IMG/VR virus record: IMGVR_UViG_3300028024_000024
Span: 1-27,631 of that record
Source of the DNA: a virus
Reading direction: 5' to 3' (one strand)
DNA: 27,631 bases
Shown: piece by piece, positions 1 through 27,631 of the stretch
Numbering within the stretch: position 1 is the first letter of the stretch
How the letters are laid out: every line of letters starts with the position of its first letter
Made by a program: the position numbers and the translations under genes
The notes under the pieces: generated by a model
What the model saw: only the letters and a program-made list of their open reading frames with translations
Told to the model about the DNA's origin: nothing
Database searches by the model: none

Positions 1-1
1 G

Positions 2-295
2 CGCTCGGGGCGCAAAGACGGAAACCCTGTGACTTTGGTGTGTGCTCAGGTTGGTCCAATTTGGTACTCCTCACGGATGGTGAAGGATGAATATGTCCGC
101 ACTATTCGTGGCGAATCTACACGCTTTGGTGATGACGACGGTGAAGCGCCGAAGAAATCACCCAAGACTAAACCAAAGGCTTCACCTAAGCACCCCTTTG
201 GTGACGGCTCTTCTACTGCTTCTCCTTCTTCACCTACGGGTATTAAAACCACCCAGCCAGAGGAAGAATCCTCTAACCCCTTTGATACGCCTTAG
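2..295 (+). CDS. C-terminal end of an unidentified phage protein (5' end outside window)
   Basis: The frame is open from the first bases of the window to a TAG at 293-295, so this is the tail of a gene that begins upstream. The visible part has a short ordered stretch (about residues 8-35) and then a Lys/Pro/Ser-rich linker. It ends in an acidic tip (EEESSNPFDTP). Acidic C-termini after a flexible linker are typical of single-stranded DNA-binding proteins and other replisome partners, and the next genes are a helicase and a primase. That role is only an inference, because no diagnostic domain is visible. The following gene starts 10 bases downstream. Confidence 0.6.
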   Translation, partial: RSGRKDGNPVTLVCAQVGPIWYSSRMVKDEYVRTIRGESTRFGDDDGEAPKKSPKTKPKASPKHPFGDGSSTASPSSPTGIKTTQPEEESSNPFDTP

Positions 296-304
296 GGAGA
301 GAAC

Positions 305-1873
305 ATGGATTTCGCTGACGTTGAATTTGCCGCCGCCGTTTCCGAACCCCTCCCAACTGGCTCGGGCAGTTTTGGCGCTGAACTCGAACTTCGCCAGTAC
401 CAGGCTGAAGCGATTCAGGCCCTTCGCCTTGGCTTGGGTGAGGGCTACCTTCGCCAGATGCTCTACGGCCCGACAGGTTGCGGGAAAACGGCTCTGTCCG
501 TTGGCTTGGTCAAGGGCGCGCGGCTCAAGGGCAAGCGCGTTGCATTCCTCGCGAACCGGATTCAGTTGGTCGAGCAGGCCTCGCGCACGTTCCGCAAGTA
601 CGGCATCGACCACGGCATTATCCAAGGCCAGAACAGCCGCCGCGAGTACGAAAACGTTCTCGTTTGCTCGATCCAGACCGTCGCCAAGCGTGGCATTCCC
701 GACGTCGATTTCATCATCATCGATGAAGCGCACGGCGTCGCGGGTTCGAAGGAATATCGCGGCATCATCGAAACATTCGCCGGGAAGCCTGTCATCGGCC
801 TGTCAGCATCACCGTTTGCCAAGGGCCTGGGGAAGCATTACGACGCGCTGGGCGGCCCGCTGTTCGAGCGCATGGTGGTTGCGTCAAGCATCCGCGAATT
901 GATTGAAGAAGGATTTCTGGTCGATTGCGACATTTATGCGCCGTCCGAGCCGGATATGACGGGCTACAAGCTGGCGCGCAACAAGTTCGATGAACTCGAT
1001 TACTCGGACATGAGCGCCGGCGAGGCGGCGGATAAGCCGGAACTGATCGGCGATATCGTCACGCATTGGATGAAGCTGGCGAAAGGTACACCGACCGTCG
1101 TGTTCGCATCGAACATCGCCCACAGCAAACACATCGTTGAGCAGTTCCTAGCCGCTGGCGTGAGCGCCGAGCATATCGACTGCTATGACGACACTGACAG
1201 CCGCCGCGAGGCCCTGAAGCGGTTCGAGAACGGTCAGACGACGATCATCAGCAATGCATCGCTGCTTGCCGAGGGATGGGATGCGCCCTTCTGCCAAACC
1301 CTGATTCTGGCTCGCCCGACGAAAAGCCTGATCCGTTACGTGCAGATGGCGGGCCGCGTGCTGCGCCCGTCAGAAGGCAAGACCCGCGCGCTGATTCTCG
1401 ACCATTCGGGCACTGTGAAGCATCTTGGTTTTCCGACTGATGATCTTCCGCTTGAGCTTGACGACGGCAAGCCGAAAAAACAATCGACGTCGAAGAAGAA
1501 AGAGGAAAAGTTGCCGACCGCCTGCGCGAAATGCTCGTTCATGAAGGTTTCGCACAAATGCCCGCAATGCGGCTTCGCGCCGGAAAAGCAAAACACGGTT
1601 CATGCGGCAGATGGCGAACTGGTCAAGCAGGAGCGCGGCGCGAAGAAAGCCAAGGCGACGCAAGCCGAGAAGCAGCAGTTCTATTCCGAACTGCTTGGCT
1701 ATCAGGCGATGAAAGGATGGTCTGATGGGCGCGTGGCGCACTGCTTCCGTGAAAAGTTTTCGGTCTGGCCGAACGCCATGCAGAAGCTTGCTTGTGAGCC
1801 GTCCGTTGAGACTAAGAAGTACATCCAGTCCCGCAACATAGCTTACGCGAAGGGGATGAAGCATGCGGCGTGA
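305..1873 (+). CDS. DEAD/DEAH-box (SF2) helicase with C-terminal zinc ribbon
   Basis: This 522-residue protein is an ATP-dependent superfamily 2 DNA helicase, probably acting at phage replication or recombination forks. Visible motifs are Walker A GPTGCGKT (55-62), the DEAH box (140-143), SASP motif III (167-170) and motif VI QMAGRVLRP (347-355). The two RecA-like lobes are followed by a Lys-rich linker and a four-Cys zinc ribbon (Cys 407, 410, 419, 422). The remaining ~100 residues are basic and helical. The start has a good ribosome site (GGGAGAG at 295-301). The end overlaps the primase start by 11 bases, so the two are probably translated together and may form a helicase-primase unit. The family call is firm; the exact role is inferred. 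Confidence 0.93.
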   Translation: MDFADVEFAAAVSEPLPTGSGSFGAELELRQYQAEAIQALRLGLGEGYLRQMLYGPTGCGKTALSVGLVKGARLKGKRVAFLANRIQLVEQASRTFRKYGIDHGIIQGQNSRREYENVLVCSIQTVAKRGIPDVDFIIIDEAHGVAGSKEYRGIIETFAGKPVIGLSASPFAKGLGKHYDALGGPLFERMVVASSIRELIEEGFLVDCDIYAPSEPDMTGYKLARNKFDELDYSDMSAGEAADKPELIGDIVTHWMKLAKGTPTVVFASNIAHSKHIVEQFLAAGVSAEHIDCYDDTDSRREALKRFENGQTTIISNASLLAEGWDAPFCQTLILARPTKSLIRYVQMAGRVLRPSEGKTRALILDHSGTVKHLGFPTDDLPLELDDGKPKKQSTSKKKEEKLPTACAKCSFMKVSHKCPQCGFAPEKQNTVHAADGELVKQERGAKKAKATQAEKQQFYSELLGYQAMKGWSDGRVAHCFREKFSVWPNAMQKLACEPSVETKKYIQSRNIAYAKGMKHAA

Positions 1874-2762
1874 ACCGATTGCGGATTTGTGCGTGGGACG
1901 CTGGCGCGGCATTTTGACGTCACTTGGCATCGATGATCGATTCCTCTCGCCGAAGCATGGTCCGTGCCCTATTTGCAACTCCGGTACTGACCGCTGGCGT
2001 TGGGACGACAAAGACGGTCGCGGTTCGTGGTTTTGCAGCAAAGACGGTGCCGGGGATGGATTTTCCCTGTTGATGAAGATCAACGGCTGGTCATTCGCGC
2101 AAGCGGCCAAGGAAGTTGAGCGCGTCGTCGGTCTCGCTCCGGTTACTCCGAACCGCCGCGAATTCACGGACGAGCAAAAGCAACACGCGCTTCGCCGGGT
2201 CTACACGGAATCTCGACCGGTTGTGCAGGGCGATGCGGTATGGACGTATCTAAACCATCGCACCGGCATCACGGAAATGCCGGCCGCGATCCGATTTCAT
2301 CCGGGCCTGCGTTATGACGCCTCGCGGTCATTCCCGGCAATGCTGGGGCTGGTGACGATGCCCGATGGCAAGGCATCAACGATGCACCGCACATGGCTGG
2401 ACGGAAACGGCGGAAAGGCACCGGTCGAGGAGCCGAAGAAAGTAATGGCGGGCTCAATCAAGACGGGCGCCATTCGCCTATCGCCTGTCGCCGAATGCCT
2501 TGGTATCGCCGAAGGGATTGAAACCGCTCTTAGAGCGTATGTGAGATTTGAAGTCCCGACATGGGCTGCAATTTCGGCTGGCGGCATGCGTGACTGGATT
2601 GCACCGGAAGGCGTGAAGCACGTAATCATTTTTGGCGACAACGATGCGAATTTTACCGGCCAGAGTGCGGCATTCGATCTTGCTCACCGTCTCTCAATGG
2701 GCGGGATCACGACGGAGGTGTTTATTCCGCAGCAAGTCGGAACAGATTGGGCCGATGAATGA
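1863..2762 (+). CDS. Primase-like protein: P4-type zinc-binding domain plus Toprim domain
   Basis: This 299-residue protein likely makes RNA primers for phage DNA replication. Residues 32-70 match the zinc-binding head of phage P4-type primases: CPIC at 35-38, an aromatic DRWRWDDKDGRGSWFC run, and GAGDGF. The usual fourth Cys after Cys58 is replaced by Asp61, so His32 may complete the site. The C-terminal half carries Toprim signatures: the acidic motif AEGIETAL (about 214-221) and the DxD-type FGDND (about 257-261). There is no helicase domain; the DEAH helicase encoded just upstream could supply it. The stop codon forms an ATGA overlap with the next small gene. Confidence 0.85.
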   Translation: MRREPIADLCVGRWRGILTSLGIDDRFLSPKHGPCPICNSGTDRWRWDDKDGRGSWFCSKDGAGDGFSLLMKINGWSFAQAAKEVERVVGLAPVTPNRREFTDEQKQHALRRVYTESRPVVQGDAVWTYLNHRTGITEMPAAIRFHPGLRYDASRSFPAMLGLVTMPDGKASTMHRTWLDGNGGKAPVEEPKKVMAGSIKTGAIRLSPVAECLGIAEGIETALRAYVRFEVPTWAAISAGGMRDWIAPEGVKHVIIFGDNDANFTGQSAAFDLAHRLSMGGITTEVFIPQQVGTDWADE

Positions 2763-2929
2763 TTCGCGACCCAACGAGATTGCGAGAAGTGGTCGAAGAA
2801 ATAGCCGTGTGGACATTGCAGGCGCGGCGCGAATACATCGCCAGCATACAGACGGCATTCGGCGAACAGGCAGCGGAACAGATCAGACAGGGATTGGGGG
2901 AGTTATGGAAAACGAGGAGGAAACGATGA
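2759..2929 (+). CDS. Small 56-residue protein between primase and RusA, unknown function
   Basis: This short reading frame begins MIRDPTRLREVVEEIAVW and ends KTRRKR. Its start overlaps the primase stop as ATGA, and its own stop overlaps the RusA start as ATGA. Those two overlaps are the main reason to believe it: they match the operon style here exactly and leave no gap between primase and RusA. The composition is helical and amphipathic, with a basic tail (WKTRRKR) that could touch nucleic acid. I do not recognise a family. A longer RusA frame also runs through this stretch, but its product upstream of 2926 does not look like RusA. Confidence 0.7.
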   Translation: MIRDPTRLREVVEEIAVWTLQARREYIASIQTAFGEQAAEQIRQGLGELWKTRRKR

Positions 2930-3384
2930 ATATGGCGGGTAGTAGTGCTAATGGCGTGGCGTTCACCATACCAGGCGTTGCGGTCGCAAAGGGTCGAGCC
3001 CGCTTCTCGCGTCAAGGCGGATTCGTACGAACGCACACGCCCGAGAAGACCGTGAAGTACGAAAACCTCGTCAAGCTGATGGCGTCCGAGGCAATGGCTG
3101 GAATCGACCTTTTCACGCGTCCGCTGGCCCTATCGATCGACATCTACATGCCGATCCCGTCAAGCTGGTCGAAGAAACGCCAGGAGCTTGCGGTTTGCGG
3201 CCTGATCGGTGCCACCAAAAAGCCCGACGTTTCGAATGTGCTCAAGGCAATCGAAGACGGGATGAATGGCGTGGTCTATCAGGATGACAAGCTGATCGTG
3301 TCGGGGAAGTTTTCGAAGCAATACGGGCTGATCCCACGCGTCGAGGTCCGCATTCAGGAATTTCAGGACAAGGAGGCAGCATAA
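2926..3384 (+). CDS. rusA: RusA-type Holliday-junction resolvase
   Basis: This 152-residue protein is a crossover-junction endodeoxyribonuclease of the RusA family, which cuts four-way DNA junctions as a Mg-dependent dimer. The diagnostic stretch is KKPDVSNVLKAIEDGMNGVVYQDDK, at about residues 92-116, with the conserved catalytic Asp residues in KPDVSN and QDDK. The N-terminal beta strand (FTIPGVAVAKGRARF) also fits the family. I chose the ATG at 2926 because a strong GAGGAGG ribosome site lies 5 bases upstream and the start overlaps the previous stop as ATGA. An in-frame ATG at 2755 would add unrelated residues. It likely resolves recombination or replication intermediates before packaging. 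Confidence 0.92.
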   Translation: MNMAGSSANGVAFTIPGVAVAKGRARFSRQGGFVRTHTPEKTVKYENLVKLMASEAMAGIDLFTRPLALSIDIYMPIPSSWSKKRQELAVCGLIGATKKPDVSNVLKAIEDGMNGVVYQDDKLIVSGKFSKQYGLIPRVEVRIQEFQDKEAA

Positions 3385-3879
3385 ATGCCGGCCAATCGCA
3401 AAACTCGTCGTCCGTACAGCCCAACGCGCTCCGCCACCCGTATCGCTACATGGGCAGACCGGAAGATTGCAGAGCGCCCTATCAACGCCGACGCCCAGCG
3501 TGATATCGGAATTGCTGCGCACATCGCCTTTGAGCGGCTGCGCACTGGCGGCGACAAGGATTCGCTCTATATCCTGGCTACTGCATTCGACGTCGCCCAT
3601 GAACTGGCCGTAAAAGGCTGCGGCGCAGAGTACGTCAAGGAAATCGAGTCCGGTATGGCCGCACTGGTCGCCGCAAAGAAGCGCGCCAATCTGACCGGCA
3701 ACTGGTCGCTTGAGCCTGACGAATCGGAGCGGGCCGCGACGACGCTGGCGGTTCATGGCGCGCAACTCGAGATTGCCGGGCGAGGCGTGATCGTGAAAAC
3801 GCTGAATGACGTGATGGCGCGCGTATCGACCGGATCGCGCGAGACAGAGTTTGAATCTTTGATGATGGAGGCCGCGTAA
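3385..3879 (+). CDS. Conserved-looking phage protein, 164 residues, unknown function
   Basis: The gene starts directly after the RusA stop and overlaps the next start by one base (TAATG). The protein has a basic N-terminus (MPANRKTRRPYSPTRSATR) followed by predominantly helical sequence rich in Ala and Glu, with no membrane segment and no metal-binding cluster. I do not recognise a named domain. The basic head followed by helices could suit a DNA- or protein-binding accessory of the replication operon, but that is only context. It is clearly a real gene: reading frame length, codon use and tight packing all agree. Confidence 0.75.
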   Translation: MPANRKTRRPYSPTRSATRIATWADRKIAERPINADAQRDIGIAAHIAFERLRTGGDKDSLYILATAFDVAHELAVKGCGAEYVKEIESGMAALVAAKKRANLTGNWSLEPDESERAATTLAVHGAQLEIAGRGVIVKTLNDVMARVSTGSRETEFESLMMEAA

Positions 3880-4244
3880 TGCTTTCACGTTCCAAACAAA
3901 CAGAGCGGCTTGCCTCGATGATTGAAGCGATGCGCGAGAAAGGCCCGATGTCAGTCTCTGAATTGGTAAGCGTGACCGGATGGAGTCACGAAACCATTCG
4001 CTCACAAATCCGCAAATCGAAAGACACGTTTCAGCAGATCAGCGACCGTGAGTTGACGCCTGAAGGTTCCGTCGCAGCGATGTTTTATCTAACGAACGAA
4101 GCTCTCGGCATGAGTGAGGAAGAACTGGACCGAAAGGAAGATGATCGGTATCGGGATATGAAATGGTGGCCCAAGGCCGACCAGATCGTCACCTCAGCAA
4201 TGAACGCAATGGTAAAAACTGGAGAACAAACATGGCATCCGTGA
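3879..4244 (+). CDS. Winged-helix DNA-binding protein, 121 residues
   Basis: The N-terminal ~60 residues read as a winged helix-turn-helix: a helix ([16 protein letters not shown]), a recognition-type turn ([25 protein letters not shown]) and a short strand pair ([13 protein letters not shown]). The rest is acidic and helical. Such small phage proteins are usually regulators or replication-initiation helpers. The target and mode (repressor or activator) cannot be told from sequence. Its start overlaps the previous stop by one base and its 3' end overlaps the SSB start by 13 bases, so it is co-translated with SSB. Confidence 0.72.
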
Positions 4245-4693
4245 ACAAGGTCATTCTCATCGGCAACCTCGGAAAAGACCCCGAGGTGCGCTATCTGCCC
4301 AGCGGTGATGCGGTAGCGAATATCAGCCTGGCGACAACCGACAAGTACAATGACAAGGCCTCTGGAGAAATGAAAGAGGCGACTGAATGGCACCGAGTGG
4401 CGTTCTTCGGCCGACTGGCTGAAATCGTCAATGAGTATCTGAAGAAGGGTGCGTCGGTCTATATCGAGGGTCGCATTCGCACGCGCAAATATCAAGCTCA
4501 GGACGGCACGGATCGGTACTCCACAGAAATCATTGCCGACCAGATGAAGATGCTCGGTGAACGTACTGAGGGTGGCGAGCGTCAACAGAGCCGACGTCAG
4601 ACGCCAGCGGATGGCCGGGCGGCAGGGCAATCCGCACAACGGGCGCCTGCCGGTGGCGGATTTGATCAGATGGACGACGATATTCCTTTCTGA
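4232..4693 (+). CDS. ssb: Single-stranded DNA-binding protein
   Basis: This is a 153-residue bacterial-type SSB. The OB fold occupies about residues 1-110, beginning [21 protein letters not shown] and including [12 protein letters not shown] and [10 protein letters not shown] Gly/Gln/Arg-rich linker follows, and the protein ends in the canonical acidic tip DDDIPF that recruits replication and repair enzymes. Family members form homotetramers coating single strands. The ATG at 4232 is preceded by GGAG at 4221-4224 and gives the standard N-terminus; an upstream in-frame ATG at 4163 would add non-SSB residues. It belongs with the helicase, primase and RusA genes. Confidence 0.96.
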
Positions 4694-4704
4694 CGAGGTT
4701 CGAT

Positions 4705-5082
4705 ATGACGTCATTGGAAGTGGCTCGCGCTACAGGGCTGAAATATTATGAAACCGGCAAACCGTGCAAGCACGGCCACATTTCTCCGCGCTTTGTCGGC
4801 AACAACAACTGCGTCGAATGCCACCGCATGATCAAACGAAAATCAGCGCCGCCGCAATCTGGTGAGACGTTTGGTGTGCGCCTAACGAAGTTGCGTAAGC
4901 GGCTCAAACTGTCTCAGGCCGAGTTGGCGGAACGTGCGCGCGTCAGCGCCCGAAGCATACTGAACTATGAGAAAGACGCAAAGTTGCCGCACTACTGGCA
5001 ATTGATCGAGTTGGCGAAACAACTGAACACGTCGCTCGATTATCTGTGTTGTCGAACGCAACGTCGTAGGGACTTCTTATGA
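4705..5082 (+). CDS. XRE-family regulator with an N-terminal homing-nuclease-like zinc motif
   Basis: This is a 125-residue two-part protein. Residues 57-116 form a Cro/C1-type helix-turn-helix (FGVRLTKLRKRLKLSQAELA, then SARSILNYEK, then LAKQLNTSLDYL). Residues 1-40 carry a small Cys/His motif, YETGKPCKHGH...NNNCVEC (Cys21, His23, His25, Cys36, Cys39). The same head occurs on the HNH endonuclease at 13409 and generally precedes HNH domains in phage nucleases. Here it is joined to a repressor-type domain instead. It may be a DNA-binding regulator whose zinc head adds sequence specificity or protein contact. Its stop overlaps the next start as ATGA. Confidence 0.82.
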   Translation: MTSLEVARATGLKYYETGKPCKHGHISPRFVGNNNCVECHRMIKRKSAPPQSGETFGVRLTKLRKRLKLSQAELAERARVSARSILNYEKDAKLPHYWQLIELAKQLNTSLDYLCCRTQRRRDFL

Positions 5083-5261
5083 CCGACTATCAACCCTGCT
5101 CCACACCTCCTGATCGCCCCGGACTTTTCGAGGTTCAAAGAATGGATGCCAAGGGAGAGCCGTTTGACGCGCCCGAAATGATGCGCTTCGACGGAATCGA
5201 CTGGATCAATCGGTTCGGGCTGCCGGTTTTGCCTATGGATGTTTGGAGGGATGTGCGATGA
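5079..5261 (+). CDS. Small 60-residue protein, unknown function
   Basis: Both ends overlap neighbours as ATGA, so it sits tightly between the XRE gene and the methylase. The sequence (PDRPGLFEVQRMD...MMRFDGIDWINR) looks like the short beta-rich proteins common in phage early operons, in which a Pro-Asp-x-x-Gly turn is followed by strands and a Trp. No function can be assigned. No transmembrane segment or metal site is visible. Confidence 0.68.
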   Translation: MTDYQPCSTPPDRPGLFEVQRMDAKGEPFDAPEMMRFDGIDWINRFGLPVLPMDVWRDVR

Positions 5262-6010
5262 ACAAATGGATCGATAAGTGTCATTTCGGCGACTGCCGGG
5301 ACATGATGGCCCAGATGCCAGATGGAATAGCCGATGCGGTCATCTGTGATCCGCCATATGGCGATACATCGCTTAAGTGGGATCTCCGTTGTGACGGCTG
5401 GATCGAGCATGCGGCACGCGTCCTGAAACCGTCATCATCCTTCTGGGTATTTGGAAGCATGCGATTTATCGCGTATCTATTCAGAGATATGGAATCTGCA
5501 GGGTTCAAATATGCGCAGGATATCGTATGGGAGAAGCAGAACGGCTCCGGGTTTCAGAACGATCGCTTTCGACGGGTGCATGAGCATGCGGTCCAGTTCT
5601 ATCGCGGGACATGGGCGAGTGTATATAAAGACCCGCAATTCACAAACGACGCTCGAGCCAAAGTTGTCCGGCGTAAGACTCGTCCGACGCATACTGGTCA
5701 TATCGATTCTGGAAGCTACGTATCAGATGAAGGTGGCCCGCGACTCATGCGAAGCGTAATCGATGTCTCGAATGAGCATGGCAATGCATTACATCCGACA
5801 CAGAAGCCGCTCGGCATTCTCGCGCCACTAATCGCCTACTCGGTTCCGCCTGGCGGCGTCGTACTGGATCCGTTCCTCGGTAGTGGCTCGACGGCAATCG
5901 GTGCGCGCAAGCTCGGACGCCACTGGATTGGATGTGAAAACGACCCGGCCAGCATGGCGATGCAGGACGAACGGTTTAGTCAATCGGATTTGCTAACGGA
6001 GGCAGCATGA
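5258..6010 (+). CDS. Orphan DNA methyltransferase (N6-adenine/N4-cytosine type)
   Basis: This 250-residue protein transfers a methyl group from S-adenosylmethionine to exocyclic amines in DNA. The catalytic motif DPPY is at 31-34, HPTQKP at 179-184 and the cofactor motif DPFLGSGST at 204-212. Catalytic motif before cofactor motif is the beta-class order, and DPPY favours adenine N6 or cytosine N4. The region between the motifs (about 95-175) would hold the target-recognition part. No restriction nuclease gene lies beside it, so it is an orphan enzyme, probably shielding phage DNA from host restriction or marking it for regulation. Its start overlaps the preceding stop as ATGA. Confidence 0.93.
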   Translation: MNKWIDKCHFGDCRDMMAQMPDGIADAVICDPPYGDTSLKWDLRCDGWIEHAARVLKPSSSFWVFGSMRFIAYLFRDMESAGFKYAQDIVWEKQNGSGFQNDRFRRVHEHAVQFYRGTWASVYKDPQFTNDARAKVVRRKTRPTHTGHIDSGSYVSDEGGPRLMRSVIDVSNEHGNALHPTQKPLGILAPLIAYSVPPGGVVLDPFLGSGSTAIGARKLGRHWIGCENDPASMAMQDERFSQSDLLTEAA

Positions 6011-6186
6011 GCACCGAACCCACCCAGCTAGTCGCGGGCATGACGCACCGCGAAATGATCGAAATCATGCAATCGAGTGGCGTGTTCTGTTCCGTAGACA
6101 AGTTCGCCCGCATCTTGCAAGACGCACAACGCCGCGCCATTGCGCATACGCAGGTTACTGAGGAAGTGAAGGGAGAGGCGGAGTGA
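6007..6186 (+). CDS. Small 59-residue protein, unknown function
   Basis: The start overlaps the methylase stop as ATGA and the stop overlaps the next GTG start as GTGA, so the gene fills the interval exactly. The protein (MSTEPTQLVAGMTHREMIEIMQ...) is helical and soluble-looking. The segment HREMIEIMQSSGVFCSVDKFARIL resembles a small helix-loop-helix. I recognise no family. Packing between two well-supported genes is the main evidence that it is real. Confidence 0.66.
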   Translation: MSTEPTQLVAGMTHREMIEIMQSSGVFCSVDKFARILQDAQRRAIAHTQVTEEVKGEAE

Positions 6187-6497
6187 AGAAAATCTATATC
6201 AGCGGCCCCATGACCGGAAAGCCCGATCTAAACTTTCCGGCTTTTAACGAAGCGGCCGCCGCACTGCGCGCACTCGGATGGGTGGTCGTAAATCCGGTCG
6301 ATGTGAACCCTGATCCAGGCGTCGATTGGTTGACATGCATCGTCGCTGATCTGGAGGCCATGCGCGGCTGTACCGCGATTGCGCTACTTCCCGGACATGA
6401 GGCATCGGATGGCGCAGCTATGGAAAAGATCGCGGCCAAGCGCCTGGGTATGTCATTCCACAACATCGAAGACCTTCTTCAATCGGAGCCCGCATGA
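6183..6497 (+). CDS. DUF4406 protein, nucleoside 2-deoxyribosyltransferase-like
   Basis: This 104-residue protein matches the small Rossmann-like DUF4406 family, related to nucleoside 2-deoxyribosyltransferases. It opens KKIYISGPMTG, has PAFNEAAAALRALGWVVVNPVDV in the middle and carries the acidic/hydrophobic ADLEAMRGCTAIALLPG and GAAMEKIAAKRLGM stretches. In that fold the SGPMTG loop and the later Asp/Glu residues line the nucleoside pocket. It probably acts on nucleotides or nucleotide-derived signals, but substrate is unknown. It uses a GTG start overlapping the previous stop, preceded by GGGAGAGG. Its 3' end overlaps the next gene as ATGA. Confidence 0.83.
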   Translation: MKKIYISGPMTGKPDLNFPAFNEAAAALRALGWVVVNPVDVNPDPGVDWLTCIVADLEAMRGCTAIALLPGHEASDGAAMEKIAAKRLGMSFHNIEDLLQSEPA

Positions 6498-6688
6498 CAT
6501 TCCAATCCACCATCGCATCCGAAATGCTAGTACGCATCGGGATGCTTCAGCGCCAGATCGTGGAAAGCTCGGCCAAAGGCTTTGGCAACGGCGAGACTAT
6601 CCGCGCTATTGGCGAACTTGGTCATCTTGTGGAATCGCTTGAGGAAGAGGCGGTTCGGGAACATCTGTCGGCGCGGGAGGCTGCGTGA
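6494..6688 (+). CDS. Small helical protein, 64 residues, unknown function
   Basis: The start overlaps the DUF4406 stop as ATGA and the stop overlaps the next GTG start. The sequence is almost entirely helical (ASEMLVRIGMLQRQIVESS, then AIGELGHLVESLEEEAVREHL), giving an amphipathic pattern that could form a coiled-coil dimer. It lies between two nucleotide-pool-type genes and may partner one of them, but nothing in the sequence proves that. Confidence 0.66.
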   Translation: MTFQSTIASEMLVRIGMLQRQIVESSAKGFGNGETIRAIGELGHLVESLEEEAVREHLSAREAA

Positions 6689-7182
6689 GCGATCCGAAAA
6701 AGTCAAATCCTAAAGATGCAATCGGCGCGCGCAAGGCACCCATGAGCACGGTTCCTGCCGCAGTACTCGCTGAACTGGGCGTCGCGATGCTGGAAGGGGC
6801 GTGCAAGCATGGGAAGTATAACTATCGGGCAGTTGGCGTTCGTGCATCGATCTATTACGACGCCACATTTCGCCATCTCATGGCTTGGTGGGAAGGGGAA
6901 AGTATCGATCCTGATTCGGGGTTGTCACACATCACCAAGGCTATCGCTTCCCTTGTCGTGCTTCGAGACGCCATGATTCAAGGAAAAATGACCGACGATC
7001 GCGCACCCTCATCCACCGAGTTCTACGCTGCACTGAACACGATTGCGGCAGCAATCATTGACCGCTACGCCGACAAGAAGCCGCGCCATTACAGCATCGC
7101 CGACAGCAACGGCATGACCGAGCACGCCGCACGTGAGGACGATGCACGGTTGGTTGCTATATGCAATGCGGGGGCGGTATGA
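6685..7182 (+). CDS. DUF5664 protein (dATP/dGTP diphosphohydrolase N-terminal-type domain)
   Basis: This is a 165-residue protein with the DUF5664 signature. It begins NPKDAIGARKAPMSTVPAAV, then has MLEGACKHGKYNYRAVGVRASIYYDATFRHLMAWWEGE, then DPDSGLSHITKAIASLVVLRDA. The family is labelled in databases as a dATP/dGTP diphosphohydrolase N-terminal domain, which suggests hydrolysis of purine deoxynucleoside triphosphates or a role in nucleotide-pool adjustment. Conserved His and acidic residues in RHLMAWWEGE are likely metal-linked. It uses a GTG start that overlaps the upstream stop as GTGA. The exact reaction here is inferred. No PurZ-like gene is visible in the window. Confidence 0.8.
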   Translation: MSDPKKSNPKDAIGARKAPMSTVPAAVLAELGVAMLEGACKHGKYNYRAVGVRASIYYDATFRHLMAWWEGESIDPDSGLSHITKAIASLVVLRDAMIQGKMTDDRAPSSTEFYAALNTIAAAIIDRYADKKPRHYSIADSNGMTEHAAREDDARLVAICNAGAV

Positions 7183-7370
7183 GCGACACCCAGCGTGCAG
7201 CAGAGAAGTTCGATTTGTTGCTGCTTGAGGCAATAGAAAAGGGCCAAGAAGGGGATTACGCGCTGTGCGCCGCTATCGTCGAGGCTTTTCGAGTGCATAA
7301 GGGAGATGATAAGGCACAAGCTGTGAGGCGTGTTTTATGGTCGATGATTCAGGAGCCGAAGCATGAGTGA
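7179..7370 (+). CDS. Small 63-residue protein, unknown function
   Basis: The ATG at 7179 overlaps the previous stop as ATGA and the stop lies 8 bases inside the NinB gene. An upstream in-frame ATG at 7161 is possible but lies inside the previous gene; the overlap pattern favours 7179. The protein (MSDTQRAAEKFDLLLLEAIEKGQ) is helical and charged, with no recognisable motif. Operon position suggests an early accessory function. Confidence 0.68.
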   Translation: MSDTQRAAEKFDLLLLEAIEKGQEGDYALCAAIVEAFRVHKGDDKAQAVRRVLWSMIQEPKHE

Positions 7371-7785
7371 CGGCAAACAAACTTTCAGATTGGTCCACGC
7401 AACCTCCCGCCAACTCGCAAGCCGGGCTGTTATCAACGCACCTGACGGATTCGTGTGTGAGGTGAAACCTGCTACGCGCTCCATTCTTCAGAATGCGCGT
7501 CTCTGGGCAATGCTGACCGACATATCCCGTCAGGTCGAGTGGCACGGCCTGAAGCTCGCGCCGGAAGACTGGAAGCACATTTTCAGCGCGGGACTCAAAA
7601 AGCAACGTGCGGTTCCTGGGCTCGACGGTGGCTTTGTAGTGCTGGGTCAATCGACAAGCAAGATGACGAAGGCGGAAATGTCGGAGCTGCAGGAGTTGAT
7701 GAGCGCCTTTGGTGCCGAACGTGATGTGCAGTGGAGCGAGCCTGCCGAACAGGGTTATGAACAACTGGCGCGGGAGTTTGCATAA
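7363..7785 (+). CDS. ninB: NinB-family recombination protein
   Basis: This 140-residue protein resembles lambda NinB (Orf), which binds single-stranded DNA and helps load recombinase, bypassing host RecFOR. Family features are KPATRSILQNARLWAMLTDISRQ near residues 39-62 and EDWKHIFSAGLKK near 67-79. They are followed by the conserved VPGLDGGFVVLGQSTSKM stretch and a helical C-terminus (EMSELQELMSAFGAE). It would cooperate with SSB, helicase and RusA encoded upstream. The gene overlaps its neighbours at both ends (8 bases and 1 base). Confidence 0.88.
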   Translation: MSDGKQTFRLVHATSRQLASRAVINAPDGFVCEVKPATRSILQNARLWAMLTDISRQVEWHGLKLAPEDWKHIFSAGLKKQRAVPGLDGGFVVLGQSTSKMTKAEMSELQELMSAFGAERDVQWSEPAEQGYEQLAREFA

Positions 7786-8126
7786 TGGCCGCCAAACTAA
7801 TCGGCTTCCCGAAAACCCTCACCTATCGCAATAAGAAAATCCGCGATTCAGCCCGCGACGAGGAATGCCTAGTCCGCCTTCCGGGTGCCTGCACTTGTGA
7901 CCCGGCCACGACTATATGGAGCCACTATCGCGGCAGTGCAGGCGGGAAAGGCGGCGCATTGAAGGCTGATGACCTTGCCGGTGCATATGCGTGTACTGCT
8001 TGCGATGCTGTTTATGATGGTCAACGAAAACCGCCAGCAGGCATGACATACACAGAGGTGGTTATGGCTTGGTTCGAAGGCCATATCCGTTCAATTGTAC
8101 GACTGCACGAGAAAGGACTTATTTGA
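7785..8126 (+). CDS. DUF1364 (HNH/Ref-like nuclease-type) protein
   Basis: This 113-residue protein matches the DUF1364 family found beside nin genes in lambdoid phages. Evidence is DEECLVRLPGACTCDPATTIWSHYR near 25-49 and the paired cysteines in YACTACDAVYDGQRKPP near 68-84. The Cys/His arrangement is that of a zinc-bound HNH-like fold, so a nuclease role in recombination is plausible but unproven. The ATG overlaps the NinB stop by one base, and the stop (TGA) shares its last base with the next start. Confidence 0.82.
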   Translation: MAAKLIGFPKTLTYRNKKIRDSARDEECLVRLPGACTCDPATTIWSHYRGSAGGKGGALKADDLAGAYACTACDAVYDGQRKPPAGMTYTEVVMAWFEGHIRSIVRLHEKGLI

Positions 8127-8500
8127 TGAACCTCTTCAAGAAACTCTTTGGCCGCAAGAAGCCGGAACCGGCGACGGCTGCGGCAGTGTCGGCTATCCGG
8201 GCGCGGGTTTATTCGTCGTCAGCAGTTCGCAGCGCGCCCGAGCCGTCGAGCGACCTTCTGAATCCGCTCAATCCGTTGAGCCCGCTTAGTCCCTTCAATC
8301 CGCTGAACGCGCCGACATACAGCGCAGCGAGCGAGACGCCGAGTCATCACGCCTGCTCCGACACGTCGCACCATACCAGCCATGATTATTCGTCGCCTAG
8401 TTACGACAGCGGCTCAAGCTCCTGCGATTACAGCAGTAGCAGCGACAGCAGCTCAAGCAGTTTCGATAGTGGTTCTAGTAGCAGCGGTTCTGACTGGTGA
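8126..8500 (+). CDS. Low-complexity Pro- and Ser-rich protein, 124 residues
   Basis: The start at 8126 overlaps the DUF1364 stop by one base. The N-terminus is strongly basic (MNLFKKLFGRKKPEP), as in proteins that lie on the inner membrane or bind nucleic acid. Residues 45-62 repeat an (N/S)PL-type tripeptide. Residues 73-89 are His-rich, and the C-terminal 35 residues are nearly pure Ser with Asp, Tyr and Gly. Such Ser/Asp tails occur in several bacterial hypothetical proteins. No catalytic motif is visible. It may be a disordered or membrane-associated protein paired with the membrane protein encoded next. Confidence 0.72.
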   Translation: MNLFKKLFGRKKPEPATAAAVSAIRARVYSSSAVRSAPEPSSDLLNPLNPLSPLSPFNPLNAPTYSAASETPSHHACSDTSHHTSHDYSSPSYDSGSSSCDYSSSSDSSSSSFDSGSSSSGSDW

Positions 8501-8509
8501 GACGAAATA

Positions 8510-8743
8510 ATGATCAACCTGAGCATATTTCTCGTTGGCTTCATCCTCGGCCTATTCTCCATCCTGATCCTTGCCGCTATCTACCTGCTACACCGCCCTC
8601 GCTATGTCGCACCCACCAAGTACCGGAGAGAGTGGAGGGATAAGGCGGAACGCGACCTTCTGGAAGAGATGTTTGATGAGCTAAACCAGAAGAAGTCGGT
8701 TGAGCCGATTTACATGTATGGCGTTACTGGAGAGGAAAGATGA
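8510..8743 (+). CDS. Small single-pass membrane protein, 77 residues
   Basis: Residues 4-27 (LSIFLVGFILGLFSILILAAIYLL) form one clear transmembrane helix right at the N-terminus, followed by a basic stretch (HRPRYVAPTKYRREWRDK) that would sit in the cytoplasm and then a charged helix. It looks like an N-out, C-in inner-membrane anchor protein. No family is recognised. It is too early in the genome to be an obvious holin and lacks a partner lysin in the window. Its stop overlaps the next start as ATGA. Confidence 0.7.
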   Translation: MINLSIFLVGFILGLFSILILAAIYLLHRPRYVAPTKYRREWRDKAERDLLEEMFDELNQKKSVEPIYMYGVTGEER

Positions 8744-9087
8744 AGGTGATTGTATGTGGAGGCCGGGATTACAACAATGCCGAGATGCTGAATCTAGTGC
8801 TAGATGAGATCCACGCCAAGACTCCAATTACGACGATGATTCAAGGTGGCGCAAAGGGTGCCGACGACTTGGCTTTTCGTTGGGCCTGCCGTACCAAAGG
8901 TGTGTCAATTACGACTCATCATGCGGAGTGGGATAAGCACGGTCGGGCAGCAGGACCGATCCGTAATGCGCACATGCTACAGGACGGACCTGACTTGGTT
9001 GTTGCTTTTCCAGGCGGTCGCGGAACGGCGAACATGGTCAAACAATCAAGGGCGGCCGCCGTGCCAGTAATCGAACTCGAAGAATAA
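8740..9087 (+). CDS. DUF2493 (SLOG superfamily) protein
   Basis: This 115-residue Rossmann-like protein belongs to the DUF2493/YspA branch of the SLOG superfamily. Visible motifs are the opening VIVCGGRDYNN (3-13), the nucleotide-loop MIQGGAKGADDLAFRWA (33-49) and DLVVAFPGGRGTANMV (85-100). SLOG proteins bind nucleotides or nucleotide-derived signals. Phage-borne DUF2493 proteins are common but functionally uncharacterised. It ends the early/middle operon: a 118-base control region follows. Start overlap with the membrane-protein gene is ATGA. Confidence 0.87.
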   Translation: MKVIVCGGRDYNNAEMLNLVLDEIHAKTPITTMIQGGAKGADDLAFRWACRTKGVSITTHHAEWDKHGRAAGPIRNAHMLQDGPDLVVAFPGGRGTANMVKQSRAAAVPVIELEE

Positions 9088-9105
9088 CCAAAAACTCCCG
9101 ATTGA

Positions 9106-9127
9106 CAACTCCAAACATTTGTAGTTG
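9106..9127. promoter_or_regulatory. 22-bp dyad, likely operator
   Basis: The two halves read CAACTcCAAA and TTTGtAGTTG around a central CA. Nine of eleven positions pair across the dyad. It overlaps the -35 region of the promoter at 9119-9147 and contains the end of a TTGACA hexamer (9102-9107). A further half-site-like CAACTACA occurs at 9180-9187. This is the shape of a dimeric repressor or activator site. Which protein binds is unknown; candidates within the window are the XRE and winged-helix proteins. Confidence 0.5.
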
Positions 9128-9147
9128 TGCTTATTTGTTGTTAGAAT
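9119..9147 (+). promoter_or_regulatory. Candidate extended -10 promoter for the late-regulator gene
   Basis: A TGtTAGAAT element (9139-9147) is an extended -10 with five of six core bases matching. Seventeen bases upstream lies a weak -35 (TTGTAG, 9119-9124) inside the dyad. The transcript would begin near 9153 and give a ~50-base leader before the ATG at 9206. The weak -35 plus overlapping dyad suggest regulated firing. The perfect TTGACA at 9102-9107 has no -10 at a standard distance. Confidence 0.45.
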
Positions 9148-9205
9148 AGCGCTAGATGTTGTATCTGTTTCCGTGGTTCCAACTACATCGTGTGCGGGGT
9201 TCTGT

Positions 9206-9604
9206 ATGACTCAAGATCAGAGTGAAGAAATCGAGCACTTGCTACGAACATGGTTTGACTGGCAGGTACGGCAGTCGCACAGAGAGATTCTGGCGCACTA
9301 CTACCGCCCGGAAGACATGACGTGCAAAAGGTATCAGACGCCCTCCTGCGCCCAGGAGGATGACGAGGACGCATATGCGTGGGCTGATGACCGGCAATCG
9401 GAGCAGGTGCAGCTTTGCGTCGATCAACTGCCGTCCGATCAGCGCGCCGCGATTTCCACATCCTTGCGTAATAAGAATTCTGGCGCGCAAGTCTGGAGAT
9501 CGAGCCGCGTTGACGATCAGCACGCGGTGTATCAGTCGGCAAAAGAGGGACTACTACCGCTTCTTCGGGCGCGGCATCTTGTGAAAATTATGGAGGCGGC
9601 GTGA
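9206..9604 (+). CDS. Putative late-gene regulator (Q-like antitermination / sigma-region-4-like protein)
   Basis: This is a 132-residue protein. The layout resembles small phage late regulators in Burkholderia-type phages: an N-terminal helix (EEIEHLLRTWFDWQ), then acidic middle, then QVQLCVDQLPSDQRAAISTSLRNKNSGAQVWRS, which reads like a sigma-region-4 helix-turn-helix. A final helix (YQSAKEGLLPLLRARHLVKIM) follows. The family resemblance is recalled, not searched. Context supports it strongly: it has its own promoter and precedes a promoter-terminator pair and the whole late operon. I chose ATG 9206; an upstream in-frame TTG-type start would extend the protein into the promoter. It overlaps the phosphatase start as GTGA. 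Confidence 0.55.
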   Translation: MTQDQSEEIEHLLRTWFDWQVRQSHREILAHYYRPEDMTCKRYQTPSCAQEDDEDAYAWADDRQSEQVQLCVDQLPSDQRAAISTSLRNKNSGAQVWRSSRVDDQHAVYQSAKEGLLPLLRARHLVKIMEAA

Positions 9605-10332
9605 AGAATCCCTTTGTTCACCGGTACGCGCGCAATACGATGGGTACTGATTGGGTGTGCGGCGACATTCACGGGATGTTCCGCCTGTTGCAAACCGTAC
9701 TGGACGGGCTGGGATTTGATCCGTCCAAAGATCGCCTGTTCAGCGTGGGCGACTTGGTTGATCGCGGGCCGGATTCGGAGTTGGCGCTTGAGTGGATCGC
9801 CAAGCCATGGTTTCACGCCGTGCAGGGCAATCACGAAGACTTGGCAATCCGGTACGTCAATCCCGGCTATCGTGATGCTGCGCACTACGCCATGAACGGC
9901 GGTGCCTGGTTAATCGGCAAGACAATGCCAGAGCAACAGGAATACGCGATTGAACTAGCCGCTCTTCCCTATGCCATTGAAGTTGAAACGGCCGATGGTT
10001 TGATTGGTATCGTTCACGCCGATATCAGTGGCGGTTCGTGGGGCGGCATGGTGCAGCGCTTCGCCGGGGTAACGAGCAACAACAAACTGAAGGCAATCAC
10101 GGACGATGTTCTATGGTGCCGGGACCGGATTCAGTCCGAGGACAGATCGGGTGTTCCTGACATACGCGCCGTAATCGTCGGCCACACGCCGCTCAAGCAT
10201 CCCGCCATATTGGGAAACGTCTACCACATTGACACGGGCGCCGTTTTCCGTGACGGCTATTTCACGCTTCTCAATCTGGCTACGCTTGAGGCGGTTCCGC
10301 CGATGCCTGAAAAACTCAACTGGGCGGCTTGA
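9601..10332 (+). CDS. NinI-like metallophosphoesterase (Ser/Thr protein phosphatase family)
   Basis: This 243-residue calcineurin-type phosphatase resembles lambda NinI (lambda phosphatase). The metal-binding motifs are in order: GDIHG (21-25), GDLVDRG (50-56), GNHED (76-80), a later His in IVHADIS, and GHTPLKHP near 198. The family uses two metal ions (often Mn) to hydrolyse phosphoesters, and lambda phosphatase can act on Ser, Thr, Tyr and His phosphates. It starts with GTG overlapping the previous stop. As in the lambda nin region it sits beside the late regulator. Its physiological substrate is unknown. Confidence 0.92.
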   Translation: MKNPFVHRYARNTMGTDWVCGDIHGMFRLLQTVLDGLGFDPSKDRLFSVGDLVDRGPDSELALEWIAKPWFHAVQGNHEDLAIRYVNPGYRDAAHYAMNGGAWLIGKTMPEQQEYAIELAALPYAIEVETADGLIGIVHADISGGSWGGMVQRFAGVTSNNKLKAITDDVLWCRDRIQSEDRSGVPDIRAVIVGHTPLKHPAILGNVYHIDTGAVFRDGYFTLLNLATLEAVPPMPEKLNWAA

Positions 10333-10339
10333 AAATATT

Positions 10340-10380
10340 TTGCACAACCACTTGCATTCCATAAAATCATGTGCTCTAAT
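10340..10380 (+). promoter_or_regulatory. Candidate late promoter(s), pR'-like
   Basis: Two overlapping promoters fit. One has TTGCAC (10340-10345), a 16-base spacer and TAAAAT (10362-10367). The other has TTGCAT (10352-10357), a 17-base spacer and TCTAAT (10375-10380). CTTGCA occurs as a direct repeat at 10351-10356 and 10382-10387, flanking both -10 elements. This is the place where a Q-type protein could bind. Transcripts would start near 10374 or 10387 and meet the terminator at 10414-10439 almost at once. Confidence 0.55.
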
Positions 10381-10413
10381 TCTTGCAAGCCAAACTCGTC
10401 CAGAGAAAACGTA

Positions 10414-10439
10414 AGCCACCCCTAACCGGGTGGCTTTTT
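10414..10439 (+). terminator. Intrinsic terminator directly after the late promoter
   Basis: Perfect 8-bp stem AGCCACCC / GGGTGGCT (10414-10421 and 10428-10435) with a 6-base loop, followed by a T-run to 10439. It lies about 50-70 bases after the likely start of transcription and before the first late gene. Unless bypassed it would release only a very short RNA, as lambda tR' does. Confidence 0.85.
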
Positions 10440-10451
10440 GCGTTTACCGCC

Positions 10452-10637
10452 ATGCCTTCCATAACCTTCCAGTCGCGCACATACGGGCTCGACCCCATGA
10501 GGGCATTGGAGCAGAAGCAGAATGCGGAATTCCGCCAGAAGAAACGCATCATCGAAGGCGACGACTGCAAGAACTGGAGCCCGGCGCGGAAAGCGGCTGA
10601 GGAGTTGTTCGATATTCCTGCTGGGCGGAAGCCGTAA
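10452..10637 (+). CDS. Small 61-residue protein, unknown function
   Basis: This is the first frame after the late terminator. The protein MPSITFQSRTYGLDPMRALEQKQNAEF... is charged with helical segments and no recognisable motif. No good ribosome site precedes the ATG at 10452; another in-frame ATG lies at 10497. The TAATG overlap with the next gene supports that it is translated. It may be a minor late or accessory protein. Confidence 0.55.
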   Translation: MPSITFQSRTYGLDPMRALEQKQNAEFRQKKRIIEGDDCKNWSPARKAAEELFDIPAGRKP

Positions 10638-10849
10638 TGGGACTGATAGCAGCCGATGACATGACAGACCGCGAACAGGCGCGTTTGTATGAGTTCACGA
10701 AGGACGTGACGACCCTGGCGTTCCATACCGGGTACATCACAAACCGATGGAGCCCGAACGACGCTGCGCTGAACCGGTTGCGCGGATATTACGAGGCCGG
10801 ATTGACGGCTGACGAAGCGGCGATGGGGCTGTTTGCCACGCATCACTAG
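10637..10849 (+). CDS. Small 70-residue helical protein, unknown function
   Basis: The ATG shares its A with the previous TAA. Sequence is MGLIAADDMTDREQARLYEFTKDVTTLAFHTGYI followed by LNRLRGYYEAGLTADEAAMGLFATHH. It is mainly helical with an acidic surface and has no membrane segment. The C-terminal GLTADEAAMGLF looks like a small helical hairpin. The family is unrecognised. Confidence 0.62.
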   Translation: MGLIAADDMTDREQARLYEFTKDVTTLAFHTGYITNRWSPNDAALNRLRGYYEAGLTADEAAMGLFATHH

Positions 10850-10857
10850 AGAACGCC

Positions 10858-11034
10858 ATGAAAGCGACTCCGAAATCATGCTCCTGTCGCGGATGCCGAC
10901 AAGCAAAAAGCAGCAAGGGCGGCAATTTCATGATGAAGCACGCCGAGCGTGCGTTCCGTCATGCTTCCAATGCCGCCGCAAAGGTCGGAAACGACATGAT
11001 GGAGGCCGCCAGTCGGTCTGGGCGCATAGGTTGA
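10858..11034 (+). CDS. Small Cys-cluster protein, 58 residues
   Basis: It begins MKATPKSCSCRGCRQAKSSKGGNFMMKHAERAFRHASN. The CxCxxC cluster (Cys8, 10, 13) with basic residues around it and a following helix is a pattern I associate with short phage proteins of unknown role; it could bind one metal ion or nucleic acid. It starts 9 bases after the previous stop (spacer AGAGAACGCC). Codon use resembles neighbours. It is the last plausible gene before the structured 11035-11701 stretch. Confidence 0.6.
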   Translation: MKATPKSCSCRGCRQAKSSKGGNFMMKHAERAFRHASNAAAKVGNDMMEAASRSGRIG

Positions 11035-11701
11035 TCCTCGCTTCCCGCGCCAGCTGCGGTCGGCGCAGCAGTGTGAGACGGGCGCGGGAAGCACCTTGCA
11101 GTATGGCGATTCATGGTCCGGCAGATAGTCGGCAAGAGTCGCCATTCTGGAGGGCGCGGCATGCCGACCGTTACAGACCTCGGACCTGAAATCCGGCGTC
11201 GGTCGCTCTCCCCTATTTCGTATCCGACCGGATACGCCGACAGCCAAGCCGGCTGATAAACCGGCGATTCGATACCGAGCGGGAACGAATGTCGCTATCC
11301 AGCTAAACCGGATGCGAAAACCGGCGGAAATGTCGTCGGACAGCTTAAGTCGATTAAGCACGCTAATCGCCTCAGTGGGTGAGGCGCTTCACTATCGCGG
11401 CCATGTGAATTAATGTGGCCGTGTTCCAGGTGAGAATCCTGGGCCTTCATGCGGGCCTATTCGCGCGGACTGGCGTCGCTTCCGGCCGCGCAATCAACAG
11501 CGACAATTCCTCCTTTGTGTGTACAGCACAGGAAGGAATTGAATAGGCCCACGTGAAGGCGAAACAAGCATCGCGCGCGTCGATTGACGGCCACTGCGCC
11601 ATGCGGATGCGAGAAAGTAGTCTTCAACCCAATCCTCCACGGCGACTCCCCTTCGTCGTTTTCCGCACCGAAAGGCTGCGGGCTTTTATTCCGGTGCCCA
11701 G
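11035..11701 (+). other. Gene-poor, hairpin-rich stretch (667 bases)
   Basis: I see no convincing gene here. Small frames exist: MAIHGPADSRQ from ATG 11103, and MPTVTDLGPEIRRR from ATG 11161 with GGAGG 7 bases upstream. A longer open frame (about 11129-11412) lacks an upstream start codon. A Cys-containing frame from TTG 11584 runs into the next gene. What stands out is secondary structure; the strongest helices are listed under the ncRNA entry for 11040-11560. An imperfect repeat (GCGGGAACGAATGTCG at about 11279 and GCGGAAATGTCG at about 11324) adds to the impression of RNA rather than protein constraint. From 11561 to 11701 there are only weaker hairpins, such as GCACCG 11665-11670 with CGGTGC 11692-11697. 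Confidence 0.6.
11040..11560 (+). ncRNA. Candidate long structured RNA
   Basis: Successive helices visible in the sequence are as follows. A perfect 12-bp stem (11040-11051 with 11081-11092) encloses a perfect 6-bp hairpin (11053-11058/11064-11069). A 10-bp stem (11103-11112/11136-11145) encloses 11118-11122/11128-11132. Then come 11220-11225/11230-11235, 11343-11348/11354-11359, 11368-11374/11380-11386, 11396-11403/11416-11423 and 11426-11430/11438-11442. Finally a 20-position closing helix (11443-11462/11541-11560; 19 of 20 pair counting one G-U) encloses two more hairpins. Bases 11388-11392 (TTCAC) can pair with 11405-11409 in the next loop, giving a possible pseudoknot. Transcription would come from the late promoter. 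I recognise no named RNA family. Confidence 0.45.
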
Positions 11702-12088
11702 ATGGCTCGCAAACCGAAAGCGACTCCTGGGTACTTCGAGATTCCCGTTTTCCCGATCCCGATCTTTGGCGGGAAAATGCTCCTGTGCGTGACGCGCGAG
11801 GAATGGGCAAGCGTCGCCTACCAGTACGACAGCGACCCTGACACAGACGGCTGCAAGGGCCTGTCTATTCAGTACCGAACGCCGGAAGAGGGAAGAATTT
11901 ATTGCATCGGCGTGTTCGACGGCGCGATTGATACGTTCGTGCATGAGTTGGCGCACGCCGTGTTTCATATCCTCGGCGACGTCGGCATTCCGGTAGAAGA
12001 CGGTGCCGCGAATGAGGCATTTGCCTACATCCAAGGCCACTTGATGAAGGAAGCATTTCCCTCATTTCTCGCGGCAATCGCCGAATAG
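11702..12088 (+). CDS. HExxH metallopeptidase-like protein, 128 residues
   Basis: The key motif is HELAHAVFHIL (81-91), an HExxH zinc-peptidase active-site helix. Glu105 in NEAFAYIQGHL is in the position of a third ligand. The preceding part is beta-rich (YFEIPVFPIPIFGGKMLLCVTREEW). Small phage proteins of this kind are usually predicted peptidases of the ImmA/IrrE-like or minor gluzincin type; substrate is unknown. No ribosome site is evident before ATG 11702; translation may depend on structure upstream or on a short overlapping frame. It is not obviously part of the head operon. Confidence 0.72.
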   Translation: MARKPKATPGYFEIPVFPIPIFGGKMLLCVTREEWASVAYQYDSDPDTDGCKGLSIQYRTPEEGRIYCIGVFDGAIDTFVHELAHAVFHILGDVGIPVEDGAANEAFAYIQGHLMKEAFPSFLAAIAE

Positions 12089-12138
12089 CGCCACTTTTCT
12101 GGCGCAATTAACAATTTGTGGCGCGCAAATGTGGCGCG
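12088..12138 (+). repeat. TGGCGC repeat cluster with hairpin
   Basis: A perfect 6-bp hairpin GCGCCA/TGGCGC (12088-12093 and 12100-12105, loop CTTTTC) follows the peptidase stop. It is followed by a direct repeat of TGTGGCGCG at 12117-12125 and 12130-12138. The hairpin has no proper T-run after it, so it is a weak terminator at best. The repeats overlap the alternative ATG start of the next gene. Confidence 0.5.
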
Positions 12139-12140
12139 AT

Positions 12141-12146
12141 AAGGGG
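12141..12146 (+). promoter_or_regulatory. Ribosome site deciding the GTG start at 12153
   Basis: AAGGGG lies 6 bases before GTG 12153. The alternative in-frame ATG at 12129 has no purine-rich site upstream and lies within the TGTGGCGCG repeats. I therefore place the phosphoesterase start at 12153. Confidence 0.55.
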
Positions 12147-12152
12147 CCTTCT

Positions 12153-13313
12153 GTGGACGACAAGCTTCGCCAGTGGGCCACGCCGCGAGATATCGAGTTC
12201 ATCGAGGCCATTGAGAAGCACGGTAGCGGCTCAGCGGCGGCCCGAGAACTGGGCCTTAACAAGAGCGTCGTCAATAAGGCGATGCAGGCGTTGGAGAGGC
12301 GGGCGGCGAAGGCTGGCTACTCACCTAACCACGATATGACGCGGGCGGTGCCCGATGGCTATCTCGTCAGAGGCGTCAGCACCTATTACAACAAGGATGG
12401 CGCGCCGGCCGGGCAATGGGTGAAGTCTGCTATCGATGCCGAGCGTCAGGAAGAGATTTTTCGCGAGGCTTGCGCGGCGATGGCAGAGACGCTGCCGCGC
12501 GTGCATGCTGCACCGAAGCCAGAGAAGACGGTCGATGCGCTGTGCAATCTGATCGTTTTCACTGATTACCACCTCGGCCAGCTTTCATGGGGCCGCGAGA
12601 CCGGCGCCGACTGGGATCTGAAAATCGCGGAGAGCCTGTTGCTCGCCAGCTTCGTGCATATGGTTGAGGCAGCACCCAAAGCCAGATCATGCGTGCTGAC
12701 GCTTCAAGGTGACCTGCTCCATACAGACGGGCTTTTGCCGCTTACGCCGGCACACAAGAACGTCCTGGATGCCGACGGCCGGTTCTCCAAGATCGTTGCT
12801 GCGGCGATCCGCGTCATTCGCCGCCTCGCGGACCACGCACTGATCAAGCACGAAAGCGTCCATCTGGTGATCTGCGAGGGAAATCACGACGAAGCAAGCT
12901 CAGTATGGCTTCGCCAGATGTTCGCAGCACTGTATGAGAATGAGCCCCGTCTGACAGTGAATGACTCGGAACTCCCGTTCTACGTTCACCAGCATGGCGA
13001 GGTAATGCTCGCCTTTCACCACGGCCACAAGGTCACGAACGAACAGTTGCCGATGCTATTCGCAGCTCAATTCCCCAAGGTATGGGGCAACACCGTGAAG
13101 CGATATGCCCATTGCGGCCACCGCCACCATGTTGACGAGAAAGAATACGCCGGCATGACCGTCACGCAGCACCCGACGCTTGCCGCTCGGGATGCGCATT
13201 CGGCCCGCGGCGGCTGGATCTCGGAGCGTGCCGCGGCTTTGGTCACGTATCACGAACGGTACGGCCAAGTCGCACGGACGATTGTGTGTCCGGAGATGTT
13301 CGAAGCAGCGTAA
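12153..13313 (+). CDS. Calcineurin-type metallophosphoesterase with N-terminal helix-turn-helix
   Basis: This is a 386-residue protein from the GTG start (394 from ATG 12129). Residues 4-58 form a helix-turn-helix (IEFIEAIEKHGSGSAAARELGLNKSVVNKAMQAL). The catalytic part carries metallophosphoesterase motifs: TDYHLG (137-142), GD in QGDLLH (186-187), GNHDE (243-247), HHGHK (289-293) and GHRHH (322-326). This fits a two-metal phosphodiesterase or nuclease. Fusion to a DNA-binding head suggests it acts on DNA or on a DNA-bound partner. Similar proteins sit before terminase genes in many proteobacterial phages, with role unknown. A structured spacer and an HNH gene follow. Confidence 0.85.
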   Translation: MDDKLRQWATPRDIEFIEAIEKHGSGSAAARELGLNKSVVNKAMQALERRAAKAGYSPNHDMTRAVPDGYLVRGVSTYYNKDGAPAGQWVKSAIDAERQEEIFREACAAMAETLPRVHAAPKPEKTVDALCNLIVFTDYHLGQLSWGRETGADWDLKIAESLLLASFVHMVEAAPKARSCVLTLQGDLLHTDGLLPLTPAHKNVLDADGRFSKIVAAAIRVIRRLADHALIKHESVHLVICEGNHDEASSVWLRQMFAALYENEPRLTVNDSELPFYVHQHGEVMLAFHHGHKVTNEQLPMLFAAQFPKVWGNTVKRYAHCGHRHHVDEKEYAGMTVTQHPTLAARDAHSARGGWISERAAALVTYHERYGQVARTIVCPEMFEAA

Positions 13314-13323
13314 AATGTTGTTT

Positions 13324-13375
13324 GTGTGGCTAGGTTGATCCCCGAAAAGCAGGTTTGACCGCCTGCCTGCCACAC
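13324..13375 (+). ncRNA. 52-base tRNA-like mini-fold in the spacer before the HNH gene
   Basis: A perfect 7-bp outer stem GTGTGGC/GCCACAC (13324-13330 and 13369-13375) is followed by TA as in a tRNA. It encloses a T-arm-like hairpin, GCAGG (13349-13353)/CCTGC (13362-13366), with loop TTTGACCG. A very short D-arm-like GG-TTGAT-CC lies at 13333-13341. There is no anticodon arm, so this is not a normal tRNA. It may be a tRNA remnant, a processing signal or a structured leader controlling the HNH gene. Confidence 0.3.
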
Positions 13376-13408
13376 CTTCCAAACGGTCGCCTCTAGTCAA
13401 GGCATGCA

Positions 13409-14149
13409 ATGAACATCCTCTCCTATTCCGAGGCAAAAGCGCTCGGATTGAAGCAGTACTTCACAGGGAAGCCGTGCAAGCACGGACACAGTGCCCCGCG
13501 CTGGGTTTCCAGTCAGAACTGCATTACATGCGCTGCAAATCGCGTCTCCAAGTCCCGAAAGGATGACCCTGAGAAATGGAGGGTCTACGGACGCGAGGCT
13601 TATGCGGCTGATCCGGTGCGGTTTCGCGCTAAGTCCATGCGGACTTACTACAGGAATCCGAAGACACCGGAACAAAAGGCCGCGCGACGCGAATATCACG
13701 CGCAGCACTACCTGAAGAATGCAGGAAAGTATCTTGAATGGGCTCGCGCCTTTCGCGCTAGAGACCCACAAAGGTATCTTGCTAGTAAGCGGGCATATGC
13801 TAGGGCGCACCCCGAACTGACGCGCAGCATCAAGGCTGGTTGGAAGAAACGGAATCTGGCGAAGGTAAATGCCGATACCGCATACCGGCGCGCTGTAAAG
13901 CACAGAGCAACGCCCACATGGGCTGATCTAGACGGGATTGCGCAGTTCTATGCCGAGGCTGTGCGCCTTACGCGAGACACTGGCATTGAGCATCACGTCG
14001 ACCATATCGTGCCGCTCCGGTCTCGACTGGTTTGCGGACTGCACAACCAGTTCAATCTGCAAGTGCTGCCCGGGCGTGACAACCAATCGAAATCGAATCG
14101 CTACTGGCCCGACATGCCTGAAACCGAACAACTGGCGCTCGCAGCATGA
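13409..14149 (+). CDS. HNH endonuclease (homing-type) with CKHGH zinc head
   Basis: This is a 246-residue protein. Residues 5-41 are the Cys/His head YSEAKALGLKQYFTGKPCKHGH...NCITC (Cys23, His25, His27, Cys38, Cys41). A long basic, helical, Arg/Tyr-rich middle (45-170) follows. The C-terminal HNH domain has HHVDHIVPL (195-203), the Asn-containing LHNQFNLQVLP (211-221) and NQSKSNRY (225-232). Such proteins make site-specific nicks or breaks and often spread as mobile genes. HNH proteins next to terminase can also help cos cleavage, but this basic, head-bearing type looks more like a homing enzyme. It ends as ATGA with the next frame. Confidence 0.88.
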   Translation: MNILSYSEAKALGLKQYFTGKPCKHGHSAPRWVSSQNCITCAANRVSKSRKDDPEKWRVYGREAYAADPVRFRAKSMRTYYRNPKTPEQKAARREYHAQHYLKNAGKYLEWARAFRARDPQRYLASKRAYARAHPELTRSIKAGWKKRNLAKVNADTAYRRAVKHRATPTWADLDGIAQFYAEAVRLTRDTGIEHHVDHIVPLRSRLVCGLHNQFNLQVLPGRDNQSKSNRYWPDMPETEQLALAA

Positions 14150-14259
14150 TGGATACGCAGAAGAAGCACACCCAGTTCGAATATGTCGAGTTGCGGGACT
14201 TCGCAATGATCGGCGGCCGGTTCTATGAGCGCAACCAATCGGAATTGATGGGTGCCTGA
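14146..14259 (+). CDS. Very small protein, 37 residues, unknown function
   Basis: The start overlaps the HNH stop as ATGA. Sequence: MMDTQKKHTQFEYVELRDFAM then IGGRFYERNQSELMGA. A second ATG follows immediately (14149). The overlap is its main support. It could be translated after the HNH gene or be chance. The remaining 63 bases before the terminase gene show no feature beyond a plain spacer. Confidence 0.45.
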   Translation: MMDTQKKHTQFEYVELRDFAMIGGRFYERNQSELMGA

Positions 14260-14322
14260 CGCCCTCCGGCCACAAAACCAGCGCGAACGGATGAAACGGT
14301 AGCACTTGGGGCACAAATAACT

Positions 14323-14979
14323 ATGGCGCAAGAAAAGAAGGCCGCGCCGGACTGGGAAAGGATCGAAGCCGACTACCGGGCCGGCTTGCTGTCGGTTCGG
14401 GAGATTGCGGCAGCGCATGGCATCTCACATACGGCAATCCAGAAGCGCGCGAACAAAGAGCCAAAATGGGAGCGCGATCTAGCCAAACGCATACAGGCTA
14501 AGGCTGACGCCTTGGTTGCCAAGCGCGAGGTTGCCAGCCAAGTTGCCACGGAAACCAAGGCGGCAACCGATTCGGCGATTGTCGAGGCGAATGCTTTAGT
14601 CATTGCCAATATCAGGCTCGCTCATCGCACCGATATTTCGCGCGCCAGGTCACTCGCCATGAACCTGCTTGGCGAATTGGAGATCGAGACTGACAACGTT
14701 GACCTGTTCGAACAACTCGGCGACCTCCTTCGATCGGACGACGACAAAGGGCAAGACAAACGCAATGAGGTCTACCGTAAGGTAATCTCCGGCGCCGCTC
14801 GCGTTGACAGTATGAAGAAGCTCGCTGAGACGCTGAAGACGCTAATCGGGCTTGAGCGTGAGGCTTACGGCGTGGCCGAAGATCCTCCGCCCCCTCCAGC
14901 GCCGCCGGTGCAAAACACGACGGTGGTAATCGAAGATGCAGTCGCAGCCGCCCGCAGAAAGCTCAGTACAGAGTACTGA
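14323..14979 (+). CDS. Terminase small subunit
   Basis: This 218-residue protein binds phage DNA and directs packaging. The N-terminal helix-turn-helix ([36 protein letters not shown], 11-46) is typical of small terminases. A long helical, charged middle follows that would drive ring assembly. The C-terminal part has a proline run (PPPPPAPP, about 188-195) and a short helix likely contacting the large subunit. Its end overlaps the large-subunit start by 44 bases, the usual close pairing. Which recognition site (pac or cos) it uses cannot be read here. Confidence 0.85.
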
Positions 14980-16480
14980 GGCCGAAATTGAAAGGCTCGT
15001 CATCAAACAGGATTGCGAAGACGATCACCTGTTTTTTAGCCGGTATTTCTTCAAACATCGGCAGAGTATCAAGTTCCGCGTCAATTGGCACCATGTGCTG
15101 ATAGCCGATACGGTCGAGAAGGTCATTTCTGGCGAACTGAAGAACGTTGTCATTAATGTTCCGCCCGGCTCATCAAAGACGGAGCTGGTCGCGATCAACC
15201 TGATTGCACGTGGGCTGGCAAAGAACCCGCGCGCCCGCTTCCTGCATATCTCGTATTCGGACGATCTCGCGCTCCTGAATTCGGAAACGGCGCGGGAAAT
15301 TGTCAGATCGAGTGAATATCAGGCGCTATGGCCGATGAAGATCGCGGACGACGCGGATTCCAAGAAGCGTTGGAATGTTGTCGTTGACGGCAAGAAAGCC
15401 GGAGGCGTCTACGCCGTATCGCTGGGCGGTCAGATCACTGGCTTTCGTGCCGGTCATATGGCCGAAGGCTGGCAAGGCGCCATCATCATCGATGATCCGC
15501 TGAAGGTCGAGGACGCATATAGCAAGACCAATCGCGACAAGGCTAACCGCAAGATCATCTCGACGGTAAAGAGCCGGCGAGCGAATCCGGATACGCCGAT
15601 TGTCCTGATCATGCAGCGCCTGGCCGAGGAAGATCCTACCGGCTTCATCAAGGCTGGCAAGGTTCCCGGCGATTGGACGTTCATCGAGATTCCTGCGCTC
15701 ACCACTGATGAGTATGTCGCGAATCTGCCCGATCATATCCAACCGCTGGTGGACAGTTCGGAACGCGACGAGGACGGTCGATTCAGTTATTGGCCGTATA
15801 AGGAGCCGCTGCAGGATCTGCTGGCGTCCGAGAAAGCCGATCGCTACGTCTTCAGCGGCCAGTATATGCAGCGCCCCTCTCCACTTGGGGGCGGCATTAT
15901 CCGTGGCTCCGCATTCCGTCGTTATGGCGTGGTTCCTCAATTACGCTACCGGAAAATATACGCCGACACGGCGCAGAAGACTGCCGAACGCAACGATTAC
16001 AGCGTTATGCAGTGCTGGGGGTATGGACTGGACGGCAACGCGTACCTGCTTGACCAGATACGCGGGAAGTGGGAGGCGCCAATGCTCCGCCAGCAGGCAA
16101 TGGACTTCTGGAACAAGCATTACGCGTTGAACGGCAACCAGTACCTTGGCCCACTCCGTCAGATGAAGGTTGAGGATAAGGCCAGCGGGACCGGCTTGAT
16201 TCAAGACATTCGCGCATCTGGCGGCATTCCAATCGAAGGCATAGAACGGAATCGCGACAAGCTCTCGCGCGTGATGGACGTAGTTAGCTACATAGATTCG
16301 GGTTACGTCCACATCCCGGAAAACGCACCTTGGGCAAGCGACTTCATTGGTGAGTGCGAGGCGTTCACTGCTGATGACACACACGCACACGACGACCAGA
16401 TAGACCCGATGTGCGACGCCATCAACGATATGTTGGCTGGCGCGAAAGACCTATCCGTATGGGCCAAGCTGGCCGGTTAA
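14936..16480 (+). CDS. Terminase large subunit (packaging ATPase/nuclease)
   Basis: This 514-residue motor protein pumps DNA into the prohead and cuts it. The ATPase part has a Walker A variant VPPGSSKTE (75-83), a Walker B GAIIIDDP (181-188) and the coupling-motif region [12 protein letters not shown] (222-233). The nuclease part has catalytic-type acidic residues in IYADTAQKT (Asp344) and HDDQID (485-490), as in RNase H-fold terminases. Length and order are normal for the large terminase family. Gene order with the portal gene downstream supports the call. The ATG at 14936 lies inside the small-subunit gene. Confidence 0.94.
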
Positions 16481-16525
16481 AAACACCTACGGCCACCGTG
16501 CCGCAAGCAAGGAAATTCTTCCAGC

Positions 16526-17980
16526 ATGGCAAAGTCACGTCGAAACATGAAGGTAGGCGTGACGAAACCGGTCGTCCGCACGAACGATTCGTTCTCCAAT
16601 TTTGCCAGCAACGTCGGCTGGGGCACGAATAACCAGTCATCAGCATCGCAATACACGCTCACGTATCAGAGCCGCAACCGGGTTAATCTGGAAGCGGCTT
16701 ATCGCGGTTCGTGGATCGTGAGGCAGGCTGTCGATGCGTTGCCTGAGGACATGACCCGAGCCGGCGTTGAGTTTTCGGGGCTTGAGCCAGATGACACCTC
16801 GACGCTCGAACAAGACATGATGCGTCTGGCGATTTGGGACGCGCTTTGCGATACGGGTAAGTGGGCGAATCTGTATGGCGGCTGCCTGGCCGTCATGCTC
16901 ATAGAAGGGCAGGATTTCACAACGCCATTGCGCCCTGAGACGATCGCTCAAGGTCAGTTCAAGGGGCTACTCGTTCTTGACCGGTGGATGGTCTCGCCGC
17001 CAGTCGGTGAGGTGGTGACGGACTTCGGTCCAGACATGGGCAAGCCGGTCTACTACAACGTTATTGCGGACTATGCCGCGATTCCGAAGGCGAAGATTCA
17101 CTACACACGCGTGATCCGCCTGGACGGCATGGATTTGCCGTTCTACCAGCGCGTCAGTGAAAATGGCTGGGGCCTTTCGGTGCTTGAGCCGATGTGGGAT
17201 CGCCTGATTGCATTCGATAGCGCGTCTGTTGGTGCCGGCCAGTTGATCTACAAGGCGCATCTGCGAACGATGTCCATCAAAGGACTGCGCGAAATTATCG
17301 CAATGGGCGGCCCCGCCCTTGCCGGCCTGAAAGCGCAAATCGAATTCATCCGTCAGGCGCAAACGAACGAAGGCATCACGGTAGTGGACGTGGAAGACAA
17401 GTTCGAGGCGCATCAGTATGCGTTCGCTGGCCTGTCCGACATGTTGCTTCAGTTTGCACAGCAATTGTGCGGCTCTTTGGGTATGCCCTTCACCCGCCTG
17501 TTTGGTCAATCGCCAACGGGTTTGGGAGCGACGGGCGAAGGCGAAATGAAGCAGTGGCATGAGAAAGTCAAGCAGAACCAGGAGCGGCGTTACCGCAATC
17601 CTCTGCACCGCCTATTCTCTGTCATGTCTATGTCGTCGCTCGGCAAGCCATTGCCAGATGACTTTGGCTTCGAGTTCCGCAGCCTGCAAGAGATGAGTGA
17701 GGCGGAGAAATCCACAATCGCCAAATCGACCGTTGAGGCTGTCACTAATGCGGTGGATGCGAACCTGTTGAAGATCAGCGACGGCATGAAGGAGCTTAAA
17801 GCATCGGCTCCGAATACCGGCATGTTCGGCGGCATCACGGACGAAGCAATCGCTGAGGCCGAAGAACAGGAGAAGAATGCTCCGCCGCCCGGTGAAATGG
17901 ACTTGCCTGATATGCAGGGTCTGACAGGTGATTCAGGCTCTGCCATTTCCTGGCTCAAACGCTTGCGCAAAAAGAAATAA
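16526..17980 (+). CDS. Portal protein (DUF1073 family)
   Basis: This 484-residue protein forms the dodecameric DNA-entry ring at one head vertex. It matches DUF1073-type portals: NLEAAYRGSWIVRQAVDALPEDMTRAG near 50-76, GKWANLYGGCLAVMLIEGQD near 110-130, and the LCGSLGMPFTRLFGQSPTGLGATGEGEMKQWHEKV stretch near 313-347. The C-terminus is acidic and then basic (LKRLRKKK). Some DUF1073 proteins are fused to an Acb1 anti-CBASS domain; I see no second domain or paired HxT motifs here. The gene follows terminase and precedes the gp7-type gene, the standard order. Confidence 0.9.
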   Translation: MAKSRRNMKVGVTKPVVRTNDSFSNFASNVGWGTNNQSSASQYTLTYQSRNRVNLEAAYRGSWIVRQAVDALPEDMTRAGVEFSGLEPDDTSTLEQDMMRLAIWDALCDTGKWANLYGGCLAVMLIEGQDFTTPLRPETIAQGQFKGLLVLDRWMVSPPVGEVVTDFGPDMGKPVYYNVIADYAAIPKAKIHYTRVIRLDGMDLPFYQRVSENGWGLSVLEPMWDRLIAFDSASVGAGQLIYKAHLRTMSIKGLREIIAMGGPALAGLKAQIEFIRQAQTNEGITVVDVEDKFEAHQYAFAGLSDMLLQFAQQLCGSLGMPFTRLFGQSPTGLGATGEGEMKQWHEKVKQNQERRYRNPLHRLFSVMSMSSLGKPLPDDFGFEFRSLQEMSEAEKSTIAKSTVEAVTNAVDANLLKISDGMKELKASAPNTGMFGGITDEAIAEAEEQEKNAPPPGEMDLPDMQGLTGDSGSAISWLKRLRKKK

Positions 17981-18225
17981 TGTTCGGCTACCAACCCAAG
18001 GGGAAATCCATGCAGTCTCGATTGCCACCCCCTCCACCGCCGATGCCGAATCTTCGAGCCGCAAGAGTAGCCACCGACGATTTGGTAAAAGCAGCAGCCC
18101 GCGCTAACTCGGCGTGGACGAAAGCGCAGATGCGTGACGCGCTCCGCTCTGTCAGATATTGGTTGGAGATGGCGGAGCAGGCTACCGAGCACAAAGACGA
18201 TGAGGAACCTCACACTAGACCGTAA
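17980..18225 (+). CDS. Small head-region protein with proline run, 81 residues
   Basis: The ATG shares one base with the portal stop (TAATG). An in-frame ATG at 18010 has a better ribosome site (AAGGGG about 8 bases upstream), so a 71-residue form is possible. A proline run (LPPPPPPMP) is followed by two helices (AARVATDDLVKAAARANSAW and KAQMRDALRSVRYWLEMAEQ). It may be an assembly or connector accessory. I recognise no family. Its 3' end overlaps the gp7-type gene by 26 bases. Confidence 0.65.
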   Translation: MFGYQPKGKSMQSRLPPPPPPMPNLRAARVATDDLVKAAARANSAWTKAQMRDALRSVRYWLEMAEQATEHKDDEEPHTRP

Positions 18226-18949
18226 GCGCGAACGCAACCCGGTCAGAACGCGAGGCGCAGAGCTGCGCTACGGCTCGCAACTCAGGAAGGTAGCGCAGCA
18301 GGTAGGCGCAATCATCCAACCGTTCACGCCGGGCGACATGAGCCAAGTGCCGACGATCGAGCAGTTGCTCGGCGCCTACGCCGACATGCTGAAGGGCTGG
18401 GCCACGCAGACGGCTAGCAACATGCTGATGGACGTCGCGCTGCGCGATGAGCAGACGTGGAAGGTGCTCGCTAAAGACCTATCGCGCGGGCTTCGCGAAG
18501 AAATCCGCAATGCGCCCACTGGCGCTGTTATGCGCACCCTGTTGGCGGAACAGGTCGATCTGATACAGAGCCTGCCGAGGGAAGCGGCGCAGCGCGTGCA
18601 TCAGTTGACTCTGGCAGGCATCGAAGACTCGACGCGCGCCAGTGTGATTGCCAAGGAAATCATGCGAACTGGCGAGGTAACGGCCGGTCGCGCGATGCTG
18701 ATTGCCCGCACCGAGGTGTCACGGACAGCCACCACGCTCACGCAGGCGCGGGCGCAGTCCATTGGTGCCGACTCCTATATCTGGCGGACCAGCGGCGATT
18801 CAGACGTTCGCAGCGATCACAAGAAACTCAACGGCAAGATTTTCCGCTGGGATGATCCGCCTGTTGCCGACGAACACTCGGGCACCCGCGCAAATCCTGG
18901 TTGCATCTGGAATTGCCGCTGCTACGCCGAGCCTATCATTCAAGACTGA
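18200..18949 (+). CDS. SPP1 gp7-type head morphogenesis protein
   Basis: This is a 249-residue minor head protein of the SPP1 gp7 / Mu gpF-like family, which binds the portal and helps DNA delivery. The signature is in the C-terminal half: ARTEVSRTATTLTQARAQSIGADSYIWRTSGDSDVRSDHKKLNGKIFRWDDPP, ending ANPGCIWNCRCYAEPI with the typical Cys/His metal-like cluster. I placed the start at ATG 18200, inside the previous gene; an in-frame ATG at 18134 would add residues that are not typical of the family. It sits directly after portal and before the protease/scaffold gene. Confidence 0.87.
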   Translation: MRNLTLDRKRERNPVRTRGAELRYGSQLRKVAQQVGAIIQPFTPGDMSQVPTIEQLLGAYADMLKGWATQTASNMLMDVALRDEQTWKVLAKDLSRGLREEIRNAPTGAVMRTLLAEQVDLIQSLPREAAQRVHQLTLAGIEDSTRASVIAKEIMRTGEVTAGRAMLIARTEVSRTATTLTQARAQSIGADSYIWRTSGDSDVRSDHKKLNGKIFRWDDPPVADEHSGTRANPGCIWNCRCYAEPIIQD

Positions 18950-18951
18950 CT

Positions 18952-20733
18952 ATGCCCAACGATGCCATCGTGATGGCTGCTGGCATCGCCTACATCGATC
19001 CTAGCGGCGATGTTCTTCTGCTTAAGCGCAGCCCCGATAGCGATCATGCGGGCAAATGGTGCTTTCCAGGCGGACACATCGACGAAGGCGAGACAGCCGA
19101 ACAGGCCGCGCGGCGCGAATCTAGCGAAGAAATCGGCCGATTCCCTTACGGCGAACTTGAGCAGATAGCACAGATTGTCAGTGACGAAGGCGTTGATTTC
19201 ACAATGTTCGCCTGCAGCGTCGATGCAAAGTTCAATCCTGTTCTCAATCGCGAACACACAGACTACGCATGGGTTCCTGTGAGCAAACTTCCCCATAACA
19301 CACATCCTGGCGTCAAGGCAGTACTCACGCACGACTGCGAATGCAAGGCATGCGCGAGCAAACGCGCGCCTACGAAAGATTCCGTGACTGCAGCCGGCTT
19401 CTTCGCTGGCGAGGAACTTGGACCCAACCAGTCCTTTACGCCAGAAGGGTTCCTCATCTGCGAGGCGGTTCCAATCGCGCGCATCGGAACGCAGCAATAC
19501 GCCGACATCGAGCTTCCTGATCTTGAGGCAGGCAAAGACGGGCTGATTGTTGTTGAGCGCAATCCTGATGTCGTGTTTGCACCCGACACGCTCGCCAGCC
19601 TGCTCGGGAAGCCGGTGACAATTGGTCATCCAGAGGGTGAGGTAACCCCCGATAACTGGTCCATCCTCTCCAAGGGATCGACATTTAACCCACGCCGAGG
19701 CGAAGGCGATCAGAGCGACCTACTTATTGCGGACCTGCTTATTCAGGACAAGTTCGCTATCAATGAAGTCCGCAATAACGGCCTGAAAGGAATTTCAGTC
19801 GGATACGACGCGGATTACCAGCAAATCGCGCCGGGACGGGCGCGGCAAACGACCATCGTGGCAAATCACGTTGCGTTGGTCAGGAACCCGCGCTGCGGGA
19901 TCACCTGCTCCGTCCAAGATTCAACCACCTCCCTAGGAGATCCACCCATGGCTGTTAAGAACGGCGCCGAATCCCTCAAGGATAAGTTGCGCAAATTGTT
20001 TATGGCGCGCGACTCGGAAGCCTTCGAGAAAGCGCTGTCGGAGGAAGTCGAAGGCGAGTCGGCTGGCGGCATTCCGGCGATCCACATCCATATGTCAACC
20101 AAAGACGCAGAGTCCGAGGAAGACAAGAAGGATGACGACAAGAAGGAAGAAACGAAGGACGAAGGTCCAGACGTCGCTTCCGTGCTGACCAAGATCGATG
20201 AACGCCTGACGTCGCTCGAAAAGTGCGTTAGCGCGATGACTAAGGACTCGGCCGAGGAAGACAAGAAGGACGATACCAAGGACGACGGCGAGGAAGTTGA
20301 CCCGGACATGACCGAGGACGAGGACGCGGAAGAAAAGGACGACGATAAAAAGCCGACCAAAGACTCCGCCTCATTCCGCGATGAATTTCAGGATGCCAAG
20401 GCTCGCGCCGAAATCCTGGCTCCTGGCGTGAAGCTGCCCACGTTCGACGCCAAGGCAGATGGCAAGAAGACCGCTGACGCCATCTGCGTGCTGCGTCGTC
20501 GCGCCCTGCGTGCCGGCCTCGACAACAGCAACGCCGAACTCGTGCGCGCCATCACTGGCGATGCAGACGTATCGAAAATGGACTGTGCTGCCGCAAAGAT
20601 GGCTTTCCACGCTGCATCTGAGTTGGTCAAGCGCAAAAACATGAGCGTCGCCCGAAAGACGACGGATGCTGCGGCGGAAGCCGAAGACATCAACGAAAAA
20701 CACCGCAAGTTCTGGAATCAACACAAGGCGTAA
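18952..20733 (+). CDS. NUDIX hydrolase - DUF2213 capsid protease - scaffold fusion
   Basis: This is a 593-residue three-part protein. Residues 1-140 form a NUDIX domain with an intact box from Gly41 through Glu47, the RE pair at 55-56 and EEIG at 59-62, so it should hydrolyse a nucleoside diphosphate derivative. Residues about 145-325 match DUF2213, probably the capsid maturation protease, with a Ser in GISVGYD (Ser282) and a His in NHVALV (His306) as candidate catalytic residues. Residues 333-593 are scaffold-like: extremely acidic/Lys-rich low complexity (385-475) and a helical C-terminus. A strong ribosome site and ATG at 19948 would give the scaffold alone. The domain assignments are seen; the protease role is inferred. 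Confidence 0.85.
   Translation: MPNDAIVMAAGIAYIDPSGDVLLLKRSPDSDHAGKWCFPGGHIDEGETAEQAARRESSEEIGRFPYGELEQIAQIVSDEGVDFTMFACSVDAKFNPVLNREHTDYAWVPVSKLPHNTHPGVKAVLTHDCECKACASKRAPTKDSVTAAGFFAGEELGPNQSFTPEGFLICEAVPIARIGTQQYADIELPDLEAGKDGLIVVERNPDVVFAPDTLASLLGKPVTIGHPEGEVTPDNWSILSKGSTFNPRRGEGDQSDLLIADLLIQDKFAINEVRNNGLKGISVGYDADYQQIAPGRARQTTIVANHVALVRNPRCGITCSVQDSTTSLGDPPMAVKNGAESLKDKLRKLFMARDSEAFEKALSEEVEGESAGGIPAIHIHMSTKDAESEEDKKDDDKKEETKDEGPDVASVLTKIDERLTSLEKCVSAMTKDSAEEDKKDDTKDDGEEVDPDMTEDEDAEEKDDDKKPTKDSASFRDEFQDAKARAEILAPGVKLPTFDAKADGKKTADAICVLRRRALRAGLDNSNAELVRAITGDADVSKMDCAAAKMAFHAASELVKRKNMSVARKTTDAAAEAEDINEKHRKFWNQHKA
19935..19939 (+). promoter_or_regulatory. Internal ribosome site for a nested scaffold gene
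   Basis: AGGAG lies 8 bases before an in-frame ATG (19948) inside the fusion gene, exactly at the junction between the protease part and the charged scaffold part. This is one of the best ribosome sites in the window, and it has no role in translating the full-length protein. Confidence 0.65.
19948..20733 (+). CDS. Nested scaffold protein (internal start, same frame as the fusion)
   Basis: Translation from ATG 19948 would give 261 residues, identical to residues 333-593 of the full product. It starts MAVKNGAESLKDKLRKLF, has an acidic/Lys-rich middle and ends in a helical segment (KFWNQHKA). This mirrors lambda C/Nu3 and similar protease-scaffold pairs, in which the scaffold is made in excess from an internal start and removed by the protease. 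The evidence is the strong ribosome site and its placement at the domain junction; expression is not proven. Confidence 0.6.
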   Translation: MAVKNGAESLKDKLRKLFMARDSEAFEKALSEEVEGESAGGIPAIHIHMSTKDAESEEDKKDDDKKEETKDEGPDVASVLTKIDERLTSLEKCVSAMTKDSAEEDKKDDTKDDGEEVDPDMTEDEDAEEKDDDKKPTKDSASFRDEFQDAKARAEILAPGVKLPTFDAKADGKKTADAICVLRRRALRAGLDNSNAELVRAITGDADVSKMDCAAAKMAFHAASELVKRKNMSVARKTTDAAAEAEDINEKHRKFWNQHKA

Positions 20734-20742
20734 GGAGCCGAC

Positions 20743-21249
20743 ATGCCCTCGTTGCAAGCTTATCAATTCCGCATGCCGGCTGGATTCGCCGGTGACCTCC
20801 AACGCGCTGAAGTCGCGACGATCGAGACTCAACTGATCGACTCGGCAGCGCCGCCTACCGTGTTTGGCGTTGCCGTCAAATACGTATCCGGCAAGGTTCA
20901 ACCTATCAGCCTGTCGGGCGACACTGCCGCACTCGTGCAGGGTGTCAACCTGCGCCCGTACCCGATCCAGGGTAACGGCACCGACCCGCTCGGCACTTCG
21001 ACGCCGCCGACCTCGGGCGTGACCGATATCCTGAAGCGCGGCTACGTGATGGTGTCGCTGGGCGGCACGACCGCTGCAGCCAAGGGCGGCACGGTGTATG
21101 TGCGCGTCGCTACGCCTTCGTCCGGCAAACCGCTGGGTGGCTTCGAGGCCGCAGCAGACAGCACCAACACGATCGCCATGCCGTCGAACTGGTACTTCAC
21201 TGGTCCCGCTGATGCATACGGCATTACGGAAATTGGTGTGAATATTTGA
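20743..21249 (+). CDS. Head decoration / structural cement-like protein
   Basis: This 168-residue protein is beta-rich and Gly/Thr/Ser-rich (QPISLSGDTAALVQGVNLRPYPIQG, GYVMVSLGGTTAAAKGGTVYVRVATPSSGK). It has the composition and gene position, between scaffold and major capsid, of phage head-decoration or cement proteins that stabilise the expanded shell. No catalytic residues stand out. A GGAG ribosome site precedes the ATG. A strong terminator follows 34 bases after its stop, so its level may be set apart from that of the capsid protein. Confidence 0.72.
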   Translation: MPSLQAYQFRMPAGFAGDLQRAEVATIETQLIDSAAPPTVFGVAVKYVSGKVQPISLSGDTAALVQGVNLRPYPIQGNGTDPLGTSTPPTSGVTDILKRGYVMVSLGGTTAAAKGGTVYVRVATPSSGKPLGGFEAAADSTNTIAMPSNWYFTGPADAYGITEIGVNI

Positions 21250-21256
21250 GATCCCG

Positions 21257-21303
21257 GCGCCTAACGGCGCATCCGCTTACAGACCCGCTCCGGCGGGTTT
21301 TTT
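21257..21303 (+). terminator. Intrinsic terminator between decoration and major capsid genes
   Basis: Stem ACCCGC/GCGGGT (21283-21288 and 21293-21298), loop TCCG, with six T (21298-21303). A second small hairpin GCGCC/GGCGC sits just before (21257-21261 and 21266-21270). No clear promoter lies between this terminator and the capsid gene 22 bases later, so read-through is required. Confidence 0.85.
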
Positions 21304-21324
21304 CGTTTCTGGAGCAACAAAACA

Positions 21325-22389
21325 ATGGACATGTCTGTTCAAAAATTCCTCAAGCGCCGGGAGATCGCTGAAGCGTCGCGCAAGTTTGCACGTCACTTCA
21401 CGACCGATGGCATGATGACCTACGATCAGATGACGATCGACTCGACCGGCGCATTCCTCGTCGGCCAGCTCGAGCGCCTCGATCAGACGCTCAATGAGCC
21501 GCTGGTCGAATTCACCTGGTCGCGCGATGTGGATATCCGCACGGACGTTTCGCCGGCTGACGAACTCGCCTCGTTCACCAACAGCGCCTTTGCGATGGCT
21601 GGCGGCATGACGCCGGGCGGCATCAACTGGATCTCGAACGAAGGCAACGCGATTGCCGGTCCGTCGCTCGACATTGGCAAGACCGCTCAGGCAGTGCGCC
21701 TGTGGGGTGCCGAAGTCAAGTACACGGTGCCCGAACTGGTGAAGGCGCAAGCCCTCGGCCAGCCGGTCGATGCGCAGAAGATTGAGGCGATGAACCTCAA
21801 GCGCAACATGGACCTGGACAATCTGGTCTATTTCGGCGACTCCACCATCGGTACGTCGGGCCTCGTCAATTCGTCGTCCATCATCACGCCGAGCAACGTT
21901 CCGAATGGCGTGGCTGGTACGCCGCAATGGACGACCAAGACTCCGGCTGAAATCCTGAAGGACGTCAACGAACTCCTGACGACGACCTGGCAGAATGCTG
22001 GCTGGAAGGTGATGCCTAACCGTCTTCTGTTGCCCCCGGCACAGTATGGCTATCTCGCCTCCACGATGGTCAACACGGCGGCGAACTACTCGATCCTGAC
22101 GTATCTGCTCGAAAACAACATCTGCACGAAGTCGGGCACGAAGCTGGAAATCCTCCCGCTGAAGTGGCTGATTGGCGCGGGTGCTGGTGGCACGCCCGGC
22201 ACGCTGGGTACGGTGGATCGCATGGTCGCGTACAACAAGGACAGGAAATATGTCCAGTACCCGATGACCGAACTCCAGCGTACGCCGCTGGAATACCGCT
22301 CGCTCTACCAGATCACCACGTACTGGGCGCGCTTCGGTCAGGTGGAATTCCGCTACTCGACCACGCTGGGTTACCGCGACGCTATCTAA
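21325..22389 (+). CDS. Major capsid protein (DUF2184 family)
   Basis: This 354-residue protein is the shell subunit, expected to have an HK97-type fold. It matches DUF2184 capsid proteins: MTYDQMTIDSTGAFLVGQLERLDQTLNEPLVEFTWSRDVDIR near 30-71, an axial-domain-like stretch KVMPNRLLLPPAQYGYLAS near 229-247, and the C-terminal end RSLYQITTYWARFGQVEFRYSTTLGYRDAI. A GGAG site at 21311-21314 precedes the ATG (a second ATG follows two codons later). It is usually the most abundant late protein. It lies downstream of a terminator, so it depends on read-through. Confidence 0.92.
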   Translation: MDMSVQKFLKRREIAEASRKFARHFTTDGMMTYDQMTIDSTGAFLVGQLERLDQTLNEPLVEFTWSRDVDIRTDVSPADELASFTNSAFAMAGGMTPGGINWISNEGNAIAGPSLDIGKTAQAVRLWGAEVKYTVPELVKAQALGQPVDAQKIEAMNLKRNMDLDNLVYFGDSTIGTSGLVNSSSIITPSNVPNGVAGTPQWTTKTPAEILKDVNELLTTTWQNAGWKVMPNRLLLPPAQYGYLASTMVNTAANYSILTYLLENNICTKSGTKLEILPLKWLIGAGAGGTPGTLGTVDRMVAYNKDRKYVQYPMTELQRTPLEYRSLYQITTYWARFGQVEFRYSTTLGYRDAI

Positions 22390-22395
22390 GCGGCT

Positions 22396-22429
22396 GCCGG
22401 GAGTCGTTGTAACATAGACCTCTCCCGGC
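22396..22429 (+). other. Hairpin in the short spacer after the capsid gene
   Basis: Perfect 8-bp stem GCCGGGAG/CTCCCGGC with an 18-base loop and no T-run, so not a standard terminator. It could protect the 3' end of capsid mRNA or slow the ribosome or polymerase. It lies between the capsid stop and an AGGAG site for the next gene. Confidence 0.5.
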
Positions 22430-22447
22430 TGATTCCAGGAGCAAAAC

Positions 22448-22639
22448 ATGACCCGAATCGCCACTCAGGAATTCATCCTGACCCGCGACGACTGCCGTCC
22501 GCTGTATTTCAAGGCTGGGGACGAAATTCCCGCAGAATACGAATCGCATTGGTTCGTGCTGCTGCACACAGACGATGCGCCTTCAGTCGCGGTAGAACCC
22601 GATGAGAAGCGCAAACCCGGTCGCCCCGCCAAGTCATGA
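22448..22639 (+). CDS. Small neck-region protein, 63 residues, basic tail
   Basis: It begins MTRIATQEFILTRDDCRPLYFKAGDEIPAEYESHW and ends DEKRKPGRPAKS, an AT-hook-like basic tail. The first part looks like a small beta-rich domain. It is preceded by AGGAG at a good distance and overlaps the next gene as ATGA. Short proteins of this type often follow the capsid gene in myoviruses and siphoviruses; role is unknown, perhaps head completion. Confidence 0.7.
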   Translation: MTRIATQEFILTRDDCRPLYFKAGDEIPAEYESHWFVLLHTDDAPSVAVEPDEKRKPGRPAKS

Positions 22640-23031
22640 GCATTACACCCACTCAATTCCGATCGGACTTTCCTGAGTTCGCCGATCCGGCCAAATATCC
22701 GGACACACTGGTTCAGATGTGGCTGACAGTCGCTGCGTCATTGGTGAATTCCGGGCGGTGGATGGAACTCACCAATATCGGAATTGAACTGGTTACCGCG
22801 CATCATCTGGTGATGGCAATCAAGGATGAGACCGCTGCGGCTAACGGCGGTGTGCCGGGCACGATTCAAGGGCCTACGACATCCAAGTCGATCGACAAGG
22901 TGTCGGTCAGCTATGACGCTGGTTCGGCAATGCTGTCGGACGCCGGATTCTGGGCACTCAGTTCGTACGGGCTGCGCTACCTCTCGCTGGCCCGCATGAT
23001 GGGTGCCGGGGGCTATCAAACAACCTGTTGA
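22636..23031 (+). CDS. Head-tail adaptor protein (DUF4054 family)
   Basis: This is a 131-residue helical protein matching DUF4054. It begins ITPTQFRSDFPEFADPAKYPDTLVQMWLTVAASLVN, then has TNIGIELVTAHHLVMAIKDE, the TSKSIDKVSVSYD loop, and FWALSSYGLRYLSLARMM. These are the adaptors that sit under the portal (HK97 gp6-like role). Position after capsid and before connector genes agrees. It starts in an ATGA overlap. Confidence 0.82.
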   Translation: MSITPTQFRSDFPEFADPAKYPDTLVQMWLTVAASLVNSGRWMELTNIGIELVTAHHLVMAIKDETAAANGGVPGTIQGPTTSKSIDKVSVSYDAGSAMLSDAGFWALSSYGLRYLSLARMMGAGGYQTTC

Positions 23032-23038
23032 GGATCGG

Positions 23039-23518
23039 ATGGCTGTCAAGATCACCGTGGACAAAATGGCTGCGGTGATCAAAGCCATCTCCGAACTCTC
23101 GAAAAAGGATGTGCTGGTTGGCATCCCGGATAGCGCGCCCGAACGCGAGGAAGGGCCGATCAGCAATGCGCAGATTGGCTACATTCTGGATAAAGGATCT
23201 CCGGCGAAGAATATCCCTGCTCGCCCATGGCTGGTCCCCGGCGTACAGGATGCGCAGGCAGAATGTGCGGAACGCCTGAAGAAGGGTGCATCGGCGGTGT
23301 TGTCCGGTAATCGTGCCGGAGCAGACGCCGCATTAACTGCCGCAGGCCTGACGGCGGAAATGGCTGTTAAGGCAAAGATCAACAGCAACATCCAGCCTGA
23401 ACTGGCCGAGTCTACGCTTGATGCGAGGCGCCGCCGTGGTGTGACGCGCGAGAATACTCTTGTTGATACCGCGCAACTGCGCAATTCAGTTACGCACGTT
23501 GTGCGGAGTAAAAAATAA
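23039..23518 (+). CDS. HK97 gp10-like neck / tail-completion protein
   Basis: This 159-residue protein contains the recognisable core VLVGIPDSAPEREEGPISNAQIGYILDKGSPAKNIPARPWLVPGV. The IPARPWL-type motif is shared by gp10-type proteins at the head-tail junction. Flanking helices are charged. The ATG at 23039 has a TGAGG ribosome site 5 bases upstream. It shares one base with the next gene (TAATG). Exact position in the neck is inferred from gene order. Confidence 0.78.
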   Translation: MAVKITVDKMAAVIKAISELSKKDVLVGIPDSAPEREEGPISNAQIGYILDKGSPAKNIPARPWLVPGVQDAQAECAERLKKGASAVLSGNRAGADAALTAAGLTAEMAVKAKINSNIQPELAESTLDARRRRGVTRENTLVDTAQLRNSVTHVVRSKK

Positions 23519-23892
23519 TGCCATGGCTTGACGTAAGCGACATTCTCACCGATCCGGAGTTTGTCGATAATTCGCTCGTTTGCGCGCGAAATTCACAGAC
23601 CGTTGGAGACAACGGGATGGCCGTGAATACCGCGAACGAATATCCTTTCTCGGGAGTCGTAACAAACGATACCGGCGATCAGTTGATGCGCCGCGACGAC
23701 GGCAGCCGGATCGAAGGGTCGATCACGATACACACCAGATTTCCGCTGATCGATGGTCGCATGGGATACGACGCCGACGTAATTACCTGGCAATGCAGGC
23801 AGTACACGGTTGTCAATGTCCGCGACTGGTCAACATACGGAGCGGGTTTCACTGCCGCCCAGTGCGCACTGATTCCGCTGTCCGGGGGCTGA
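23518..23892 (+). CDS. Putative head-closure (stopper) type connector protein
   Basis: This 124-residue beta-rich protein runs from MPWLDVSDILTDPEFVDNSLVCARNSQ to VNVRDWSTYGAGFTAAQCALIPLSGG. Size, strand-rich character and position between the gp10-like gene and the terminator-like neck gene match head-closure or connector proteins of myoviruses. No definitive motif is visible, so the role rests mainly on synteny. It overlaps the upstream stop by one base. Confidence 0.65.
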   Translation: MPWLDVSDILTDPEFVDNSLVCARNSQTVGDNGMAVNTANEYPFSGVVTNDTGDQLMRRDDGSRIEGSITIHTRFPLIDGRMGYDADVITWQCRQYTVVNVRDWSTYGAGFTAAQCALIPLSGG

Positions 23893-23893
23893 C

Positions 23894-24478
23894 ATGCCAA
23901 ATGACAGTTCAACAGGCGGATATTTACAACCGCTAGTCACATCCCCTCCGCTTGAGGATGACGCGCTGGACGCGGTATTCCAGCAACTGGTCGTGGGTCT
24001 TACTGGGCTTCCTGGCAACATGGTCCGCCCTCGCTGGCAGCCGACCGTGCCGAAGCAACCTGAACCAACTGAAAACTGGTGCGCTATTGGGTTGATCGAG
24101 GACGAGCCCGACGATTATCCCGCAGTGATTCACCAGTCTTCTGGCAACGGGCAGGACAATTTTTACCAGCACGAAACACTCAATGTGCTAGCCAGTTTCT
24201 ATGGGCCAGGCAGCATGGGCTATGCGAAGCTAGCGCGCAACGGTCTTTACATCGCGCAGAACCGCGAAGCATTGATGGGCGCCGGCTTTGATGTGCTCGA
24301 AGCCAAGCGGATCACTGCGGCGCCAGAACTCATCAATCAGCACTGGGTGAAGCGATACGACCTTACTATCAGGTTGCGCCGACAGGTGGTGCGCGCATAT
24401 CCGGTGCTGAATATCCTGTCCGCCGATGGAACGTTAGAAACCGGCAGCGTAACGACCGACATAGACGTCCAGCAATAA
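23894..24478 (+). CDS. Neck/tail terminator-like protein (LIC_12616-type)
   Basis: This is a 194-residue protein. Features are DDALDAVFQQLVVGLTGLPGNMVRPRWQPTVPKQPEPTENWCAIG near 22-66, the FYQHETLNVLASFYGPGSMGYAKLARNGLYIAQNREAL stretch near 90-127, and VKRYDLTIRLRRQVVRAYPVLNILSADG near the end. These are typical of phage neck or tail-terminator proteins that cap the tail and join the head. It starts one base after the previous stop. A terminator follows at once. Confidence 0.75.
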   Translation: MPNDSSTGGYLQPLVTSPPLEDDALDAVFQQLVVGLTGLPGNMVRPRWQPTVPKQPEPTENWCAIGLIEDEPDDYPAVIHQSSGNGQDNFYQHETLNVLASFYGPGSMGYAKLARNGLYIAQNREALMGAGFDVLEAKRITAAPELINQHWVKRYDLTIRLRRQVVRAYPVLNILSADGTLETGSVTTDIDVQQ

Positions 24479-24500
24479 CCCCTCTTTCAGCAAGTTTCCG

Positions 24501-24523
24501 AGCCCGCCGCGAGCGGGCTTTTT
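24501..24523 (+). terminator. Intrinsic terminator before the tail sheath gene
   Basis: Perfect 7-bp stem AGCCCGC/GCGGGCT (24501-24507 and 24513-24519), loop CGCGA, then T5 and a further T-rich stretch (CTTTT). No promoter is apparent in the 16 bases before the sheath ATG, so the sheath and tube must be expressed by read-through. Confidence 0.87.
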
Positions 24524-24539
24524 CTTTTGGGACGCACAC

Positions 24540-26351
24540 ATGGCGAACACCCTTCCAGTCAGCCGGTTGGTCAATGCGACGATCACCCTCACGCAGAGCG
24601 CTGCTCAGTCGCAGAATACCTCCACGCTGCTGATTCTCGGGACGTCGAACGTCATCGACCCTGTGTCGCGTTTCCGCACGTATGAGGACATCACCGATCT
24701 GGCGACGGACTTCGGCACAAACGCCGAGGAATACAAGGCGGCGGTGCTGTGGTTCGAACAGGCTCCCCAACCCGCATCTGTCATGGTCGGTCGGTGGGCA
24801 AAGACGGCGGTGGCAGCGCAATTGTTCGGCGCCACCCTGTCTGCCGCGCAGCAGGCGATTGCAGCATGGACCGCAGTCACGACGCCGGCATTTTCGATCA
24901 CGATCAACGGATCGCCCTACACCATCTCGCCGGCCAGCTTTGCTGCGGCCACGAATCTCAATGGCATTGCTGCCTTGATTCAGACGGCGCTTGCGGCTTC
25001 TGTCGCTGGTTCCACGTGTGTATGGAATTCGACGTTCCAGCAGTTCCAGATTACCGATGGCACGACCGGTGTTGCATCGACGCTGAGTTTCGCGTCCGCG
25101 CCCACCGCATCCGGATCAGTGACCTATACGGTCAATCCGAGCGCGTCAGCGACGGTTACGCTCGGCGGCACCGTTGTTACTTTCGTCTCCGCATTGACGA
25201 CCGGAAACCAGGTATTGATTGGTGCGACGCTCGCTGCAACGCTCGCAAATGCGGTTACGTTCCTGAACCAATCGACCGACGTCAATCTGACGAAGGCAAC
25301 GTATTCGGTCAACCAGGCCGGCACGGCGCTACAGGTTGTCTACAAGACTGCTGGCACGACGGGCAACGCATTCACGCTGGTCGCGTCGGTTGGCACGGTA
25401 TCGGGCGCTACACTCGCAGGCGGCAGCGGAACGGATATTTCCGGAATGCTCGGCATGACCTCGGCGTCTTCGGGCGCGTATGTGTCGCAGGGCATTGCCG
25501 CCGAATCGGCCCTGTCAGCAGTCACCCTGTTCGACCAGAACTACGGGCAGCAATGGTACGCAGTCACGGTTCCTTCTGCTGTCGATGCCGATCACCTGCT
25601 GATTGCGCCGTATATCGAGGCGACGACGACCAAGCATTACTACGGCGTCTCGACGCAGGAAGCCGCAGTGCTGGTTCCTGGCGATACGACGAGCATTGCC
25701 TACCAGTTGAAGCTGGCTGGCTATAAGAAATCCTGTGTCCATTACTCAAGCTCGAACGCGTATTCGGTCGTCTCGTACCTCGCGCGCATCCTGACGACGG
25801 ATTACACCGGCAACAACACGGTTATCACGTTGAAGTTCAAGCAGGAGCCCGGCATCACGCCGGAGAACATCAACACGACGCAGGCCAACGCTCTTGAGTC
25901 GGTGAACTGCAACGTGTTCGTCGCCTACGACAACGATACGGCGATCATCGAACAGGGCGTTTCCTGCTCGGGCGATTACACAGACTCCGTTCTTGGCGCC
26001 GACAATCTGGCGATCGACATCCAGAACGCTGTGTTCAATCTGCTGTACACGACCACGACTAAGATTCCGCAGACCGACGCTGGCAACCATCTGATTCTGA
26101 CCACGATGGAAAAGGTCTGCGCCCAGTACGTGAGCAATGGTTTTCTCGCCCCCGGTACGTGGAATTCGTCGGGCTTCGGCACGCTTAGTGAGGGGGATTA
26201 CATGCCCAAGGGCTTCTATATCTTCGCGCCGCCGATCGCTAACCAGAGCCAGGCAAACCGCGCCGCTCGTAAGTCGGTCGCATTCCAGATTGCAGCCAAG
26301 GAAGCCGGCGCGGTGCATAGCGCGGATATCGCAATCACGGTCAACCAGTAA
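24540..26351 (+). CDS. Tail sheath protein (DUF3383 family) with inserted domain
   Basis: This 603-residue protein forms the contractile outer tube, so the virion is a myovirus. DUF3383 features are the N-terminal SRLVNATITLTQSAAQSQNTSTLLILG, FRTYEDITDLATDFGTNAEEYKAA and the core WYAVTVPSAVDADHLLIAPYIEAT. A C-terminal region follows from KFKQEPGITPENINTTQANALESVNCNVFVAYDN to QIAAKEAGAVHSADIAITVNQ. Residues about 192-296 are a separate Thr/Gly/Ala-rich beta-type segment lying between the normal SFASAP and GTDISGMLGMT sequences. It makes the protein longer than the usual family size. The insert may face outward as a decoration. Confidence 0.9.
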   Translation: MANTLPVSRLVNATITLTQSAAQSQNTSTLLILGTSNVIDPVSRFRTYEDITDLATDFGTNAEEYKAAVLWFEQAPQPASVMVGRWAKTAVAAQLFGATLSAAQQAIAAWTAVTTPAFSITINGSPYTISPASFAAATNLNGIAALIQTALAASVAGSTCVWNSTFQQFQITDGTTGVASTLSFASAPTASGSVTYTVNPSASATVTLGGTVVTFVSALTTGNQVLIGATLAATLANAVTFLNQSTDVNLTKATYSVNQAGTALQVVYKTAGTTGNAFTLVASVGTVSGATLAGGSGTDISGMLGMTSASSGAYVSQGIAAESALSAVTLFDQNYGQQWYAVTVPSAVDADHLLIAPYIEATTTKHYYGVSTQEAAVLVPGDTTSIAYQLKLAGYKKSCVHYSSSNAYSVVSYLARILTTDYTGNNTVITLKFKQEPGITPENINTTQANALESVNCNVFVAYDNDTAIIEQGVSCSGDYTDSVLGADNLAIDIQNAVFNLLYTTTTKIPQTDAGNHLILTTMEKVCAQYVSNGFLAPGTWNSSGFGTLSEGDYMPKGFYIFAPPIANQSQANRAARKSVAFQIAAKEAGAVHSADIAITVNQ

Positions 26352-26360
26352 GGATCAACG

Positions 26361-26804
26361 ATGGCTACGTACTCGTTTCTGAATTTCAATGCCTCGCTGA
26401 TCGGCCCCGGTGGAGCAATCTCCCTTGGGGCTGGGGCTGGCATCGCCGAGGAAGGCTTTGACGCCGATTACGTCGAGGATGCGAACAACATGAAAGTCGG
26501 CTCTGATGGCACGCCGATGCATAGCCTGATCGCCAGCAAGGCTGGCAAGGTGGTCGTGCGGTTGTTGAAAACGTCACCGACCAATGCATTGCTGTCCGCG
26601 ATGTACAACTTCCAGCGAACCAGTTCGGCCAACTGGGGGCAAAACATCCTGACGGCATCCGATACCGTGCGCGGCGACGTGTACACCTGTCAGCTTGTGG
26701 CCTTCACGAAGTTTCCGAAGAACGTGTACGCCAAGGAAGGCAACATGCTCGAATGGTCATTCGATGTCGGCGTAATGGATGCAGCGTTGGCTGCTGGCAC
26801 CTGA
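26361..26804 (+). CDS. Tail tube protein (DUF3277 family)
   Basis: This 147-residue protein is the inner tail tube subunit (Hcp/gp19-like fold). It matches DUF3277: TYSFLNFNASLIGPGGAISLGAGAGIAEEGFDADYVEDANNMKVGSDGT near 3-51, GKVVVRLLKTSPTNALLSAMYNFQR near 62-86 and DVYTCQLVAFTKFPKNVYAKEGNMLEWSFDVG near 105-137. It follows the sheath gene by 9 bases, as expected. Ribosome site AAGGA precedes the ATG. Confidence 0.9.
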   Translation: MATYSFLNFNASLIGPGGAISLGAGAGIAEEGFDADYVEDANNMKVGSDGTPMHSLIASKAGKVVVRLLKTSPTNALLSAMYNFQRTSSANWGQNILTASDTVRGDVYTCQLVAFTKFPKNVYAKEGNMLEWSFDVGVMDAALAAGT

Positions 26805-26806
26805 TC

Positions 26807-27208
26807 ATGAATGAACTCACCGAAATTGGCGGTCAGCAGTACCGCATCGGCCGACTTGACGCGAAGAAACAGTTTCACGTTGCCCGCCGGCTAGCCCCTT
26901 TGCTGGCTGGTCTGGGCGGTGCCCTGCAGGCCGAGTCGAAAGAGTTTGTGCAACTTGTTGCGCCGATCGCCGATGCGCTGTCGAAGATGTCGGATGAAGA
27001 CACGGATTATGTGATCGATACGTGCCTTGCAGTCGTTCAGCGTCGGCAAAACAACCAGTGGGCCAGCGTCGTGGTCCGCAACGGCGGCCTGATGTTTCAG
27101 GACATTGATATGGCGCAGATGCTGCAATTGACGGTCGCCGTCATTCAGGGAAACCTCGGGAATTTTTTTCCCGCAGGGTCGTCGCCGACGTCTCAAGCGA
27201 CGGCCTGA
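26807..27208 (+). CDS. Tail assembly chaperone, short (G-type) product
   Basis: This 133-residue protein starts MNELTEIGGQQYRIGRLDAKKQFHVARRLAPLLAGLGG and is mainly helical, as in phage tail assembly chaperones that coat the tape measure. It lies between tube and tape-measure genes, the diagnostic place. Residues 119-121 are encoded by AAT TTT TTT; the T-run is a slippery site where some ribosomes move to the -1 frame, making the longer product. The C-terminal tail after that (PAGSSPTSQATA) belongs only to the unshifted form. Confidence 0.85.
   Translation: MNELTEIGGQQYRIGRLDAKKQFHVARRLAPLLAGLGGALQAESKEFVQLVAPIADALSKMSDEDTDYVIDTCLAVVQRRQNNQWASVVVRNGGLMFQDIDMAQMLQLTVAVIQGNLGNFFPAGSSPTSQATA
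27163..27169 (+). promoter_or_regulatory. -1 ribosomal frameshift site (T TTT TTT)
   Basis: Seven T bases in the correct register with the chaperone frame (third base of AAT, then TTT TTT) form a canonical -1 slippery heptamer. The -1 frame is open from here to 27402 with good coding character, and the zero frame stops at 27208. Both facts match the G/GT chaperone arrangement of many tailed phages. Confidence 0.85.
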
Positions 27209-27402
27209 GCGGCGTAGTCCTCGCATCGCTTCCAGACGGCGAGGATTGGTTGCTGCTTCCTGTGATGGAAGGATTGATCAAGTACGAATCGCTGATCGAC
27301 GGAACGGTTGATCTTGCCGACATTGCGCTTCTTGTCGATGCGTTCAGCGTTAAGAACGAGAACGAGCGCCGAATTCAGGCTTACATGGAACGCCAGAAAT
27401 GA
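27169..27402 (+). CDS. Tail assembly chaperone, -1 frame extension (GT-type product from 26807)
   Basis: The frame entered by -1 slippage encodes 77 further residues, SRRVVADVSSDGLSGVVLASLPDGEDWLLLPVMEGLIKY... ending YMERQK. Joined to the first 121 residues this makes a 198-residue chaperone. The part has no suitable start codon of its own (only a late ATG near 27265), so it is expressed mainly as a fusion. In phages with this arrangement the long form is made in small amounts and bridges the tape measure and tube protein. Its stop overlaps the next start as ATGA. Confidence 0.82.
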   Translation, partial: SRRVVADVSSDGLSGVVLASLPDGEDWLLLPVMEGLIKYESLIDGTVDLADIALLVDAFSVKNENERRIQAYMERQK

Positions 27403-27631
27403 ACGAAGACGTCATCAAGGAGTTCATGGTTTCGATCGGCTACAAGACCGATGAAACCAGCCTGAAGAAATTCACTGCATCACTGGCTTCTGTCACCAAA
27501 ATGGTGATGAGCCTTGGCGCCGCTGTCGTCGCGACCGCCGGCGCAGTAGTCGCGGGCGTCAAGATCATCTCGGGAGAGATGGAGCGCCTGTACTACGCCT
27601 CGCAGCGCACGGGCGAAACGGTCGGCAACCT
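27399..27631 (+). CDS. Tape-measure protein, N-terminal part (cut by window end)
   Basis: The frame starts ATG 27399 in ATGA overlap with the chaperone and stays open to the window end, giving about 77 residues. It begins MNEDVIKEFMVSIGYKTDETSLKKFTASLASVTKMVMSLGAAV, followed by a hydrophobic AVVATAGAVVAGVKII segment and a charged helix (SGEMERLYYASQRTGETVG). Tape-measure proteins set tail length and have helical, amphipathic N-termini with hydrophobic segments. Position after the frameshifted chaperone is the strongest evidence. Length and later domains cannot be seen. Confidence 0.82.
   Translation, partial: MNEDVIKEFMVSIGYKTDETSLKKFTASLASVTKMVMSLGAAVVATAGAVVAGVKIISGEMERLYYASQRTGETVGN

Follow-up and report, generated by a model that had tools for sequence, protein, structure and literature searches.

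The DNA analysed here (the window; 27,631 nt, IMG/VR record IMGVR_UViG_3300028024_000024) is part of a tailed temperate-type phage. On the left it carries helicase, primase, SSB, NinB and NinI-like genes, and on the right exonuclease, TerS, TerL, portal and capsid genes, all of them on the + strand, some of these names having been assigned by reading the translations. Between the two groups stands a non-coding island of structured RNA (11033-11690, +), which is bordered on its 5' side by two small ORFs, smA (10452-10637, +) and smB (10637-10849, +), and ends on its 3' side with the intrinsic terminator T2 (11663-11690, +). No known family was matched by smA or smB; homologues of both are found 5' of the island in most relatives. 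The next gene downstream is a HELAH metalloprotease-like gene (11702-12088, +; phrog_1365), the ATG of which (11702) follows T2 by approximately 20 nt; this HELAH protein is also encoded by P22-like and mEp021-like coliphages, with the annotation 'hypothetical'. Wherever the flanking genes were recognisable, the position of the island was constant, i.e., after smA/smB and before the metalloprotease or before the exonuclease, TerS and TerL. Farther downstream, a long ORF (18901-20733) appears by eye to begin with an N-terminal NUDIX hydrolase-like part, after which come a part resembling a head protease and acidic repeats.

An earlier note, made from the letters of the sequence, had described positions 11035-11560 as a gene-free stretch of at least ten helices and possibly one long, undescribed structured RNA. 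Every helix that it named is present: the perfect 12-bp stem (S1, 11040-11051/11081-11092) with its nested 6-bp hairpin (S2, 11053-11058/11064-11069), the 10-bp stem with a nested hairpin, which is part of a larger hairpin termed X1 (11094-11112/11136-11154), and the 20-position helix with 19 pairs (11444-11463/11540-11559), which encloses two hairpins. The range given was incomplete, as the island is larger: nearly all of the 3' core (11552-11626), which is its most conserved part, falls beyond that range, and so does T2. The checks proposed there included folding and an Rfam search: the fold of 11000-11720 reached -326.9 kcal/mol vs. -278.1 ± 9.7 kcal/mol for dinucleotide shuffles (z = -5.04, 0 of 20 shuffles as good), and no Rfam family matched the window at gathering score, with only chance-level matches over the island at E <= 10. 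Searching the island with blastn against 50,697 deposited phage records returned no match. ARAGORN and RF00005 detected no tRNA in the window, and an intact tRNA array was ruled out there because ARAGORN finds none.

The probability that the stretch is an overlooked protein-coding region is negligible. Mechanically called ORFs of 118 aa (+) and 161 aa (-) do overlap it, but both are refuted by the alignment of the window with a related locus (L001), in which indels of 7 and 8 nt break the overlapping frames and thus exclude a conserved reading frame; none of the ORFs tested in the island matched PHROGs, and the RNA covariation described below also argues against coding. The island is clearly a real structured RNA, neither protein nor junk.

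Relatives were collected by several routes. Searches with the metalloprotease gene gave 4 relatives and those with TerL 80 loci, and related non-coding stretches were found at the corresponding place in the relatives obtained in this way. A degenerate pattern for the conserved 3' end retrieved 45 stretches in viral contigs, and in total approximately 50 related loci from viral contigs and prophages were assembled. Three loci (L096, L107 and L125) were removed as chance matches of the core pattern in unrelated sequence (12.9 bits for both L107 and L125), and one more (L129) was dropped at only 13.9 bits. When genomes were scanned with a stricter core pattern, the hits were in Paraburkholderia dilworthii WSM3556, in P. 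phenoliruptrix LMG 22037 and in one MAG, the last of these being spurious (13.9 bits). The core model R1 matched 10 genomes out of 146 from the genus group of P. dilworthii, and a sample of 398 genomes spanning the family contained 3 with a match. The hosts are Paraburkholderia relatives, and the islands, approximately 270 to 1000 nt long, have three recurring parts: a 5' element, variable X-core units and a 75-nt 3' core. That the RNA is structured and undescribed was thereby borne out, given homologues with compensatory stem changes, the lack of an Rfam family and the constant place 5' of exonuclease/TerS/TerL; stem changes without compensation, named in the note as a ground for refutation, were not what we found, as the core and the 5' element covary strongly. 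A single fixed RNA, on the other hand, is not what the homologues show, the island being a mosaic of swappable modules.

The 5' element (11033-11096, +) consists of stem S1 with the nested hairpin S2 and scores 65.5 bits in the window with its model R2, which matched approximately 30 further loci, including some outside its building set. Its sequence recurs as TGATCCCC..GCTTCC..GCCAGCCGRTAGGC..ACGGGC.. in many islands. Thirteen of the 16 pairs have changed on both sides, and the covariation score was 0.433 vs. 0.213 ± 0.018 for shuffled alignments (slid, <= 0.12). When loci were sought with a 5'-element pattern that made no reference to the core, new ones were found, and in five of these (L139, L142, L143, L146 and L153) the same strand carried an R1 core farther downstream. 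An R2 5' element precedes the core in at least 25 core loci, and about half of the core loci have no R2 match; in the latter, the element is either absent or diverged beyond R2. In one locus (L140), no unit separates the 5' element from T2. In another (L086), a second 5' element without a core (3826-3888) is surrounded by structural genes; it immediately follows a stop codon and precedes another terminator-gene pair by approximately 120 nt.

The 3' core (11552-11626, +; 75 nt, 83.4 bits with R1) is closed by helix P1 (11555-11560/11620-11625), which pairs GARGGY with RYYYTC, and continues with P2, a bulged G, P3, a hairpin whose CGAUWG loop is closed by three pairs that vary freely, and a second hairpin. 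RNAalifold recovered this fold unaided from an alignment of 32 core sequences (A1). The covariation analysis was repeated on 49 distinct sequences, in which 94.2% of the cells were paired, 12 of the 22 pairs had changed on both sides and 154 cells were changed on both sides vs. 37.2 ± 4.9 after shuffling, with a covariation score of 0.475 vs. 0.176 ± 0.010 (slid, <= 0.114). The search pattern left P1, P2 and both arms of the first core hairpin free; it fixed the loop and some bases of hp2 and P3, and the invariance at those places is partly by construction. Each locus has one copy of the R1 core, at the 3' end of the island. In four loci (L070 at 4040-4200, L137, L138 and L150) a second type of terminal core, GAGGGTGACAGCCGCA...GCGGAYTCCCTC, replaces it.

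Upstream of the core, a long hairpin (X; 15-22 positions) is present in nearly every core locus and ends exactly on the GARGG strand of P1, so that this strand is both the 3' strand of X and the 5' strand of the closing helix of the next domain. In the terminal unit of the window, hairpin X (11444-11559, +) is formed by the 20-position helix mentioned above, for which 0 of 200 shuffles were as good, and positions 11555-11559 are common to X and P1. Immediately 5' of it stands hairpin c (11426-11442, +), a T-arm-like hairpin with a 5-bp stem and a 7-nt loop, equivalents of which precede X in many loci. The window has two X-core units, the other being unit 1 (11094-11211, +), in which hairpin X1 is followed by the shared strand b (11149-11156) and by a core with an inner hairpin (11181-11196), the P1 of which is closed with a' (11204-11211); this core is shared with one other locus (L136). 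Across loci, the X stem beats all 200 shuffles in 35 of 40 cases, and its bottom eight pairs covary (93.1% vs. a shuffled maximum of 86.1%). As X and P1 both use the GARGG strand, this strand has two mutually exclusive partners, and the two pairings are nearly isoenergetic in the model (mean difference between the X-closed and the P1-closed state +1.05 kcal/mol, range -4.3 to +8.4). The same a-X-b-core-a' arrangement recurs upstream with other core types and other pairings (GAGAG/CTCTC, GAGGG/CCCTC, GAAGG/CCTTC). A scan for such units found 63 in 44.4 kb of islands (1.42 per kb) vs. a single one in the coding DNA downstream (102.9 kb, 0.01 per kb), and the opposite strand within the islands gave 0.35 per kb; the thresholds were set after units had been seen, and the ratio therefore carries more weight than the absolute rate.

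A self-cleaving ribozyme, or a processing site at which the late transcript would be cut and RNA modules released, could in principle be suspected in the core, considering that it folds compactly within 75 nt, with a three-way junction, a bulged G and a large number of unpaired bases that do not vary, that it occurs once per island, at the 3' end, and that the long X stems are plausible RNase III substrates. We regard this as quite improbable, as the core bears no likeness to any of 4227 Rfam models, known self-cleaving ribozymes included, and the search pattern has itself imposed part of the invariance of the unpaired bases.

Between unit 1 and hairpin c, the window contains variable middle modules (11212-11425, +) with hairpins at 11220-11235, 11249-11264, 11308-11324, 11369-11385 and 11397-11422, which are kept in L001 up to 11393 and are missing or replaced elsewhere. 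Comparisons between islands gave further cases of this kind. The window and L001 are 89% identical over 380 columns, after which their X hairpins differ and their cores are again the same (97%), while the window and L136 have only the unit-1 core in common, with a G-C to A-U exchange in the stem. The terminal X of L124 matches the X of a different inner unit in L001 over 88 nt (95% identity), and thus stands on the terminal core in one locus and on another core in the other; likewise, the X of L008 recurs as an inner X in L004 (91.5% identity over 106 nt), where it is joined to a different core. L003 and L061 have a common 119-nt module (90% identity) and no other match at E 1e-3, and L139 and L142 have 277 nt in common and then diverge. 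The build is modular, i.e., a 5' element, zero to several X-core units, a terminal core and T2, and the modules appear, from these alignments, to be swapped between phages.

Several islands have other RNAs as company. tRNA genes are located in or beside the islands of L008/L010, L087, L095, L109, L114, L121, L136, L143 and L164, and the tip of the X hairpin in L099 is a tRNA that lacks the anticodon arm (31.6 bits). L139 contains a Proteo-phage-1 RNA (RF03044; 6925-7005, 48.1 bits) between the 5' element and the core of its island, as well as a tRNA-like stretch ending in CCA. A cloverleaf seen by eye at the X tip of L008 had no Rfam support and is kept as a lead only, and the many weak calls that ARAGORN gave at relaxed score on both strands of all islands were judged to be mostly noise. 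Near three islands an int-alpA RNA (RF02996) was found (L004 2810-2875, L153 1399-1464, L169 2835-2906). Degenerate tRNAs as module tips, and tRNA genes in several islands, would also be seen if the islands were remnants of decayed tRNA arrays, with incidental stable hairpins and no present function, but this is very improbable: compensatory changes across approximately 50 loci occur in parts that are not tRNA-like and the shared-strand arrangement is conserved, both of which require selection on structure.

With regard to transcription, a late promoter candidate (10342-10367, +; sigma-70-like, TTGCAC-16-TAAAAT) stands directly after the NinI-like gene; a consensus scan gave one overlapping site (10339-10367), which is no more than expected by chance. 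Relatives (L001, L015 and L064) have stronger promoters at the same place (TTGACA-16-TATTCT in L001), followed by T1, an intrinsic terminator that in the window lies 5' of smA (10413-10441, +). Downstream of the core (or of the 5' element, in loci lacking a detected core), 44 of 53 cases also had an intrinsic terminator, which usually stood 6-24 nt 5' of the next ORF; at 20-105 nt after the core, the counts were 25 of 39 loci vs. 62 of 2340 randomly chosen positions. The late region of the window has four strong + strand terminators (10413, 11663, 21283 and 24502), each of them 17-26 nt before an ORF, which implies that the late polymerase must pass terminators and suggests processive antitermination through the late operon. 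In the relatives, a promoter-terminator-gene cassette precedes the late genes, a layout that we infer to resemble lambda-type Q control, and the island, judging by its position in the sequence, is probably transcribed late, behind T1. A conserved 131-aa protein encoded upstream of NinI (9209-9601; all-helical, model pLDDT 77) was examined as a Q-like antiterminator and had neither a family nor a fold match; by position, it is a candidate late regulator. The notion that the 5' element is an obligatory late antiterminator was weakened, as relatives without it keep the same promoter-terminator-gene layout and R2 has no match in the HK022 genome.

Somewhat better than even, in our judgement, are the chances that the island is a locus at which structured RNA genes are carried as cassettes, early in the late operon, with RNA products that most likely act in trans. 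Transcription would start at the late promoter and pass T1 by antitermination, the transcript would end at T2 or read through it, and the products would work as late-lytic small RNAs, sponges or decoys; the recurring GARGG/YYTTC segments may be the seam at which recombination swaps modules. The two grounds for action in trans are the modularity and the company of tRNAs and Proteo-phage-1. A regulatory role, as the earlier note had proposed, is possible, while nothing was found in favour of the assembly role that it had also suggested. Against RNA genes stand the closeness of T2 to the next start codon and the alternative pairing just 5' of the terminator, both of which are also expected of a cis-acting leader. 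Such a late leader, in which the 5' element and/or the X-core switch would control passage of T2 and later terminators by acting on RNA polymerase or on the folding of the nascent RNA (put-, EAR- or attenuator-like), is the main rival, tenable but not probable. The placing of terminators after cores and shortly before ORFs agrees with it, as do the four late terminators of the window, the locus with a 5' element and T2 only (L140), the second 5' element standing alone before another terminator-gene pair (L086) and the small mean energy difference between the X-closed and P1-closed states. However, relatives without a detectable island keep the terminators before their late genes and the lambda-like cassette, so passage of the terminators does not seem to need the island; moreover, a tRNA or a small ORF lies between core and T2 in several loci, the T2 stem contains none of the switch strands, and the 5' element was not found by R2 in about half of the core loci.

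We consider fairly unlikely a combinatorial system of RNA domains, in which late RNAs would be built from a shared pool of hairpins and cores, joined at a short strand able to flip between two partners, and would act as hypervariable, partly tRNA-derived decoys or inhibitors against varying host targets (e.g., tRNA-cutting or RNA-sensing defences). Domains acting in trans would make the locus a natural library of phage RNA effectors, while action in cis would make it a new class of late-operon control RNA. The island adds an apparently undescribed, covariation-supported RNA family from phages of soil and plant-associated Burkholderiaceae, in which RNA domains seem to be exchanged between phages in the manner of protein-coding cassettes.

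Among known RNAs, GOLLD and ROOL are structured RNAs of large size encoded by phages and prophages, frequently in the neighbourhood of tRNA genes (PMC12286853). Neither model matched the window (gathering score; E <= 10 over the island) or 54 related loci (gathering score). The island is like GOLLD in kind, with a conserved 3' part, a variable 5' part and tRNA neighbours (PMC12286853), and differs from both in its domains, which are swapped between phages and share a strand, as well as in its hosts and length. Proteo-phage-1, likewise a structured RNA of proteobacterial phages, was found at gathering score only in L139 and neither in the window nor in the 53 other related loci scanned; it is an occasional passenger with a fold different from those of the 5' element and the core. 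The put RNA of HK022 is a nascent RNA element of approximately 70 nt located upstream of terminators in a phage operon, with two separate stem-loops downstream of early promoters (PMC9378689). The 5' element resembles it in size and could act likewise; however, in place of two stem-loops it has one long stem with a nested hairpin, and the late promoter candidate is over 600 nt away. In a riboswitch or attenuator, one of two mutually exclusive helices would be a terminator or would sequester it; the X and P1 pairings do exclude each other, and neither of them involves the T2 stem. The organisation, with RNA domains exchanged at a short shared strand, was not found in Rfam 15 or open-access papers, and the RNA family and its modular architecture, absent from both, appear to be new. 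In the late region of lambdoid phages, Pas, AgvB, AsxR and Esr41 are non-coding RNA cargo carried beside tRNA genes by temperate phages (PMC13192938). These are separate sRNAs, none of which matches the island, and a shared-strand, multi-unit design was not described for them in the literature examined; it is nevertheless reasonable to suppose, by analogy, that the island works like this late-region RNA cargo of lambdoid phages (PMC13192938).
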